Origin: Longimicrobiales bacterium
Lineage (GTDB): Bacteria; Gemmatimonadota; Gemmatimonadetes; Longimicrobiales; Gaopeijiaceae
DNA: 64,000 nucleotides
Reading direction: 5' to 3'
Assembly (NCBI GenBank): GCA_028278645.1
Contig: JANQDZ010000006.1
Coordinates: forward strand, 1-64,000
Shown: one piece after another, positions 1 to 64,000 of the stretch
Layout of the letters: each line of letters starts with the position of its first letter
Numbering within the stretch: position 1 is the stretch's first letter
Position numbers and translations under genes: made by a program
The notes under the pieces: model-generated
Told to the model about the DNA's origin: nothing
Database searches by the model: none
The model's input: the letters and a program-made list of their open reading frames with translations, nothing else

Positions 1-1
1 G

Positions 2-2116
2 CACCGGCTCCGCGGAGCCTCTGTGACCCCGGCCTTTTTCCGGGTGTTCGGGGTGAATGCTGCGTTGGGAAGGACCCTCTCTCCCGCCCTCGATGGACCG
101 GGGCACCCTTCCACGGTGGTTTTGAGCCACGGTCTGTGGGAAACCAGGTTCGGCCGGGACGCTGGAGTACTGGGTCAGCCGATTGAGCTGAACGACCAAA
201 TCTATGAGGTCGTCGGGGTTATGCCCCCTGGGTTTGATCACCCTGGGGTCAGCCTATGGACCTCATCCAAGCATGCGGCCCCGGATCCGATCTTTGAGTC
301 TGGGGAGGATCCGGGGTTGGACCGTGGAGCCGAGTACATCGATGTCGTTGGGCGCCTGCGGGAAGAAGCCACCCTACGCGAAGCGGACTCAGAACTGGCT
401 TTCCTCTGGAGTAGATTGGTTCAATCGCACCCTGAGACCCACGAGAATGAGGGGATCGCTGTTCTTTTTCTCCAGGATGCGATTACAGAAGACATTCGCC
501 CGACTCTACGCATTCTCCTCGCGGCGGTGGGGGTCCTCCTCCTCATTGCCTGTGGAAACGTGGCCAACTTGACACTAGCCAGGGTGACGGGGAGATCGGA
601 GGAACTGGCAATCCGCCAAGCCCTAGGCGCCGGTCGGTTCCGTATCGCCTCTCGACTGTTGACTGAAAGCGTCCTCTTGGCCGGGTTTGGTGGGATTATG
701 GGTGGCCTGGTAGGGCTTTGGATTTCTCGCGTTCTCCTGTCGGTGGCTCCCGACGGAATCCCTAGGGTGGAGGAGGTCGGGATGGATCTCCGTCTTGTCG
801 CCTTCGCGGTCCTACTCTCGGCGGCCACGGGGGCAATGTCTGGTCTCCTTCCCGCCCTCCGGGGTTCTAGTGAGACACCAGCTTGCTACGGTCTTCTCGG
901 TAGATCCCGATTCGCTGGATCCCGACACCAGAACCGAACTCGGCGAATGTTGGTGGCTGCGGAAGTCGCCTTCTCCTTGGTCTTGATCGTGGGTGCCGGC
1001 TTGATGATTCGCACCTCCATCGCACTCAGCCATGTGGATCCCGGCTTCCAGCCTGATCGAACGTCGGCTGCTCACCTGTCATTGCCAGAAGCCCGGTACG
1101 CCACTGAGTCGGCGATCTCGGGCTTTGTCCGGCGTGTGGAGGAGAACATACGCGGGCGCCCTGGCGTTCAATCGGCCGGGATGGTTCTCAGTCTGCCTAT
1201 CAAGAGTGGATTGTCGGGTGACTTCTTCTTTTCCATCGAAGGACGATCGGACACGGAGGGCGATCAAACCCGCGCCGGGTATCAGATCGCCACCCCCGGT
1301 TACTTCGAAACACTAGGCATTCCACTCCTTGAAGGACGCATTTTTTCAGAGGAGGAAGGATCTGAGGACCCGCCGGTGGTGGTGGTGAACCAAGCGTTGG
1401 CGGACCGATTCTGGCCCGATCAAGAGGTCCTGGGCCAGAGGGTCACCTGGGACGACCCCGAGGGTGAAGAGGTAGAATGGTCCACCATTGTTGGAATCAT
1501 TGGGAATTCCCTCCAAGGTGGCCTGGACCGGGAGCCGAGACCCGAAATCTTCCGTCATTATTCCCAAGCTCCTCTTACCTACATGACTCTCGTAGCGCGA
1601 GGGGAAGCCGGGGCAGGTCCCATGGCCTCCCTCATGAGGGAATCGGTCACCGACGTGGATCCCCGCATACCTCTTTACGGAATGTCCACGATGACCGACC
1701 TACTAGCGGGGTCCATGGCAGAGCGGAGGTTTTCGATGATCCTTCTCATCACCTTCGCATCTGGGGCCCTTCTCCTGACAGCGGCAGGCCTTTTTGGAGT
1801 CCTCCGATATGGTGTCTCGCAGCGATCGAGGGAGATCGGGATCAGGGTCGCTCTTGGCGCACAGACCAAGGGCGTAATGGGTTTAGTTGTCGGGGAAGGG
1901 TTGGGAATGACCGGCGTCGGCGTAGTGCTCGGAATGGCCTTGGCCCTCCCGGCTAGCCGGCTGATGCAAAGCCTGGTTTTCGAGGTCTCCCCCGGAGATC
2001 CCCTCACTTACTTGGCAGGGATCAGCCTGACAGCAGTTGCGGCCCTGGTTGCCTGTATTCCCCCAGCCCTTCGGGCCGCGCGAACGGATCCGCTCTCGGT
2101 CCTGAAAGAAGATTGA
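2..2116 (+). CDS. ADOP-type ABC transporter permease (5' end cut by window edge)
   Basis: Inner-membrane permease with two FtsX/MacB-type units, as in the acidobacterial duplicated orphan permease family. The reading frame is open from the first bases, and codons before the GTG at 23 (RLRGAS) extend the family's conserved VTPAFFxVFGV block, so the true start lies outside the window. In order: end of the first MacB-like periplasmic domain, a transmembrane segment followed by ELAIRQALGAG, two more membrane helices, a second periplasmic core domain, then a transmembrane segment followed by REIGIRVALGA and the last helices. The repeated (E)xAxRxALGA loop after a helix is typical of FtsX permeases. 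Families of this kind work with a separate MacB-like ATPase; none is visible here. Substrate unknown; roles in lipoprotein, peptide or antibiotic export are only family-level guesses. Confidence 0.9.
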   Translation, partial: HRLRGASVTPAFFRVFGVNAALGRTLSPALDGPGHPSTVVLSHGLWETRFGRDAGVLGQPIELNDQIYEVVGVMPPGFDHPGVSLWTSSKHAAPDPIFESGEDPGLDRGAEYIDVVGRLREEATLREADSELAFLWSRLVQSHPETHENEGIAVLFLQDAITEDIRPTLRILLAAVGVLLLIACGNVANLTLARVTGRSEELAIRQALGAGRFRIASRLLTESVLLAGFGGIMGGLVGLWISRVLLSVAPDGIPRVEEVGMDLRLVAFAVLLSAATGAMSGLLPALRGSSETPACYGLLGRSRFAGSRHQNRTRRMLVAAEVAFSLVLIVGAGLMIRTSIALSHVDPGFQPDRTSAAHLSLPEARYATESAISGFVRRVEENIRGRPGVQSAGMVLSLPIKSGLSGDFFFSIEGRSDTEGDQTRAGYQIATPGYFETLGIPLLEGRIFSEEEGSEDPPVVVVNQALADRFWPDQEVLGQRVTWDDPEGEEVEWSTIVGIIGNSLQGGLDREPRPEIFRHYSQAPLTYMTLVARGEAGAGPMASLMRESVTDVDPRIPLYGMSTMTDLLAGSMAERRFSMILLITFASGALLLTAAGLFGVLRYGVSQRSREIGIRVALGAQTKGVMGLVVGEGLGMTGVGVVLGMALALPASRLMQSLVFEVSPGDPLTYLAGISLTAVAALVACIPPALRAARTDPLSVLKED

Positions 2117-2132
2117 AGACCTTGGGCTTGCA

Positions 2133-2393
2133 TCATCGGTCCCGTGCGACACGGAAGCCTACAGGCCCACGGGGAAGAGCCTGCTGGTACGAGTGGGAGT
2201 AACCCCAACGCGCCGCTACCTTCTCCCAAACCAGTTCCCCGGCGGGGATGTAGACAAGTTCTTTTCCATAGATTCGGTCCTGAACCACCGTGCCGATCAT
2301 AACATCACCCTCCGTTCTACAGGCGGAGGAGAGGCTGATCAACACCAGGAAGGAGATGGAGACGGCTTTGGGATTCGGAATCTTCGGTATCAT
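2133..2393 (-). CDS. short lipoprotein with remnant ends of an FGE/SUMF domain
   Basis: About 86 residues. The ATG at 2393 follows a GGGAGGG ribosome site. An N-terminal hydrophobic segment ends in a lipobox (LSSAC), so a lipoprotein is predicted. What follows has the opening strand of a formylglycine-generating-enzyme-like (SUMF1) domain (ELVYIPAGELV) and then, after about 25 residues, the family's closing motif (GFRVARD). The roughly 200 residues that normally lie between are absent, so the core fold cannot form. This reads as an internal deletion of a SUMF-domain lipoprotein that keeps start, signal and stop. Its 5' end overlaps the 3' end of the upstream esterase-like gene by 77 bases. 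Whether the short product has any role is unknown. Confidence 0.5.
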   Translation of the reverse strand: MIPKIPNPKAVSISFLVLISLSSACRTEGDVMIGTVVQDRIYGKELVYIPAGELVWEKVAARWGYSHSYQQALPRGPVGFRVARDR

Positions 2394-3255
2394 GGGCGTT
2401 CTCCCTCCCCCGACCCTGGGAAAGCTTGATCGATGTGTCAAAGGCCCACCTCAGTCCCTGATAGAGGCTTCCATAGGGAACGTGCCCTTCATTCTCAAAC
2501 ATCAGAACCTCGCTTGTGAACCCTCTCCCAGCCCTGCTCCTCAGGAGGTCATGAAAGCCAACGACATGGTCCAAGGACTGCGGATAGTCGTTCTCTCCAT
2601 AGGCCATGAAAAGCCCTGTCGGCTCCATCCGCTCTCGGCGGCTCATGTCGGCAGCCAAGTCCTCCATGAAGCCAAGGCAGTGACCGATCGTGGGACTGCT
2701 GGCAATTCCTACTTTGAACACCGATGGCTCGCTCAGAACAGCAAAGACCGTGAAGAGGCCGGCATTCGAGGCACCGTAGAGAAGGAGGTTGGAGTCAGTA
2801 CGGTATCGGCTTTGGACAGAGGGCAACAGTTCCTCCACCAGGAACCTCAGGAATCTCGAGGCCCCACCAGATCCGGGACGGCTAGGGATCTGAACGGGAA
2901 TCATGTCGCGGGTTCGGTCGTTGTTGGTGATTCCGACGACAATCAGGTCGGGCACGTGGGGAGCATCAGCTGCGATCGCCACCGTTCCAACGGCATGGAG
3001 GAAGAGTGGGTCCCATTCAGAGTCCAGGACAAACAGCACCGGGTACCGACTATCGTCGCGGGCATAATTCTGGGGAAGACGGATCCTCAACAGCCGCTCC
3101 TCCCCTAGGATCGGGGAGTAGATCGTCTCCTCATGCCCTATCGCGATTTCCCCCGTCCGGCTCTGAGCTGAGAGCGTCGGTACGCAAACGAGTATCGCGA
3201 TGCCTATTGGACAACCGGTCCGGCTTCTGAACAAGCGAAAACGAGAGACGGACAT
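2317..3255 (-). CDS. secreted alpha/beta-hydrolase, esterase of the Fes/IroE-like (COG2819) type
   Basis: 312 residues with a cleavable signal peptide (hydrophobic stretch about 15-30 ending ALSAQ-like). The fold matches COG2819 hydrolases: a strand with YPVLFVLDSEWDPL, a nucleophile elbow YGASNAG with Ser163, GENDY for the acid region, and a C-terminal ENEGHVPYGSLYQGLR with His258. The residue two after the serine is Ala instead of the usual Gly (GxSxA). Family members hydrolyse esters such as siderophore or acyl esters; the substrate here cannot be told. The last 25 or so residues, after the final helix, overlap the start of the next gene and look less conserved, so the gene may have lost its original stop. 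Confidence 0.75.
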   Translation of the reverse strand: MSVSRFRLFRSRTGCPIGIAILVCVPTLSAQSRTGEIAIGHEETIYSPILGEERLLRIRLPQNYARDDSRYPVLFVLDSEWDPLFLHAVGTVAIAADAPHVPDLIVVGITNNDRTRDMIPVQIPSRPGSGGASRFLRFLVEELLPSVQSRYRTDSNLLLYGASNAGLFTVFAVLSEPSVFKVGIASSPTIGHCLGFMEDLAADMSRRERMEPTGLFMAYGENDYPQSLDHVVGFHDLLRSRAGRGFTSEVLMFENEGHVPYGSLYQGLRWAFDTSIKLSQGRGRENAHDTEDSESQSRLHLLPGVDQPLLRL

Positions 3256-3524
3256 AAAAACACCCGCCCTTTATTGTGAGCTGACAACCCTTTCCAGGGC
3301 GCCGTTGGCTAGCGACAACGGTGGAAGCGTTTGGAAAACTCGATGGACCGGCGCCGGAAGTCATCAGGGAAATGCAATGGTTCGGTCCGGGTTTCTTGGA
3401 GTTCGCGCTTGTCAATGGCTCAAAAGAGAGTGTGTAGGCCCAGGCATTCCCGTCTCCCCGTTTACTGGCCGGCGCGCACCATCGCCGGTCATTGAGGAAC
3501 AACCTAGCCGGGTTTTCGGGACCC

Positions 3525-4214
3525 CTACCGAGTGGTGAAGGTGATTGGCAGCGAAATCCAAACCGGCACTTTCTTGTCGCGGTTCAACGCCGGGGTGAAC
3601 TCGATGATGTTGGCCACTGAGAGCGCCGCGTCGTCCAGGGCTTTGTGGCCGGAGGTCTCGGCCACCAGGGTGTTCACGACCCGCCCTTCTTCATCAATGA
3701 AGAAATGGACCCGAACCGTTCCACCGAGTCCCGCATCCCTCAGGAGGGGAGGGTACTCCCTTTCCATGGCCCTGGTTACTTCGTCGGGGTTCTTCACACC
3801 CGGCCGAACCGTGTAGGGTGTGAACGTGGGGGTTGCGGAGATGTCCGTGGTTGTCACCTCATCAGGTGGAGGTGGTAAGTCGTCGACGGGGTTATCCTCG
3901 AAGGTGGTCGGTGCGATCGTGATGTCTTCACTGATGTCCGCTGCGGCGATCACGGGCGTAGCCGGGCGGGCGATCTGCTCGGGCGGCGGCGGGATCTCGA
4001 TCTCGGGCGGAAGGTCAATGGCTTCGAACTGATCAGAGATGACCGAAACGTCCTCCGCTGTCATCTCGGGGAAGAAGAAAAAAATGGCGAAGTGGGCCAC
4101 CGTGGCAACGATCATCGAGCCCCAGAACCAAGATCCGAAGGATCTCTTGAAGCGATCGTTGGCGGTTACGAAGGCTCCCGACTCTGCCGTGGCCGTTGCA
4201 GTCTCTGCGCTCAT
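3525..4214 (-). CDS. TonB-family energy transducer
   Basis: 229 residues. A short cytoplasmic N-terminus is followed by one membrane helix at about 28-48, a proline-rich periplasmic linker (PPEIEIPPPPEQ and LPPPPDE) and a C-terminal TonB domain with YPPLLRDAGLGGTVRV and VPVWISLPITF. Such proteins couple the proton motive force, through ExbB/ExbD, to TonB-dependent outer-membrane receptors. No exbB or exbD lies next to it. The ATG at 4214 is preceded by GGGAGGAGCGG. It is transcribed divergently from the plug-domain protein at 4434, which may be a functional link. Confidence 0.88.
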   Translation of the reverse strand: MSAETATATAESGAFVTANDRFKRSFGSWFWGSMIVATVAHFAIFFFFPEMTAEDVSVISDQFEAIDLPPEIEIPPPPEQIARPATPVIAAADISEDITIAPTTFEDNPVDDLPPPPDEVTTTDISATPTFTPYTVRPGVKNPDEVTRAMEREYPPLLRDAGLGGTVRVHFFIDEEGRVVNTLVAETSGHKALDDAALSVANIIEFTPALNRDKKVPVWISLPITFTTR

Positions 4215-4261
4215 CCGCTCCTCCCGTGGCTGGCTTTCCGAGCGTGGTCGTTTCTCCCGGG

Positions 4262-4300
4262 TTTCAGGGAACTACTATAACTATAATAGTTGGAGCGCAA
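4262..4300. promoter_or_regulatory. AT-rich divergent promoter region with a small palindrome
   Basis: The 219 bases between the divergent tonB-type gene and the plug gene contain a conspicuous AT-rich patch. It holds a TATAAT at 4282-4287 on the plus strand and the near-palindrome ACTATAACTATAATAGT. No clear -35 hexamer was found for either direction. Assignment rests only on composition and position. Confidence 0.3.
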
Positions 4301-4433
4301 GTTTTTGTTCCGCAGCATTTCAGCAAAAAACTAGGGTAATAGTAGAAAGGTTATTGATTGGACCGGGTAAGGACGCTCTTGGTCTCTCGTACAGAAAAAA
4401 GAACGGGGAATCTCTTCAGCAGGAACGCGGATC

Positions 4434-5267
4434 ATGCCGACCAGAGCTGGTTGTCTCGCCATCGTCATTCTCATTACTCCCACACTACAGGTACCGGTTG
4501 CGGGACAGGTCACCATCGTCAATACGCGACCAGGCACTCCGGAGGTCATCGGCACGGTCGTTGAAGCAGAATCTCTCAGACCGGTTCCGAACCCGACCAT
4601 AACTCTCAGCGATGGTGACGGTGACGTCCTCTTCACTTTTTCCGGCGACAGTCTTGGGGCCTTTCGTTTTCCGGACACTTCCATCGGAACCGTCCAGATC
4701 GCTGTCGAACAGATCGGTTATTCCCGAGTGGAGGGTGAGGTCAATGTTCCAGGCGATCGTGCACTCACGCTGAGGGTGGATCTCCCGGTGTCACCGGTTC
4801 CGCTCAGTGAGTTAGAGGCACTGGTAAGGGCCAGGCCGAGACACATGGAGATGAGCTTGGAAGGATTCACGGCCAGAAGTGCCTCCGTCCGTGGATTGTT
4901 CTTCGACGAAGAGGAGATCGAGCAGAGGAATCCGTCTCGGGTCACTGATCTGGTCATGCGGGCCCCTGAATATTCCTTGCTACGATACAGGGGACGACCG
5001 GTTGACGTGAAGGTGCTGAGAGCCCAAGGAGGCGGATTTCAGCGAGGGATTATGCCGTGCCTTCCCACCATCTGGTTAGACGGGTTGCTGGTGCGGGAGG
5101 GCGGGTTCAGGAAAGGGGATGAACCAGGCCTGCTCTTCTTGAACGACCTGATCAATCCTGAGGATATCGGGGGAATCGAGGTTTACGCCGGACCCGCTCA
5201 AACGCCCATCCAGTTCAGGGGGACCGGCTCGATGTGCGGGGTGGTCGTGGTCTGGAGCCGAAGGTAG
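4434..5267 (+). CDS. CarboxypepD_reg-like plus TonB-plug protein without barrel (paralog 1 of 3)
   Basis: 277 residues: a signal peptide to about residue 24 (ending VAGQ), then a beta-sandwich of the carboxypeptidase regulatory type (EVIGTVVEAESLRPVPNPTI, IGYSRVEGEV), then a domain resembling the plug of TonB-dependent receptors (FFDEEEIEQRNPSRVTDLV ... GGIEVYAGP). A full receptor would continue with a 600-residue barrel; here the protein stops after the plug. Two cysteines (PCLPTIWLDG and SMCGVVVVW) recur at the same places in the paralogs at 6804 and 16813 and probably form a disulfide. Start chosen at the ATG behind AGGAACGC. Periplasmic or outer-membrane-attached role inferred; no function is known to me. 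Confidence 0.8.
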   Translation: MPTRAGCLAIVILITPTLQVPVAGQVTIVNTRPGTPEVIGTVVEAESLRPVPNPTITLSDGDGDVLFTFSGDSLGAFRFPDTSIGTVQIAVEQIGYSRVEGEVNVPGDRALTLRVDLPVSPVPLSELEALVRARPRHMEMSLEGFTARSASVRGLFFDEEEIEQRNPSRVTDLVMRAPEYSLLRYRGRPVDVKVLRAQGGGFQRGIMPCLPTIWLDGLLVREGGFRKGDEPGLLFLNDLINPEDIGGIEVYAGPAQTPIQFRGTGSMCGVVVVWSRR

Positions 5268-5759
5268 CCGAACGCTGCTTTGGACTGTTGTCCTGGTTAC
5301 TTCCTCGCAAAAAATTCTCGGGCTTCTTCGCGCTGCTTAATCCCCGAAGCCTAACCGGGCCAACCGTGGGCAACCGGCCAACCGGTGAATGCTCCGGTGG
5401 TCATTGGTCTTCCCTTTCCGGTTCCGAATCTCTATCAACCGCCAGCAGCCGCCAGAAACCGTGGCCCATGGCACATTCTTTGGCACAGTCCTCCGGTGTC
5501 CGGGCAGATGGGCCGTAGTCCGGGTCAGAGGTTTCGGTGAAAGTGTCCTTAAACAAAACGCATGTCCGTTTGGCGATGGAGGCGAAGGGCTCCGGTTCGC
5601 TTTTCTGCCCATTGACTTGCGGACACCCTCCCGCCTGACAAAACTTAACCTGATTAACCAAAAATCCGAATCAATCATGCAGATAGGAAGCCGCGGGCCA
5701 AACAGGCCCGGGGGGCCTCGCTGCTTTCGAAGGCTTACTCGGACTCCCGGAGGTGAGAC
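5268..5759. other. 492-base stretch without a convincing gene
   Basis: The only candidate is a TTG-started minus-strand frame at 5401-5661 (86 codons). It has four cysteines and a fairly protein-like middle (ARTPEDCAKECAMGHGFW), but no good ribosome site and no domain I recognise. A small perfect hairpin, CGGGCC-AAACA-GGCCCG, lies at 5694-5710 in the leader of the next gene and could be regulatory or chance. The rest looks non-coding. Confidence 0.35.
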
Positions 5760-6461
5760 ATGTTTGAAACAGCGCCCTTGCTAGGAACAGCTATTGCTGC
5801 ACTCCTGGCAAGCACAGCCCTCATTTTTCTTCAGAAAGTCTTCAATGAAACCGCCTTCGTCAAAAACCGCTGTGCAGGCCAGATGGCGTTCCTGTCCATA
5901 GCGGTCTTCTCCCTCCTAGTTCTCCTCCTGGCGGTAGAAGTGCTGGGCGCTGTTGTTCCAGATCTGGACTTGGCCTTCCTGATCGGTCCGCTGGCCCTCG
6001 CCATTGTGATTCTCCTTATCCTGGTGATCATCTTGCTCACCCTGCAGTACGGCCTCCCGTTCCTAAAGAGGACAATGAGGTTTGGTCAGGCTATGTCGAT
6101 ATTGAAGAAGCTTGAGCAGATCGCCGCCAAACCCGGTCAACAGAGGGAAGAGGACCTTGTTGAACTTGCGGCGGATTTGGCCAAGCTCGTCGACGCAGTC
6201 CTTGGGGACCCCGACTTGGATGTGGAGAAGTTCAAAGAATCCTCCGGAAAAGACCTGTACGCGATACTGGTGAAGGTTTTCGGTGATTTGATTGACGTCC
6301 TAATTGGCAAGCTACGGCAAATCATCCAGAAGCCGGATGTCGATGACGAAACAAAGGAGAAAGCTGGGCAGGCCATTGATGACCTGGCGAAGGCAAAGGA
6401 GAAGTGGAAGGAACTCCACTCGGATGAGGAGAAACCGAAGCCAGAGGAGGATGGCGGATGA
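5760..6461 (+). CDS. membrane protein with three N-terminal helices and a charged helical tail
   Basis: 233 residues, start supported by a near-perfect ribosome site (GGAGGTGAG) just upstream. Hydrophobic segments lie at about 8-28, 43-65 and 72-95. The remaining 130 residues are charged, helical and coiled-coil-like (LKKLEQIAAKPGQQREEDLVELAADLAKLVDAVL ending in KPKPEEDGG is the style, shown here in shortened form), presumably cytoplasmic. No domain recognised. Its stop overlaps the start of the next small frame (ATGA at 6458), suggesting possible translational coupling. Confidence 0.7.
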   Translation: MFETAPLLGTAIAALLASTALIFLQKVFNETAFVKNRCAGQMAFLSIAVFSLLVLLLAVEVLGAVVPDLDLAFLIGPLALAIVILLILVIILLTLQYGLPFLKRTMRFGQAMSILKKLEQIAAKPGQQREEDLVELAADLAKLVDAVLGDPDLDVEKFKESSGKDLYAILVKVFGDLIDVLIGKLRQIIQKPDVDDETKEKAGQAIDDLAKAKEKWKELHSDEEKPKPEEDGG

Positions 6462-6712
6462 GTCTGGATGATCATCCTAGCGGAGGAGAAAGGGATCGAC
6501 AGCCAGCATCTCTGGGGGCCTGGCCACCTTCCGCAGCGGAATCTTCCCAGGCCCTCAGAGGGGTCCTCAACGCTGCGGCCCGGGTGGGAAATGGGAGCTT
6601 GGAGCTGAGGGTCGGAGCGGGACCCGGCCCGAGTGTCCCCTTGCCGGAGGCCCAATTGTCCAAACGAGTGGACGCAGCTCTCTCTTCGACAGCTCGAATT
6701 CGGGCTTTATGA
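6458..6712 (+). CDS. possible small protein coupled to the upstream membrane gene
   Basis: 84 codons beginning at an ATG that overlaps the stop of the preceding gene by four bases. The product is rich in Ala, Ser, Gly and Pro with no hydrophobic segment and no recognised motif. The overlap is the only real support; composition is also compatible with a non-coding stretch of GC-rich DNA. Confidence 0.3.
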   Translation: MSLDDHPSGGERDRQPASLGAWPPSAAESSQALRGVLNAAARVGNGSLELRVGAGPGPSVPLPEAQLSKRVDAALSSTARIRAL

Positions 6713-6803
6713 GGATGTTCTGATCGCCCAAACCGGCGGCACACCCCTTGCACAATCCCGAAAGACGGGAGGCCCCGGCGGACCTCATACGAAAAGGGGT
6801 ACA

Positions 6804-7589
6804 ATGCGACTCGGCGCTGTAGGGGTTCTTCTTGTTGGAGCAACACTCATCCAAGCCCTACCGCAATCCGAGGTCAGAGCCCAAGCCGTGGTCGGTCAGC
6901 TTCTGGACATGGGAGCAGGGACCCCTATCGTGGTCGGGCGGATCACGCTTCTGGATGCCGACCGCCAACCGGTCGTCGTCACGATGACGGACACTGACGG
7001 TCGCTTTCTCCTCCTGGCCCCTGAGCCCGGCCAGTATTGGATCAAGGCCGAATCCCCCTTCCATGATGACCACTCCGATGGCCCGATCCTCCTCGCCGGG
7101 AAAGACACGGTCGACTTGGTCTTTGGGCTAAAGCCACGCCCCGTGGAGTTGGGGGAGGTGGTGGTCGAGGGGGAAAGGCGGTCTTTCCGGCTGGCATGGG
7201 AGGGAGTCTACGACCGGAGGGAAGCCGGCATCGGATGGCACATCGACCAGCATAGAATCCGAGCGCGAAGCGGACGGCCTGTCTCCGAGCTAATCGCGCT
7301 ACTTCCAGGTGTTGGGTTGGCTTCCGATCCCATTAGCGGGGGGCAGGAACCCGTTTTCCGTCGGCCGCAGATGCAGCGTCTGATCTCCCCCCAATCCCCC
7401 GTGTGTTATCCACAGGTGTATCTGAACGGTGTGGTCCTCGCAATGGGCGGGCCCGTCCCAGGCGGCCTGGGTCGCTTCTTCGCCATCGACCTGGAGGCGA
7501 TTGAAGTCTATCCTTCGGCGTCGGGTCTCCCCGGCCGTTTCTCAGGTGCCTTTGCACGCTGTGGCACGATCGTGCTCTGGACTCAGTAG
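6804..7589 (+). CDS. CarboxypepD_reg-like plus TonB-plug protein without barrel (paralog 2 of 3)
   Basis: 261 residues from the ATG at 6804, chosen because it opens a clean signal peptide (MRLGAVGVLLVGATLIQALP, cleavage near VRAQ); the frame is open further upstream but that part lacks a signal. A regulatory beta-sandwich (VVGRITLLDADRQPVVV, TDGRFLLLAPEPGQYWIKAE) is followed by a plug-like domain (RPVSELIALLPGVGLASD, IDLEAIEVYPSASGLPGRF). The conserved pair of cysteines is present (SPVCYPQVYLNG and FARCGTIVLWTQ). It is more divergent than the copies at 4434 and 16813: the DEEEI motif is replaced by WHIDQHRIRA. No barrel follows. Confidence 0.78.
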   Translation: MRLGAVGVLLVGATLIQALPQSEVRAQAVVGQLLDMGAGTPIVVGRITLLDADRQPVVVTMTDTDGRFLLLAPEPGQYWIKAESPFHDDHSDGPILLAGKDTVDLVFGLKPRPVELGEVVVEGERRSFRLAWEGVYDRREAGIGWHIDQHRIRARSGRPVSELIALLPGVGLASDPISGGQEPVFRRPQMQRLISPQSPVCYPQVYLNGVVLAMGGPVPGGLGRFFAIDLEAIEVYPSASGLPGRFSGAFARCGTIVLWTQ

Positions 7590-7809
7590 GCAGGCCGTTG
7601 GCACCCCTGAGGGATTCCGGATCATTCCGCAATCGATCCATACCCCAGGCCAAAAGACATCGGTTTTGCGACTGGGATTCCGTTTCCCGGGACACATTTG
7701 GGACATAGTCCCTCCGGTCACCAACCGCTGGGTTCCGCACATATTCTTGGACAACTAGGCCCAGCTCAGGTTTTCCCGGCGGCGAGTTCAAGGATTAATG
7801 CCAAAAAGG
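7590..7809. other. intergenic stretch, nothing recognised
   Basis: Between the plug gene and the convergent membrane gene. Short frames exist on both strands but none has a ribosome site, signal or domain. No terminator hairpin with a T-tract was seen. Confidence 0.4.
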
Positions 7810-8202
7810 TCAAGAGTGCAGCCCCGCCGCGAAAAGGGTCCAGGCTATCTCGAGCGGGTTTCGATGGAGGGACGAGAACAACACAAGCCTAGAAAAGAGC
7901 TGGAGAGCGGTTTTCGCTAAGAACCAAACCAGTATCAGCAATAGGATAAACGAAGTGGGTAGGAAGGCGGAGTGCATTACCCAAAAGTAGGCCCCAAGCG
8001 GAGGGACTGGCCCACCAACGCCCTGACCAAGGAACACTGCCAGGAGTTCCGTCCACGTCAGGGCATCCAGCGTGCCGGCCAAACCAAAGAACAGCGATAA
8101 AAAAGCTAGGATGGCGGCGCAAAAAACATCGAGGAGCAGCGCCGGGACTAGCCACGCCTTTCGTCCGCCCGACAGTACTCGTTCGAGAATCAAAAGAGTC
8201 AC
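7810..8202 (-). CDS. small polytopic membrane protein, coupled to the gene before it
   Basis: 130 residues with three or four hydrophobic helices (about 17-45, 50-65, 68-105). The GTG start at 8202 follows directly on the TAG stop of the upstream frame (TAGGTG), so it is probably translated by coupling. Together with the preceding broken frame it may be the C-terminal part of a once longer polytopic protein or a partner of it. No family recognised. Confidence 0.5.
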   Translation of the reverse strand: MTLLILERVLSGGRKAWLVPALLLDVFCAAILAFLSLFFGLAGTLDALTWTELLAVFLGQGVGGPVPPLGAYFWVMHSAFLPTSFILLLILVWFLAKTALQLFSRLVLFSSLHRNPLEIAWTLFAAGLHS

Positions 8203-9122
8203 CTACCAGGTGATACCATCGGTCAGTCCGTTTACAAAGAAGAGCTGGAGGGAGAGGGCCGGGCTTTGGGTCGCAGTCAACCACCACCCGATATTTGCCG
8301 CAACCGTTGTTACCAGGAGGCTCAGAAGCAGAGCCGAGAACGGCAGCTGTAGCTTGCTGAAGTAACTCTTGGTTCCGGCAAATGGAGACACGACCACGAT
8401 GGCGGCACCACCGACCCCAACCCAGTAGACCGGTGTAATCACAACAGCGACGGGCAGGGTCCACCGAGCAGGAACCTGCTTAAGCCCAAACAACATGAAG
8501 AGCAGCGCGAGTCCAGCGATGGAAGTAACCACCAACACCACCACCCAGTCCAGATGTCGGCAACCGCGATCGGAAAGGATCTGGGCGACAACCGCGAACA
8601 TTGCCAAGCCAAAGACCATCCCCAGGGGGCAAGTTGGTTCTGGAGACCGGCAGCACCCCGGGCGATCTCGCCAACGCCTGACTGCCTTACGACCAGCCAC
8701 ATTATAGGCATGAAGCCGCCAGAGACTATGAGATCTTTCCAGGAATACCAGACAATCCACCGTCTGAACCCCAAGTAGACGGCATGTGCCGTACGATCGA
8801 GTCGATCCTTCACGGTCAAGAAAAACTTTAAGGATTCCTCCGGGACTGAAGCCCAGGGAGATGAGTCGAGAGATACCCAGGCTGCTGCGAACGCAGTCCT
8901 CGCCCTCGACTGAAGGATACCCCCAATCTTCTCCATCACCTTCAAGGAATCCGCGATGCACGTCAAAGCCGCAGCCCCGAGAAGGAAGATCACTTGAAAA
9001 CCCACGACCCAACTCAGTCCTGGCATGGACCCATTCCCGTAGAATGGTGCGGAGACTATCGGCAAAAAGATGCCGCGAGGATTGGAACCCGGCAAAAAAG
9101 CGGGGGGCGCCGTAGGGCACAA
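8203..9122 (-). pseudogene. polytopic membrane protein interrupted by a frameshift
   Basis: Two overlapping frames each carry half of what reads as one membrane protein. From about 9030 to 8640 one frame gives LSWVVGFQVIFLLGAAAL, a soluble stretch, and a helix around SGGFMPIMWLVV. Near 8630, at a run of five C on the coding strand (GCCCCCTGGGG), sense moves to the frame that continues MVFGLAMFAVVAQIL, WVVVLVVTSIAGLALLF, WTLPVAVVITPVYWVG and SALLLSLLVTTVAANIGWW, ending at 8203. Before and after the switch the other frame is rich in Arg, Trp and Cys and looks like noise. A sequencing error, a real frameshift, or two coupled genes (the second frame has an ATG exactly at the switch) are all possible. 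The true start is uncertain (9122 or 9026). Family not recognised. Confidence 0.5.
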
Positions 9123-9465
9123 AACACAGTATCCCCTTAATGGATGGGATCTGCCCCATCCGTCTCGACCTCATTTGCCCCGCGATAAACTCCATTGACT
9201 TTGTGGGTATCCTGGTGAGGATTTGATGGAGCATGCCTCCCCAAAGGTCCGGAATCCGGGTGCCCAAGGCGGAATTTTTATTACGCCTTCCCAACAACCT
9301 GGGATCGGGAGTCGGCCGGTTGTAGAAACACTGAGGAAGACGGGTGGGAAGTCTGATCGCCTCTGACCTTCCTGCAGCTACCGACCCCATGCGCCCTCCC
9401 GGACAGTTCGTCCGGTGCGACCATACTCACCGGGTGTGTCGTTTCCCACTTCTCGGGGAGGAGCA
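9123..9465. other. leader of the protease gene, no gene seen
   Basis: This stretch lies between the start region of the broken minus-strand membrane gene and the plus-strand protease gene, so it should contain divergent promoters. I could not identify -35/-10 pairs with confidence. A minus-strand frame is open here but is rich in Arg and Pro and unlike a protein. Confidence 0.35.
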
Positions 9466-11172
9466 ATGTCCATGGACAGTGCTGGCGTCATGGTGCGAGG
9501 TGCCGTGGGGTTTCCCGCGGCCCTGAAGCCTCTTTCGATCATCTCATTCGTTCTCGCCCTCGTTGTAGGTTGTACGGACGAGATTACTCCCTCCCTCGAA
9601 CCCGATCAGTCGCTACTCGAAAAGGCCTCGATAGAGGGCCTCCAAGACACCGGAACTCAGGAGTTGTTCGGCGGTGAGCGGAGTTTTGTTGAACTCTCGG
9701 TAATCGAGCCTCGATTCGCTGGGTTCTTTTTAGAGGGCCCTGTCCTGGTCGTGAATATGACCGGTCTGGACAGGTCCGAAGCCATAACCACGGCGATCCA
9801 GGAGGAACTCCTCCCAGAGGTTCAGCGGAGGGGGCGAGCTCATAGCGGGATTGAAATCCGTCGAGTTGATTACTCCTTTTTGGAACTCGCCAATTGGAGG
9901 AACCTCGTCTGGCGCCACGTGGGGGAGTTTGACGACCTGGGATCCCTAGACCTGGATGAGCGCCTAAACCGCGTGAGTATTGGGTTAAAGACCGGCTCTG
10001 GAAGAGCTCGAGTTCTAGAGTCTCTCCGTTCCCTAGGTATTCCGGCAGAAGGCGTCTTGATTCACGTCGAGGGCACCGTGGAGCGGACTGTGCTCTCCGA
10101 CAAGCCGGGGGCAGGCGCCCCTCTCCCGCGGACGGACTACCTCTATGATCGCATCCGTCCTATCCCAGGGGGCGTAAAATTCTTCTGGGCCAATCCATCG
10201 TACAATGGCGGTTGCACCATGGGGTTCAATGCGAGGAGATGGCCCGATGGGAATAACTACTTCGTTACGGCTTCTCATTGCACCTACGACCTGTTTGATG
10301 ATGACCCCGGCGCAACGAAAGCCGTTCAGGTATACGGGATTGATACGGTTGGCGTCGAAGCCGTAGACCCCAACGGGTGGACCTGCGGTCCTATTTGGGA
10401 TCGCGACGAATGCCGGTACAGTGACGCCGCAGCCTACGCCTACTACGCCGGGGTTGTTGACAGTGTGGGTTTCGGGACGATTGCTCGCCCTGTGGGACCT
10501 CCGGGGACCGGAGGAAGCTCGGGAAACGTGAATATCGATCCGGTACGCCCACGTTTTTATGTCACAGGCTCCGTGAACTGGCCGATTCAAGGGGATTCCG
10601 TCCATAAGGTCGGAGTTGCCACGGGATGGACAGCGGGCAAGGTAACTAAGACCTGCTACATCCAGGATTTCAGCGAAACGGGACCCCACCCGGAGTACTG
10701 GGTGCTCTGCACCTACAACACGGACTACCGGTCCGAGGGTGGAGATAGTGGCAGTCCGGTATTCATTCGGTCGGACACTGCGAATGTACTTCTGGCAGGG
10801 GTGAATTTCGCAACGAACGATAATTACCAAGGCCGTTTCTCCAGCTTCGGGGCCATCTTCCACACATCATATGACAATCTGTTTTCACAGGTTCAGGTTT
10901 GGAACGCACCCCTCACGGGTTCCATAGCCGGGCCGTTTGAGGCTCCCCCTGAGGAGGCCTGCACCTGGTCGGCGTCAAACGTCTCCGGCGGAGCCTGGCC
11001 GTACTCTTACCAATGGTCTGGAGCGCTTACCGGGACCGGCATCAATGTGACAGGAGAAATCCAGGAGCCAGGTGAGTGGTTGTACCTGACGGTAACAGAT
11101 GCTCTTTCTAATCAACTGAATGATCAACTGTACATTTCAGTTGAGGACGGGATGGAAGAATGCGAGTACTGA
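9466..11172 (+). CDS. secreted S1-family serine protease, lipoprotein with pro-region and C-terminal Ig-like domain
   Basis: 568 residues from the ATG at 9466, which follows GGGGAGGAGCA. The signal segment ends in a lipobox (ALVVGC, Cys36). A pro-region of about 200 residues follows, with YSFLELANWRNLV reminiscent of alpha-lytic/streptogrisin propeptides. The chymotrypsin-fold catalytic domain shows TASHC (His271), CRYSDAAAY (Asp320) and GGDSGSPVF (Ser428), with paired cysteines around them. The last 80 residues form an Ig/PKD-like sandwich (ACTWSASNVSGG ... YQWSGALTG). All three catalytic residues are present, so activity is expected. The stop lies 10 bases inside the next gene, indicating one transcript with the barrel protein at 11160. 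Confidence 0.88.
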   Translation: MSMDSAGVMVRGAVGFPAALKPLSIISFVLALVVGCTDEITPSLEPDQSLLEKASIEGLQDTGTQELFGGERSFVELSVIEPRFAGFFLEGPVLVVNMTGLDRSEAITTAIQEELLPEVQRRGRAHSGIEIRRVDYSFLELANWRNLVWRHVGEFDDLGSLDLDERLNRVSIGLKTGSGRARVLESLRSLGIPAEGVLIHVEGTVERTVLSDKPGAGAPLPRTDYLYDRIRPIPGGVKFFWANPSYNGGCTMGFNARRWPDGNNYFVTASHCTYDLFDDDPGATKAVQVYGIDTVGVEAVDPNGWTCGPIWDRDECRYSDAAAYAYYAGVVDSVGFGTIARPVGPPGTGGSSGNVNIDPVRPRFYVTGSVNWPIQGDSVHKVGVATGWTAGKVTKTCYIQDFSETGPHPEYWVLCTYNTDYRSEGGDSGSPVFIRSDTANVLLAGVNFATNDNYQGRFSSFGAIFHTSYDNLFSQVQVWNAPLTGSIAGPFEAPPEEACTWSASNVSGGAWPYSYQWSGALTGTGINVTGEIQEPGEWLYLTVTDALSNQLNDQLYISVEDGMEECEY

Positions 11173-11741
11173 ATCCAGTCCTTTTCGCAGGTGCCGCGCT
11201 GGGTGGTTTATGTGTTTCCGCACTTTCAGCTCAACCAACATTCCCAGATTCCGGGGGTTGGCATTTGCACCTTGGGATTGGGCCTGGATGGAGTGCGTTC
11301 CCGGTCCCAAAAGATCTGCGTGAAGGCTCGATTAGCATAGCCCAAGAGAGGGTGTTTGGACTTTCCGGCTCCCTCGGGTTGTCTTCAGGCATCAAGGGAA
11401 AATGGCGGCTCGGCGTCGAGTTAAACGCGTGGACCGGGGTAGACGATGGGATAAAGCGAAAGACGCAGTTTGGACTTCTTGGAGTTGCGTACGGATACCC
11501 ATTCTCAAAAAGGGGGTTCTTTCTGAAGGGTGGCTTGGGTGGCGGGTTCGTCGTTGTCGATTCCCTAGATGGCGGGAAAGAAGGCCAGGGGGAGGGACTA
11601 GCGTATTTGATCGGCGCTGGATGGGACTTGATGGTATGGCGCGGCACAGTGCTGGCCCCCTATTTCGAGGTTCCATTCATGCGGCGCTTCCGGGGCGGGG
11701 CGCCAAACACCATTCAAGTGGGACTTGGGTTCAGACGGTGA
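11160..11741 (+). CDS. small outer-membrane beta-barrel protein
   Basis: 193 residues: signal peptide ending VSALSAQ, then alternating strands rich in Gly and aromatics (GGWHLHLGIGPGW, GLSGSLGLSSGIKGKWRLG, FFLKGGLGGGFVVVD) and a last strand ending in GLGFRR. This is the pattern of an 8-strand OmpA/OmpW-like barrel. The start overlaps the end of the protease gene by 13 bases and is preceded by a GGA-rich stretch, so the two are likely co-translated. Its 3' end overlaps the convergent replication-protein remnant by 28 bases. Confidence 0.75.
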   Translation: MRVLNPVLFAGAALGGLCVSALSAQPTFPDSGGWHLHLGIGPGWSAFPVPKDLREGSISIAQERVFGLSGSLGLSSGIKGKWRLGVELNAWTGVDDGIKRKTQFGLLGVAYGYPFSKRGFFLKGGLGGGFVVVDSLDGGKEGQGEGLAYLIGAGWDLMVWRGTVLAPYFEVPFMRRFRGGAPNTIQVGLGFRR

Positions 11742-12558
11742 TGTCTTGTTGGGAAGGCCCATTGAGTGTTGGATGGGGTGAAAAAGTCTGGTCTCCACCT
11801 GACACTCGGCCTTCGCCGTAACGTAGTTTGGGCTGCGTCTTTCTTCTCTCCTTCATTCCTGGCCCTGGCGGCCTCCTTCGCCACTTTCAACCCAGCGGTG
11901 AAGACCTGATACTGGGTTGGCTCCTGCCCCCGGAGGATGCCACGGGCGTATTTCTCGTTCCTCTCTTCCCGGGCGTAGCCCTTTTCGATGTACGTTCGGA
12001 GGGCAGCCCACACTTGGTCGGGCGTGAAGTCTTCCCAGTAATCGAACTCTGCCAGGACGACGGAGTCGGCCATCTTGCCGGTCTTCCGGGTCGAGCGGAA
12101 AGCTTCGAGGGCCAACTCGATGGCTTGGAGTTGGGCGGGAGTGTAGCGTTTTCTCTTTTCGAGAATCAGAGGCGCGGGGTTTGGGGTGGAGGGGTTTTTC
12201 CCCTTCTTCCCCTTATTCTTATTGTCCCAAGGTCCGTCCCAAGGGTCTCAATCATTTCCTGCTCCCTAAGCCAATCCAGCATTCTCCCGACACGGGAGAG
12301 GGACCATCTCCGTATCTCCTGATTCTCCAGCCACTCGCTTTCCTCGATGATCCTCCGATACGATTTGAGAAGCTTACCTCGGCAGACCGTGACCCCACGC
12401 CGGTTCTCTGGGACCGGATTCCAGCGGGCATTGAGCAGCAGGTAGATCCACAGGCGCAGGTGATGATGGTCCTGGTCCCAAATGGGGCTACCCTGGAGCC
12501 TCCTGGCCAATAGGATGTAGCCGCCAGGTATGTGGTCAATTGATCCATCGTCTTCCAT
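11714..12558 (-). pseudogene. phage/plasmid-type replication protein, frameshifted
   Basis: The ATG at 12558 has an excellent site (GGAGGG-AAACG-ATG). The first frame (12558-12166) matches the N-terminal winged-helix region of phage replisome-organiser/RepO-like proteins: GGYILLARRLQGSPIW, LWIYLLLNARWNPV, VCRGKLLKSYRRI, IRRWSLSRVGRMLDWLREQEMIE, GTIRI. It then stops. A second frame, open from 12247, continues with a Lys/Asn/Pro-rich linker, KRKRYTPAQLQAIELALEAF and a DnaD-like end (QVWAALRTYIEKGYA, KYARGILRG). Joining them needs a shift in the run GGGGAAAAACCCC (about 12193-12205, coding strand). Whether this is a sequencing error or true decay cannot be decided here. It marks the 11.7-14.1 kb stretch as derived from a mobile element. 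Confidence 0.6.
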
Positions 12559-12660
12559 CGTTTCCCTCCCCCACGAGGGGTGGAGCTTGCCGGGCTCAGA
12601 GGTGGGGGTCTGAGGAGCCGAAGCTCACCGTGGGGTTCTACCACGGCCCCGGCGTAGTCC

Positions 12661-12903
12661 TTAGGCAGCTGGTTTCAGATCGTCGTGGGAGCTGTTCACG
12701 CCCTCTCGAATCGCACGACGAGCGTCGGGCGAGAGCGTGCTCTGGAACCCCTCCTCAGCGAGGATCTTCGAGACTGGTTGAGGGCCGAGTTTTTTCGAAA
12801 CCCAGTTCGAAACTGCCGAGACTAAAACCGGATCGGAAGAAGCGAAGACGGGTTCGGCTTCACTGGCACTCTCGCCAGCCATGATCGCGACAAATACTGC
12901 CAT
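12661..12903 (-). CDS. small protein of the mobile-element remnant
   Basis: 80 residues. Support comes mainly from a strong ribosome site (CTGGAGGGACCAG directly before the ATG at 12903) and from its place in a same-strand series with the replication protein. The sequence is acidic at the start and contains a helical stretch (VLVSAVSNWVSKKLGPQPVS). No domain recognised. Confidence 0.55.
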   Translation of the reverse strand: MAVFVAIMAGESASEAEPVFASSDPVLVSAVSNWVSKKLGPQPVSKILAEEGFQSTLSPDARRAIREGVNSSHDDLKPAA

Positions 12904-13042
12904 CTGGTCCCTCCAGAGTTTGTGTTCACCTGTCCCTATAGATGAGTGTGAACCTTGAAGACAAACCTGGATGGAGCCCCGGTGGGCCTGGGAGTATGGT
13001 TTAGTGATTATTGGCTCGGTAGGAGCCTAACTGCGGGTAGAC

Positions 13043-13270
13043 TCAAACAGCTTCAGGGTCGGAATACTTACGGATTTTCTCGAAGAGACGGTTTCGCTGA
13101 GTCCGGAAGTTCAGGAGGGTGATTTCTAGGTCTTCACACACGAGTTCTTCGTCGCCGAATCTCTTCAGGGCTTCAAAGATCTCTCTTTGTCTGGGAGATC
13201 CGACGCGCTCGGCAATCAACCCGATCTCCTGGAGGTGTGTCTGCAGAGGGTCATCCTCGTCGTTTAGCAC
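13043..13270 (-). CDS. small putative DNA-binding protein
   Basis: 75 residues, GTG start nine bases after the stop of the upstream 258-codon gene, so probably co-transcribed. The central part (SPRQREIFEALKRFGDEEL) resembles helices seen in sigma-factor or terminase-like helix-turn-helix proteins, followed by a basic helix (NFRTQRNRLFEKIRKY). The assignment is weak and rests on this resemblance and on context in a phage-like gene row. Confidence 0.45.
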   Translation of the reverse strand: MLNDEDDPLQTHLQEIGLIAERVGSPRQREIFEALKRFGDEELVCEDLEITLLNFRTQRNRLFEKIRKYSDPEAV

Positions 13271-13279
13271 TTCTTCGAT

Positions 13280-14053
13280 TCAATGGTCCTCTTCTCCGAA
13301 CGGATCGTCCTCGACCCCTCTCCATCCCGGGCGACGGGGCTTTGGAGGCTTCTCTCCATTTAGGAGCGGCGAATCCACCACGACCTGGACAGGATGGCCT
13401 TTGTCTTTCTTGGTGTTCGGGACCTGATCGTCCATCTCACCGAACTCCTCCACGAGCCAGTTGCCAGCGTGCCAGAGTGTCGCATTCCTCAGCTTCTCGG
13501 TACACTCCCACCAGGGAAGCTCGGTCTCCGGCACAAGGAGCTTTTTCTTACCGTCTTCGTCAGTCTTCCAGGATTTACTCAATCGGACTGAAGCAGGACT
13601 ACCGATCACTTCACTCGCTCGGAGGAAACCAAACTCCAGGGCCGAAACCTTTAGGTGCTTTGGATTATGGCCTGTTGACACCGCACCCCAGAAAGCCCGA
13701 CGAACCTCAGTCCTTTCCAGCTTACTTCCCGGGTTCCAGAAATCGGACAGGCTCTGCGCCACGGATCGGACTGAAACCCCACGCTCCTCTTCCGGTGTCT
13801 CGTTCGTGGTTGCCGGCGCAAGCTCACCAACATCCTGGTCCCACCCGTAACCCTTTGACACGTGATCGATGAAGGCGATCGTGTGTTTGAGCGATGGGTG
13901 TCTCTCCGCCAGCCGTCGGCGGTATGTCCGGAGGTTTTTTCGGCGTGTGATCTCACCGGCCATCTCCGGGGTGATCCTTCTCGCCAAAAGGACTCCGAGT
14001 ATTTTTGGAGAAGTGCAAACAGTTGCGAAAAGAAAATTCTCTTGACGAAACAT
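13280..14053 (-). CDS. orphan protein heading the mobile-element gene row
   Basis: Up to 257 residues; no signal peptide and no membrane helix. I do not recognise it. Visible: a basic segment (EITRRKNLRTYRRRLAERHP) in the first third, a Trp-rich middle (LPWWECTEKLRNATLWHAGNWLVEEFG) and an acidic C-terminus ending FGEEDH. The start is unsure: the ATG at 14053 lies in AT-rich sequence with no good site; an ATG at 13963 (MAGEITRRK) has AAGGATCACCCCGGAG upstream and may be the true one. The three minus-strand genes behind it, down to the broken replication protein, suggest a short phage- or plasmid-derived operon. Confidence 0.55.
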   Translation of the reverse strand: MFRQENFLFATVCTSPKILGVLLARRITPEMAGEITRRKNLRTYRRRLAERHPSLKHTIAFIDHVSKGYGWDQDVGELAPATTNETPEEERGVSVRSVAQSLSDFWNPGSKLERTEVRRAFWGAVSTGHNPKHLKVSALEFGFLRASEVIGSPASVRLSKSWKTDEDGKKKLLVPETELPWWECTEKLRNATLWHAGNWLVEEFGEMDDQVPNTKKDKGHPVQVVVDSPLLNGEKPPKPRRPGWRGVEDDPFGEEDH

Positions 14054-14215
14054 ATATTCTAGTTGTGTATTAGCTACGCACCCCCCCAACAGAACTAGCA
14101 CCTGGTCTCATTGGTCACGCACACTTCGCGGTGGCCGGAGGGGTTTTTATACCCCGTTCCTCCTGGTTCCGTGGGAAAGGCGAGATGAGCCGGTGCGGAG
14201 GTTGGAGGAGGTTGT
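14054..14215. promoter_or_regulatory. AT-rich intergenic region between divergent genes
   Basis: This 160-base gap separates the minus-strand mobile-element genes from the plus-strand gene at 14216. Its left end is clearly more AT-rich than its surroundings (ATATATTCTAGTTGTGTATTAG) and is the likely promoter for the minus-strand row. No exact hexamer pair is claimed. Confidence 0.3.
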
Positions 14216-16237
14216 ATGTTTTTCGCTCTCGGTGCTTTCGCCCTTTCCGCAGCCATCCAGGACACGACCACGGCTAACCAACTGGTGGACGTGCTGCACC
14301 CGGCCAACTTCGTTTCAATTTACGAGCTCACGGAGGGATCTCTCCAGAGGATTCCAATCTACTGCGGCCTAGCATCGCTCAACGGCTCGTCTGTACCGGA
14401 CGACCCCTGCGAGGCGATGCCAGACTCCACGGTCCGGCCTTACGACGTGGTGGAGGGCGAGGTAGACGAAGGGAGCCGGATCCTGATTCGGTTCGACCGC
14501 CAGTGGATTATCGACGAGCGGGATGATTTTGACGGGGCTTTGACGATCCGCGCCAGTGTGCTGTCCGGAGGCGTCAAGGACCAGCTTGATGTCCCGGGAT
14601 ACTCGGTGTTCGGGAAGGAAGAGGAGATCGCCGCGGCTCGTATTCGGTCGTCGCAGGACTGGCGAAACATCTTCTCCTCTCTTTCCATTCGATGGAATGC
14701 CCTTTCAGAACAACTGGCAGATCTTGAGCGTGCCTTGGAATGCGGTTTTGGTGTCGATCCATTTGACTCCTTTGGCACACAGGTAGGCTACGGAGGCCTT
14801 TCGGATCGGGGGGCCAGAGATCGCTTTGGCCCCCGGGCCGAAGCCTTTTGCACAGCGGTGAGGGCTGGGACTGACTCCGTCCAGATCATTGAGGACCAGG
14901 CGGGCCTCTATCGAGGCTATGACCCTGTGCACTGGAGCATCCTAGGAACATTCGTGGAGGAAGCGCGACCCTTGATCCTTGCCGAAAAGGATCTGATCAG
15001 CATCTCTCTCCGGACATTAGCGACCTCCGACACGACCATCCTGAATGTCATTTCCCGTATGATCGAGCAGGACCCGGAAGTTCTCCGGCACCTTGCCACG
15101 ACAGTCTATGAAAACCTTCTTCCCCGCTTGGCCGCATCCGACTCGATGGTCAACGTAATCCAAGACCGACAGGCCGATAGTAGCAAGGTGTTGGATCAGA
15201 GGAGGCTAGAGATCCAGAACCGACATAGGCTTCCCTCCTCCCGGGTGAAATTCCTCGAAGACCAAATGGCTACCGTGGACGATAGCTTAAACGCTGCCAC
15301 GGACGATGAGCTGAGTGCGAGGCTCAGGCGTCGCCTCTGGGCGCTCGAAGACTCCCTGTATTCTCCCGCCCTTCCGGATTCCGTCGAGCAACAGTTAGCG
15401 GAGATCAACTTGGCCCTGACGAACCTGGGCTTCTTGGAATCGTCCGATCCGGAAGGGGATGCGGGGACGATCGCCCGGATCAGGGCATCGCTCGCGGAGA
15501 TTGATGAAGCCTACATAATCATCGATTGTTCTCAGCGGTTTCCGGTTCGGGAATGCATCGAGTACCTCAATGGCGGGCCGGAACCATCCGACAGCACCCA
15601 GGCTGATGGCGATGCGTTGGCAGAAAGGTTTGCCCGTTTCCTCAAGGATACTGACCTTCATCTACCAAGCGATCGAGTGCGAAGCGGCGATGTAGTGGAG
15701 ATTGAGATTCATAATGGCGAGGACGATCCCACACTTCACCGGTTCCTGACGCTCCGCCTAAAGGTGCGGGATTTCGGCTGGAAGGAACGCCTCACCGACT
15801 CGTTCTTGTTCGTCAACCGGCTCGACGACAAGCCGCAGGCATCCGACGCTCCCGGAGCGGACACCATCCCAGAGGTTGTCGATTTTTCGCCCACTCCTGG
15901 TGTTTCAATGGCCTGGACGCTCTACCATCGCACAGACCCGACCCTTCGGTGGCTCCGTCCCAGTTTTGGCTTCAATGTGTCATTTCCCCGCTTTGGCACC
16001 CGGATCAAAACCAGAACAGTCGAAACGGAACCTGTCCGTGTCGAGGTGGCTACTGAGGAGGAAACCGACAGGACGATTGACCTGGCGTTCGGGCTCTTGG
16101 TCGGACTTTTTGACAACGCTCTCCAGGCGTCGATTGGGAGAACCCTGACAGCCCGAAGCAATCCATGGTACTTCGCCATCGGATTCAGCTTTGTGGGTGC
16201 TTTGGAGACAGTCGTCTCTCCCGAATCGGGTGGATAG
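14216..16237 (+). CDS. large exported orphan protein, helical middle and possible barrel end
   Basis: 673 residues; start supported by GGAGGAGGTTGT. A short hydrophobic N-terminus (MFFALGAFALSAAIQD) looks like a signal peptide. Residues 20-140 are beta-rich; about 140-430 are helical and coiled-coil-like (SSLSIRWNALSEQLADLERAL, QRRLEIQNRHRLPSSRVKFL); the last 120 residues return to alternating strands (MAWTLYHRTDPTLRWLRPSF, LAFGLLVGLFDNALQASIG, WYFAIGFSFVGALE), which could be an outer-membrane anchor. Cysteines are few and scattered. I do not recognise the family. It stands alone, with 130 bases of empty sequence after it. Confidence 0.7.
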   Translation: MFFALGAFALSAAIQDTTTANQLVDVLHPANFVSIYELTEGSLQRIPIYCGLASLNGSSVPDDPCEAMPDSTVRPYDVVEGEVDEGSRILIRFDRQWIIDERDDFDGALTIRASVLSGGVKDQLDVPGYSVFGKEEEIAAARIRSSQDWRNIFSSLSIRWNALSEQLADLERALECGFGVDPFDSFGTQVGYGGLSDRGARDRFGPRAEAFCTAVRAGTDSVQIIEDQAGLYRGYDPVHWSILGTFVEEARPLILAEKDLISISLRTLATSDTTILNVISRMIEQDPEVLRHLATTVYENLLPRLAASDSMVNVIQDRQADSSKVLDQRRLEIQNRHRLPSSRVKFLEDQMATVDDSLNAATDDELSARLRRRLWALEDSLYSPALPDSVEQQLAEINLALTNLGFLESSDPEGDAGTIARIRASLAEIDEAYIIIDCSQRFPVRECIEYLNGGPEPSDSTQADGDALAERFARFLKDTDLHLPSDRVRSGDVVEIEIHNGEDDPTLHRFLTLRLKVRDFGWKERLTDSFLFVNRLDDKPQASDAPGADTIPEVVDFSPTPGVSMAWTLYHRTDPTLRWLRPSFGFNVSFPRFGTRIKTRTVETEPVRVEVATEEETDRTIDLAFGLLVGLFDNALQASIGRTLTARSNPWYFAIGFSFVGALETVVSPESGG

Positions 16238-16368
16238 GGATCCGCGAGGCATAACCTCTTAATCTTCAGGCCCCAGCGGCTCATCGGGATCGGACCCGGC
16301 GAGCCGCTAGGAGGTCTTACGGACCCTATAGTGGCTGGTGGGGCCGGATCTGGGGCCGAGAGCTGGGC
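16238..16368. other. gap between convergent genes
   Basis: 131 bases between the large exported protein and the small membrane frame on the other strand. Nothing recognised; no T-tract terminator seen. Confidence 0.4.
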
Positions 16369-16701
16369 CTAGGTGACATTCCATTTGTGGTGAGGTACGA
16401 GATTCGGGAGCAGAGCGAGAAACCAGAAATGGAGATGTTGGCTGCTAATGCCGCTCCCGACATCACCCACGTCCAACTTCTCTGAACAACTTCCGGTGGC
16501 CAAGACTATCAGAGGAACAACCGCGAAGCCTGTCGTATAGCATTCGACGGTGTCCAGTAACGCGGTTGTGGAACTGTTCAAAGACAGGACCTGGTTGGCC
16601 GCGATCCACTTGACTACCTCCTGGACCCCATACAAAGCCGTGCCACCCCAGACGATCAAGATCGTGGAAAGGACGAGGAGGGTTTTCTTTCGTGCTGCCA
16701 T
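16369..16701 (-). CDS. small membrane protein, two helices
   Basis: 110 residues. The first helix (about 7-25, LLVLSTILIVWGGTALYGV) follows a basic start (MAARKK) and a second lies at about 57-70 (TGFAVVPLIVLATG). The region after the second helix (SQHLHFWFLALLPNLVPHHKW) looks less protein-like and the gene may be truncated there. No family recognised; only an average ribosome site. Confidence 0.4.
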   Translation of the reverse strand: MAARKKTLLVLSTILIVWGGTALYGVQEVVKWIAANQVLSLNSSTTALLDTVECYTTGFAVVPLIVLATGSCSEKLDVGDVGSGISSQHLHFWFLALLPNLVPHHKWNVT

Positions 16702-16812
16702 TCCGGCCCCGACTGAGGGTCCTATGCTCAGAGTTCACGTGTGGTTCTGGCCCCCTGTTAGCCGTCACCGCGCCCGGTTTCGGTTGGCCTCAGCTATACT
16801 GGGTCAGTTTTC

Positions 16813-17676
16813 TTACCTACAAAGCGGCGGAGGCTCGAACCGGTCCACCCACGCCCGCTTAGTCCATAGAATGACCGCACCGCACACTGAGTTGGTCCCC
16901 CGGAACTGAATGGGGATCTGCGATAATCCCACGTAGACCTCCACTCCCCCCAGGTTTTCGGGGTTGATCACGTCGTTCAGGTATAAGAGCCCTGGCCCCT
17001 CCTCCTTATATCCCCCCACCCTCACCCTTAACCCGTCCAGCCAGATGTCCGGTAGGCAGTTCCCACGGTGAAAGGGGTTCCCTATAGCCCTTATGCTCTC
17101 AACGTCCACCTGGCGGCCGCGAGATCGGAGGATACGGAAACCTGAAGAACGAGCCACTAGGTCAGTGATCCGCGAAGGTTTTCTCCGGGCAATCTCCTCC
17201 TCGTCAAAGAACACCCCGCGTTCCGAAACCTTTCGAGCATCGAACCCCTCGAAGGTCATATCGGTGGTTATACGGTGCGGTCTCGCGCGAGCCTCAATCT
17301 GGTCCAATTCCACCGGGTCCACGTCCATGAGGACCCGTAATCGTATTCGCCCTTCAGCCGACACCCTCACCGCCCCCTCAACGGATCCATAGCCGATGCT
17401 GGTAACCTGAATCGAGTAACTCCCGGCCTCTGGCGGGAGGAAGGAGAATCCGCCGTCAACACCGGACAAAGTGGTGAGTTGGACGTCTCCGGCGCTGTCC
17501 GAGATTAGAATGACGGCGCTGGGAACAGGCTGGTGGGTTTCGGCGGAGATAACGGATCCAGTTACTTCCCTTTGACCAGGGCCAACGTCCAAGATCTCGA
17601 CCTGGGCGACGGTTGAGGTAGGGAAGCAAGCAAGGATCAGAGATGACGCCCAAAAGAACCCGGCTCTGTTTGTCAT
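16813..17676 (-). CDS. CarboxypepD_reg-like plus TonB-plug protein without barrel (paralog 3 of 3)
   Basis: 287 residues from the ATG at 17676, which has GGGAGGGCTG before it and opens a signal peptide (cleavage after STVAQ). Close relative of the 4434 protein: TFEGFDARKVSERGVFFDEE, RRKPSRITDLVARSSGF, NCLPDIWLDGLRVRVGG, GLLYLNDVINPENLGGVEVY, PIQFRGTNSVCGAVILWTKR all align nearly residue by residue. The two cysteines are kept. About 15 extra residues follow the usual terminal tryptophan. The start codon overlaps the stop of the preceding lipoprotein gene (TGATG), implying translational coupling and possibly a joint function. Confidence 0.8.
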   Translation of the reverse strand: MTNRAGFFWASSLILACFPTSTVAQVEILDVGPGQREVTGSVISAETHQPVPSAVILISDSAGDVQLTTLSGVDGGFSFLPPEAGSYSIQVTSIGYGSVEGAVRVSAEGRIRLRVLMDVDPVELDQIEARARPHRITTDMTFEGFDARKVSERGVFFDEEEIARRKPSRITDLVARSSGFRILRSRGRQVDVESIRAIGNPFHRGNCLPDIWLDGLRVRVGGYKEEGPGLLYLNDVINPENLGGVEVYVGLSQIPIQFRGTNSVCGAVILWTKRAWVDRFEPPPLCR

Positions 17677-18590
17677 CAGCCCTCCCATGGTTGAGGGTGA
17701 ATTCCTTCCTCCCTCCACAGGTACGCCGTTCGACGGTTTCCCTTTCGGGCTGACCCTGTCGTGAACAGCCATCTTCGAGCCTCCCCGGGCCCTGGGCTCA
17801 GGGGGGGGCCGGTGTCAGATCCGGATACCACGGTGGCCATAGCCGTATCCGCGACCCTTCCACAAATCGCCATGATACGCGCTGACCCGGGAGCGATGGC
17901 TGTCAGGTATCGGTTGTCATCAACGACTGCCACGCTCGGGTCAAGTGAGACCAGGTAGTATCGAACTGGATACACGGGATCGATGGTCGTGAGCGACGCA
18001 CGTAGTTGCGTTTGCTTCCCGACTTCGGTCTGTGGAATCGGATCAAGCGAAATGGCGGTGACGGCCGAATTCCCGAAAAGACCCCGCCAGATGTCCTGAA
18101 CCGGCATTGTATAAGTACCTCCGGCAGAGACGTTGAACGGGGCAATGCTGCCACTCCACTCCACTGACCCCACCCCTGAGTTCGGGCCCGTCTGGTCAAG
18201 GTTCAGGAGACCGACCCAGACATAGATCGCCTGTTCCAGTCCCTCCGATTCAGGGAGCTCCAGGTCCAGCGGAATCAGCCACTGGTCATGGGAAGGATTC
18301 ACATCGACTGGGATGTTTCCCAGTTCCAGGCTGTCTTCGGCCAGAAAGATGGTCACACCAATTTGGTTTACGGGGAGCGCTCCTTCGGGGGGGAGACCTG
18401 GATCCAGCGCAACCTGAAGAAACAGGGTAGCGATTCGATCTCTTCCAGCCTCCGGCCCAAAACTCTCAGTCCGACAGACGCTAGTCAGCCCGACGAGGAC
18501 AAAAAGGATGGGCAAGGCTAGGCGGAGAGGTGGTTGCAGTTGATTTCCAGCTGAGACGGAATTCAAGGACCTCGCCAAGTATCCGTTCAT
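17676..18590 (-). CDS. lipoprotein with a C-terminal bacterial Ig-like (Big_2) domain
   Basis: About 304 residues if the ATG at 18590 is used; an in-frame ATG at 18653 would add 21. A hydrophobic stretch (LALPILFVLVGLTSVC) ends in a probable lipobox cysteine followed by RTES. The middle is beta-rich. Residues before the C-terminal tail match a Big_2 fold (VGKQTQLRASLTTID, LDPSVAVVDDNRYLTAIAPG, RVADTAMATVV), as found in surface adhesins. The final 45 residues are Arg/Gly/Pro-rich and may be read-through. Stop and next start overlap (TGATG), tying it to the plug-domain protein downstream. Confidence 0.65.
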   Translation of the reverse strand: MNGYLARSLNSVSAGNQLQPPLRLALPILFVLVGLTSVCRTESFGPEAGRDRIATLFLQVALDPGLPPEGALPVNQIGVTIFLAEDSLELGNIPVDVNPSHDQWLIPLDLELPESEGLEQAIYVWVGLLNLDQTGPNSGVGSVEWSGSIAPFNVSAGGTYTMPVQDIWRGLFGNSAVTAISLDPIPQTEVGKQTQLRASLTTIDPVYPVRYYLVSLDPSVAVVDDNRYLTAIAPGSARIMAICGRVADTAMATVVSGSDTGPPLSPGPGEARRWLFTTGSARKGNRRTAYLWREEGIHPQPWEG

Positions 18591-18687
18591 TTCGACTCGG
18601 TGCGGGAGGAGAGCACATAGGGTCACCTTTTGATACTGGCTGTTTCGGCTCATAGATCCCCAGGGAATAGCGAAGGCCCCAGTGTAC

Positions 18688-18909
18688 CTACAGTTGGTGC
18701 CCGGTCCTGCTGGCGGCCACCCACTCGCCGACCTCCCTGCCGTCTTCCCTTATCGCGTTCGAAATCCATTCAGGCAGGTCGCCGAGAACGTCAAAGGTGT
18801 CGCTGGTCTGGATCAATACGGACCTGCGATCCACGAACGTATAAACGATACCGCCACCATCTTCGTCGATCTGCCAATGGAACGCGACGAATCGAAGACC
18901 GCCTGGCAC
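18688..18909 (-). CDS. possible small soluble protein or fragment
   Basis: 73 codons from a GTG. The composition is protein-like (FVAFHWQIDEDGGGIVYTF, LIQTSDTFDVLGDLPEWISN) and better than the opposite strand in most of the stretch, but there is no convincing ribosome site and no domain I recognise. It overlaps the start of the broken plus-strand gene at 18872 by 38 bases. It may be a decayed fragment. Confidence 0.35.
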   Translation of the reverse strand: MPGGLRFVAFHWQIDEDGGGIVYTFVDRRSVLIQTSDTFDVLGDLPEWISNAIREDGREVGEWVAASRTGHQL

Positions 18910-19297
18910 GACTTGAGAAGGAATGTCGCCGCTGGCAACAGCTTTCCATCACTCTCTTGATTCTGGTCCTCTTAGTTCCCGTCCCTGCCTAGCGCTACGG
19001 AGTGGAAGATCAGGAGCACATCAAAGCCAGGACCATAAGCCTCTGGGACAGTGACGAGCGCCTTCGAATTAGCCTGAGCGCAGATAACGGAGAGATCGTC
19101 ATCCGAGACCAGGACCAACTTCCGAGGCTCTTCTTTCAAGCGCCGGGTGGGCCGCTGAACCGGGCCGCCATCATTCTTAACGACCCCCCCCCGGTAACGA
19201 ACGGATTTGGCTTTACACCAACGATGGGCAGCAGGCGTACCTGATGTTTCAGGACGCCCATGACCAGGAAAGGGTGAACCTCGGTGTTTGGCCGTGA
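18872..19297 (+). pseudogene. coiled-coil/single-helix membrane protein with amber codon and frameshift
   Basis: Reading one frame from about 18881 gives RRIEDRLARLEKECRRWQ, then a membrane helix (LSITLLILVLLVPVPA). This matches the N-terminal layout of a widespread bacterial family: short coiled coil, one helix, then repeated strands. A TAG at 18990-18992 follows where the family usually has the Gln after the helix. The same frame continues IKARTISLWDSDERLRISLS and PRLFFQAPGGPLNRAAIILN. At a run of nine C (19184-19192) sense moves to another frame: ERIWLYTNDGQQAYLMFQDA and VNLGVWP, then TGA at 19297. The nearest ATG (18872) is also in a different frame. Three defects in 430 bases make a true pseudogene likelier than sequencing error. 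Confidence 0.65.
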
Positions 19298-19552
19298 GGT
19301 CATTCTGTAATGACGTACAGCAGGGTGTCGGACAACCAAGATCGAGAAGTTTTCAAGAACTACCAGAGTCAGAAATCATACACTCCACCTCTGGGTGGAA
19401 GCCTATCAGCCGTTCTGGGATGACATCCGCCTCTGGTCTATTCTGACTCTGGATGGGGTATGGCTTGGAGAGACCAGCTGGATGTGGATTACGCCTGGAT
19501 GAACGCGTTGGATCGTGGTAGTTGACTGGGGGCTAAAACCAGGAACAAGGGA
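19298..19552. other. stretch with no recognisable gene
   Basis: 255 bases after the broken gene. Short pieces look protein-like in one frame (REVFKNYQSQKSYTPPLGG, GMAWRDQLDVDYAWMNALD) but are cut by stops. Probably decayed coding sequence; no origin could be named. Confidence 0.4.
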
Positions 19553-19738
19553 TTGAGCTCTTACATTTCTGCGCGCCTGCTCATGGCGGGAATCGGCGGG
19601 ATCATCTTTGCCCGAATCGTCCGGTCGTTCGTTCCGATGGGAAAAGGACTCGCCCAGGCGGTGTTGGAAGGGATGGCCCTGATCGTCGCGTCCCTGGCAG
19701 TTTATCGGTCACTCGCCCGACGTGCACCGAAAGATTAG
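19553..19738 (+). CDS. small membrane protein
   Basis: 61 residues from a TTG preceded by AAGGGA. Two hydrophobic segments, about 10-28 (LMAGIGGIIFARIVRSFVP is the first) and 37-52 (LEGMALIVASLAVYRSLA), end in a basic tail (ARRAPKD). No family recognised. A later ATG at 19583 is an alternative start. Confidence 0.4.
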   Translation: MSSYISARLLMAGIGGIIFARIVRSFVPMGKGLAQAVLEGMALIVASLAVYRSLARRAPKD

Positions 19739-19894
19739 GGGCGATAGGGCGCTACTCCCGGCCGTGTCCTACAATTGGGTCGCGGATGTCCTCGCGAAGG
19801 CACAGACCCCAACCCGAAACGGCTGTATCAGTCGCACTCTGACTGGCACGGAATTTGTTCTCCGGGGATCTACCCACAGATCAAAGGAGGACGC

Positions 19895-20263
19895 TTGCTT
19901 CGATCCTACGCTGTTCTGCTGTTTTTCTTAGCCTCCGGTTGCGTTCCTTTCCCCGGGGCTTTTCGATATGTCCCCGTCCACAGCACCGTTCTCTCCAAAG
20001 ATTTCCATGGGCAACCTCTGGGGACAGAAGACGTGGGGGTTTTTCTCCCTTCAGATGTCATCCCGGGTGATTGCGAGCGAGTCGCGCTTCTACGTGCTGC
20101 CGCCGGAGCTGCGGTTGTTGACACACTACGGGCGGAAGCTGGACGGTTGGGCGCGAATGCGGTCGACCTCAGAGATTTCCGCACCCCAGGCGCCAACCGG
20201 TCGGAGCACGCGGACCCGTACTGGGACGCCGTAGCGCTCTACTGCCCTGGTGGGGATGGTTAG
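19895..20263 (+). CDS. short lipoprotein, possibly RcsF/DUF4156-like
   Basis: 122 residues from a TTG at 19895; the choice rests on AAAGGAGG four bases upstream and on the signal segment that follows directly (LLRSYAVLLFFLASGC, lipobox LASGC). The C-terminal half contains DTLRAEAGRLGANAVDLRDF, similar to the GANAV motif of RcsF/DUF4156-type lipoproteins, in which an Ala-rich helix precedes this strand. Two further cysteines (GDCERVAL and ALYCPGG) could form a disulfide. Stands 138 bases before another lipoprotein gene on the same strand. Confidence 0.6.
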   Translation: MLRSYAVLLFFLASGCVPFPGAFRYVPVHSTVLSKDFHGQPLGTEDVGVFLPSDVIPGDCERVALLRAAAGAAVVDTLRAEAGRLGANAVDLRDFRTPGANRSEHADPYWDAVALYCPGGDG

Positions 20264-20400
20264 GGGCCAGACCAGTGGGAGAGAGTAGGCCAACACCCGG
20301 GGTGATCATCAGGAGATTGGATGGTCACGGTCGCACCGTGATCTCTCCATCACCTCCTAAGCCACGGTACAAGGTTGAAACCAGACTTCCCGGAGCGGAC

Positions 20401-20868
20401 ATGGTTGTGTTTTCCAATCGGTCCCCGTTCGTGTTAATCCCTCTGCTGGCGATCTTGATGGCCTGCAGCGGTTGCGACAACGTCACGGGGCCAGAAACCA
20501 AAATTGACGGATCGTACTTCTTGAGGACTTTTGATGGCCAAGAACTACCGGCCACCGTCAATCTCATTCAAAACGGATGGCGAATGAGGATCTCCAGCGC
20601 GAGCTTGGAAATCACGGGAACGGCATTCGCGCTGGCCTTCACCACCACAGAGAGCCACGATCATGGTCTGACATGGGAGGCCGTCGCCCTGATCTTCTCT
20701 GGGCGGCTTACCAAGAGTGCCAATAGCTTGTCGTTTGTCTTCGACCCGCCCCAGAACCCGGATATTATCACTCCGAACCCGATGTCCGGCACTTGGGATG
20801 GAGCTGACCAGATTGTGGTGCAGGAGAGTGTGACCGGCATGACTTACCTAGGGGTCTTTCGCCGGTGA
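20401..20868 (+). CDS. short lipoprotein, beta-rich
   Basis: 155 residues. The ATG at 20401 follows CCGGAGCGGAC and begins a signal ending in ILMACSGC, so a lipoprotein is predicted (either cysteine could be the anchor). The rest is a small beta-rich domain (DGSYFLRTFDGQELPATVNL, RISSASLEITGTAFALAF, MSGTWDGADQIVVQES). The opening GxYxLRTxxGQxLP pattern is one I associate with short lipoproteins in Gemmatimonadota genomes, without a known function. The frame is open upstream, but that part is not signal-like. Confidence 0.65.
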   Translation: MVVFSNRSPFVLIPLLAILMACSGCDNVTGPETKIDGSYFLRTFDGQELPATVNLIQNGWRMRISSASLEITGTAFALAFTTTESHDHGLTWEAVALIFSGRLTKSANSLSFVFDPPQNPDIITPNPMSGTWDGADQIVVQESVTGMTYLGVFRR

Positions 20869-21103
20869 CCTAGCTCCAGCCCGTCACGGCTGTCGGCTGT
20901 TACTTCTCAGCCCAGGCTTTGGGCTGTTCGTCTTCAGGCAGTGCGGAAAGGGTGCGAGCCTGTTTTTCGGATGTCGGGGGTGTCCCCCGGGACACGGGCA
21001 CCAACCTCTTGGCTACGTCGGTCGCACGAATTACTCGCGCTACGGTTTCCCGCTCCAGCCCCCACCGATCTTTGCAGTAAGCCGCCCAGGTTGAGTGGGT
21101 TTC
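20869..21103. other. gap between convergent genes
   Basis: 235 bases between the beta-rich lipoprotein and the XRE remnant. Small plus-strand frames exist, but they are rich in Arg and Pro and lack ribosome sites. Nothing recognised. Confidence 0.4.
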
Positions 21104-21553
21104 TCAGTCGTCTTCAGTCCGATACTCTCTACTCATCACGGGCTTCCAGTGCTCTGCAACCTCCGCCAGGGGCTTCTGGTCCCCGTGCGCTGAGATAAGG
21201 ACTTGTAGCGCACTAATCAGGAGACGGAAGACTGCCTTTTTCTGGCTCCAGGTTAGACCTTCGGGATCCAGTGCGACGAGAGGTGCCAGTGCCCAGTCGT
21301 TGATTGCTGACGCTATGCGGAGGGTTCCCTCCTGAAGCTCGTCATCATCAACCGCGCCCTCGCCATACCGCTCCTGGATATCGAATAGGAGGGAGATCAG
21401 TTCGGCGTAGGCATTGGGTCCAAAGAGAAAAAGGTCGGCTGCTGCATCGTGGGCAGCGACAGCACTAGCTTTTTGTTCCCCGGACGGCTCGGCGGACACA
21501 TCTCCCTTCCCCGCTGCCAACCAGACAAGAGACACCCCGAACCGAGATGCCAC
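21104..21553 (-). pseudogene. XRE-type regulator lacking its first HTH helices
   Basis: Up to 149 residues from a GTG at 21553. The first residues (VASRFGVSLVWLAAGKGD) correspond to the last helix of a Cro/C1-type domain (compare the usual ALGVSLDWLLTGEG). In-frame codons upstream (RRYHPDREGPVTYLVH) extend the match by one more helix, but a TAA near 21606 closes the frame before the DNA-contacting helices. The C-terminal 110 residues are helical (NAYAELISLLFDIQERYGEG, KKAVFRLLISALQVLIS). So the regulator appears 5'-truncated, with the DNA-binding half lost. A start in another frame was not found. Confidence 0.5.
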
Positions 21554-21689
21554 GTGAACCAGGTATGTGACGGGACCTTCACGGTCCGGGTGGTATCTAC
21601 GGATTCCTTACAAGAAGCACCGTAGCCCATAAAAGGTTGCGGTGCCTTACTTTATGAGACCGACAGAGTTTGTGGTTAGTTTTCGGTCC

Positions 21690-22790
21690 TCAGTCCCCGA
21701 AGCTGATCCCCAGGGCCCGGGCGGTCCGGACCACGTCTCCGTCCACCGGGACGTTCTTCCTCTTCGCCAGGGCTTGGCCCAGGGGAACGGCGATTACGTC
21801 GGGTGGGTCAAGGGAGACCATGGAACCGAAGTCTCCCCGCTTCACCAGCTCCACGGCTGCCGAGCCGAACCGCAGGGCCAGGAGCCGGTCGTAGGAGTTC
21901 GGCTGGCCGCCACGCTGAAGGTGGCCCAATACCAAAGATCGGGTCTCCACCTCGCACTCGGCTTCGATCCTCTTTGCTAGCTTCTTGGCCAGGCCCCCAT
22001 AGCGGGCTTCCTGGCCCGGTTTGGCCTCTTCCACGAAGCTGGCTTCCCCACCGATCTCTTTCGCTCCTTCGGCCACGACCACCACCGCGAACTCCCGTCC
22101 AACCTCGTACCGGTGCCGGACCTTTTGGAAAACCTTGTCGATTGTGAAGGGAATCTCCGGAATGAGGATCACATCGGCGGTTCCAGCCACCCCTGCGAAG
22201 AGTGCGATCCACCCGGAATGCCTGCCCATGACCTCCACCACGAAGGTCCTTTTGTGGGACGCCGCAGTGGTGTGAAGCTTGTCGATGGCGTCGGTAGCGG
22301 TTTCCACGGCGGTGAGGAATCCGAACGTCGTCGTGGTGGACGCGAGATCGTTGTCGATGGTTTTGGGGATCCCGATGACCGGGAGGCCCCGGTCCCGGAG
22401 CCGACGGGCGATGGTCAGGGATCCGTCACCGCCGATGGAAATCAAGCAGTCCAGTCCTCGCTTTTCGAACTCTTGCATGATCTCGTCGGACCGGTCGATC
22501 TCGATGATGGATCCATCAGGCTGTTCCTGGGGCCACTTCATGGGGTTACCCCGGTTCGAAGTGCCCAGAATGGTCCCGCCCGTGTGGGTGATGCCGGTAA
22601 CCGAGTTGGCCGTCAAACGGACCACGCCGTCGCCGTTGTATTCGCTGTCCTTGAGGAGGCCTCCGAATCCGTCACGGATTCCGTAGACCTCCCATCCCTC
22701 GTTGATGGCCGCCAACACAACGGCCCTGATCACGGCGTTCAGGCCCGGCGCGTCTCCACCCCCGGTGTTTACAGCAATTTTCATCGACAT
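21690..22790 (-). CDS. pfkA: 6-phosphofructokinase (ATP-type signature, group III)
   Basis: 366 residues, phosphorylates fructose 6-phosphate to the 1,6-bisphosphate, the committing step of glycolysis. Motifs: NTGGGDAPGLNAV at the N-terminus for the phosphoryl donor, GGDGS at 120-124, PKTIDND at 142-148 with the catalytic Asp, MGRHSGW at 188-194 for sugar phosphate, and LGHLQRGG near the end. Gly, not Asp, in GGDGS points to ATP rather than pyrophosphate, while Lys in PKTIDND is shared with PPi enzymes; this mixed signature is typical of group III actinobacterial-type enzymes. Length fits. Starts at ATG 22790 (a second ATG two codons on). Confidence 0.95.
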   Translation of the reverse strand: MSMKIAVNTGGGDAPGLNAVIRAVVLAAINEGWEVYGIRDGFGGLLKDSEYNGDGVVRLTANSVTGITHTGGTILGTSNRGNPMKWPQEQPDGSIIEIDRSDEIMQEFEKRGLDCLISIGGDGSLTIARRLRDRGLPVIGIPKTIDNDLASTTTTFGFLTAVETATDAIDKLHTTAASHKRTFVVEVMGRHSGWIALFAGVAGTADVILIPEIPFTIDKVFQKVRHRYEVGREFAVVVVAEGAKEIGGEASFVEEAKPGQEARYGGLAKKLAKRIEAECEVETRSLVLGHLQRGGQPNSYDRLLALRFGSAAVELVKRGDFGSMVSLDPPDVIAVPLGQALAKRKNVPVDGDVVRTARALGISFGD

Positions 22791-22839
22791 TGGCTCTAGC
22801 TCCCAAACCTCATTGTCGGGGAGTCGCGGGGAAAACCAA

Positions 22840-22862
22840 AGCGCCCGGGGCTACCGGGCGGT
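22840..22862 (-). terminator. probable rho-independent terminator of the metallo-hydrolase gene
   Basis: A perfect 7-bp stem (CGCCCGG at 22842-22848 with CCGGGCG at 22854-22860, five-base loop) is followed, on the minus strand, by CTTTGGTTTT. It lies between the end of the MBL gene (22917) and the start of pfkA. Confidence 0.55.
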
Positions 22863-22916
22863 CTTTCTTGGGTCACAGAAAGAACAAGGAACGATGGCCG
22901 GAGGTCAAGGCCCACC

Positions 22917-23783
22917 TCATCCCAGGTTGAGGCGGACTCCTTCAGTTGCAGCTTGGACTTTCAGGCTGAGCCCTCGAGCACCGGCCTGCTCACGGAAATG
23001 CTGGACGATCCTGTCGAGGTCGGAGTCGGACCGATGGGGAGAATGGTGGAAAAACTGGAGTCCCCTTACACCGGCCTTCTCCGCCAAGTCGAAGGCCTGG
23101 GAGAATGTGGAGTGACCCCACCCCTCCCGAGATCGGTACTCTTCGGCCGTGAACATGGCGTCGTGAATCAGCAGGTCCGCGCCTGAAGCGAATGCCACCA
23201 TCTGGTCCATCCACTTCTCAGGCGTGGGGTAATCGCCGCCGATCAACTCGTTGTCCGGAACGAACACCACCGAGTGGTCGAAGGCTTCCACCCGGTACCC
23301 GACCGTGTTGGAGGCGTGCCTGACCCTCATGGCCGTTAGCCGCGTGTTTTCGCCTTCCCAACCGTCCGCTGACAACTCGTGGAATATGATCCCGGCCGAG
23401 AGGGCGTCGTAGGGGATGGGGAAATGGGCTGGGTCCATCTGGGCACGGAAGATGGACTCGGCGTCGGTTCCTTCTGGGGAAGGAGAAATGATCCGAATTG
23501 CAGAGTCACGATCGCACCCAGGCGCGAAGAAAGGAAACCCCTGCACGTGGTCCCAGTGGAAGTGGGAAAGGAAGAGCGAGACATCCGCAGCGGTGTCGTC
23601 TTGTTTGAGCTTTTCCCCCAGGAGTCGAATTCCGGTTCCCGCGTCCAGGATGATCCGCTCGCCACCCGCCAACACCTCGACGCAGGAGGTGTTTCCTCCG
23701 TATCTGGCTGTGGCCGGACCGGGAGTAGGGATGGAACCTCGAGTGCCCCAGCACTGGATTGAGAGGGATTGGGTTTCCTCCAA
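22917..23783 (-). CDS. MBL-fold metallo-hydrolase (TaR3-like / class-II phosphodiesterase-like)
   Basis: 288 residues. The N-terminal CWGTRGSIPTPGP and RYGGNTSCVEV are typical of the MBL subgroup with a GxRGSxPxPG opening. The metal site is SHFHWDH (His74, His76, Asp78, His79), with further ligands in RVRHASNT, IHDAMF and FFHHSPHRSD. Members act on phosphodiester or related bonds; some are annotated as beta-lactamase-like or cAMP-phosphodiesterase-like. Substrate unknown. It faces the SpoIIE-like gene divergently, with about 180 bases between starts. Confidence 0.88.
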   Translation of the reverse strand: MEETQSLSIQCWGTRGSIPTPGPATARYGGNTSCVEVLAGGERIILDAGTGIRLLGEKLKQDDTAADVSLFLSHFHWDHVQGFPFFAPGCDRDSAIRIISPSPEGTDAESIFRAQMDPAHFPIPYDALSAGIIFHELSADGWEGENTRLTAMRVRHASNTVGYRVEAFDHSVVFVPDNELIGGDYPTPEKWMDQMVAFASGADLLIHDAMFTAEEYRSREGWGHSTFSQAFDLAEKAGVRGLQFFHHSPHRSDSDLDRIVQHFREQAGARGLSLKVQAATEGVRLNLG

Positions 23784-23861
23784 CGGGCTGACTCCTGGTG
23801 CTCTTCAAAGGGATGGGGTGGACCCCGCAATCTATTGCGTGTCCTTGGGCCGGTGCGAGCC

Positions 23862-23896
23862 TTTCGGATGCCGGCGCCACTTTCATGGGGTATAAT
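23862..23896 (+). promoter_or_regulatory. candidate promoter for the SpoIIE-like gene
   Basis: A perfect TATAAT at 23891-23896 lies 67 bases before the GTG start at 23964. Upstream at the right distance there is only a poor -35 (around TTTCGG at 23862 or ATGCCG at 23868), so either the -35 is weak or an activator helps. Confidence 0.35.
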
Positions 23897-23963
23897 CGGA
23901 CGTTTAGATTGTGGCGGCTTGGTTTTTGTTCCCCCTTTTGCGGTTCCCACGGGAGAGATCTCG

Positions 23964-24674
23964 GTGCAAGAAGAAGATAGAACCCCTTCGTTTGATGAAA
24001 TCAGCCGGACGATTCAGCGGGGCCTGCTGCCTTCCGAGGCGCCCAGGATCTCCGGGTTCGACATCGCCGCAGGGACGAGCTTGGTCGATGAGGGCCCGGG
24101 CCGGACGCTTTGGGATTTCTTCGAACTCAAGGACGGAAGAGTCGGCCTCGTGAACCTCACCGTGAAGGGCAGTGGCCTGCCTCCGGCCCACTACCTAGCT
24201 GTGGCCCGGAGCCTCCTGCGAGAACTGGGCCGGGACCACGACGACCTTCAGGGTTTTCTGGCTCGCATCAACTCGGGCCTGTCGACGGCGGTTGTGGAGG
24301 GGATGGATCAATATGTCGATGCCGGTGTTCTTCTCCCCTCTGATGGCGGAGTCGAGTGGGCCGGGGCTGGGATCTGCCCGGGGGCGGTCATTCGCAGGGA
24401 CGGGGTGTTCCAGGAATTCGGATCACACGGACCACCCCTTGGGATGATGGAGGGATTCCAGTACGGGACTGAGAGGCTGGAACTGGGGGCTGGCGATTCG
24501 GTAATCGTACTCTCCGAAGTTTCTCAGGGGGTGTTCAGAGGTGCTGCCGACCTGGTGGCGTCCCTTCAGGGCAAACCGGTCGGCGAGGTGGTGACCACCC
24601 TCCATAAGGCCCTCGCCAAGGCTCAGCCGGACCAGCCGGTGGAAGCTTCGGTGTTGTTTGTCCGCAAGCAGTAG
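23964..24674 (+). CDS. SpoIIE/RsbU-fold protein with lost metal ligands (likely pseudophosphatase)
   Basis: 236 residues from the GTG at 23964 (GGGAGAG upstream); the in-frame extension to 23769 runs into the divergent gene and is not protein-like. The opening TIQRGLLPSEAPRISGFDIA is the classical SpoIIE-type PP2C start, and WDFFELKDGRVGLV and KGSGLPPAHYLAVARSLLRE follow in order. The metal-binding aspartates are gone: GGDxYD reads GRTLWD (Thr48), GDVxGKG reads LTVKGSG (Thr66), and the late YTDG reads LSEV. Active members dephosphorylate anti-anti-sigma factors. This one probably binds a partner or acts as a decoy (inference). No partner-switch genes are adjacent. Confidence 0.75.
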   Translation: MQEEDRTPSFDEISRTIQRGLLPSEAPRISGFDIAAGTSLVDEGPGRTLWDFFELKDGRVGLVNLTVKGSGLPPAHYLAVARSLLRELGRDHDDLQGFLARINSGLSTAVVEGMDQYVDAGVLLPSDGGVEWAGAGICPGAVIRRDGVFQEFGSHGPPLGMMEGFQYGTERLELGAGDSVIVLSEVSQGVFRGAADLVASLQGKPVGEVVTTLHKALAKAQPDQPVEASVLFVRKQ

Positions 24675-24741
24675 GGCTTCAAGGGGGAACCGGTGGTTTC
24701 CCCTGTCTCGATGGAGAACATCGAAGGAGTATAGGAACAAC

Positions 24742-25041
24742 ATGGCGGTGACAGAAAAAGCGGTCCGGGACGCCCTGAAGGGCGTGAAGGATCCGGAGCT
24801 CAACATAGACCTGGTTACGCTCGGGTTGGTCTACGACATCCAGGTCGAGGGGGACTCGGCGAAAGCGGTCATCTCCTTGACCAGCCCCATGTGTCCGGTG
24901 GCTGGCGAAATTGTCGACCAGGCCCGGTTGGCTATCGCCAAGGTGGACGGGGTGGAGACGGCCGAGGTCCAACTGACGTTTGATCCACCGTGGACCCCGG
25001 AACGGATCAGTCCCCTCATCAGGTCGTCGCTGGGCCTCTGA
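24742..25041 (+). CDS. MIP18/DUF59-family Fe-S assembly factor
   Basis: 99 residues from ATG 24742. Fits the whole MIP18 (PaaD/SufT-like) domain: VRDALKGVKDPELNIDLVTL, LVYDIQVEGDSAKAVISLTS, PMCPVAGEIVDQ with the conserved Cys, and VQLTFDPPWTPERIS at the end. Members help build or transfer iron-sulfur clusters, or serve the phenylacetyl-CoA oxygenase; no paa or suf genes are near, so the housekeeping role is likelier. Starts 67 bases after the SpoIIE-like gene and ends before a strong terminator. Confidence 0.9.
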   Translation: MAVTEKAVRDALKGVKDPELNIDLVTLGLVYDIQVEGDSAKAVISLTSPMCPVAGEIVDQARLAIAKVDGVETAEVQLTFDPPWTPERISPLIRSSLGL

Positions 25042-25091
25042 GGTGACGGTGGGAGCGGGTGCCTCCCCTTTGGCTGATCCACGGAGAAATA

Positions 25092-25125
25092 AAAAACCGG
25101 CGCCCTGAGGGGGCGCCGGTTTTTC
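25092..25125. terminator. bidirectional rho-independent terminator
   Basis: A long GC-rich stem (CCGGCGCCC with GGGCGCCGG) with a short TGAGG loop is flanked by A-run on the left and T-run on the right, so it can end transcription from both sides. It lies between the convergent Fe-S factor gene and the gene at 25150. Confidence 0.85.
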
Positions 25126-25149
25126 CGTCGGCGACATGCCCGGTCGGGT

Positions 25150-25701
25150 TTAGTGCACCAACTCCACCTCCTCGAGGAAATCCTTCAACGGATTCGCCAC
25201 TGCGATGGCCCGCTCCGTGAGAGCGGCAGCGAGGGAGTCGGGACTCTGCCTGGATCCGGCGAGATGACGGGCAACCGCTTTCCCCAGGTCCGGGTCGGAC
25301 CGACCCGCCGCCGAGTAGTATTCGGCGTACCGAGCGCTCACACGTTGCTCAAACAGTGGCACCTGGGCCTGGGGAGTGCCGTTGTCCACCATGTCGTGGA
25401 AGATGGCGGAATGGAATGCATCCAACCCTTCCCGAACCAACTCTCGATCCGACCTCCCAATGAAGGCCAGCTGGAGTCCTCGGGTGTGGGCCCACATGAG
25501 GAAGATGAGAATCTCTTCGGCGGGGGCTTCCGATGGGATGCCGTCGTCCCTGGTCAGCCCCAGGCCGCCAAGGAGAACCTCGGCGTCCCCGTCGGCGATG
25601 AAGTCGGAGAAACTCTCCCAAACGAGCCGGGCCAGAGTGTCCCCCAAGTCCTCGGGGGTCATGTTCTGTGGTATTCTGAACCCAGCGCTTTCGTCAGTCA
25701 T
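25150..25701 (-). CDS. conserved-looking soluble protein, unknown function
   Basis: 183 residues if the ATG at 25701 is used (a frame-internal ATG seven codons further out is possible). Mostly helical with no signal or membrane segment: TPEDLGDTLARLVWESFSDF, EEILIFLMWAHTRGLQLAF, LVREGLDAFHSAIFHDMV, ALTERAIAVANPLKDFLEEV. No catalytic motif is seen. The gene stands alone after a terminator and has an AT-rich upstream stretch (about 25700-25760). Not recognised. Confidence 0.65.
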   Translation of the reverse strand: MTDESAGFRIPQNMTPEDLGDTLARLVWESFSDFIADGDAEVLLGGLGLTRDDGIPSEAPAEEILIFLMWAHTRGLQLAFIGRSDRELVREGLDAFHSAIFHDMVDNGTPQAQVPLFEQRVSARYAEYYSAAGRSDPDLGKAVARHLAGSRQSPDSLAAALTERAIAVANPLKDFLEEVELVH

Positions 25702-25867
25702 ACTCGTATACGCTGTAATCATACCGTTTCCGTAACGTTAGATCGTTTAGACAATTCCGCCGAAATTAGTTCGTGTGTCAAGATTCTCGGTTGGAAACCC
25801 GAAGGGGGCCGAGGGGGTTTAACTTGGCACCAGGATATGAACAAAAAAACCCTGTTGGAGATACCCA

Positions 25868-26575
25868 ATGCAGCTGAAGGCGTCCGTTCTCCATAAAACC
25901 CGTCGAGGCCTTTCCGGCTCCGGACTGCTGATGTTGTTTATTCCCCTGGTTCTCGGGGCCTGTTCCCCGGGTCCACCGGAGATGCCGGCGCCGCGGCCCA
26001 TCGTGATTCGTTCCGGCGAACGGCTGTACGCCGAGGCGGAACGCCTGGCGGAAACCGACACCTGGTTCCGGGCCCAGCGGGACAACATCATCAACGATCC
26101 GAACTTCATGATCGTGACTCTCCCCCGCGACACACCGTCCTACCCCTGGGAGTCCATTCTCCTGGTCGAGCCGGATACGGCGAAGATCGGAGTCCAGGGT
26201 GGTTTCGATGGTGCTGGCGAGGTCTTCGGACTCTACGCCCACTACCGCCTAATGGTGAAGATGGGGCGCATCGGGGAGTTCCTCCCCGGAGGTGAGGAAC
26301 TCGAGGGCTACGAGTTGGAGCGGGCCATCGTGTCCAGGATTTCCGACGCGTGGTTCCTCGGGCGGGCGGTGTATCAGGCGATGCCCTTCGATCCCCTGGA
26401 GGAGATTCTCTACGCAAACGAGAATGGGTATCTGGACGCCATGCTCCTGACCGCTCGCGGAGACGAGTTTCGTGAGGAGCGTCAAGCGTGGCTGCGGGAG
26501 GATCCCGAAGCCCAGGAGCGGTACCGGGAATGGTTCCTGGCGACGTTCAACAAGCAACCGCCTGGGCTGGGCTGA
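25868..26575 (+). CDS. lipoprotein, unknown function
   Basis: 235 residues with a signal ending in the lipobox VLGAC (about residue 32). The mature part is helical with several aromatic motifs (LYAEAERLAETDTWFRAQRD, YPWESILLVEPDTAKIGV, GLYAHYRLMVKMGRIGEFLP, AWFLGRAVYQAMPFDPLEEI). No enzyme signature. Followed by a strong terminator, so probably monocistronic. Confidence 0.7.
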   Translation: MQLKASVLHKTRRGLSGSGLLMLFIPLVLGACSPGPPEMPAPRPIVIRSGERLYAEAERLAETDTWFRAQRDNIINDPNFMIVTLPRDTPSYPWESILLVEPDTAKIGVQGGFDGAGEVFGLYAHYRLMVKMGRIGEFLPGGEELEGYELERAIVSRISDAWFLGRAVYQAMPFDPLEEILYANENGYLDAMLLTARGDEFREERQAWLREDPEAQERYREWFLATFNKQPPGLG

Positions 26576-26598
26576 CCGCCCACTCAGCCCAAAATGAG

Positions 26599-26633
26599 AA
26601 AACCCGGTCCGGAGAATTCCGGACCGGGTTTTT
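26599..26633. terminator. bidirectional rho-independent terminator
   Basis: A perfect stem AACCCGGTCCGG / CCGGACCGGGTT with a loop of six (AGAATT), A-run before and TTTTT after. Lies between convergent genes ending at 26575 and 26657. Confidence 0.88.
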
Positions 26634-26656
26634 CTTTCTGTCGTCCGTGGATTTCC

Positions 26657-26980
26657 CTACAAGGGGCCATGGATCTCCCACTGCGTGGAAACCGACGGCC
26701 GGTCGTCACCGGACTCTCGCTCTACCATTAGGTCGATGCGTCCCGTGCGGCTCAGGCGAGCGTCGGACGGACGGCCGCCGGGTAAGAAGAACCCGACGAC
26801 CTTCAGCATCTCTTCCTCCCCTTCAGGAGACCGGGCTCGCAGGGTGGCCCCTTTCAGATCACGGAGAGCAGGGGGCTGCCCCCCCTTCAGGCGCAGCCGC
26901 ACCGCCCGTCCCCGATGGGGCAGGTCCATGGCATCGATAACCCTGAAGGTGTGGTTGCGTGTTCCCGTCTGTGTAGGCAT
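26657..26980 (-). CDS. small beta-rich protein, unknown function
   Basis: 107 residues; start supported by CAGGGAGACTGCC. Alternating short strands and turns (RNHTFRVIDAMDLPHRGRAV, RLRLKGGQPPALRDLKGATL, RTGRIDLMVERESGDD) suggest a small beta-barrel such as an OB or translation-factor domain-2-like fold; this is only an impression. No signal peptide. Single gene opposite the decarboxylase. Confidence 0.6.
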   Translation of the reverse strand: MPTQTGTRNHTFRVIDAMDLPHRGRAVRLRLKGGQPPALRDLKGATLRARSPEGEEEMLKVVGFFLPGGRPSDARLSRTGRIDLMVERESGDDRPSVSTQWEIHGPL

Positions 26981-27089
26981 GGCAGTCTCCCTGGAATGTC
27001 CAATTCGTCTCCAGCCCTCTCCCTGTGGGGGGGGAAGACACTAAAATAGCCGGGTCCGAACGTCAACGTGTGCCCCACGGAGGTCTCCC

Positions 27090-28544
27090 TTGAAGGATCC
27101 CGACGAACACCCCCAGCCGTCCGACCTGGAGCTACCCCCGGACGAGATGCGCCGGTTGGGTTATCACGTGGTGGATCTGCTGGTGGACCGGTGGACGAAT
27201 CTCCGTGACGGTCCTGCTTGGCAGTTTTCCCCGCGAGACGAGTTGGAGCCTCTTCTGTGGGGTCCGCCACCGGAAGAGGGGAGGGATCCGGATCAGGTGA
27301 TCGGGGAGGTGGTGGATAGGGTCCTCCCCAAAGCCGGCCGGATCGATCATCCGCGTTTTTTTGCGTTCATCCCTTCGTCTCCTACCTGGCCCTCGGTCAT
27401 GGGAGATTTCCTGGCCACCGGATTCAACGTGTTCCAAGGGACTTGGCTCGAATCCGCCGGTCCCAGTCAGCTCGAGCTGGTGGTGATGGATTGGTTTAGG
27501 GAGTGGCTGGGCTTTCCGGAGGAGGGGGGAGGCCTTCTCACTTCCGGGGGTTCAGCCGCAAACCTGTGTGCCCTGGTGGCCGCTCGGGAGCGGGCGGGGA
27601 ATCCGGTCGATCCGGTTCTGTACGTAAGCGATCAGGGGCACAGCTCACTGGAGAGGGCGGCTCGGATCGTTGGGATTCCCTCCGAGAGTATTCGCCGCAT
27701 TCCCACCGACGAGGAATACCGATTGGATGTCGCACTCCTCGCCGAGGCGGTGGTGACCGACAGGGCAAAGGGCCTTCATCCCCTCTGCGTCAGCGCGAAC
27801 GCCGGGGCCACCAATACTGGTGCCATTGATCCCCTTGATGGCATCGCAGTTCTGGCCAAGGAAGAGGACCTTTGGTTCCACATAGACGGGGCCTACGGGG
27901 GGTTCGCTTTACTGGTGCCCAGCGAGGCGGAGTCTTTCCGTGGGATAGAGAAGGCGGACAGCGTGACGTTGGATCCCCACAAGTGGTTGTTTCAGCCTTA
28001 TGAAACCGGTTGTCTCATGGTCCGGGACACACAAACCCTCGAAGGAGCCTTCCGGATTCTCCCGGAGTATCTGCAGGATACGGCATTGGGGAAGGAGCAT
28101 GTGAATTTTGCCGACCGGGGGATACAGCTCACCCGGGGGTTCCGTGCCCTGAAGATATGGATGTCCGTCCAAACCCTGGGCCTGAAGGCCTTCAGAGAGG
28201 CAATCGAGACCGGAATCCGCCATGCGAGGGAAGCCGAGAGGTATATCACGGGTTCACCTGCTCTTGAGATGATGGGACCCTCCTCACTCGGGATCGTGTG
28301 CTTCCGGTTCCGACCGCCGGGTTCGGACATGTCTAAAGAGAAGGTCGAAGAGCTGAATCTGGAGATTCAGGACGAGATTGTGGACTCCGGTTTCGCCATG
28401 ATGTCCTCGACCCGCCTAAGAGGTGAGTTCTCCCTTCGACTATCGATTCTGAACTATCGGTCGACTTGGGAGGACGTTCAGGAGACACTGGAGGAGGTCG
28501 TTCGCGTCGGGAAACGCAGATTGGGGAAGGGGGGGCTCGGTTGA
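27090..28544 (+). CDS. PLP-dependent aromatic-L-amino-acid-type decarboxylase (group II)
   Basis: 484 residues, TTG start behind GGAGGTCTCCC. The family signature is complete: PAGxIDHPRFFAFIPSS-type block near residue 85, LLTSGGSAANLCAL for the phosphate of PLP, HIDGAYGG with the Asp that holds the pyridine nitrogen, and SVTLDPHKWLF with the PLP-binding Lys298. Such enzymes decarboxylate Trp, Phe, Tyr/DOPA or related acids to amines; a few bacterial relatives are aldehyde synthases. The substrate cannot be told. The stop overlaps the start of the CPBP gene (TTGA), so they are co-translated. Confidence 0.9.
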   Translation: MKDPDEHPQPSDLELPPDEMRRLGYHVVDLLVDRWTNLRDGPAWQFSPRDELEPLLWGPPPEEGRDPDQVIGEVVDRVLPKAGRIDHPRFFAFIPSSPTWPSVMGDFLATGFNVFQGTWLESAGPSQLELVVMDWFREWLGFPEEGGGLLTSGGSAANLCALVAARERAGNPVDPVLYVSDQGHSSLERAARIVGIPSESIRRIPTDEEYRLDVALLAEAVVTDRAKGLHPLCVSANAGATNTGAIDPLDGIAVLAKEEDLWFHIDGAYGGFALLVPSEAESFRGIEKADSVTLDPHKWLFQPYETGCLMVRDTQTLEGAFRILPEYLQDTALGKEHVNFADRGIQLTRGFRALKIWMSVQTLGLKAFREAIETGIRHAREAERYITGSPALEMMGPSSLGIVCFRFRPPGSDMSKEKVEELNLEIQDEIVDSGFAMMSSTRLRGEFSLRLSILNYRSTWEDVQETLEEVVRVGKRRLGKGGLG

Positions 28545-29299
28545 GCGACCTGCCACCTGTCGTAGTCCGCATGATGAAGGGCTCTCTCCTCTTCTTCCCG
28601 GTCCTTGGGGTTTTGTTCTGGGTCTCGACTCCCTTGGGTTTCTTGGCGGCTTTTTATCTGGCGTTTCTCTTGGAGCTCCTCCCTGCTTTGGCTTTAGCGC
28701 AGCTCCCGCTGGTGGATGACGAGGAACCCCTTCCCAGGATCCCGGTCTACCTATCGTCGGCGGTGTTGATTCTCCTGATCGGTGGGATGGGTCTTGGGGT
28801 CGGTGCCGGAGCTTTCGGCCTCGAGGCCATGGGACTTCGGTCCATGGATTGGCCGTCCCTCGGACTGTGGACCTTGGGTTTGACGGCGGCGGCCATGGCC
28901 CTCCTCGGTCTATTCCTTTTGCTCCGGAGAGCTTTTGGTGCTTCCGAGAGCTCTCTGCTCCGCGAATTGCTCCCGAACACCGGAGCCGAAAAGGGGGTTT
29001 TCGTCCTCCTCTCCCTGGCTGCGGGCCTTGGCGAGGAGATCGCCTATCGCGGTTTTCTGATTCCGGCCCTCGCCGGGATCATCGGGTGGTCGTGGGGAGC
29101 TGCCGTTTTGTCGTCGGTTCTCTTCGGGCTACTCCACGGGTACCAAGGTTGGCTCGGGATCTTCCGGACGGCCGCCCTGGGTTTTGTCCTGGCCGCATCG
29201 TTCATCATCACGGGAGTCCTCTGGCCGGCCATCATCGCACATGCCATTCTGGATATGATCGCTGGGATTCTTCTCGGCGAAACCCTCCTGAAAGAGTGA
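28541..29299 (+). CDS. CPBP-family intramembrane glutamic endopeptidase
   Basis: 252 residues from a TTG that overlaps the decarboxylase stop by four bases. Seven or eight hydrophobic helices. The catalytic CPBP motifs are intact: GEEIAYRG (Glu165-Glu166), FGLLHG (His199) and HAILD (His234, Asp238), placed in consecutive membrane segments. Bacterial members process membrane proteins or peptides, or confer bacteriocin self-immunity; which applies here is unknown. Confidence 0.9.
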   Translation: MSDLPPVVVRMMKGSLLFFPVLGVLFWVSTPLGFLAAFYLAFLLELLPALALAQLPLVDDEEPLPRIPVYLSSAVLILLIGGMGLGVGAGAFGLEAMGLRSMDWPSLGLWTLGLTAAAMALLGLFLLLRRAFGASESSLLRELLPNTGAEKGVFVLLSLAAGLGEEIAYRGFLIPALAGIIGWSWGAAVLSSVLFGLLHGYQGWLGIFRTAALGFVLAASFIITGVLWPAIIAHAILDMIAGILLGETLLKE

Positions 29300-29304
29300 T
29301 AGAG

Positions 29305-29727
29305 ATGGAAGTAGATCTTGCCCTTCTCGCCGATGCCGCCACAGTGGACGCCGCGGGAAAGCTCAATATTCTGGGAGTCTTTGACCGCATTTCGACCGGT
29401 GGCTTCCCGGCTCAGCACCCTCACATCTCACTGGTTCTCCGGTTCGGTGCGTCCATGAACGAGGCGGGGGATCACTCGGTGGAGATCGTGTTGCGGGATC
29501 CGGACGGTGCCGAGGTCGTTCGCCTGAACGGAGAGATCAAGGTGGGATTGGGCCCACCGGCCACAGGCGGGCGGGTCAGGGTTCCTCAGGTCGTCAACAT
29601 GGAGCGCCTGGTATTCCAGAAGGCCGGAAGATACTCCTTCGACGTATCCGTAGACGGTGAGCACCAGGTTGGAGTCCCTCTTTTTATCCATGATGCCAGC
29701 GGCCAGGGACCTTCCGCCCAGGCCTGA
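29305..29727 (+). CDS. DUF6941-like protein
   Basis: 140 residues from the ATG at 29305, five bases after the CPBP stop, so the same operon. The opening MEVDLALLADAATVDAAGKL and NILGVFDRISTGGFP, then HPHISLVLRF and VEIVLRDPDGAEVVRLNG, match my memory of the DUF6941 family (small soluble beta-sandwich). Function unknown. Confidence 0.75.
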   Translation: MEVDLALLADAATVDAAGKLNILGVFDRISTGGFPAQHPHISLVLRFGASMNEAGDHSVEIVLRDPDGAEVVRLNGEIKVGLGPPATGGRVRVPQVVNMERLVFQKAGRYSFDVSVDGEHQVGVPLFIHDASGQGPSAQA

Positions 29728-29742
29728 CGGGACTCGAGAAGC

Positions 29743-30612
29743 ATGGAAAGCGGATCCCACCTCCGACTGACGCGCATCCTGATGTACCCCTTAAAAGGTG
29801 CGGCAGGCTTCGACCTCCGCGAGTCAGGGGTGGACGAGACCGGCATCCCCGGGGACAGGCGATGGATGCTTGCCAAACCCGACGGCGGCTTTATCTCTCA
29901 AAGAACTCATCCCCGCCTCTGTTTGGTTCGAACCGCACCCCCTCGGCTCGGAGGCAGCGCCAAGGCGTTGGACCTTTCAGTGTCTGCTCCCGGGATGGAG
30001 AATGTCTATATCCCGGCCCCTGCCAACGGATCCTGGATGGAGGTCCAGGTGCACAGGGATCGGTTTCGCGCCTGGGTTGGGTTCGCTGAAGCCGACCAGT
30101 GGTTCTCCGACCTCCTGGGAGAACCCTGCCGTCTGGTCTTCCTCCCGTCAGAGGTTCGTCGTCCCTGCGACCGGAAGTACGCTCCGGGCTTCCGAGTCAG
30201 CCTGGCCGACGGGTACCCCCTTCATCTGACCACCGTGGAATCCCTTCAGGAAATGAACCGGGTTCTCTCCCAGGACACGGACATGCTGAGGTATCGGCCG
30301 AACCTGGTGCTGGAGGGATGTGAGCCTTGGGCCGAAGACGAGTGGCGGGTGCTGGAGACGGGGGGGATCACCCTCCGAGTCGTAAAGCCCTGTGCAAGGT
30401 GTAGGGTGATAACGGTAAACCAAAGGACGGCGGAGGTAGGGAAGGAGCCCCTCAGTGGCCTAAGAGATTTCAGGGAGTGGGAAGGGAAGGTTTACTTCGG
30501 CCAGAACGCGGTGTTCGAAGGAAACGGTAGGTTTCGGGTGGGGGAGGACGTACGTATTCTTGAAAAGGGCCATCGGAGGCCTCCGATCAGGCCCGAAGGG
30601 CCGACCGCCTGA
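29743..30612 (+). CDS. MOSC-domain protein (YcbX/mARC-like)
   Basis: 289 residues. An N-terminal beta-barrel domain (LTRILMYPLKGAAGFDLRES, GIPGDRRWMLAKPDG) is followed by a MOSC domain with the conserved cysteine in KPCARCRVITVN and the nearby YRPNLVLEGCEPWAEDEW. In YcbX and mARC this Cys coordinates the molybdenum cofactor for reduction of N-hydroxylated compounds. The C-terminal ferredoxin domain of E. coli YcbX is absent, so an outside electron donor is needed. Last gene of the decarboxylase-CPBP-DUF6941 row. Confidence 0.85.
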   Translation: MESGSHLRLTRILMYPLKGAAGFDLRESGVDETGIPGDRRWMLAKPDGGFISQRTHPRLCLVRTAPPRLGGSAKALDLSVSAPGMENVYIPAPANGSWMEVQVHRDRFRAWVGFAEADQWFSDLLGEPCRLVFLPSEVRRPCDRKYAPGFRVSLADGYPLHLTTVESLQEMNRVLSQDTDMLRYRPNLVLEGCEPWAEDEWRVLETGGITLRVVKPCARCRVITVNQRTAEVGKEPLSGLRDFREWEGKVYFGQNAVFEGNGRFRVGEDVRILEKGHRRPPIRPEGPTA

Positions 30613-30645
30613 AACAAACCCGGCTTAGCCTGGTAGGGAGGGATG

Positions 30646-30920
30646 AAAGGGTGTTGGGGGATGGGGGTGCGGCCACGCATAGGGAGTCTACGGATGCTAG
30701 ACAAGGAAGAATGACGAATGCGATGCCAAAGCATCGGGGAGGAGTTCTGACGCGGTATAGCGCCGCTACCCCCCTATGCCCTTTGGGTTACGACGGCACG
30801 GGGCCTTCTGCTTCGTTGGGACTTCTTGACGTAGCGCATGGCTATGCCAGCGAAGCCCCGCCTCGCATATGGCCCCGTGGCGTGCGTAACGTGGCTCGCC
30901 CCCATCCCCCAACACCCTTT
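30646..30920. repeat. 275-bp palindromic element with nested stems (long copy)
   Basis: Perfect 22-base inverted repeats end the element (30646-30667 and 30899-30920) and imperfect pairing carries on inwards (GCCACG with CGTGGC). Inside are further exact inverted repeats: GCATAGGG (30677) with CCCTATGC (30772), enclosing GTCTA/TAGAC (30686, 30698) and CGATGC-CAAA-GCATCG (30721-30736); and CACGGGGCC (30797) with GGCCCCGTG (30871), enclosing GCTTCGTTGG (30810) with CCAGCGAAGC (30847, one wobble). No flanking target duplication is obvious. It fills the gap between the MOSC gene and the gene at 30945. A MITE/REP-like mobile palindrome or a structured RNA; a second copy shares its core at 45460. 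Confidence 0.75.
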
Positions 30921-30944
30921 TAAGGACTTTCGGGGAATACGACG

Positions 30945-31367
30945 ATGATACTTCGCTGCAACTTTGAAGAGCTGGGCGCCCTGCGAAGGGGAGCAAACGG
31001 CCTCCTGACGGAGAGGCCGGAGGACAGCTCTGCGGTTGTGGCTCCCCCCGAAGGCCTCGAGGAGGTCGAAGCCCTCTTCCCGCGCCTCCATGGCGATCTT
31101 TCCATGGAAACTCTCGCGGAGCAACGTCGGGTCCTGAAGGGAATCTCCGCCATCGTCTCCCGATTGAGAGAGGAGATGGACGAATCCGTGGTGGCTACCC
31201 ATCCCGCGGACGAGTTGGCAGTGTCGTCGTACTTCCACTATGCCCACGCCCTCACGGTCTTGAACCGAGTGGTGGAGCTGGGGCAGGAGATGGAAGCGCT
31301 TATCGAGCTCGTGACGGGAGCTGCTGTCACCCCGGCTGTGGCCGCTACCTTCCGATTCCCCGACTAG
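30945..31367 (+). CDS. soluble helical protein, unknown function
   Basis: 140 residues: a short first strand (MILRCNFEELGALRRGANGL), then helices (PRLHGDLSMETLAEQRRVLK, GISAIVSRLREEMDESVV), a motif ATHPADELAVSSYFHYAHAL and a final helix LGQEMEALIELVTG. The regular structure and lack of hydrophobic segments indicate a real cytoplasmic protein; I recall similar ones only in Gemmatimonadota-type genomes. It heads the gene row to the sigma/anti-sigma pair. Confidence 0.7.
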   Translation: MILRCNFEELGALRRGANGLLTERPEDSSAVVAPPEGLEEVEALFPRLHGDLSMETLAEQRRVLKGISAIVSRLREEMDESVVATHPADELAVSSYFHYAHALTVLNRVVELGQEMEALIELVTGAAVTPAVAATFRFPD

Positions 31368-31389
31368 GGACCGTCCGAGGAGAGAGGGA

Positions 31390-31710
31390 ATGCCCGGGGC
31401 CACCGATCGCCTGGTCACACTCCGGAAAATGGTGGAGAACAAACCAGACGATCCCCGTCTGAGGTTCGGCCTCGCGGTGGAGCTCCTGAATCGAGGAGAA
31501 ACCCGAGAAGGGGCGGATGCCCTCAGAGCTTACCTGGATCAGGCCGAAGACGAGGGAAATGGTTGGGGGCGATTAGGAGCGGCCCTAGCCGATCTGGGTG
31601 AGAACGAAGGTGCTCGGGAGGCCTACTCCCGAGGGATCGAGATTGCAGAGGGCCGCGGACACAGCGGCCTTGCCGAAGAGCTCCAGGAAGCCTTGGAGGA
31701 CCTCACGTGA
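31390..31710 (+). CDS. small TPR protein upstream of the ECF sigma gene
   Basis: 106 residues with about three helical repeats of tetratricopeptide type (NKPDDPRLRFGLAVELLNRG, AYLDQAEDEGNGWGRLGAAL, GENEGAREAYSRGIEIAEGR). Such proteins bind partners. The stop overlaps the GTG start of the sigma-factor gene by four bases, so it is translated together with the regulator; a role in sigma control is possible but unproven. Confidence 0.8.
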   Translation: MPGATDRLVTLRKMVENKPDDPRLRFGLAVELLNRGETREGADALRAYLDQAEDEGNGWGRLGAALADLGENEGAREAYSRGIEIAEGRGHSGLAEELQEALEDLT

Positions 31711-32306
31711 CGAAGCCCGAAGGCCAAAGCGTCCCGAAGGCCGACTTCCATGAAGAGGCATTGCCCCACATGGATGCCGTTTTCCGGTTCGCTCTACGCC
31801 TATCCGGGTCCCAGGACCAGGCCGAAGACCTGGTTCAGGAGACGTTCCTGAGGGCCTTCCGATCGTGGGACAAGTACACCCCGGGAACCCAATGCAAGAG
31901 TTGGTTATTTACTATCTGCAGGAACGTCTTCCTGCGGCAGAGGGAGCGGGGCCAACGCCACGATGAGATCGTGTCAGAGAACGTGGACCGGAGCTCCGGC
32001 CCGTTTGAAGTCGTAAACCCCGTTTGGGTGAAGGCTGTGAAGGCAGACCCGGAAGGGGAGTTCTTCGATGCCATCGTGGACGAGGCGGTTCTGGAACGCA
32101 TCCAAGAGCTGCCGGAAGACTATCGGACGGCGGTGGTTCTCTCGGACCTGGAGGGTTTTACCTACCAGGAGATCTCCGAGATGACTGAGGTCCCGGTTGG
32201 CACGGTGAAAAGCCGTCTCTTCCGAGGCCGCCGATTGTTACAGAGTGCTTTATACGATTACGCAGTCTCAATGGGGTACATCAAAGGTGCCCCCGATGAG
32301 GCCTGA
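31707..32306 (+). CDS. ECF RNA polymerase sigma factor
   Basis: 199 residues. Region 2 (HMDAVFRFALRLSGSQDQAE, DLVQETFLRAFRSWDKY, CKSWLFTICRNVFLRQRER) and region 4 (VLERIQELPEDYRTAVVLSD, GFTYQEISEMTEVPVGTVKS, RLFRGRRLL) are complete, and the spacer between them is long. The architecture is RpoE/SigR-like. The next gene encodes a zinc anti-sigma factor, the usual partner. GTG start overlaps the TPR gene. Confidence 0.92.
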   Translation: MTKPEGQSVPKADFHEEALPHMDAVFRFALRLSGSQDQAEDLVQETFLRAFRSWDKYTPGTQCKSWLFTICRNVFLRQRERGQRHDEIVSENVDRSSGPFEVVNPVWVKAVKADPEGEFFDAIVDEAVLERIQELPEDYRTAVVLSDLEGFTYQEISEMTEVPVGTVKSRLFRGRRLLQSALYDYAVSMGYIKGAPDEA

Positions 32307-32315
32307 GGATCTCAT

Positions 32316-32654
32316 ATGAGTTTTTTCGACCGCTTACGACGTCTTCTGGGGAGTTCCCAAAAGTCTCGGAGCAGGGCGGGCGGTAACGGGAAACCCTCCA
32401 GCGATGTCGACCCCATCACTTGTATGGAGGCCCTCGAGAGGGTCCAGGGATACCTGGATGGGGAGCTGGACGATGTCTCCCACGAAGAAGTGACCCTGCA
32501 CTTCTCCATGTGCAAGCGGTGTTATCCCCATCTGAAGTTGGAAGAGCGCTTCAAGGAACTTCTCCATCGGTCCACCGAGGAGGAAGCCTGTCCGGAACAC
32601 GTGAAATCCCAGGTTCTGGAGCTCCTGGCCCAAGAAGCTGGTAAGGGCGGCTAG
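32316..32654 (+). CDS. zinc-finger anti-sigma factor (ZAS/RsrA-like)
   Basis: 112 residues, start 10 bases after the sigma gene, preceded by GAGGATCTCAT. The basic N-terminal tail precedes an anti-sigma domain: CMEALERVQGYLDGELDD with Cys36, then HFSMCKRCYPHLKLEER with His62-x3-Cys66-x2-Cys69, the zinc motif of RsrA/ChrR-type factors. In RsrA the cysteines sense disulfide stress and release the sigma factor; the extra Cys36 and Cys at about 92 make redox control plausible. No membrane helix, so a cytoplasmic sensor. Confidence 0.88.
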   Translation: MSFFDRLRRLLGSSQKSRSRAGGNGKPSSDVDPITCMEALERVQGYLDGELDDVSHEEVTLHFSMCKRCYPHLKLEERFKELLHRSTEEEACPEHVKSQVLELLAQEAGKGG

Positions 32655-32703
32655 AAACAGAGACCTTCGCCTGTCTCGAATCGGCGACGGTGGCCATTAG
32701 TCG

Positions 32704-32737
32704 AACCGTCGGTCCTTAAGGGGACCGGCGGTTTTCT
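32704..32737 (+). terminator. rho-independent terminator behind the anti-sigma gene
   Basis: Stem AACCGTCGGTCC with GGACCGGCGGTT (one G-T pair) around TTAAGG, followed by TTCTCATTG. It separates the sigma operon from gyrA. Confidence 0.7.
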
Positions 32738-32875
32738 CATTGTGTTCCTTCCCGGGCTGATGGCGGCCTTGCCAGTCCTCACCGATTCTGGGAGGTTGAG
32801 CCCACGCCTGGGTTGATTTCGGTATCACCCGCGATCAGGCCTCTAAGCGCACCCTGAAACGAGCGAAGTGAAGGA

Positions 32876-35398
32876 ATGGCCACGGCCGAGAAACGAGAAA
32901 GAATCCTCTCCCGCCTCATCGAGGAGGAGATGAAGGAGTCCTTCCTGGACTACTCCATGAGCGTGATCGTCCAGAGGGCTCTACCCGATGTCCGGGACGG
33001 CCTTAAGCCCGTCCACCGGCGCATCCTGTTCGCCATGCACGAGCTGGGGCTGTCACCGGATCGACCCTACAAGAAGTGCGCGACCGTCGTAGGTGACGTG
33101 CTGGGTAAATACCACCCGCACGGCGATAGCGCGGTGTACGATGCGTTGGTCCGGATGGTCCAGGACTTCTCGCTCCGGTACCCCCTGGTGGACGGCCAGG
33201 GCAACTTCGGCTCCATCGACGGCGATGCGGCGGCGGCCTATCGGTATACCGAAGCCCGCCTGGCCGCGCCGGCATCAGAACTCCTCACGGATATCGAGAA
33301 GGCCACGGTAGACTGGACGCCGAACTTCGATGATCGACTGGAGGAGCCGGAGGTCCTTCCGGGGAGGATTCCGAATTTCCTCGTGAATGGCAGCGCCGGG
33401 ATCGCCGTTGGGATGAGCACCAACGTCCCGCCCCACAACCTCCGTGAGGTGGGTGAAGCGGTAAGGATTCTGGTTAACGACCCTGAGTGCACCATCGGGG
33501 ACCTGATGCGAGCTCTTCCGGGGCCTGACTTCCCCACGGGCGGCTTCATCGTCGGCCGGAAGGGGATCCAGGAGATGTACGAGACGGGACGAGGGCGTCT
33601 GGTCATGCGAGGGCGGGTGGTAAAGGAAGCGCTTAGAGGCGGGAAGCAACAACTGGTGGTCACCGAGCTTCCCTACGGTGTGTCGAAAGCCAAGATCATC
33701 GACCAGATTGCCGGCCTCGCACGGAAGGGGAAAATTGACGAGGTCTCGGAACTGAGGGACGAGTCGGATCGGGACGGGATGCGCCTGGTGGTGGAGCTGA
33801 AGCGCGGATCCAACGCCAAAGCGATGCTCCAAACCCTCCTGAAACGGACAAATCTCCAGGCCACGTTCGGCGCCCACCTTCTGGCTTTGGACCATGGCCA
33901 GCCCCGCGAGTTCAACCTTAAGGAGATCCTGGCGCACTACCGGGATCATCGGTTGGAGGTGATTCGCAGACGGTCTCGGTTTGACCTGGAAAAGGCGGAA
34001 GCTGAGCGCCACATCACCGAGGGCCTTCTGGCGGCTCTGGATCAGATCGACGAAGTCATCGCCATCATCCGGAAGTCGAAGGACCGCCCAACGGCTTCCC
34101 GCCGACTGCAGAACAGACTAGGGCTGAGTGAGGTCCAGGCCGAAGCCATCTTGAATATGCGGCTCGGCAAGCTCACGGCCCTCGAGCATAAGGAGCTGAA
34201 GGCTCGCTTGAAGGCCCTTCAGAGCCGCATCAAAGAGCTCAGGGCCATTCTGAAGAGTGAGGACCGGCAGCTGGACGTTCTCCTGGAAGAGTTGGAGGAG
34301 GTCGTAGACCAGTTCGGGGACGGCCGTCGAACCGTGCTCCTGAGTGACGGTGAGGAAGAAGAGGCGGTGGTGGAAAGCTCCATGGCCGATGAGGACGTGG
34401 TGGTGACGGTCAGCCACGAGGGGTTTGTGAAGCGGATCCCTATGCACCTTTACCGACGTCGCGTCACGAGTGGAAAAGCTCTAGCCGGCATGGACCGCTT
34501 CGAAGGTGACTATCTCGAGCGGGTATTTGTGGCTCGGACCCAAGGGTGGATTCTGGTGTTCACCCGGGCCGGCCATGTCTTCTTCCTCCCCGTTTTGGAT
34601 GTGCCGGAGGGGAGTCGGGTTTCCAGAGGACAATCCCTGTACGCTTTGGTGAGGGCTGGGCGGAACGATCCCATCGTTTCAGTCCTGCCCGTGGAGGACC
34701 TGGAGTCCGATCGCACCCTGGTTTTCCTGACCCGAAAGGGGCTGATGAAGCGGACGAGTCTTGCCGAATTCTCCAATCCCCGGGCCGGCGGTATCATCGC
34801 CTCGGGGGTCAGGTCCGGGGATGAGATCTTCCACGTGGCCCTCTCCGATGGGAAGGCAGAGGTCATGGCCCTCTCAAAGGGTGGTAGGGCCATAAGGTTT
34901 CCGGAAGATCAGATCTCCGTCCTCGGCAGAACGGCCCAGGGGATGAAGGGCATTGGCCTGAAAGGTGATGACGCCGTGGTGGGGATGCTCCTGGTGAGGC
35001 GAGAGGCCCAGGTTCTGACCATTACCGAGGATGGGATGGGAAGGCGTACCAGGGTGGACGAGTTCCCCCTTCAGAACCGGGGCGGTCTGGGCACCATGGT
35101 GATGCCGGGAGGGGCGGCGGCCGGGAAGCTGGTTTCCGCCCTCGAGGTGGTAGAGGGGGAAGACGTCATGGTGGTTTCGGCGGGCGGGAAAGTATTCCGG
35201 GTGCCGGTGGACGGCATCCCGGAACAGCACCGCAGAAGCAAGGGGAAGAGACTGGTTTCCTTGCCCCCAGGGGACAGGGTCGTGGAGGTTACCAGGGCCT
35301 CAGGAAAGAAGACCAAGGTCCCGGCACCCGACCGGACCGGGGAGGGAGATTCCGAGTCGGGGTCGGAGGCCGCGGACCAGATGGAGCTGCTGAGCTAA
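32876..35398 (+). CDS. gyrA: DNA gyrase subunit A
   Basis: 840 residues, the DNA-breaking subunit of the type IIA topoisomerase that introduces negative supercoils. Opening [20 protein letters not shown], then [36 protein letters not shown] (quinolone-determining region, Ser85 and Asp89 in sensitive state) and AAYRYTE with the catalytic Tyr124. Long coiled coil around 360-480, then the C-terminal six-bladed DNA-wrapping domain with QNRGGLG in the place of the GyrA box, and [12 protein letters not shown]; the box variant could weaken wrapping, and ParC is the alternative but the full pinwheel favours GyrA. gyrB is not in the window. Confidence 0.9.
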
Positions 35399-35418
35399 GG
35401 ACCGAGGCGGCGCGGAAC

Positions 35419-37227
35419 CTACCGGCTCCCCAGTACGACTGAGAGGCTGATCCGCTCTCCGTCTCGGAGCACAACGACCACGACCTCGTCTCCGGGTTTG
35501 TGGTCCCGAAGAGCGTAGGTGTAGGCGTAGAGGTCGGTGATCTCTCTCCCACCAAACTCCACGATCACGTCTCCCCCTTTCAACCCACCTTTTTCTGCGG
35601 GGCTCTCTTCCCGGACGCCCGTAATCCGGACGCCGGTCTCCTGGGGCGTCATGTCCGGTATTGTCCCCATGTACGCGCCGTAGCCGGGCCCGGGTGACGA
35701 CGGGGCCGCCGAGTCCGTGGGCATCCCACCCCCATGGGGGCTTCCTGCACCCTCCACCAACGTCATGGCCAACGCTTCGGTTTCACCGGATCCGGCCACC
35801 GCTCCGATGATTTCGGCGGCATAAGCAGACACCCTCTCCATACCTTCCCGATTGATGAGCTCGAAGTCGTCGTCGGGCCGGTGGTAGTCCGAGTGGGTGT
35901 TGGTGAAGAGCATGAGAACCGGGATGGACGCACCATAGAAGGACGAGTGGTCCGAAGGTCCGAACCCGTCGGGGATGGAGGCCAGGACGAAGGGATCCTG
36001 CTGATTCTCGTTGAGGTCTGCGAGGAGGTCCGGCCATTCCTCCGCCGTCCCGGTTCCGTAGACGGTCAGGGTGTTCTCCCGGAGTCTTCCCACCATGTCC
36101 ATGTTCAACATGGCCACGGTGTTCTCCAGAGGGAGAAGGGGTTCGTTCACGTAGTGGGCGGACCCCCAGAGCCCCTTCTCCTCTCCGGTGAAGGCCAAGA
36201 AGAGAACGGAGCGGGCCGGCCTGTTTCCGGGTTGTTGGAGCAGTCGGGCGACCTCCATGAGGGCTGCGGTGCCACTGGCGTTGTCATCGGCTCCGTTGTG
36301 AACCTCCGCGGCGTCAGGATCCAGGGAGCCGTCCCCACCAAAACCCAAATGGTCGTAGTGGGCTCCCACGATGACCACTTCCCTGGCGAGGGTGGGATGC
36401 TCACCGGGGATCAGGGCCGCAACGTTTCGGGCCTCTACCATTCTGGGCTCCACCGCGGCGGTCAGGCTGACGGTCTCTTCGCCTTTAGCTGCTTCCCGGA
36501 CTTTGTCGGCCGCTGCGCCAAAGATCGCGATTGCCGGGATCCTCACTGCTGGTCTTTGCTCGGCGGTCGGATCTGGGAGATCCTCCCCTTCACTGAGGAG
36601 AACCAGGATGGCCGCCGCACCCCGTCCGGCTGCTACCGAAGCCTTAAAATGGGGATCCCCAGCCATGGTGTTCATAGCGCCGTGGGGATCGGCCCCTTCC
36701 ACCACCACCACCTTCCCATTCAGGTCGAGGTGGGCGTAAACGTCGTCCTCGCTCCCGGGGCGGCTTACCCCGGGGCCGCCGTAAACCAGAGAGCCGTCTA
36801 CCGCCGCAGCGGTGGAGAACCCGAAGGGGACCCATGCGCTGTTGAGGGCCAACACCTCTCCCTCAACCGTCAGGTTGTTTCCCTCACCAAGTACCGATCC
36901 CATCTGAACCTGGAAGGAATGGAAGAACGATCCGTCCGGCCCGGCCCCAGTCAGGCCCAAGTCCTGAAACACCCCGGCGATGTACTCCCCGGCACAGCGC
37001 TCCCCGCGGGTCCCCGTCTCCCGGCCTTCCAAGGCGTCGTCGGCCAGATACCTTACATGGGCGAACGGCCCTACCAGGTCCTGGATCAGGGTTCCGGGGC
37101 GGGGACAGGATTCCTGAGCTTGTGCCTGCAGCTGGGAACTTCCCAGGACGGATCCCGGTACGAGTAGTGCCGTAAAAACCAGAGGCCTGGCGGCTCTGGG
37201 AAAACGCCAATTCGTCGACATCATCAT
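35419..37227 (-). CDS. secreted M28 zinc aminopeptidase with PA and PDZ domains
   Basis: 602 residues. Signal peptide (VFTALLVPGSVLGSSQLQAQ) and a pro-part, then a protease-associated insert, then the M28 catalytic core with the two-zinc ligands: IVGAHYDHLG (His), GADDNASG (bridging Asp), FTGEEKGLWGS (catalytic Glu pair), NMDMVGR (Asp) and HSDYHRPDDD (His). A PDZ domain closes the protein (GVRITGVREESPAEKGGLKG, DLYAYTYALRDHKPGD). Periplasmic or secreted peptide trimming expected. The gene is divergent from the TolB-like gene with only 29 bases between the two start codons. Confidence 0.9.
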   Translation of the reverse strand: MMMSTNWRFPRAARPLVFTALLVPGSVLGSSQLQAQAQESCPRPGTLIQDLVGPFAHVRYLADDALEGRETGTRGERCAGEYIAGVFQDLGLTGAGPDGSFFHSFQVQMGSVLGEGNNLTVEGEVLALNSAWVPFGFSTAAAVDGSLVYGGPGVSRPGSEDDVYAHLDLNGKVVVVEGADPHGAMNTMAGDPHFKASVAAGRGAAAILVLLSEGEDLPDPTAEQRPAVRIPAIAIFGAAADKVREAAKGEETVSLTAAVEPRMVEARNVAALIPGEHPTLAREVVIVGAHYDHLGFGGDGSLDPDAAEVHNGADDNASGTAALMEVARLLQQPGNRPARSVLFLAFTGEEKGLWGSAHYVNEPLLPLENTVAMLNMDMVGRLRENTLTVYGTGTAEEWPDLLADLNENQQDPFVLASIPDGFGPSDHSSFYGASIPVLMLFTNTHSDYHRPDDDFELINREGMERVSAYAAEIIGAVAGSGETEALAMTLVEGAGSPHGGGMPTDSAAPSSPGPGYGAYMGTIPDMTPQETGVRITGVREESPAEKGGLKGGDVIVEFGGREITDLYAYTYALRDHKPGDEVVVVVLRDGERISLSVVLGSR

Positions 37228-37256
37228 CGCTGCTTTTTCTCGTGGCTCGGTAATAA

Positions 37257-38342
37257 ATGCTTTCTATCCAAAGATCTGCCCTGATCCCCTCTGTTGCGCT
37301 GGGGGCATCTCTATTGCTTTCTGTTGCCTCCGCATCCGCGCAGGAGACCCCCCATGGTTCCCTCCTGCATCCCGATGAGGGGCACCTCAGGAACATCCGC
37401 CAGCTGACCTTTTCGGGGGAGAATGCCGAAGCGTATTTCTCCGCCGACGGTACCCGGCTGATCTACCAATCCCGGGCCGAAGGCGAGGGATGCGATCAAA
37501 TCTACACCCTGGACCTGGCCAGCGGTGAGACCCGCCTCGTATCCACCGGCCAGGGTCGGACGACGTGCTCTTATTACTACCCTGGCGGGAATAGGATCCT
37601 CTACGCCTCCACCCATCACTGGGATCTGGCCTGTCCCCCTCCTCCTGACATGAGCCAGGGATACGTATGGGCCCTTTATCCCACCTATGACATCTTCGCA
37701 GCGGATCCGGATGGCACCAACATCGTTCAGCTGACCGAGAGTTGGGGATACGATGCCGAAGCCACCTTCTCTCCGGTTGAAGACCTGATGGTTTTCACCA
37801 GCATGAGGGACGGAGATCTGGAGATCTACACCATGCGAGGGGACGGTTCCGATGTCAGGCGCCTGACCCACAAACTCGGATATGACGGGGGTCCGTTCTT
37901 TTCTCCCGATGGCAAGAAGATCGTGTACCGATCAGGGTATCCGGACACGGAGGAAGAGGTGGCGGACTACCGAAAGCTCCTGGCTCGGGGACTGATCCGC
38001 CCCTCGGCCCTGGAGGTTTATGTCATGGATGTCGATGGATCGAACCAGGTCCAGGTCACCGACAACGGCGCCGCCAACTTCGGGCCCTACTTCCACCCAT
38101 CCGGGGAGAAAATCCTCTTCAGTTCCAACCTCCACGATCCAGGGGGCCGGGAGTTCGACATCTTTATGATCAATGTCGATGGAACGGTCCTCGAGCAGAT
38201 CACCTTCACGGGCGGATTCGACGGTTTTCCCATGTTCAGCCCGGACGGGAAGTACCTGGTGTTCGGCTCGAACCGGAATGAGAGCCACCCCGGGAACACC
38301 AATGTGTTCATCGCTGAGTGGGTGGAGAATCCAGAGAGTTGA
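37257..38342 (+). CDS. TolB-like beta-propeller protein (PD40 repeats)
   Basis: 361 residues: signal peptide (ALGASLLLSVASASAQ), then five or six PD40 blades, each with the phrase xFSPDGxxIxYxS or close to it (AYFSADGTRLIYQSR, PFFSPDGKKIVYRSG, PYFHPSGEKILFSSN, PMFSPDGKYLVFGSN) and DIFxxxxDG connectors. Periplasmic; such propellers bind proteins or peptides. No clear ribosome site before the ATG at 37257, which is only 29 bases from the divergent peptidase start. The 3' end overlaps the convergent BTAD gene by 35 bases. Confidence 0.82.
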   Translation: MLSIQRSALIPSVALGASLLLSVASASAQETPHGSLLHPDEGHLRNIRQLTFSGENAEAYFSADGTRLIYQSRAEGEGCDQIYTLDLASGETRLVSTGQGRTTCSYYYPGGNRILYASTHHWDLACPPPPDMSQGYVWALYPTYDIFAADPDGTNIVQLTESWGYDAEATFSPVEDLMVFTSMRDGDLEIYTMRGDGSDVRRLTHKLGYDGGPFFSPDGKKIVYRSGYPDTEEEVADYRKLLARGLIRPSALEVYVMDVDGSNQVQVTDNGAANFGPYFHPSGEKILFSSNLHDPGGREFDIFMINVDGTVLEQITFTGGFDGFPMFSPDGKYLVFGSNRNESHPGNTNVFIAEWVENPES

Positions 38343-41142
38343 GGATTTCCCGGGCCTTCTCTACCATCCATTCGTATTCCAGGTCCGGATCGGTGAAGGT
38401 ATCCAGGAAGGCGTGGAGGTGGGCTCGGGCTCTCTCTCCTTCTCCCATTTCCGCATAAAGGCGCCCAAGGCCGAGGCGGGCTGAGGGGCGGAAGAACCCG
38501 TGAAAAGCCCAGTCATCCAGCCGATGGACGGGTCGGGGGAAGAAGGCCTCGAGGCAGGAAATGGCTGAAGAAGAATCTCCCAGACCGGTGTGGGCTTCCG
38601 CCAGCAACCACCAAGCCAGGTAGGCGGCACCAGGCAGATACCCGCCGACGCCCGGATCCCGAACGCTGGCTGCCATGGGCTCCAGCTCCTCGACCACAGT
38701 TCCCCAATCCCCGCGACGGAAGGCCGGCGCCGCATTCAGGAGAGTGAACCACGGCCCGAAGTTCCTCTCGAAGGTCCGACTTGTGGCCGTATCTCGCATG
38801 GCCTGCAGGCGGGCTACAACCCGCTTTGCGTCCACCGTGTCACCCATGAGGCCTTCCCGGGCACCGTACAATAGGAAGTCCACCACCGGGAACTTGCCTC
38901 GCCCCTCGAGCTCCATGGGGGTGTCGCCAGGGCCCGGCTCGTGGTGTGGGAGGTGGAACACTAGATCCAGGAACAGGTGAGAGAGGCGTGTCCGCTGAGA
39001 TTGAGTAAGACCGAAGGGGTCACCTGGGGCTGGGCTGAGGAGGCCATGGGCCTCGTTGACACGGCCTCGGATCGCGTGAAGCTGCCGGGAGGTCCATTCC
39101 ACTCCGTTGGGCCAGCGCCACCCGTCAGGATGTTCACGCAGTAGGCTGTCTGCCCGGTTCCACTCGCCCTCCGCCAGGGTTTCGTAGAAGGAAAGATCTC
39201 GGGCGCAATCCTCCGGCAATTTCCCACCGAGGGAGTCCAGGACGGTCAACCACTCTTCCGATCGGTTCAGGGATACAGCCCACTTCAGGTAGTTGCTGTG
39301 GCATGCTGAGTAGTAGGGGTGGTCAGGATCGAACCGTCGGGCTACCTGGGCTCCGGAACCCTCGGACCGCATGAAGATGCTCCACCCAGAGTCGGGAAGT
39401 GCCCCTTCATGGCCCAACCTCAGGGCGTAGTAATCGCTCCAGGTCGGGTCCCTCTCGATGGCCTCCTCCGCTTCCTCAAAAGCCTGATCCCAGAGTGCGA
39501 TGTCGTCCATGAGTCTGAGGTGAAGCTGGATGTCCGCCCATCTGGCCTCGGTGAGACGGTGGCGGAACTCTTGTACACGCTCTGCAGCGTATCCAGATGA
39601 ATCCCTGTCCACTGGGAAGGTGAGGTAGACGTCGGAAAGGCGCTGCCAGGCCATGGCGAAGGCTGAATCCAGAGCCACGGCTTCCCAGAGGAGCGTTCTG
39701 GCTCCCTGAACCTGGACCTGACTGGTGAAGGTGCGGGCTGCCTGATACTTCTTCAGGGCTTCCAGGGAACTGGTGAGGACCTGCGGGAGCGGTTCGGTGT
39801 CGGCCAACACTGCCCTGGGTTCCCCCAGTTTTCGCCGGATGTCCCGAGCCACTTCGTCCACCATGGCCACCACTGTTTCCTTTGAGTCCGCGACTCCTCT
39901 CCCCTCAGCCGTCAAACGGCCTTCTTCCAAATCTTCCACTCTGAGGGCCAGGACGTGATCCCCTCCGAGCAGGTCGAGGCGTGGAAGGACCACGGTACTC
40001 ACTCCCAGCCGCTGGGCTACCTCCCTTGCAAGGCCGGGGGTCAGCGGGGTGTCGAGCGCCCGATCCATCAATGCAAGGACTCGCTCCACAACCGTCACCG
40101 GAACCGTTTGGACGACATGGGAACCGTCCAGCCGGTTCTGGAGCAGGAACCCGACGGCGTCTCTCTCTTCACCACCGGCGTTGCCGGCCACGGAAGCCAG
40201 GATCGCGAATGGCCGGTCAGAAGGAGGCGGGCCCAGCGGCGGTGAAAACCACCCGGCTTGATACGCGCCGGTAGCGGCGAAGCTGAAAATGGCGGCTGAA
40301 GCGAGAGACCAAAACCAGAGCTTCCAGGGTCCTTGTGAGGTCGGGACCGAGGCGGGAGTGGGGGGCGGGCCTCCCTCGGTCACATCCGAACCCTGACCAG
40401 CCGGGTGAACGTCAGGGACCAGGTCTCCGTTTCGTATGGCGTCGGCGATTGCAGCCGTCGTTAGGGACGGTTCGACCTCTAACTCATCCCAGAGTTTCTC
40501 CCGGAATTTTTCATAGAATCTCAGGGCCGCGGCCCGATCCCCGGCCTTTGCCATGGACTCGATAAAATCGGCGACTGGGGTCTCGTCACTCCAGACCAAG
40601 GCGAGGGCCTTCTGGGCGTTTCGCTCTGCGTCCACCAGGGTGCCCCTGCCGATCTGCTCCTTGGCCAAAGCCCAAGCCGCCCCGGCGGCCGCCTCCTGGA
40701 GTCGCTCCCTTTCTCCGTCCACCCAGTCTCCGAAGCCCCAGGCCCCACCGAGATGAAAGCCCTGCATGAACCCCCCACCGTACAGATCGAGGGCATCCCC
40801 CCAGCGTTCTTCTGCGATGGCCGTGTCGAAATCTTCCAGGTCTGTTCGGATTGTAAACGGCGCGAAACCCACCTCTTCCGTACCCCGACTGATGATCGAG
40901 GCGTCCGAGAGGTTGCGGCGGAGGAAGGAAAGACTCTGGGAGAGTGCGTTCCGGGCTTTGGTCTCGTCACTTTCGGGCCAGAAGAGCCCTAAAAGGGTAT
41001 CGCGCCTTTTGAGTCCGCCGGGTTTGGCCGCGGCAAGGTACACAAGGAGAGCCAATCGCTTCGGTTGGGAAAGGATCGAGGTGACCTCGTTCCCGTCCCG
41101 GTCCAAAAGAGTGAGTGTTCCAAGTGTACGAAGGGTCAGCAA
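38308..41142 (-). CDS. membrane-anchored BTAD/SARP-type transcription regulator with TPR sensor
   Basis: 944 residues. Residues 1-95 form an OmpR-type winged helix as in SARP regulators (LTLRTLGTLTLLDRDGNEV, KRLALLVYLAAAKPGGLKRR, LFWPESDETKARNALSQSLS); 100-245 are the bacterial transcriptional activator domain, ending FYEKFREKLWDELEVEPS. One membrane helix lies at 273-294. The periplasmic part begins with a FAILASV/VVERVLALM domain and continues with TPR-like helices to the end. One-component regulators of this form are common in Gemmatimonadota; the outer TPR part probably senses a ligand. Targets unknown; adjacent propeller and NUDIX genes are candidates. Confidence 0.82.
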   Translation of the reverse strand: MLTLRTLGTLTLLDRDGNEVTSILSQPKRLALLVYLAAAKPGGLKRRDTLLGLFWPESDETKARNALSQSLSFLRRNLSDASIISRGTEEVGFAPFTIRTDLEDFDTAIAEERWGDALDLYGGGFMQGFHLGGAWGFGDWVDGERERLQEAAAGAAWALAKEQIGRGTLVDAERNAQKALALVWSDETPVADFIESMAKAGDRAAALRFYEKFREKLWDELEVEPSLTTAAIADAIRNGDLVPDVHPAGQGSDVTEGGPPPTPASVPTSQGPWKLWFWSLASAAIFSFAATGAYQAGWFSPPLGPPPSDRPFAILASVAGNAGGEERDAVGFLLQNRLDGSHVVQTVPVTVVERVLALMDRALDTPLTPGLAREVAQRLGVSTVVLPRLDLLGGDHVLALRVEDLEEGRLTAEGRGVADSKETVVAMVDEVARDIRRKLGEPRAVLADTEPLPQVLTSSLEALKKYQAARTFTSQVQVQGARTLLWEAVALDSAFAMAWQRLSDVYLTFPVDRDSSGYAAERVQEFRHRLTEARWADIQLHLRLMDDIALWDQAFEEAEEAIERDPTWSDYYALRLGHEGALPDSGWSIFMRSEGSGAQVARRFDPDHPYYSACHSNYLKWAVSLNRSEEWLTVLDSLGGKLPEDCARDLSFYETLAEGEWNRADSLLREHPDGWRWPNGVEWTSRQLHAIRGRVNEAHGLLSPAPGDPFGLTQSQRTRLSHLFLDLVFHLPHHEPGPGDTPMELEGRGKFPVVDFLLYGAREGLMGDTVDAKRVVARLQAMRDTATSRTFERNFGPWFTLLNAAPAFRRGDWGTVVEELEPMAASVRDPGVGGYLPGAAYLAWWLLAEAHTGLGDSSSAISCLEAFFPRPVHRLDDWAFHGFFRPSARLGLGRLYAEMGEGERARAHLHAFLDTFTDPDLEYEWMVEKAREILNSLDSPPTQR

Positions 41143-41167
41143 AAAGCAGATTCCCCCAAAGAAGAAA

Positions 41168-41195
41168 AGGCTGCCGGAGTCGGAATCGGCAGCCT
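41168..41195 (-). terminator. rho-independent terminator of the NUDIX gene
   Basis: On the minus strand AGGCTGCCG and CGGCAGCCT pair around an interior ATTCCGACTC and are followed by TTTCTTCTTT. It lies 40 bases after the NUDIX stop. Confidence 0.75.
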
Positions 41196-41237
41196 GTCAA
41201 CCAACAAAATGAAGTTGCGCCTAAACTTTGGGCAAGC

Positions 41238-41870
41238 CTAACCGTAGGTCTGCGCGGAGGGAAGGATGCCGAAGAACCCGACGAGGATCCGGTAGGTCAA
41301 GCCCCAAACGACCCTGCCGTTGATACGAAGGCACGGGAAGTCCCGACTACTGCCATCCGGGTAGTGGATCTCCACCGTGCTCTCTGAGCCAGGGCTCTGC
41401 AGCCGGGACAGTGGCACCCACAGGGTTTCGTCCACCTCGCTGCTGGCAACCCGGGCCTGGGTTTTCGACGGAACTCCGAATACAAATGGAAAGATGGTGA
41501 TGGGGGGGAGCCGGTGGGTGGCCGGGATCGTGGGTGCAAGGCGCCCCAAACGCACTGCCTCAGACTCCAAGGACAGTCCTACCTCCTCTTCGGTTTCCCG
41601 CATCGCGGTCTGGAGCAAAGAGAAATCGGAGGCATCTTTCCGGCCTCCAGGAAAAGCCATCTGACCAGACCAGGGATCCCCGTCGATCTCGGCCCGTTTG
41701 ATCAAGAGGACTTCCAACTCTGCCCCCTCCCGCAAGATCAGAGAAACGGCGGCGTGCACCCTTACGCCGTCCTCCTCCGGGATAGGTCCGAAGTTCTCCT
41801 CCAAGGTCTGGAGTCTAGTGTGAAGGATGTCGAATCGGGGGTCGGCTAGGCGGGATCGATGGCTGGACAT
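41238..41870 (-). CDS. NUDIX hydrolase, CoA pyrophosphatase (NudL-like)
   Basis: 210 residues. The CoA-motif block LLIKRAEIDGDPWSGQMAFP is followed by the NUDIX box FPGGRKDASDFSLLQTAMRE and TEEEVGL. The catalytic REtxEEvG half is intact, and the spacing GGRxDxxDxSLxxTAxRE is that of NudL enzymes. Expected reaction: CoA or its derivatives to phosphopantetheine and 3',5'-ADP. C-terminal WGLTYRILVGFFG is typical of the subfamily. Single gene with its own terminator. Confidence 0.9.
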   Translation of the reverse strand: MSSHRSRLADPRFDILHTRLQTLEENFGPIPEEDGVRVHAAVSLILREGAELEVLLIKRAEIDGDPWSGQMAFPGGRKDASDFSLLQTAMRETEEEVGLSLESEAVRLGRLAPTIPATHRLPPITIFPFVFGVPSKTQARVASSEVDETLWVPLSRLQSPGSESTVEIHYPDGSSRDFPCLRINGRVVWGLTYRILVGFFGILPSAQTYG

Positions 41871-41917
41871 GGCACCCCCTACCCCGTCCGGCCGGTGAGG
41901 TTCGCTGGGGCCGGATT

Positions 41918-43243
41918 CTACGGCGCTGGCGATCCCCTTTCCCCAGGTATGTCCACCCGAAACTTCACCACGGTTTGGACGTCCAACTCATCTCGAATGG
42001 TTCCCAGGACCCACTCGCGAGTGAAGATGGGATGAGGGTTCCTGCCCAGGCCGTCCGGTGCTCGAACGGCTCCCAGGTAGGTCCCGTCTTCATCGAATAC
42101 GTCAAATACGATGGGCTCTCTCCACTCGTCCGGGACGGCATCGGGATCAGAGGGATCATAGAACGGGTCTTCCACCCGTGATGCCGGTTGGTGGACCATG
42201 ACCCAGATGGTCCCGTCCTCGCCCGGGAAGAAGGTTCGGAGCGGCGGCTTCACATCGGGGATTGGCTCCCCGCTCCACCTCCAGGTGGGATCGGTGTACC
42301 GCATGTTTCGGATCTCCCGGGCCTCTTCCTCGGCTTTTTCCCCTCCTGTCACTGGAACCGGGGTGTACTCCTTTTGGATTCGGACGGCTGGGCCGTCCTC
42401 CTTGAGGAGCGTCAGGGTGTAGTCGGTGGTGATGCTGTGGATGAAATACCCCATGGGGCTGAGGGTGGCGTGCTCCTGAGGGCCGAACGGGACCAGGTTC
42501 ACACTCATACTGGTGGTGTTCCCCTCTTCGTCTTCCTGGCTGGCCATTATGGTCGGTTCCTCCCAGGGTAGGTCTGGGACCCTGAGGGTGTCCCCCGGAT
42601 TTCCATCTGGAAGGATTTGGACCAAGCCCATCTCCCAGTCCATTACGCTGGCATCGGGATCCAGTAACACCAGGGCGTGGGACCGGTCCTGCTGGTCCAC
42701 CACCATTCGACGAGAGGTGTTGAACCCACCACGGATCCGCCAGGTATCGAGGGCTTCTCCATCAGGGGAGTAAACCTGGATTCGTGCGTTCGATGGATCG
42801 CGGAGAACGATCCGTCCATCGGATAGGACGTTCAAGCCGCCGTCGGGTTCCAGGTACTCGCCAGGGCCCTCGCCCTTGCCTCCAAAGGTGGTCCGGTACG
42901 TTCCATCGGCGTTGTAAACCCTGAGGGCAGGGACCTGCCGGTCCATCACATAAATGGTCCCGTCATCGGCCATGGCCATGGATACCACCGAGCCGAAGAT
43001 GTACTCCTCCGGACCGTCGAAAACGCCGATGGAGACCTCCGGCACCAGGGTAGCCGTGTCCCTCCACACGCTCCCCGAAACCGTCCTGACCACGATGGTG
43101 TCTCCTATGGTGTCGTGAATCGCCTCCCATTCCGACGCCGACGAGCCCTGGCCGCCGGAAGAACAGGCTGAGCAGAGGAGAATGGAGGTGAGGATGGTCG
43201 CGGCGAAGACGGCTGTGCGAAAAGAAGGAGAGTAGGGCCTCAT
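41918..43243 (-). CDS. lipoprotein beta-propeller (6-bladed, NHL-like)
   Basis: 441 residues with a lipobox (ILLCSACSSG). The mature part shows repeated blades with phrases such as MAMADDGTIYVMDRQVPALR, VYNADGTYRTTFGGKGEGPG, VLSDGRIVLRDPSNARIQVY and FPGEDGTIWVMVHQPASR, the style of NHL/6-bladed propellers widely found in Bacteroidota and Gemmatimonadota exported proteins. No catalytic residues are evident, so a binding or scaffold role is likely. Confidence 0.8.
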   Translation of the reverse strand: MRPYSPSFRTAVFAATILTSILLCSACSSGGQGSSASEWEAIHDTIGDTIVVRTVSGSVWRDTATLVPEVSIGVFDGPEEYIFGSVVSMAMADDGTIYVMDRQVPALRVYNADGTYRTTFGGKGEGPGEYLEPDGGLNVLSDGRIVLRDPSNARIQVYSPDGEALDTWRIRGGFNTSRRMVVDQQDRSHALVLLDPDASVMDWEMGLVQILPDGNPGDTLRVPDLPWEEPTIMASQEDEEGNTTSMSVNLVPFGPQEHATLSPMGYFIHSITTDYTLTLLKEDGPAVRIQKEYTPVPVTGGEKAEEEAREIRNMRYTDPTWRWSGEPIPDVKPPLRTFFPGEDGTIWVMVHQPASRVEDPFYDPSDPDAVPDEWREPIVFDVFDEDGTYLGAVRAPDGLGRNPHPIFTREWVLGTIRDELDVQTVVKFRVDIPGERGSPAP

Positions 43244-43357
43244 CTCGGGCCTCCAAAGGTCGTGCCGGGTCAGGTAGATCGTGCTCTTCGGGGATTAGAT
43301 GCCCTGAGGCGGTGCAGGGTTGGGCGTTGGATGGGAAGGGGGGAGGGTCCAGAGGTC

Positions 43358-44038
43358 CTAAACTCCCCGGTCGTCAGGGTCCCAGATGTACTTGTGGAGT
43401 TGGAGTTGAAGGCGGACGGGAAGACCATCCGCCAAGACCCACCCAGAAAGCTGCCGGAGGTCAGGACCGGACCAAACGGGAGACAGAAGGATGGCCTTCA
43501 AAGAGCCATCCAAAACCCGCTCGTCCAAGCCTTTGTCACGGATCACCCCGGTGGACCATTCGTAGTCCCGGCTATCGGCCAGGACAAACTTCACCTCGTC
43601 CCGCTCCGTGAGGTGGTCCAGGTTTGACCAGAGGTTCTTTTCCTCCTCTCCTGACCCGGGGCACTTCAGGTCCATGATCTTGTGGGCCCGAGGGTCCAGC
43701 GGGCTCACGTCCACAGCCCCGGAGGTTTCCACGAGAACGGTATAACCTTCGTCCAAGAGGTCGGTGGCCAGTCGAAAGGCGTTGGCGTGGATGAGGGGTT
43801 CACCACCGGTGATCTCCACCAGCCGACATCCGATCTCGTCCACCTCCTCGAGGATGGACGAAAGGAGTCGCTTCTCGCCACCGTGGAACGCGTACTCCGT
43901 GTCACACCAGACACATCGCAGGGGGCATCCGGTGAGACGGACGAAGGTACAGGGGAGGCCGGCCCAGGTGGACTCTCCCTGGATGGAGTGAAAGATCTCC
44001 GTGACGCGCAGGTACTCCTGTGCCTTGGCCGCACCCAT
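43358..44038 (-). CDS. queE: 7-carboxy-7-deazaguanine synthase
   Basis: 226 residues, a radical-SAM enzyme that converts 6-carboxytetrahydropterin to 7-carboxy-7-deazaguanine on the way to queuosine. IFHSIQGES near residue 20, VRLTGCPLRCVWCDTEYAF with the Fe-S motif Cys38-x3-Cys42-x2-Cys45, VEITGGEPLIH for SAM and VETSGAVDV. Length fits. queC, queD and queF are not in the window; queG is 8 kb away. Confidence 0.93.
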   Translation of the reverse strand: MGAAKAQEYLRVTEIFHSIQGESTWAGLPCTFVRLTGCPLRCVWCDTEYAFHGGEKRLLSSILEEVDEIGCRLVEITGGEPLIHANAFRLATDLLDEGYTVLVETSGAVDVSPLDPRAHKIMDLKCPGSGEEEKNLWSNLDHLTERDEVKFVLADSRDYEWSTGVIRDKGLDERVLDGSLKAILLSPVWSGPDLRQLSGWVLADGLPVRLQLQLHKYIWDPDDRGV

Positions 44039-44052
44039 TTCGCTACACCCTT

Positions 44053-45015
44053 CTAACCCGATCTGGCGCCCTTCTTGGGCTGGGGCCAGAGAAAGCCCAA
44101 GGGAGACTCCCGGATCACGCTGCCGGCGAAGAAGAGCATGTTGGCGGGGCGCTCGGCCAGGCGACGCATGAGGTAGGGATACCAGGACTCACCGAACGGA
44201 ACGTAAACCCGAACGTTGTACCCTTTGGATTTGAGGTCCTGTTGCAGGTCTCGGCGGACCCCGTGTAGCATCTGGAACTCGAAGCGCTCCGATCCGATTC
44301 CCTCTTTTTCCACGAACTCCAGGAGTTCTTTTATGATCTCGTCATCGTGTGTGGCTAGGGCCGGATAGTTCCCATCAGACAGTAGGGCTTTGCCCACCTC
44401 CACATAGTTCCGATCTACCGTTTCTTTTTCCTGGAAGGCCACGTCCGGTGGCTCGGCGTAGGCCCCTTTGCACAGGCGGACCCGCACGCCTAGTTCATTC
44501 ATTCGAAGGGCGTCGTCCATGGTGCGGAGTAGGTAGGACTGGAGGACCGTGCCCATGTTTCGGTAGCCCTCCTCCCAGAGTTCCTCGAAGGGGTCCAGGG
44601 TGGCCTGCGTCCAGTCGGAGGATTCCATATCCCATCGGATGAAGATGTCGTGCTCCTTCGCGCGATCCATGATCAGGCGGAGGTTGTCTTTGAAAAACTC
44701 ATTCCCAATCTCCAGGCCGACCTGGGTCGGCTTCACCGAGATGTTGCCGTCCAGGTTCTTCTCGATGATCCCGTCCAGGATCTGCAGATAGGCCTCCACG
44801 GCGTCCTTTGCCGTCCGCTCGTCGTGTTCCGCCTCGCCCAGATAGTTGCCGGTGACCGAAAGCTCGATGGCATTGGCTTCGGCCGCGGCCCGCAGGAAGT
44901 CCGAAACGGCTTCCCCGGGTACAAAACGTCGGCTCATTCGACGGAGAGGGGTTTTGGTTACTACGGCCTTCGCTGAGTTGGATTCGCTCAAGAATATCAA
45001 AGTTTTTCTTAGCAT
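44053..45015 (-). CDS. proline dehydrogenase (FAD, stand-alone PutB-type)
   Basis: 320 residues, oxidises L-proline to pyrroline-5-carboxylate. TIM-barrel signatures: GNISVKPTQVGLEI, RWDMESSDWTQATLDPFEEL, GTVLQSYLLRTMDDAL, VRLCKGAYAEPPDVAFQEK, FEFQMLHGVRRD and the C-terminal RVYVPFGESWYPYLMRRLAE. No aldehyde-dehydrogenase part, so the next step must be done by another enzyme. The ATG overlaps the stop of the upstream small gene (TGATG), so translation is coupled. Ends 15 bases before queE on the same strand, so queE may share the transcript. Confidence 0.92.
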   Translation of the reverse strand: MLRKTLIFLSESNSAKAVVTKTPLRRMSRRFVPGEAVSDFLRAAAEANAIELSVTGNYLGEAEHDERTAKDAVEAYLQILDGIIEKNLDGNISVKPTQVGLEIGNEFFKDNLRLIMDRAKEHDIFIRWDMESSDWTQATLDPFEELWEEGYRNMGTVLQSYLLRTMDDALRMNELGVRVRLCKGAYAEPPDVAFQEKETVDRNYVEVGKALLSDGNYPALATHDDEIIKELLEFVEKEGIGSERFEFQMLHGVRRDLQQDLKSKGYNVRVYVPFGESWYPYLMRRLAERPANMLFFAGSVIRESPLGFLWPQPKKGARSG

Positions 45016-45389
45016 CAGTCGGTCTCTTGCTGTGCTTGCCGGATAGCCTTGCTCAGGAGGTCGTTGACTTCCAGAAGGGTCAACGCTTCCAACTGGGCTG
45101 CCACGTCTTCACGGGTGGGGCCGTGGAAGAGGAGGGGGGTTTCCAGGTGTCCCACGATGCCGGCGCCGGTGTCTGCCCATCGTGGGAACACGAGATACCC
45201 TGAGAAGGGTGAGGCGAGATCGGGCATCTTCTCGACCTCAACCGACACCGTGTAGGGGTGCCCGTCGTCCCCCTCAAAAGCCGGGGGACGGTTGTGGTGG
45301 CTCAGGTATCCCCCCAGGGTGCCGTCGGCTGTTGGTTGGCCTTCCGGTGCACCCTGATCGAGGGGGATCGGGCCGGACGTCTCGGACAT
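45015..45389 (-). CDS. small soluble protein coupled to proline dehydrogenase
   Basis: 124 residues: acidic N-terminus, a beta-rich middle (GHPYTVSVEVEKMPDLASPF, GYLVFPRWADTGAGIVGHLE) and a helix near the end (TREDVAAQLEALTLLEVNDL). No signal peptide. The stop and the next start share bases (TGATG). No domain recognised; it may stabilise or regulate the dehydrogenase (inference from coupling only). Confidence 0.65.
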   Translation of the reverse strand: MSETSGPIPLDQGAPEGQPTADGTLGGYLSHHNRPPAFEGDDGHPYTVSVEVEKMPDLASPFSGYLVFPRWADTGAGIVGHLETPLLFHGPTREDVAAQLEALTLLEVNDLLSKAIRQAQQETD

Positions 45390-45459
45390 TCTCCTCCAGA
45401 GGTTTCATCGTCCATTTTTTGACGGAAACAAGGTAGAGGAGGGGTTGCTGGAAGGCCAT

Positions 45460-45539
45460 GGGAAGAATCCTGATCGGAAAGGGGGGTGCGGCCGTGGCGC
45501 TCGTAACGCGGCTCGCCCCCCTTTCCGATCAGGCTTCCC
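45460..45539. repeat. 80-bp palindromic element (short copy of the 30.6-kb element)
   Basis: Perfect 18-base arms at 45469-45486 and 45516-45533 (left begins CCTGATCGG), extended outwards by GGGAAG (45460) with CTTCCC (45534) after a three-base bulge. The inside (GGGGGTGCGGCC at 45482, CGTAACGCGGCTCGCCCCC at 45502) matches the long copy at 30663 and 30885 exactly on the left arm and with one change on the right. It lies in the 250-base gap between divergent genes at 45389 and 45643, upstream of both. Confidence 0.75.
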
Positions 45540-45642
45540 AGGTTGTCCTCCCCGACCCGGGCCGGTACTCTAGCGCCGTTCCACCGACATGGATCTGTAG
45601 GCACACGGGGAGACGTCCGGGATCACGGGTCAGGAGAATGAA

Positions 45643-46668
45643 ATGAAAGCTGCAATCTTCGCCGAGTTTGGCGGTCCGCAAGTGGTCCACCTAGACGATG
45701 TGCCGGTGCCCGATCCCGGGCCTGGAGACGTTCGAATCGCGGTCCGGGCGGCAGCCATGAACCACTTGGACCTATGGGTACGTCGGGGCCTTCCCTTCGA
45801 GATCATCATGCCCCACATCGGGGGCTCTGACATTTCGGGGGTGGTTGAGGGGGTGGGGCCGGGGGTTTCAGGCGTGCAACCCGGAACCCGTGTGGTTGTG
45901 GACCCGTCCCTGGACTACGGGTGGTATGACGAAGCCCCGTCAGGCCCAGCGCTCCCCGCCAAAGATATGCGCCTCATCGGTGAGCACACTCAGGGTGGGT
46001 TCGCCGAGTACTGCGTAGTTCCGGCTGAAAACCTGGTGGAAGTGCCAGATTCGGTTTCCTTCGAAGTCGCGGCGGCGGCCAGCCTGGTTGGGGTGACGGC
46101 GTGGCGAGCCCTGATGGTCCGGGGCGGCCTCATGGCCGGGGAGAAGGTGTTGATCACGGGAGCTTCCGGGGGCGTGTCCACTATCGCCATCCAGATGGCA
46201 AAGCTTGCTGGTGCCGAGGTATTTGCCGTTACCAGTGGGCAGGGGAACGTAGCCAAAGCCAGAGAACTTGGGGCCGACGTTGTATACGACCGCGACGAAG
46301 TGGAATGGGGCCGGGAAGTGTTCAGGGATACGGGAATGAGGGGGGTGGACCTGGTCCTGGACTCGGTCGGGGAGGCCATCTGGCCCGCCTGCATCAGGGC
46401 CCTCGCTGTTGGGGGACGGCTCGTAACCATAGGGGCCACCACCGGGGCCGCCGGCTCCACAGAGATCCGCCTGGTGTTCTGGAGGCAACTGTCCATTCTG
46501 GGGTCCACCATGGGGAATCCGGCCGACTATAGGAATGCCATGAACCTTGTCTTCCAGGGAAGAGTCGAACCGGTCATTCATTCGGTTCTACCCCTCGAAG
46601 ACGCCCGAAAGGCCCATGAAATGCTGGAGGCCGGCGAGGTGTTCGGAAAAATCGTCCTGACACCATAG
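45643..46668 (+). CDS. MDR-family NADPH-dependent oxidoreductase (quinone-reductase/zinc-ADH type)
   Basis: 341 residues. The N-terminal GroES-like domain (VRIAVRAAAMNHLDLWVRRG, GSDISGVVEGVGPGVSGVQP) and the Rossmann part (AAAASLVGVTAWRALMVRG, LITGASGGVSTIAIQMAKLA) are complete. The structural-zinc loop that normally has four cysteines reads DPSLDYGWYDEAPSGPALPA with none, and the catalytic-zinc Cys is Asn, so zinc is not expected; reduction of a quinone or enone by NADPH is likelier than alcohol oxidation. Single plus-strand gene. Confidence 0.88.
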   Translation: MKAAIFAEFGGPQVVHLDDVPVPDPGPGDVRIAVRAAAMNHLDLWVRRGLPFEIIMPHIGGSDISGVVEGVGPGVSGVQPGTRVVVDPSLDYGWYDEAPSGPALPAKDMRLIGEHTQGGFAEYCVVPAENLVEVPDSVSFEVAAAASLVGVTAWRALMVRGGLMAGEKVLITGASGGVSTIAIQMAKLAGAEVFAVTSGQGNVAKARELGADVVYDRDEVEWGREVFRDTGMRGVDLVLDSVGEAIWPACIRALAVGGRLVTIGATTGAAGSTEIRLVFWRQLSILGSTMGNPADYRNAMNLVFQGRVEPVIHSVLPLEDARKAHEMLEAGEVFGKIVLTP

Positions 46669-46738
46669 CGAGAGTGGGCTTAGGCCGTTGCGGGAGCGGC
46701 CAATCAGCGTAGCGGGTAGGGGAGCGAGGAGTGTTCGC

Positions 46739-47062
46739 ATGGATTTAAAAGAAGCCCAAGCCAGGGTAGACGCCTGGATTTCTCAATTCGAAGAGGGGTA
46801 CTGGCCCCCCATGGACAACCTGGCTCGCCTGATGGAGGAAGTGGGGGAGTTGGCCAGGGAGTTGAACCATCTTTACGGGTCAAAACCAAAAAAGCCGGAG
46901 GAGCCGGAACAGGATCTGGCGATGGAGCTGGCCGACGTCCTGTTTGTCCTCCTAATCATTGCCAACGAGCAAAATATCGACCTGGACCAGGCCCTCTCAA
47001 GGGTCCTGGAGAAGTACAAGGCGCGAGATAGCTTCAGGTGGGCGAGAAAGGATCAGGCTTGA
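46739..47062 (+). CDS. MazG-like nucleotide pyrophosphohydrolase
   Basis: 107 residues from the ATG at 46739 (GGAGCGAGGAG upstream). All-alpha NTP-PPase motif: LARLMEEVGELARELNH (EExxE) and LAMELADVLFVLLIIANEQN (ExxD). Members hydrolyse NTPs or dNTPs to monophosphates, a house-cleaning role. Single domain, shorter than E. coli MazG. Confidence 0.85.
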   Translation: MDLKEAQARVDAWISQFEEGYWPPMDNLARLMEEVGELARELNHLYGSKPKKPEEPEQDLAMELADVLFVLLIIANEQNIDLDQALSRVLEKYKARDSFRWARKDQA

Positions 47063-47178
47063 GGAAACGGCCCGATTGGGCCATGGTTCACCCTCGCCGG
47101 TCTTCCCACACAGTTCTTTTTCAGCTGTGGCCGGGCCTTTATACGGGGCCGGCATCGCCATCCAACCAAGGATCATTC

Positions 47179-48525
47179 ATGTCCGATAGGATCGAAAGTC
47201 CCCTGTTCAAGGTCCTCAAGAAGGTGATTCCGGTTGAGCGCGATGAGTGGGCGCCGGTGCTACTGGCCACGGCCTACGGCTTCTGTATTCTCCTCAGTTA
47301 CTACATTTTGCGCCCGGTCCGGGACGAGATCAGCGCGGAAGACCGCGGGAACCTCCAGATTCTCTGGACGGCTGTGTTCTTCGTCATGGTGCTGGCTGTA
47401 CCCCTTTACTCCTCCATCGTCTCTCGCTTCTCCCGGGGAGTCTTCATTCCCCTGGCCAACCGGTTCTTCGCGTTCAATCTGGTCCTCTTTTACGGTGCCC
47501 TGGAGTTCCTTCCCCTCACGGCCCGTCCCTGGATCGACAGGGTCTTTTATGTGTGGACCAGTGTCTTCGCCCTCTTCGTGGTCACGGTTTTCTGGGGCTT
47601 CATCGTGGACCTGTTCCGAAACCGTCAGGGGAAGAGGGTTTTTGGCTTCATCGCCATGGGGTCCTCGGCAGGAGGGCTCGTTGGGTCGCTGGTGGTTACG
47701 CTCCTGGCTACCAGAGTCGAGACCTTCGTACTCCTGCTCATCGCCATCCTCCCCCTGGAGATCGCGGCTTGGTTCGCCTGGTTCCTCCACCGCCGAGCAG
47801 GGGAAGGCCAGCAGACGCTGAGGGTGGAGAAGGAGAGAGTTCCCGGGAATGCTTGGTCGGGCATCAAGCTGCTGGCGAAATCCCCGTATCTCCTCACCAT
47901 CGGGGCCTTCATTTTCCTGATGACCTACGCGTCGACGGTCCTCTATTTCCACCAGGGTACGCTGGTTCGGGACTTCATCCCCGATCGTGGAGCAAGGACG
48001 GAGTTCTACGGTTGGCTGGACTTTTGGACCAACGGCCTCACCCTCTTCGTCCAGACTTTTGTCGCGGCCCACGTATTGAAGTGGCTGCGGATAGGAATGG
48101 CACTGGCCGTCGTACCAGGCATCGCATTCTTGGGTTATCTGGGCCTAGGACTTTATCCCACCCTCATGGTCGTAGCCGTCTTCAGTGTCTTCTACCGTGC
48201 GGGCCGTTACTCCATCGCGCGCCCAGCACGGGAGGTCCTGTTCACAGTTGTGGACCGGGAAGAGCGGTATAAGTCCAAGGCTTTCATCGATGCCGCCATC
48301 TATCGGGGTGGGGACCTGGTGAATGGGTGGGTGATCACCGGCCTGGAGCTGATCGGTCTCACACTGGCCGGAATCGCCTTCGTGGCTGTACCGGTGATGG
48401 GGGTTTGGATGGCGGTTGGGTTCTATCTGGGACGGTCTCAGGAGGAGCGGAGCCGGTCCTGGGACGCAAAAGAGCCGGCCCCCACAGGATCGGGAGCCGG
48501 TCCGGAAACTTGGAGGACCCCTTGA
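47179..48525 (+). CDS. ATP/ADP-antiporter-like membrane carrier (MFS-related)
   Basis: 448 residues from the ATG at 47179; the frame is open further upstream but without protein character. About twelve helices. The opening VLLATAYGFCILLSYYILRP followed by VRDEISAEDRGNL, and SRFSRGVFIPLANRFFAFNL, are the features of the NTP/NDP exchange (TLC-like) transporter group found in free-living bacteria as well as obligate intracellular ones. Substrate here unknown. Later motifs ARPAREVLFTVVDREERYKS and AIYRGGDLVNGW are also characteristic. Confidence 0.82.
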   Translation: MSDRIESPLFKVLKKVIPVERDEWAPVLLATAYGFCILLSYYILRPVRDEISAEDRGNLQILWTAVFFVMVLAVPLYSSIVSRFSRGVFIPLANRFFAFNLVLFYGALEFLPLTARPWIDRVFYVWTSVFALFVVTVFWGFIVDLFRNRQGKRVFGFIAMGSSAGGLVGSLVVTLLATRVETFVLLLIAILPLEIAAWFAWFLHRRAGEGQQTLRVEKERVPGNAWSGIKLLAKSPYLLTIGAFIFLMTYASTVLYFHQGTLVRDFIPDRGARTEFYGWLDFWTNGLTLFVQTFVAAHVLKWLRIGMALAVVPGIAFLGYLGLGLYPTLMVVAVFSVFYRAGRYSIARPAREVLFTVVDREERYKSKAFIDAAIYRGGDLVNGWVITGLELIGLTLAGIAFVAVPVMGVWMAVGFYLGRSQEERSRSWDAKEPAPTGSGAGPETWRTP

Positions 48526-48565
48526 TGTCGTAGGAGGGTTACTAGCCCCCTCCCAGGAAGAGGCC

Positions 48566-49228
48566 CTATTTGAACGGGATCTTCAGCCCCAGGCTTAAAA
48601 TGGGCCAATACTTGAGGTAACCCCCTGCATCGTCCTCGATGCTCTGAGCCTCGTCGGCCAGGTCTTGTTGGAGGCCGGGCACTGAGGCCAGCGCGCCGTC
48701 GGCGGTGAGGGATACGTCAGCCTCGCCCACAAAAGCCACGCCGAAGTCGATAAAGAACCCGAACCCCCCCTGGGTGTGGTTTCCGAAGCCCAATCCGACG
48801 AAGGGGGCGGTGGACTTGGTGGAGATCACGCCATGGAGAGTGCCCGCCTCGGTGTACTCCGTATCCCCGATCTCCACGCCGCCCGCCTGGGAGATGTCAC
48901 CGGAGGTTGTCTCGAAGTCGCCGTCCCGAAACATGATCCCGGCCATTAAGCGGAAGGTGCCCCCCAGGGGGTACACGTCGATGCCCAGGGTCCCGGTCAT
49001 GGACGGTGGGCTGACGGTGTAATCGACGTCGTCAAACTCGCCGTCATATTCGTAGAAGAACGATCCCAGACCGCCCCGGACCGCGAAGTTTTCGGAAAAA
49101 CTCACCGCCGCTTCTGCACCGAATCCCAAGGTCCCGGCCCTGGCTCCTATGCCGAATCCTTGAGCGCAGAGGGTTGAGGGTAAAAGGAGGGCCACAAAGA
49201 GGAGGAGGGCGCTTGCGCGTGCTTTCAT
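48566..49228 (-). CDS. outer-membrane beta-barrel protein
   Basis: 220 residues: signal peptide (ALLLFVALLLPSTLCAQ), then amphipathic strands (GFGIGARAGTLGFGAEAAVS, FRLMAGIMFRDGDF, GFGFFIDFGVAFVGEADVSL) and a terminal YWPILSLGLKIPFK whose last residue is a basic one after Phe. Fits an 8- to 10-strand barrel (OmpW/OmpA type). Convergent with the transporter gene, 40 bases apart. Confidence 0.8.
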   Translation of the reverse strand: MKARASALLLFVALLLPSTLCAQGFGIGARAGTLGFGAEAAVSFSENFAVRGGLGSFFYEYDGEFDDVDYTVSPPSMTGTLGIDVYPLGGTFRLMAGIMFRDGDFETTSGDISQAGGVEIGDTEYTEAGTLHGVISTKSTAPFVGLGFGNHTQGGFGFFIDFGVAFVGEADVSLTADGALASVPGLQQDLADEAQSIEDDAGGYLKYWPILSLGLKIPFK

Positions 49229-49328
49229 CGGGTTTCATCCGCGTCGAGGTGATCTGGAAGTCCAGCCCGGCAGGCCTGCACAAACAGGGCTTCCGGTACC
49301 CGTCTGTGACAAGATAGGCCTGAGGAAT

Positions 49329-50465
49329 TCAACCAGGGAAGCTTTTTAACGCACCCAGCAGGAAGGCGATCTCTTCCTCCGTGTTGTAGAAGTGGGGGCT
49401 CACCCGGACATGGCCTGGTCGATGGTCCACGATGATACCGGCATCGGCTAGGCGGGCCACGGCCCCGGGAGCGTCAGTGTGCTGGATCATGATGATGGCG
49501 GATCGTTGATCAGGATTGCCGGGCGTCGTCAGCGAGAAACCTGCATCGGCACACCCTTCCACCAGGAAATCCACCAGCTCTCTGTTCCGGCGGGCGATCA
49601 CGTCCATACCCACCTCATCGATGATCTCCTGGCCCCCGAGAGCCGTGTGGACGGTGTGGAGGGCAGGCGTGCCCATCTCGAACCGCCGGGCGTCGTCGTG
49701 GGGCCGGAACTCCCGAATGTCGAACTCAAACGCATTTGCTGCCCCGAACCACCCTGTGATCCTGGGATTGAGTTCCTGGATCAGCTCCGGCCGGACGTAC
49801 AAGTACGAGAGGCCGGGCCCGCCGCAGAGCCATTTTAATGGCCCCGCGGTATAGAAATCGACATTTGTCTCCGTCAAGGAGAAGGGTATCTGGCCGGCGC
49901 CGTGGTAACCGTCGATCACGCAGTAAGCACCGGCGTCGTGGGCGATCTCCGCAAGGGCACTGATGTCCTGTAGGAATCCCGTCCTGAAGAAGGCGTGGCT
50001 GGTGGCAAGGAAGAGGGTCCGTTCGTCTACCGCCTCGGCGAACTGGCTCAGGTCCATTCCGATTCCGTCGGGGGAGGGAAGGACCACTAACTCCACGTTC
50101 GGCTTGACGGACCACTGATAGGCCAGAGTGGGAAAGTCCAACTCCGAGCAGATGACTCGGTTTCGCTTACTTCCCAGCGGGACGCTTTCCGCCACGGTTG
50201 AAAGAGCCGCGGACGTGGACGGAACCAAGGCCAGGGAACCCTCAGGCCCGCCAAGGAACACTTCGACCTTTCCCCGGAGGGTTGCCATCTTTTCCATCCA
50301 ATGCTCGTACCAGGCCGACGCTCCCATGGTGTGCCAAAGGCCCAGGAACTCGTCGAGGTACATTTCGGCACGATGGGACAACGCACCCAGTGAGCATGAG
50401 TTCAGGTATGTGTGGGTACGCAAAATCGGGAACTCGACCCGGGCCTCATGGGGAGAAAGTGACAT
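49329..50465 (-). CDS. PLP-dependent class-V aminotransferase (cysteine-desulfurase/kynureninase fold)
   Basis: 378 residues. Fold-type I enzyme: THTYLNSCSLGALSHRAEMY near the start, STSAALSTVAESVPLG for PLP phosphate, VIDGYHGAGQIPF with the Asp to the ring nitrogen, DFYTAGPLKWLCGGPGLSYL with the Schiff-base Lys, and a C-terminal RVSPHFYNTEEEIAFLLGAL. No conserved cysteine loop of IscS type, so desulfurase activity is doubtful; isopenicillin-N-epimerase-like and kynureninase-like enzymes share this pattern. Reaction unknown. Confidence 0.88.
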   Translation of the reverse strand: MSLSPHEARVEFPILRTHTYLNSCSLGALSHRAEMYLDEFLGLWHTMGASAWYEHWMEKMATLRGKVEVFLGGPEGSLALVPSTSAALSTVAESVPLGSKRNRVICSELDFPTLAYQWSVKPNVELVVLPSPDGIGMDLSQFAEAVDERTLFLATSHAFFRTGFLQDISALAEIAHDAGAYCVIDGYHGAGQIPFSLTETNVDFYTAGPLKWLCGGPGLSYLYVRPELIQELNPRITGWFGAANAFEFDIREFRPHDDARRFEMGTPALHTVHTALGGQEIIDEVGMDVIARRNRELVDFLVEGCADAGFSLTTPGNPDQRSAIIMIQHTDAPGAVARLADAGIIVDHRPGHVRVSPHFYNTEEEIAFLLGALKSFPG

Positions 50466-50590
50466 GGTAGTTTTTTCCTGGCGGACGTCGGTTTTCTGGA
50501 GTCGGAAGGGTAGGGCAGAACGCCGGACTGGCGCCAGGCCTAGGTCGGAAGCATAGCTTTGGGAGCCCTGAGTTCAGGAGGTTGCCAACG

Positions 50591-51805
50591 GTGAACCTGA
50601 TCCTCCTTGCTTTGCCTTGGATCCTGGTGGTGTTGTACTTGATCCTTCTATTCCGGAACCCCGAACCGGTCCCGGTTTGGGAGGGAGGAAAGGTCGGGTC
50701 CTTACCGTTTGTCTCGATCGTCGTTCCTGCACGGAATGAAGAGGTGAACATCGAGACGTGTGTGTCATCCCTTTCCGAACTGGATTACCCCGGATTCGAG
50801 ATCTTTGTGGTGGACGACCAGAGTGAGGACAGAACCGCCCAGATCGTGGAGGGGCTTTCTCCAGGGAACGCGTCTCGGTTGGAGTTGATCCACGGGTCTC
50901 CGCCGCCGGAAGGGTGGTTTGGGAAGCCATGGGCATGCTGGCAGGGGGCCCGGAAGGCAAAGGGGGAGCTCCTCCTATTTACCGACGCCGACACCATCCA
51001 CGACCCGAGCCTCCTCGGGCAGGCTGTTATGGGATTGAGGTCTGAGGGTGCTGACGTATACACGGTACTCGGACGCCAAATCCTGGGTTCGTTCTGGGAG
51101 CGGGTCGTCCAGCCACAGTTTTTTATGCTCTTGGCCGCCAGGTACCCGAGGGCCGGTAAGCCGAAAGCACCCCACCAGTGGAAGCATGCTATCGCAAACG
51201 GTCAGTACCTCCTCTTCACTCGAGGGGCCTACGAAACCTCTGGTGGCCATCGGTCGGTAGCTGGAGAGGTGGCGGAGGACCTCCGCTATGCCCAGGTCCT
51301 GGTTCGGGGGGGATGGAAGCTTGCGATGCGGACTGCGGATGGGCTCCGGACCCGCATGTACCGCTCTCTCTCCGACCTTGTCGAGGGATGGTCGAAAAAC
51401 GTTGCCACGGCAGCTCTCCAGACTACGAGCTCCTGGCTGGTCCCAATCATCCTTCCTTTTTCTTTCGTCGCCGGGTTAGCCCTTTGGATTTTGCCCCCAG
51501 TCGCGTTCGTATGGGCTCTCCTCATGGGCGCCCATGGCGCTCTCCTGGCATGGGCAGCTCTGACGACGGGGCTCGGCGTCCTCATCTGGTGCAGCGCCTC
51601 GTTGTTGATGAAGTCCAACCCCCTCTACGGATTCCTTTACCCGTTAGGTGCGGCCATTGGGTTATATATCTTCTCCACGAGTTGGCGCAGAGGTTCCCAC
51701 ATAGAGTGGAAAGGGCGGGACTACGAGATGACACCCAGGGAGAGAACTCAGCCCCCCACGGGCCCGGTTCCCGGAGGGGCTGAGAGCAAGACGTCGGTTA
51801 GATGA
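50591..51805 (+). CDS. membrane-bound family-2 glycosyltransferase
   Basis: 404 residues from the GTG at 50591, nine bases after AGGAGG. One N-terminal helix, then a GT-A domain: PFVSIVVPARNEEVNIETCV, FEIFVVDDQSEDRTAQIVEG, LLFTDADTIHDP with the DxD (metal) and GEVAEDLRYAQVLVRGG; then MYRSLSDLVEGWSKN and three or four C-terminal helices. This layout is like CrtQ/HpnI-type transferases acting on lipid or carotenoid acceptors; the acceptor is not defined. The stop overlaps the start of queG (ATGA). Confidence 0.9.
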   Translation: MNLILLALPWILVVLYLILLFRNPEPVPVWEGGKVGSLPFVSIVVPARNEEVNIETCVSSLSELDYPGFEIFVVDDQSEDRTAQIVEGLSPGNASRLELIHGSPPPEGWFGKPWACWQGARKAKGELLLFTDADTIHDPSLLGQAVMGLRSEGADVYTVLGRQILGSFWERVVQPQFFMLLAARYPRAGKPKAPHQWKHAIANGQYLLFTRGAYETSGGHRSVAGEVAEDLRYAQVLVRGGWKLAMRTADGLRTRMYRSLSDLVEGWSKNVATAALQTTSSWLVPIILPFSFVAGLALWILPPVAFVWALLMGAHGALLAWAALTTGLGVLIWCSASLLMKSNPLYGFLYPLGAAIGLYIFSTSWRRGSHIEWKGRDYEMTPRERTQPPTGPVPGGAESKTSVR

Positions 51806-52995
51806 TGGAGCAGTTGGTTCGGGATCTCCGGAAGGAGGGCGCCCGCCTCGGATTCCAGGATCTGGGCATCTGCACCCCCAGGTCCTCGGAGCACATGGGC
51901 CTCTTCCGAGAATGGATCGACCGTCGCTTCCATGGCGAGATGGCCTACCTGGCTCGACCCGACTCCATAGCTCGGAGAGCAAATCTCCGAGGGACCATGG
52001 AGGACTTCCGCTCCGTGGTGGTGGTGACCCAGAACTACAATCAAGCCGATTCTCCGGGAGTGCCTGGGGATCCGGCGAGGGGGGTCGTGGCTAGGTACGC
52101 CCGGGGCCAGGACTATCATGAGTTGCTCAAGAGACGCCTCCAGGAGCTCCTGGGGTGGCTGAATATCGAGGCCAAGAAGCGGCGACTGGCTGGAGGAGTT
52201 CGTGGCTTTGCCTATGTAGACACCGGGCCCATCCTGGAGAGGGAACTTGGCCAATTGGCCGGCTTGGGGTGGTTCGGAAAAAACACCATGCTCATCCACC
52301 CCCAAAAAGGATCATATTCCTTCCTCGGTGTCCTGCTCGTTGATCTACGCCTTCCGGAAGATCCTCGGTTCGACACGGATCACTGCGGCACCTGTGAGGC
52401 CTGCCTTGAGGCGTGCCCAACGGGAGCTCTGCTTGGGAGAGACCAAAACGGCGCCCCGGTCATGGATGCCCGACGCTGCATATCCTACCTGACCATCGAA
52501 CTGAAGGGGCCAATTCCGTGGGAACTTCGCCCCAGCCTTGGGAACCGGGTTTTTGGCTGTGATATCTGCCAGGAGGTTTGCCCCTGGAACCAGAGGTTCG
52601 CCGAGCCCGCCTCCGAGCCGGGGTATCAGGGCCGCCCCGATACGGACGGACCCAGCCTCGTGGAGCTGATGGCCCTCTCGGATGACGAGTTCGGGGTTCG
52701 GTTCAGCGGAAGCCCAGTGAAGAGGGCCAAGCGGAGGGGGTTCCTGCGGAATGTCGCCGTAGCGTTGGGAAACTGGGGCTCCCGTGACGCGGTACCTGCT
52801 CTGGCGAGGGCTCTGGACGACCCGGAACCCCTCGTAAGGGGCCACGCCGCCTGGGCCCTCGGTCAGATTTTGAACAGGGTCGGTATCCCAGGTGACGGGG
52901 GTTTCGAGGTCGCGGAAGCTCTTCTGTTCCGGCTCCACGTTGAAAAGGATCCCTGGGTGGAGGAGGAGTTGGAAGCGGCTCTAAGGGGTGAGTAA
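51802..52995 (+). CDS. queG: epoxyqueuosine reductase
   Basis: 397 residues; the last step of queuosine synthesis in tRNA, a cobalamin-dependent reductase. YVDTGPILERELGQLAGLGW and FGKNTMLIHPQKGSYSFLGV are the family's core, followed by two 4Fe-4S motifs, CGTCEACLEACPTGAL and CDICQEVCPWNQRF. The last 90 residues are HEAT-like (RDAVPALARALDDPEPLVRG, HAAWALGQIL), as in the longer QueG forms. The ATG at 51802 overlaps the glycosyltransferase stop; a second ATG follows directly. The link with the glycosyltransferase seems one of transcription only. Confidence 0.95.
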   Translation: MMEQLVRDLRKEGARLGFQDLGICTPRSSEHMGLFREWIDRRFHGEMAYLARPDSIARRANLRGTMEDFRSVVVVTQNYNQADSPGVPGDPARGVVARYARGQDYHELLKRRLQELLGWLNIEAKKRRLAGGVRGFAYVDTGPILERELGQLAGLGWFGKNTMLIHPQKGSYSFLGVLLVDLRLPEDPRFDTDHCGTCEACLEACPTGALLGRDQNGAPVMDARRCISYLTIELKGPIPWELRPSLGNRVFGCDICQEVCPWNQRFAEPASEPGYQGRPDTDGPSLVELMALSDDEFGVRFSGSPVKRAKRRGFLRNVAVALGNWGSRDAVPALARALDDPEPLVRGHAAWALGQILNRVGIPGDGGFEVAEALLFRLHVEKDPWVEEELEAALRGE

Positions 52996-53031
52996 GGTCC
53001 GGTTAAGAAGCTGGCGAAAGCCTGCGCCGTG

Positions 53032-53832
53032 TCAGATGATCCCCAAGACGTCGGACGGGACCCACCCGACCCTGCCGTCCTCCAGAACAATCTCCGACCA
53101 AAGCTCCATCTCCTGATCCAAACGCACCTTTGTGCCTTCATGGATCCGGAAGAGCGTCAGGTCGTCCTCGGCCGCCGGGGCGGACCGTACCGACACCTCT
53201 TCGGCCATGACGATCCCCCAGTCTGCTCCCCCGAAGACACCGTCCCGGCCCAGGAGGGTGGCCCCGAACAGGAGAAAAACCACACCGCTTCCCACCAGAA
53301 GCCAAGTCCCGACTCGGGCTGGGGTGGCGCTCCTGGAGAGGATCCGGATACATAGGCTGGCGGCAGCCAACGTATACGTCAGGACCACGGTGAGGAGAAG
53401 AGCGCCTCGCGGGAGCAAGTTGGTCCACCAGGAAAGGACCGACAGGACCCAGAAACGGGGGAGGGGTTCGATCTCGTCGGCGGTGAGGGAGCGGGCCAGG
53501 TCCAGGTTCGCCCGGATGTCCGGATCACCTGGGTCCAACCTGAGGGCTCGCTCATAGCTCAAGATGGAGTTCCCCAGACTTCCGGTTTTGAAATAGGCGT
53601 TCCCCAGGTTGTAGTGCAGGTCGGGACTCTCAAATCCGGCCTGAAGGACCGTCTCGTACGCCTCCAACGCGCCGGGAAAGTCGTTCGCCTGGTAACGGGC
53701 GTTCCCGGTCGCCATCAACCCCTCCCAACTCCCGCTCGACTCCCCGCCCTCCTGTGCGAGGACCGGAGAGGCCACAAGGCCCGGGAAGAAAAGAGCTGCC
53801 ACGAGCACGGCTGTTTTGACGGCACGCATCAT
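53032..53832 (-). CDS. batE: BatE-like TPR protein with SH3-type end
   Basis: 266 residues, last gene of the Bat operon. Signal peptide (VLVAALFFPGLVASPVLAQ), TPR repeats (GNARYQANDFPGALEAYETV, DLHYNLGNAYFKTGSLGNSI, RALRLDPGDPDIRANLDLAR), two membrane helices around 140-200 (ALLLTVVLTYTLAAASLCIR, GTWLLVGSGVVFLLFGATLL) and a C-terminal SH3-like domain (VSVRSAPAAEDDLTLFRIHE). It overlaps batD by four bases (ATGA). Confidence 0.88.
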   Translation of the reverse strand: MMRAVKTAVLVAALFFPGLVASPVLAQEGGESSGSWEGLMATGNARYQANDFPGALEAYETVLQAGFESPDLHYNLGNAYFKTGSLGNSILSYERALRLDPGDPDIRANLDLARSLTADEIEPLPRFWVLSVLSWWTNLLPRGALLLTVVLTYTLAAASLCIRILSRSATPARVGTWLLVGSGVVFLLFGATLLGRDGVFGGADWGIVMAEEVSVRSAPAAEDDLTLFRIHEGTKVRLDQEMELWSEIVLEDGRVGWVPSDVLGII

Positions 53833-55694
53833 CGTCCCATCCTCCGGTTCAGCTCCGTCATCAATCCGGACACCTTCTCCAAGAAGCGTTTCTCTTCGCC
53901 GGATCCGTCCGTCTCAGGGGCAAACCTCTGGAGGTCACAGCGCGAAAGGCACTCCATGACCTCCTGAACCACCTTCTCCGGCACACCATCATTCCGGAGG
54001 CCCACATCCAGGTCCCGCTCCTGCATTCCCGCCTCGGCCATGTCCAGCTTGTCTGCCACGAACCCCCTAAGGGCCCGGGCTACCTCGGCATAAAAGGCAC
54101 GTGGATCGTCGCCGGTTGCCATTCGTTTGGCTTCAGCCAACCGGGCATGGGCCACTCGACCTGCCCGGCGCCGACGGGCGTAGGCCGGATCGCCCTCGAG
54201 GCGGTCCTGGTGGAAGCGGAATCCCGCAGCCCCGAGAACTGCGACCATGGGCAACAAAAGCACGGCCCAGAACCCGAACCCACCGAACAGGGATCGGCTC
54301 GTTTGTGTCAGCCGAGTCGGACCCAGGTGGATAAAGCGGATGTCTTCCCTGAGAGATGCGACCCCGCCCCTGACCAGCGCAGACGGCCCTTCCTGGACCT
54401 CACCCGAGACGAGCAAGTCCATGGGGCCCGTGGAAGCTGTCCGGTAGGCGTTGGCGTCCGTGTCGAAGTATCCGAAAGTGACCGGTGGGACCGAGCGATT
54501 CCCCGGCGCCCTGGGAATCAGGACGTACTCCCAGCTCTTGGTTCCCCTGAGTCCGGCTCCGGACCGCTGGATACTCTCGGAAACCTCGGGTGGATACGCC
54601 TCGAAGTCTTCCGGCAACTCCAGCGCCGGTTCGGGGATGGCCCTGAGGTTCCCCTGGCCGGTGGCGGTGACGGTGAGGGTGAAAGCCTCGTCGGTGTGAA
54701 CCGAGTCTGGGGTCAGCGTGGCGGCGAGAGCGAGGTTTCCGACCACACCGCTGAAGGGCTCAGGCTGCCCCGGAGGCAATGGCTCCACCTGCAATTGGAT
54801 CGGGTTGGAGACCACAGTAGCCGGGACCACCGATCCAAAAAGGGAAGATCGGTCCAGGTCGAAGATGCTCTCGAACGGATCCAGCATCCGCGTTCGGCGC
54901 TGGACCCTTACCTGGGCTTCGATTCCGAGGGGATCCAAGGTCCGTTCACCAGGCCCGGTTGGGACCAAGGCCAATCGCCTGACGACAGCTGACGTGTACT
55001 GCTGGCCGTCTCGGACGACCTGTTCGACCTCGAGTTGTTCGGGCAGAGGGAGCTCCTCGACCCAGAATCCTTCCAGCTCCGGGAGGCTGGTGAAGCCATA
55101 AGACGTAACGTTCACCCGGGTGAAGAGCCGGTATTCCACCACAAAAGGCTCGCCCTCTCGGATTCTGCTCCCGCTTGCCTCGGCGGAGACGAAGAGATCC
55201 TCGGGGGCGATGATCGTCTGGTCGCCCGCACCGGGTCCCTGCTGGGGATCGGGTGGAGGTTCGGAAGACACGGTGAGAGTCAATGGCTCCGTCGGATACG
55301 ACTCTCCTCCCACCGGGACGGTGAAGCCCGGAACCTCGAACGTCCCTTCCTGGAGTGCTTGGTATCGGTACTGGAGCGTCAGGGAAACGGTTGTCCGGTT
55401 ATTGATGATCTGCATGGAGGTGGAGGACCCGCTTCCCATGTACGCGCTGAAACCTGCCAGGTCCGGAAGCTGAGGCTCGGCATCGACGCTTTGGGACCCG
55501 ATCACCTCGACGTTGAGGACGAAGACCCGCCCCACTCCTACGGTCCCAGGGGTGAGAAACGCCCGGACCGTGATGTCCTGGGCCGCCCCTTCAGAAGGCC
55601 CAGACGGACCCACCGGGACAGAAAGGGCGAACAGGAGGGTAGCAACAACTACGGTCGCCCGTGCGCCGCGAATGAGTCCCCGGGCCACCGTCAC
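53829..55694 (-). CDS. batD: BatD-family membrane protein
   Basis: 621 residues, chosen from the GTG at 55694 that overlaps the batC stop (GTGA); a TTG directly before is an alternative. Signal peptide, then several Ig-like strands-rich BatD modules (VRAFLTPGTVGVGRVFVLNV, PFVVEYRLFTRVNVTSYGFT, LAATLTPDSVHTDEAFTLTV, TGQGNLRAIPEPALELPEDF), one helix near 490 (GFWAVLLLPMVAVLGAAGFR) and a cytoplasmic helical tail. In Bacteroides the family is tied to aerotolerance; the biochemical role is not established. Confidence 0.9.
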   Translation of the reverse strand: MTVARGLIRGARATVVVATLLFALSVPVGPSGPSEGAAQDITVRAFLTPGTVGVGRVFVLNVEVIGSQSVDAEPQLPDLAGFSAYMGSGSSTSMQIINNRTTVSLTLQYRYQALQEGTFEVPGFTVPVGGESYPTEPLTLTVSSEPPPDPQQGPGAGDQTIIAPEDLFVSAEASGSRIREGEPFVVEYRLFTRVNVTSYGFTSLPELEGFWVEELPLPEQLEVEQVVRDGQQYTSAVVRRLALVPTGPGERTLDPLGIEAQVRVQRRTRMLDPFESIFDLDRSSLFGSVVPATVVSNPIQLQVEPLPPGQPEPFSGVVGNLALAATLTPDSVHTDEAFTLTVTATGQGNLRAIPEPALELPEDFEAYPPEVSESIQRSGAGLRGTKSWEYVLIPRAPGNRSVPPVTFGYFDTDANAYRTASTGPMDLLVSGEVQEGPSALVRGGVASLREDIRFIHLGPTRLTQTSRSLFGGFGFWAVLLLPMVAVLGAAGFRFHQDRLEGDPAYARRRRAGRVAHARLAEAKRMATGDDPRAFYAEVARALRGFVADKLDMAEAGMQERDLDVGLRNDGVPEKVVQEVMECLSRCDLQRFAPETDGSGEEKRFLEKVSGLMTELNRRMGR

Positions 55695-56467
55695 CAATCC
55701 TTCCTTGGGCGCCGACCGGTTGCGGCTGCACGCTTCCGATTCACGTCCCCGGGGTCCTCACGGATCGCGTCCAGGAGGCGCTCTGCTTCCTCCTGTGTCA
55801 TCTGGCCTGGCTGAGGTTGGGGTTCGCCTTCCCCCTCCTGGGGCTGATCCTCTTGAGGGGGTTGCTCACCCTGCTGCTGCTCGTCCTCTCCTTCCTGATC
55901 TTGTTGAGGACTCTCCTGGGGCTGGTCTTTTGGCTGGTCTTGTGCCTCAGGATCCTGCTGATCCTGGCTTTGTTGGTTCTGATCGTCCTGGTTCTCCTGT
56001 TGGTCCTGATTCTCCCCCTGTTGGTCTTGCTCTTGCTCTTGTTGCTGGAGCTGTTCCAGAACCCGCTCCAGGTTGTGTTTGGCGTCTAGATCGCCGGGAT
56101 CGGCCCGAAGCGCCTGTTTGTAAGCTTCCAGACTTTCTTGAAGCTGTTGGGCCCGAAAGAGAGCGTTCCCCAGGTTGTACCAGGCGGCACCCTGGAGGTT
56201 GGGATCGCCACTTTCGGCTGCCTCCAGGAAACGTTCCATGGCCCGCTGGAAATCCTGGCTCTGGTAGAGCGCGTTCCCATCGTTGAACCGGATAAGCGGT
56301 GACTCGGGGTCCTCCAGAAGCGCTTCCAGGTACTTTTGGTGGGCGTCCCCGAATCGGCCCTCAGAGTACAGGCGGTTGCCTTCCTCTACCTGTGACCTTC
56401 CCCGCTGGCCTTCCAGTTGTGCAGGCGACAGGGCGACCAACACCATCAGGAACCATGTCGTTCTCAT
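55691..56467 (-). CDS. batC: BatC-like TPR protein with Gln/Glu-rich tail
   Basis: 258 residues from the ATG at 56467 (GGGAGGTTCGA before it, overlap with the batB stop as ATGA). Signal peptide ending LEGQ; three TPRs (GNRLYSEGRFGDAHQKYLEA, GNALYQSQDFQRAMERFLEA, GNALFRAQQLQESLEAYKQA). From about residue 145 to 230 the protein is almost only Gln, Glu, Asp and Pro, then a final helix (MTQEEAERLLDAIREDPGDV). That low-complexity part is probably an unfolded periplasmic linker. TPR modules likely bind the VWA partners. Confidence 0.88.
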   Translation of the reverse strand: MRTTWFLMVLVALSPAQLEGQRGRSQVEEGNRLYSEGRFGDAHQKYLEALLEDPESPLIRFNDGNALYQSQDFQRAMERFLEAAESGDPNLQGAAWYNLGNALFRAQQLQESLEAYKQALRADPGDLDAKHNLERVLEQLQQQEQEQDQQGENQDQQENQDDQNQQSQDQQDPEAQDQPKDQPQESPQQDQEGEDEQQQGEQPPQEDQPQEGEGEPQPQPGQMTQEEAERLLDAIREDPGDVNRKRAAATGRRPRKDW

Positions 56468-57495
56468 TCGAACCTCCCACTCCACGCTTCCGCTGCCTTT
56501 CGCCGCTCCGGGATTAGAGCTTCGGCGAACAGCAGGACAAAAGCAAACGCTAGGAACAGCTGGTACTGCTCCTCGAACTGGGTGATCTCCCGGGCGTCCA
56601 GCTCATCGCCCTCGCCGGCCGCGATCTCATCCACCAACTCTTCGAAAGCAGTGGTTCCCGGGGCAACACGGACAAACTGTCCGCCCGTGGTTTCGGCCAC
56701 ACTCCGGAGCGTACTCTCGTCCAACCGTGTCGTGACCACGTTCCCGTCTTCGTCTCTCTTGAACCCCTGGCCACCGCCTGCGGTGCCGGACGCCGGAATG
56801 GGAACACCTTCCTCCGAGCCGATTCCCACCGTGTGAATCTGGACCCCAGCCTCCGTGGCCCGTTGGAGTTGGGGGTCCAGCTGACCTTCATGGTCTTCTC
56901 CATCTGTGACCAAGACCACGATTCGATCCTCTCGGGCGCCCTGATCCAGGGCGTCGAGAGACATACGCAGGGCCTCTCCAAGGTCGGTTCCTTGAACCGG
57001 CATGATGTCCGGCTCCATGGCGTCCAGGAACATGGCGGCCGCCGTGTAGTCCACTGTCAGGGGACTCTGGACGAAAGCGTCCCCCGCGAATGCCACCAGG
57101 CCGATCCTGTCTCCGTCCAGACTCCGGATGAGACGGAGGATTGCCAGCCTCGCTCGATCGAGGCGGTTGGGTGTCACGTCCTCCGCCAGCATGGAACGGG
57201 AGAGGTCCACTGCCACCATCACGTCCTGGCCGCGGCGACGCACCGTCTCCACCCGCGTGCCGAACTGGGGGCGGGCCAGGGCCAAGCTCAGGAAGCCCAC
57301 GGCGACCAAGATGAGCACCGTCTTTGCCAGGCGAGCCCGCGTGTTGATCGATGCCGTCAACTTTTTCAGGAGCTCCGTCTCGCCGAACCGTTCCAGCAGA
57401 GTCGCTCGCCTCCAGGTGGAGAGCCAAAAACCGCCGGCCAACAGGGGAACCAGGGGGAGGATCAGGAGCCACTCGGGTGAGGCGAATCGGAACAT
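56464..57495 (-). CDS. batB: BatB-like VWA-domain membrane protein
   Basis: 343 residues: N-terminal helices (PEWLLILPLVPLLAGGFWL and TVLILVAVGFLSLALARPQF), then a von Willebrand A domain with a complete MIDAS: MVAVDLSRSMLAED (DxSxS), GTDLGEALRMSLDALDQG (Thr) and IVVLVTDGEDHEGQ (Asp). A last helix lies near residue 320 (QYQLFLAFAFVLLFAEALIP). Metal-dependent protein binding expected. Confidence 0.93.
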   Translation of the reverse strand: MFRFASPEWLLILPLVPLLAGGFWLSTWRRATLLERFGETELLKKLTASINTRARLAKTVLILVAVGFLSLALARPQFGTRVETVRRRGQDVMVAVDLSRSMLAEDVTPNRLDRARLAILRLIRSLDGDRIGLVAFAGDAFVQSPLTVDYTAAAMFLDAMEPDIMPVQGTDLGEALRMSLDALDQGAREDRIVVLVTDGEDHEGQLDPQLQRATEAGVQIHTVGIGSEEGVPIPASGTAGGGQGFKRDEDGNVVTTRLDESTLRSVAETTGGQFVRVAPGTTAFEELVDEIAAGEGDELDAREITQFEEQYQLFLAFAFVLLFAEALIPERRKAAEAWSGRFE

Positions 57496-57509
57496 GTCGT
57501 GTCGCCTCC

Positions 57510-58499
57510 TCAGGGCAGCTTCCGGAGCGCGGTCTGACCCAACCCGATCTCCAAGAGGAGGAGGAAAAGGCCGGTAGCCAAGATGGGCGGAAAACGCTCT
57601 CCGTATCGGGTGAAATGCTCAACCTGGATCTCGGTTGTCTCCAACTCGTCGATCTCCGCGTATACCGCCTCCAGGCTCTCCCTATCCGTGGCCCTGAAGT
57701 ATCGGCCTCCCGTGGTCTCAGCCACTTCCTGGAGAGTGGGCTCGTCCAGGTCTACCCTCATGTTCACGTATCGCCGGCCCTGAAAAGGGTCGTCCACGGG
57801 AACCCTGGCAGTACCCCGAGTCCCTGCGCCGATGGTGTACACCCGTATTCCAAGCGCCTGGGCCATCTGTGCAGCGGTGGCCGGGCCGATCTCTCCTCGG
57901 TTGTTTCGGCCATCGGTCAAAAGCACGACGACCTTCGATTCGGCGTCCGACGCCTGGAGACGTTTGACCGCCGTGGCCAGCCCCATCCCGACCGCCGTGC
58001 CGTCCTCGATCATCCCCACGTCCAACTCGCTCATGAGACCAGAGATGACCCCGTAGTCCAGCGTCAGAGGTGCCTGCGTGTAGGCCTGTCCGGCAAACGC
58101 CACCAATCCGAGTCGGTCGTTTCGGCGCCCTTGGGCGAATTCCGCGGCCACTTGTTTTGCCGCTTCGAGCCGGTTGGGTTCCAGGTCTTCCGCCAGCATG
58201 GAGCTGGAGACGTCCATGGCCATGACGATATCGATCCCCTGCGTGAGGACCGACTCGGACGTAATGCCGGTTTGGGGCCTGGCCAAGGCCACGATCAGTG
58301 CGGCAAGGGCCAGGAACCGGAGAATGGCTGGAATCTGGAATACCCAGGTCCCGGGGCCCATTTTGGTCTCCCTGGCTGCTTCCAGAGCGGAAAATCGGAG
58401 CGTCGCCTTCCTTTTCGCTCCCCATTGGTGGCGAAGAAAGAGAAGCACCGGCAGGAGGGCGAACAGCCCGAACATCCAGGGAGCCTCGAACCGAAACAT
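57510..58499 (-). CDS. batA: BatA-like VWA-domain membrane protein
   Basis: 329 residues, parallel in layout to BatB: start FEAPWMFGLFALLPVLLFLR, helix IPAILRFLALAALIVALARP, VWA domain with MIDAS IVMAMDVSSSMLAED, GTAVGMGLATAVKRL and VVVLLTDGRNNRGEIG, and a C-terminal helix (PPILATGLFLLLLEIGLG). Separated from batB by 14 bases and sharing one base with the preceding gene. Confidence 0.93.
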   Translation of the reverse strand: MFRFEAPWMFGLFALLPVLLFLRHQWGAKRKATLRFSALEAARETKMGPGTWVFQIPAILRFLALAALIVALARPQTGITSESVLTQGIDIVMAMDVSSSMLAEDLEPNRLEAAKQVAAEFAQGRRNDRLGLVAFAGQAYTQAPLTLDYGVISGLMSELDVGMIEDGTAVGMGLATAVKRLQASDAESKVVVLLTDGRNNRGEIGPATAAQMAQALGIRVYTIGAGTRGTARVPVDDPFQGRRYVNMRVDLDEPTLQEVAETTGGRYFRATDRESLEAVYAEIDELETTEIQVEHFTRYGERFPPILATGLFLLLLEIGLGQTALRKLP

Positions 58500-59440
58500 C
58501 AGGAATCTACCTCAACGTTCTGGTCGGCCGTGAACTCCTTGGCCGTCCCCTGGACCAAGCCTCGACCCAAGCCCAGCATGGCACGGGATGAGTCGTCATC
58601 GGGACGGTGCTTTGCGAATTTCACCAGGTCGCAACCTTCAAGGAACCGGCCAAAGCCATCCAGGATCGGTGCCTCCAACCCCTCCATCTTCAGGTCCGGC
58701 ATGATGTCGGCTGTGGTCATCTCCAGGGCTGATACCTGGAACCTCCTCTCTATGTACGTACGGAAAATCTCAGAGGCTCTGATGTGGTAGTCCTTCACCT
58801 TCCCCTGCTCCAGCAGGGGCGATCTCTCCAGGCGGTCGAACCCTTCCAGGGCTACTTCGTGGGGCGGGCGCCATGGGGCGGCGGGTCCGGTGCCCCTGAA
58901 TTCCGTGTGCTCCCTTCGGAATCGTTTATAGAGGTGCCTCGCCAGGAGGATTCCCAGGACCACGGCCAGGAGCAGGAGGAGGAAGGGGGCCACGTTCACG
59001 GGAATACCTAAAGGCCCCTTGATCTCCCTGATGCCCCCGCCTTCGTCCAATCCCACGCTCAGGACCTGGATTCCGTACCGGTCGGTAGGCAGGGTAACGT
59101 CTTCGCCCGCCGAGTGTCTGACCTGGATGTCAAAGCTGGGGACCTCCAGTTCACCGAGCTCGAAAGCAGCCAAGACAAGAGCCAGGGAAGACCGAGTCCG
59201 CTCCCCTTGGGAGAGGGGTGGGGCGATTTGGGCGTCCAGCACCTCGAAAGGGGCCAGGTTCAGGGAGTCGGGCCATAGCACCTGAGCTCCGGGGAGGTGG
59301 TCCACGGAAACGGTGAGTGTGATCCGATCTCCCACGGAAACCACGGACGTATCCACGGACATGTGGAGGCGGGGTACCTGGGCACCGAGAGGGGCCGCGG
59401 CCAAGAGAAGGCCAGCAATAAACCCAGCCATCACTCTCAT
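58499..59440 (-). CDS. BatD-like/DUF4381-type membrane protein between DUF58 and batA
   Basis: 313 residues: signal peptide (AGFIAGLLLAAAPLGAQ), a short beta-rich periplasmic part (VVSVGDRITLTVSVDHLPG, FELGELEVPSFDIQVRHSAG), one membrane helix (VNVAPFLLLLLAVVLGILLA) and a cytoplasmic helical domain (GKVKDYHIRASEIFRTYIER, RFQVSALEMTTADIMPDL). The same slot holds related proteins in many Bat clusters. Overlaps the DUF58 gene by four bases and batA by one. Confidence 0.82.
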   Translation of the reverse strand: MRVMAGFIAGLLLAAAPLGAQVPRLHMSVDTSVVSVGDRITLTVSVDHLPGAQVLWPDSLNLAPFEVLDAQIAPPLSQGERTRSSLALVLAAFELGELEVPSFDIQVRHSAGEDVTLPTDRYGIQVLSVGLDEGGGIREIKGPLGIPVNVAPFLLLLLAVVLGILLARHLYKRFRREHTEFRGTGPAAPWRPPHEVALEGFDRLERSPLLEQGKVKDYHIRASEIFRTYIERRFQVSALEMTTADIMPDLKMEGLEAPILDGFGRFLEGCDLVKFAKHRPDDDSSRAMLGLGRGLVQGTAKEFTADQNVEVDS

Positions 59441-60315
59441 CGGAACCGACGCATCCGTTTCTGGAAGAACCGCATGAGGGGTTCCACGTAGGGGCTCCCG
59501 GTCTCGATATCGATGACGTCCACCTGGGATCGGACAAACTCCCGATCCAACTCCTCCTGAGCCCTCCTGGCCGACCCGCGGAAGGCTTCGAGGAAGGCTT
59601 CGTTGGAGGTGTTCACCACCAACCGCTCTCCGGTCTCGGGATCCTCCATCTCCAGGAAACCCACGGGCGGAAGGTCCACCTCGCGGGCGTCCCTCATGCG
59701 AACGGCGATCAGGTCGTGGCGTTTCCCTGCGACCGAGAGGGGTCGGAAGAAGTCCTTGCCCATGAAGTCGGAAACGAGAAACACAACTGCACGGCGGGAG
59801 ATGACGCGAGAGAGGTACTCCAGGGCCCCGGAGATGTCGGTGCCCCGGCCTTGGGGTCGGTGATAGAGAAGCTCCCTGAGGACCCGAAGGACGTGCCGTC
59901 GCCCCTTACGCGGTGGGACGAACTTTTCGATCCTGTCGCTGAAGAGGATCAGGCCGATCTTGTCGTTGTTCTTGATGGCGCTGAAAGCCAACACGGCGCT
60001 TAGCTCCACCGCCAACTCACCCTTGAAACGTTCTTTCGTCCCGAAGTTCCCGGATGCGCTCACGTCCACCATGAGCATGACCGTCAGCTCGCGCTCTTCT
60101 TCGAATACCTTCACGAATGGGGATCCGGTCCGGGCCGTTACGTTCCAATCGATATTCCGGATGTCGTCCCCGTACTGGTATTCCCTCACCTCGGAGAAGG
60201 TCATGCCTCGGCCCTTGAAGACCGAATGGTATTCACCCGAGAAAACCTCGTTGACCAGTCCCCTGGTCGAGATCTCGATGAACCGAACCTTCTTGAGGAT
60301 CTCCCGCGGAACCAT
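59437..60315 (-). CDS. DUF58-family protein of the Bat operon
   Basis: 292 residues. The characteristic start (RFIEISTRGLVNEVFSGEYH, SVFKGRGMTFSEVREYQYGD, DIRNIDWNVTARTGSPFVKV) is followed by a VWA-like half (LTVMLMVDVSASGNFGTKE, RGTDISGALEYLSRVISRRA, VVFLVSDFMG). DUF58 proteins accompany MoxR ATPases almost everywhere and are thought to be their adaptors or substrates. 12 bases after moxR; stop overlaps the next gene. Confidence 0.93.
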   Translation of the reverse strand: MVPREILKKVRFIEISTRGLVNEVFSGEYHSVFKGRGMTFSEVREYQYGDDIRNIDWNVTARTGSPFVKVFEEERELTVMLMVDVSASGNFGTKERFKGELAVELSAVLAFSAIKNNDKIGLILFSDRIEKFVPPRKGRRHVLRVLRELLYHRPQGRGTDISGALEYLSRVISRRAVVFLVSDFMGKDFFRPLSVAGKRHDLIAVRMRDAREVDLPPVGFLEMEDPETGERLVVNTSNEAFLEAFRGSARRAQEELDREFVRSQVDVIDIETGSPYVEPLMRFFQKRMRRFR

Positions 60316-60327
60316 CCGAACGCCCCT

Positions 60328-61317
60328 CTACGGCACTTCTACGCTGTTGAGAATCTGCCCGACCACGTCCTCCGAGGTGACCTCTTCCGCTTCGGCCTCA
60401 TAGGTCAGGAGCACACGGTGGCGTAGGACATTCATGGTCATGGCCCGGACATCGTCCGGAGTCACGTACCCGCGACGCCGGAGGAAAGCGTGGGACCGGG
60501 CGGTTTTGGCCAGGTAGATCGAAGCCCGTGGGGATGCCCCGTATGCGATGAGGCCCTGGAGATCGTCGATGCCGTATGCTCCTGGGTCACGTGTGGCCAA
60601 CACGAGATCGACGATGTACTGCTCCACCTGTTGATCCAGGTAGATCATTTCGACGGCTTTCCGTGCGCCGAGGACCTCGTCGGCCTTCACGACGGGCTCC
60701 ACATCAACTTCTGGCCCTGTGGCCATCCGCCGCATGATTTGGAGTTCCTCGTTCCGGTCGGGATACCCTACCGAGAGTTTCAACATGAAGCGGTCGACCT
60801 GAGCCTCAGGTAGAGGGTAGGTGCCTTCTTGCTCGATGGGATTCTGAGTCGCCAGGACCAGGAACGGAGTATCGAGAGAGAAGGTGTTTTCACCGATGGT
60901 GACAGTTCTCTCCTGCATGGCTTCCAGAAGGGCCGACTGAACCTTCGCCGGAGACCGGTTTATCTCGTCGGCCAGGATGATGTTGGCGAATATCGGGCCC
61001 TTCCGGGTTTTGAACTCCTGGTCTTTGGGATCATAGACCAGGGTGCCGATGAGATCTGCGGGAAGGAGATCCGGAGTGAATTGGAGTCTTCTGAACGTCG
61101 TGTCCACAGCCCTAGCTAACGTCCTGACCGTCATGGTTTTGGCCAGCCCCGGTACCCCCTCCATGAGCACATGGCCGTCGGAGAGGAGGCCGATGAGGAG
61201 TCCCTCGACCATGGATTCCTGGCCCACGATCACTCGTCCGACCTCCTCCCGGAGGCGGGGCAGGAAAGCGCTCTCTCGTTGGATCTTTTCCTGAATGACT
61301 TCGATATCCCGGTTCAT
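60328..61317 (-). CDS. moxR: MoxR-family AAA+ ATPase
   Basis: 329 residues, first gene of the Bat operon. Walker A in LMEGVPGLAKTM, Walker B in PIFANIILADEINRSPAKVQ, sensor 1 ATQNPIEQEGTYPLPEAQVD and the lid (ASIYLAKTARSHAFLRRRGY, VTPDDVRAMTMNVLRHRVLL) are complete. The Walker A has Ala in place of the usual Gly before Lys-Thr. MoxR ATPases act as chaperones that mature or remodel partner proteins, here probably the VWA proteins encoded behind it. It is divergent from the M14 gene. Confidence 0.93.
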   Translation of the reverse strand: MNRDIEVIQEKIQRESAFLPRLREEVGRVIVGQESMVEGLLIGLLSDGHVLMEGVPGLAKTMTVRTLARAVDTTFRRLQFTPDLLPADLIGTLVYDPKDQEFKTRKGPIFANIILADEINRSPAKVQSALLEAMQERTVTIGENTFSLDTPFLVLATQNPIEQEGTYPLPEAQVDRFMLKLSVGYPDRNEELQIMRRMATGPEVDVEPVVKADEVLGARKAVEMIYLDQQVEQYIVDLVLATRDPGAYGIDDLQGLIAYGASPRASIYLAKTARSHAFLRRRGYVTPDDVRAMTMNVLRHRVLLTYEAEAEEVTSEDVVGQILNSVEVP

Positions 61318-61451
61318 CGTTCCACTTGGATTCGAAAGGAGGTTTTTGCCCGCACGTATAGACTGGCGGGACTAGTCCAGAAGAAAAATATTCGACCATA
61401 TCTTGAGATGACTAGCCCCCTCCCAGCGTTGCCTGGGAAATGGGAGTCAAA
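61318..61451. promoter_or_regulatory. divergent promoter region of the Bat operon and the M14 gene
   Basis: 134 bases. It contains the perfect palindrome GGACTAGTCC at 61369-61378, nested inside CTGG ... CCAG, followed by an AT-rich patch (AAAAATATTCGACCATATC). The palindrome could be an operator for the 8-gene operon. No sure -35/-10 pair is claimed. Confidence 0.35.
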
Positions 61452-62765
61452 ATGGCCAGAATCAAGGCGTTTAAGCAGGTAGTTTTTGTTGCCCTCGGCG
61501 CAACCATTGTTTTGACCGGGTGTGACTCCTCCACTGGGCCCGAAAAAGATGACAACGTGCCTGACATATCGCTCTCCGTGGACTTCGAAGGCGCTTCCCT
61601 GGAAAGCTGGACCCGACCGACCCCCTTCAGCTTCAACCTCACCATCCGGGACGACACCAACTCCACCTTCGCCCGTTGGTATTCCTACCGCGTGAAGGGT
61701 GGACAGGGCCATGAGCTGACCTTCCACATCACCAATGCCTCACAGGTTTCGGTTCCCAGCGCCTGGTCCTTCAACCAGCCCTCGGTCAGCTCCGATGGCG
61801 GTGCGACCTGGGGGAGGATTGCCGCCGCCACGTACGAAGGTGGGGTTTTCACGTTCGTCCACACGCCCACATCCAACGACGAGTGGATCGCACTGAACCC
61901 GGTCTACAACTTCTCCAGGTGGACCGATTTCGCCAGCCAGATCGAATCCCATCCCATGGTGGACTCCCTAGTCGTTCTAGCTCAAACCCTGCAGGGACGG
62001 CCGTTCCACCTGGTAAAGATCACCGATCCGTCTTTCCCTGACAGTGAGAAGGGAGCGGTATGGGGTACCGCCAGGCAGCATCCTGCGGAGGTGGCAGGTT
62101 CCTGGATGGCCGAGGGATTGATCACCTGGTTACTCGGAGACGACTCCCAGGCGGTTGAGCTTCGAAAACGGGCGGTCTTCTACCTCATGCCGTTCATGAA
62201 TCCGGATGGCGTAGCGTTGGGGAACTACCGTGTCAACTCGGTAGGCGCAAACCTGAATCGGGAGTGGACCAATCGTAACCCGGCCACGGCCCCGACGATT
62301 GCGGCGGCTGCGGATGCAATCGAGGCCTATGTGGCCTCAGGGAGGCCCTTCGAGTTTTTTGTGGACTTCCACGCCTACTCGTCTCTTCGGAAGAACTTCT
62401 TTTTCTACAGCGGGAGGGATCGGGCCCCGGAAGGGGAGGTCCAGGAGATCGAGGCCCTCATGGACCTCTTTCAAGCGACCAACGGGGATTTCACCAGGTC
62501 CGGATCAACCCCCTCCGGCGACGACACCCGCCTCGCCCGCGGGTGGGCGTTCGAGAACTTCGGCGTCCAGTCGGTGACGTTCGAGGCCTCCTACCAGGAC
62601 GTGACATACGGTCCCAGCGCTTACGAATACATGACCCCGGATCGCTATATGGCCCTGGGGGAGGGATTGGGGAGGAGCCTGGCGGAATTGTTGTTCGGCG
62701 TGGGCGGCGGTTCTCCGGGCTTGGAGGCTTCTGCCCATGGTGATTACTATTCAAAGGTCGAGTGA
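61452..62765 (+). CDS. secreted M14-family zinc carboxypeptidase, lipoprotein
   Basis: 437 residues from the ATG at 61452 (GGGAG five bases before; an ATG at 61440 is four codons out). Lipobox VLTGC. An N-terminal beta-sandwich (about 35-150, LSVDFEGASLESWTRPTPFS) precedes the peptidase, as in AGBL/CCP-type M14 proteins. Zinc ligands and catalysis: RQHPAEVAGSW (His210, Glu213), VDFHAYSS (His307), the NPDG and GANLNREW substrate-binding blocks, and SVTFEASYQ with the general base Glu378. Extracellular trimming of peptides is expected. Confidence 0.9.
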   Translation: MARIKAFKQVVFVALGATIVLTGCDSSTGPEKDDNVPDISLSVDFEGASLESWTRPTPFSFNLTIRDDTNSTFARWYSYRVKGGQGHELTFHITNASQVSVPSAWSFNQPSVSSDGGATWGRIAAATYEGGVFTFVHTPTSNDEWIALNPVYNFSRWTDFASQIESHPMVDSLVVLAQTLQGRPFHLVKITDPSFPDSEKGAVWGTARQHPAEVAGSWMAEGLITWLLGDDSQAVELRKRAVFYLMPFMNPDGVALGNYRVNSVGANLNREWTNRNPATAPTIAAAADAIEAYVASGRPFEFFVDFHAYSSLRKNFFFYSGRDRAPEGEVQEIEALMDLFQATNGDFTRSGSTPSGDDTRLARGWAFENFGVQSVTFEASYQDVTYGPSAYEYMTPDRYMALGEGLGRSLAELLFGVGGGSPGLEASAHGDYYSKVE

Positions 62766-62852
62766 AACCGGAATGCTCGAGCTTACGTAGAGGCTCTTGC
62801 GGTCGGACCTCGATGTTTGAGGTCAAAAAAAACCCGACTCTGGGAAGTACTG

Positions 62853-63074
62853 ATGAAATTTGCGGCCGGAGTGACAGTCACAGGCGTCTTGAGTCTCCTG
62901 CTCCTGGAGGCCCTCAAGGTTGTGTTGGTGCCGGTGTCGGCGTGGCTCTTGGGCTTCCTCGTCATCGTGGTGAAGGTAGTTCTGATCGTTCTGGTGTTGG
63001 TGGTGGTGGCCGCTGTCATCGGTGGTGGGGTGTGGATCTACAAGCGTGGACAGAAATCCTCGGTCGAGGCTTGA
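62853..63074 (+). CDS. small two-helix membrane protein
   Basis: 73 residues from the ATG at 62853 (GGGAAG upstream). Helices at about 6-20 (TVTGVLSLLLLEALKVVLVP) and 27-55 (LLGFLVIVVKVVLIVLVLVV), then a basic tail (WIYKRGQKSSVEA). No domain recognised; an assembly or subunit role is possible. Confidence 0.65.
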   Translation: MKFAAGVTVTGVLSLLLLEALKVVLVPVSAWLLGFLVIVVKVVLIVLVLVVVAAVIGGGVWIYKRGQKSSVEA

Positions 63075-63150
63075 AGATCCGAGGCGTATAAGCGGTTCGA
63101 AGGACGGTGGTAAGAAGGAGCTCCTCCCCTAGCAGTTGCCCCACTGGATC

Positions 63151-64000
63151 CTATCGATGTAACTCTACAACATCTCCCTCTTCCAGCACGTGGTGCTCGT
63201 GTACGGACTGCCCGTCGAACGCGCTGGGTCCCCACACTCGGGCGAACTTGATCTCCTGGGCGATTTCTTTGTGGATGGCCCGGGCGAGGTCCTCCACCGT
63301 GCTCCCCCGGGGGAGGGTGAATGGACGAGTCAGGTCGGGGTCCTTTCGGGGTTCTTTTGAATAGACCCGCATGATGTCCAGGGCTTCAAACGTCACTTTG
63401 CCCAACACCTCGATAGATTCGTCCGTGGTCGTGGAGAGGGTGACCCGAGGCCACGGGAGCTCGATGAGCTCCTCCAGAGCCTCCAGGTCTCCGTCCGCCC
63501 CGGGGAGGTCCATCCCTGTGATCACCAAGATGGTCTTTTTGTAGGTCCATCCCGGGCGAGGTGCTTCAGGCGCATCCGTACCCGCGGGGTACAGCCCGAT
63601 GGCCTTTCCGCCCAATAGTTCCTCCACCAACTCCAGGCCCTGGAGGGGGGCTTTGATCGACACCACCAGCCAGACCAGATCCGCCGCACGGGTCAGGTCG
63701 TACACCCAAGGCTCCACGTGCTCGTGGCAGAGGGGTGGGAGATCCACCAGCTGGAAGCCCACGTCCTCGTAGGGCATCATGCCGGGGGTGGCCTTGAGGG
63801 TGGTCATGGGGTAGGCGGCGACATCCGGCTTGGCGTGGGTGAACTGGGCGACGAGGCTGGACTTACCGGAGTTGGGGGCCCCTACGAGAGCAACCTGGCC
63901 AGCTCCTTCTTTAGGAATCTTGTGGCTAAGGCCCTTCGCGACGCTCTTCTTCTTGGGCTCTTGCCGGAGCTTGGAAAGGCGGGACCGAAGGTCGGCCTGG
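63151..64000 (-). CDS. Obg/DRG-type GTPase with TGS domain (5' end cut by window edge)
   Basis: At least 282 residues; the frame runs open to the last base. Beyond the internal ATG at 63807 the sequence continues with QVALVGAPNSGKSSLVAQFT (P-loop) and a basic stretch (KLRQEPKKKSVAKGLSHKIP), so the start lies outside. Switch region YPMTTLKATPGMMPYEDVGF, DLPPL in place of the usual DxPGL/I of the G3 motif, and a TGS domain at the end (RPFTLPRGSTVEDLARAIHK, VLEEGDVVELHR). DRG-like GTPases bind ribosomes or translation partners. Confidence 0.88.
   Translation of the reverse strand, partial: QADLRSRLSKLRQEPKKKSVAKGLSHKIPKEGAGQVALVGAPNSGKSSLVAQFTHAKPDVAAYPMTTLKATPGMMPYEDVGFQLVDLPPLCHEHVEPWVYDLTRAADLVWLVVSIKAPLQGLELVEELLGGKAIGLYPAGTDAPEAPRPGWTYKKTILVITGMDLPGADGDLEALEELIELPWPRVTLSTTTDESIEVLGKVTFEALDIMRVYSKEPRKDPDLTRPFTLPRGSTVEDLARAIHKEIAQEIKFARVWGPSAFDGQSVHEHHVLEEGDVVELHR

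Follow-up and report, generated by a model that had tools for sequence, protein, structure and literature searches.

The 275-bp element at 30646–30920 (+ strand, the orientation of the family consensus) of the window, the 64,000-nucleotide stretch of a Longimicrobiales contig that was analysed, is probably one copy of a non-autonomous DNA transposon of about 277 nt, with ends of the IS1182/IS5 transposase type, a core that requires folding and ends that are exchanged pairwise. By its insertion signature the element is MITE-like; it is atypical through its conserved branched core and its exchangeable ends.

The element, its copies and its empty sites

The evidence for the whole element is its match to R1, a covariance model of the element whose E-values are rough, and an empty site in the same-genus sister species G001. 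The R1 match, at 30645–30921, scored 286.8 bits, the window copy itself being in the training set of the model. When the flanks were aligned to the single-TA empty site in G001 (locus L308), the left target dinucleotide (30644–30645) was TG, a decayed TA, and the right one (30921–30922) was TA. Judged from these aligned flanks, the limits 30646–30920 are exact.

The exact inverted ends and inner pairs from which the original prediction started are all present: the 22-bp ends at 30646–30667 and 30899–30920 are perfect inverted copies. One of the inner hairpins, GTCTA/TAGAC, is a local alternative only, as the consensus puts this region in a long arm with purine-rich internal loops. Folding of 30640–30925, one of the checks that had been proposed, gave −168.1 kcal/mol for the + strand (z −10.5, equalled by none of 200 shuffles) and −156.1 kcal/mol for the − strand (z −9.2), both far below the dinucleotide shuffles used as controls. 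A 90-aa frame spans 30651–30923 in the window copy; homologues show 1-nt gaps, arguing against a conserved frame. A known Rfam RNA was rejected, as no family in Rfam 15 matched at the gathering threshold and none was credible below it. An intrinsic terminator was also rejected, on inspection by eye: no T run follows the outer stem, which closes with CCCTTTTAA or CCTTCTAG, and one copy has a grpE-like gene on one side and a dnaJ-like gene on the other.

Genome-wide, about 25 complete or partial copies were found, in either orientation and often at contig ends. R1 found no match in G001. Searching G001 with the joined flanks of occupied sites showed an uninterrupted site for six copies (C52, C76, C83, C22, C84 and C97a) as well as for the window copy. 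The C84 site reads CACTAGTC when empty and CACTAG...CTAGCT when occupied; for C22 the two states are GTCGTAACG and GTCTTAG...CTAACG, which fits a TA duplication and not a 4-bp one. Relative to G001 the TA is thus duplicated at C84 and C22; at the window site G001 has a single TA (GGGAGGGTAGGGG, against GGGAGGGATG[element]TAAGG here). Of the two readings originally offered, a non-autonomous mobile palindrome is borne out by the multiple copies in both orientations, the empty sites, the TA duplication and the ends shared with IS elements of relatives.

The gene in front of the element encodes a MOSC-domain protein, and the row starting at ORF 30945 encodes an unassigned protein, a TPR protein, an ECF-type sigma factor, a zf-HC2 protein and a gyrase/topoisomerase IV A protein. 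In G001 the orthologue of ORF 30945 follows directly after the uninterrupted site and the downstream operon is intact, so the element is an insertion and not a regulator that the operon needs. A cis-regulator of the 30945–32654 row was accordingly rejected, and the suggestion that the element controls the sigma/anti-sigma gene row is not supported; other copies lie beside unrelated genes.

Two reduced forms were found elsewhere in the window. At 45464–45538 (+) there is a 75-bp relative (R1 E = 5e-13) consisting of the outer stem, with ends of a different type (CCTGATCGGAAAGGGGGG), and the base of the core. At 44038–44053 (−) there is a solo end with one mismatch to the own-genome end (GAAGGGTGTAGCGAAA); it adjoins GGCCGCACCC and is apparently a half-deleted copy. 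Minimal derivatives of about 45–60 bp, with the outer stem alone around a short loop, were also seen in the same genome (L063 at G000:C86:58846-58896, L064 on G000:C50, G000:C12:5219-5277 and G000:C25:37892-37934). They may still be able to move and may have been taken for terminators.

Ends and candidate transposases

Terminal inverted repeats were sought at the DUF772 transposase loci of relatives. G031 has an IS end, CTAGCAGGTCGCTGAAAAAG, that is identical over 20 bases to the end of its own copy of the element, and the IS elements of G017 and G081 carry CTAGAAGGCTGTTGAA, the end type of the elements in G017 and G008. In G022 the IS end and the element ends are alike over only about 11 bp. 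The best score of the relatives' transposases was against the NCBIfam IS1182 model, below its cut-off; those at L097 (from G031, gene at 742–1926) and L082, both with DUF772 and DDE_Tnp_1, pass the cut-off of an IS5 model. As its ends equal IS1182/IS5-type ends of relatives, the element is MITE-like. R1 found no core inside the IS elements at these loci. As a separate observation, the targets occupied by IS1182-like elements in Gemmatimonadota are extended palindromes, for example GGGCTAGCCC and CCGCTAGCGG in the flanks of L105, L103, L084 and L083.

The element's own assembly contains no DUF772, no DDE_Tnp_1 and no transposon-sized pair of ends matching its own (AAGGGTGTTGCGAAAA), so a local mobiliser, the transposase acting in this genome, can only be inferred. 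Likewise, no DDE_Tnp_1 was found in the Omnitrophota MAGs G364 and G365 or the Acidobacteria MAG G362. As these assemblies are drafts, absence of a transposase from them is weak evidence.

The ends can differ while the core stays the same. Within G022 a single core carries five end types, AAGGCTGTTGAA, CAGCCCGTGGTA, AAGGGTGATCGG, CAGGTCGCTGAA and GGGAGCCTSTGAACAA, and in 13 copies of this genome the left and right ends are complementary over 14–16 of the 16 outer bases. Two of its copies, L163 and L261, have cores that are 95% identical and ends that are unrelated. The end type always differs on both sides together. Copies from outside the Gemmatimonadota have still other ends.

The branched core and what may maintain it

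A structure-free alignment of 21 copies from nine genomes gave an RNAalifold consensus of 81 pairs. Compensatory double changes were found in 55 of these; together with the low folding energy and the 25 or so copies in the genome, this is the opposite of the shuffle-like energy and lack of compensated homologues that had been named as grounds for dropping the original prediction. In a shuffle and slide test in which the structure was taken from the same alignment, 95.9% of paired cells were filled by pairs (79.7% shuffled, <46% slid) and the covariation score was 0.46 (0.16 shuffled, <0.1 for slid controls). When copies were aligned across phyla with MAFFT, compensatory change was seen in 60 of the 64 pairs predicted.

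The range of the fold is wide. R1 was positive in 51 of 121 genomes of the family, covering 28 of 40 genera, and in other families of the class. Searching 84,980 named genomes with an exact core pattern gave matches in MAGs titled Gemmatimonadota, Acidobacteria, Acidimicrobiia and Omnitrophota; those outside the Gemmatimonadota were confirmed as full-length by R1, with several copies per genome except for one site in the Acidimicrobiia MAG. In the phylum of the Omnitrophota MAG, 11 of 145 genomes were R1 positive. The phylum range rests on MAG labels, which can be wrong, but contamination is unlikely because the copies are spread over numerous contigs and related genomes. Viral contigs gave no match to the exact pattern. 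At the level of aligned sequence, covariation shows that genera and at least four phyla share the branched fold. The second reading originally offered, a multi-branched structured RNA, is thus half borne out: the branched fold is supported, and it may be selected either as RNA or as single-stranded or cruciform DNA.

The predicted fold opens with an outer stem, consensus helix 1, whose halves lie at 30646–30676 and 30891–30920 (+); its outer 16 bp or so are the IS-type terminal inverted repeat, and 27 of its 30 pairs show compensatory changes. Arm 1 (30677–30779, +, the strand on which it is better folded) is a long hairpin with the conserved purine-rich internal loops AAGGA..GACGA / GGGGAGGAG..GACG. 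A mini-hairpin, CC-TTT-GG, marks the junction (30780–30786, +) and is followed by the arm 2 hairpin (30787–30890, +). Purine-rich loops of the type CGACGA / GAGGAG are conserved in both arms around a variable tip, on the + strand in arm 1 and on the − strand in arm 2. Some single loop pairs swap G-C for C-G with the purines kept (columns 72/113 and 75/110 of the cross-phylum alignment), and the loops may be runs of tandem G.A mismatches split by single G-C pairs. Compared directly, arm 1 and the inverted arm 2 show modest sequence similarity (mean z 3.1). The + strand gives the better fold of arm 1 in 38 of 39 copies, while the − strand gives that of arm 2 in only 24 of 39. Half-broken pairs, counted as GU:AC, were 23:5 in arm 1, 10:2 in the outer stem and 5:18 in arm 2.

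Length and branch plan are constant, at about 275–287 nt. Some copies have extra hairpins at fixed loop positions, and the site of the junction mini-hairpin holds 68 bp or about 34 bp of extra sequence in others. Small CGGGCACCGC...GCGGTGGTCCCG hairpins occupy several loop positions in different genomes (L069, L071, L074, L079, L114, L118 and L201) and resemble a mobile hairpin nested inside a mobile hairpin. In L027, L036, L111, L163, L167 and L172 the mini-hairpin is replaced by about 33–37 bp of AT-richer sequence running from CCCA to GGGTT, which may be an older state of the junction.

In the mechanism that we favour, a DDE transposase of the IS1182/IS5 (DUF772 + DDE_Tnp_1) group would use the outer 16 bp or so as terminal inverted repeats and insert the element at the TA of a YTAR target, duplicating the TA. 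The core, made up of the outer stem and two long, roughly inverted arms, each with conserved G+A-rich internal loops, would have to fold in cis to be mobilised, as a cruciform, a single-stranded DNA hairpin or a transcript. Only copies that fold would then leave descendants, so that selection for mobility alone could explain how the fold is kept through repeated bursts. Both ends would be exchanged together to match the IS elements available, perhaps with one end serving as the fold-back template for its partner. A bolder version, which we put forward only tentatively, is that the elements form a class whose heritable identity is the double-armed folded core, recognised by its shape, which takes local DDE IS ends on both sides, crosses phyla and moves via a cruciform or single-stranded folded intermediate.

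The main rival is an ordinary MITE in which the ends alone matter and the covariation is a function-free product of hairpin-templated correction (quasi-palindrome mutagenesis). Palindrome-templated mutation could indeed yield much of the stem covariation without selection, the outer stems are nearly perfect in each copy though their sequence varies between copies, even within one genome, and the joint change of both ends is what templated correction would give. Templating should, however, erase the internal loops, and these belong to the positions best conserved between phyla. The constant length and branch plan and the difference between the arms in their better-folding strand also argue against this explanation, which we consider unlikely.

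Insertion sites bear on a second rival. Among 127 copies, exact stop codons were found at 69 of 254 element boundaries (27%; 58 of them TAG), compared with 75 of 3371 control TA sites in the same flanks (2.2%), gene calls being heuristic and stops being the ends of open coding-like frames. As TA plus the first element base (G or A, on both strands) re-creates a stop, insertion into a stop codon would be tolerated. The boundary stops are divided 45:24 between left and right (p = 0.015), and in strict tandem-gene contexts the + strand is favoured 22:9 (p = 0.03; looser gene calls had given 27:8, and the stricter count is preferred). The 45:24 bias hints at an effect of transcription, which a pure-DNA model does not predict. 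On the second rival, the fold might act as RNA in host mRNA, for example in 3′-end processing or stability of the upstream gene, to the benefit of host or element. Insertion right after stop codons with its sense bias, the tandem-gene contexts and the excess of G-U over A-C changes on the + strand in arm 1 and the outer stem all favour this. The same genes in the sister species lack a copy before them, presence is patchy among varied neighbours, and the strand bias of arm 2 is opposite, which makes a role in host mRNA rather improbable.

A REPIN/RAYT-type element, whose hairpins a Y1 (HUH) transposase would recognise and move, is largely refuted and barely credible: the roughly inverted arms with hairpin tips would suit it and Y1_Tnp was found in 4 of 25 genomes scanned, but it was absent from the element's own genome and the 20 others (non-carriers included), was lacking in most carriers and did not correlate with them, and the TA duplication and the DDE-type ends in common with IS1182-like elements speak against it.

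Relation to known systems

Bacterial MITEs (e.g. ERIC/RU-1, Correia/NEMIS and Nezha) are short, transposase-free, intergenic and multicopy, with terminal inverted repeats and a TA-type target. The element shares their terminal inverted repeats, a TA duplication with empty sites and an autonomous IS with the same ends (seen in G031 and, at the level of the end type, also in G017 and G081). Unlike them, it has a core kept as a branched fold across genera and phyla, and one core can carry several unrelated end types. REPINs are inverted REP pairs moved by RAYT; like them the element is palindromic, with roughly inverted units that can each form a hairpin, but it is far longer, has a DDE-type insertion signature and a cross-phylum spread, and its genome has no RAYT-type transposase. 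It resembles Rfam structured RNAs in its covarying multi-branched fold and differs from them in being mobile DNA.

The element has the ends and the CTAG/YTAR target of IS1182/IS5-group members in relatives, but no transposase gene. Structure-dependent transposition has a precedent in the IS1182 family: IS1272 has been reported to recognise stem-loops and to depend on them for transposition (PMC5678879). IS1272 replaces stem-loops without a target-site duplication, whereas the element sites show the TA duplication. Replacement of the IS1272 type, with loss of the target inverted repeat and no duplication, was rejected because the occupied and empty sites do not show it.

A literature search, with subscription journals mostly outside its coverage, found no earlier description of a conserved branched core with exchangeable ends. 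The usual view of a MITE is a pair of IS ends enclosing arbitrary filler, without a conserved inside. In this element it is the filler that is conserved and the ends that can be replaced, and this holds over a range in which the primary sequence has largely diverged. R1 provides a calibrated structural model that finds elements missed by sequence search, and the element explains many of the repeats at contig ends in these MAGs. On the best reading, mobilisation requires the core to be folded, either as DNA or as RNA, and the core adopts the ends of whichever IS is available. Two questions thereby become accessible to experiment: whether the shape of the DNA can be a requirement for DDE transposition, as has been proposed for IS1272, and how a non-autonomous element outlives the loss of its parent IS.
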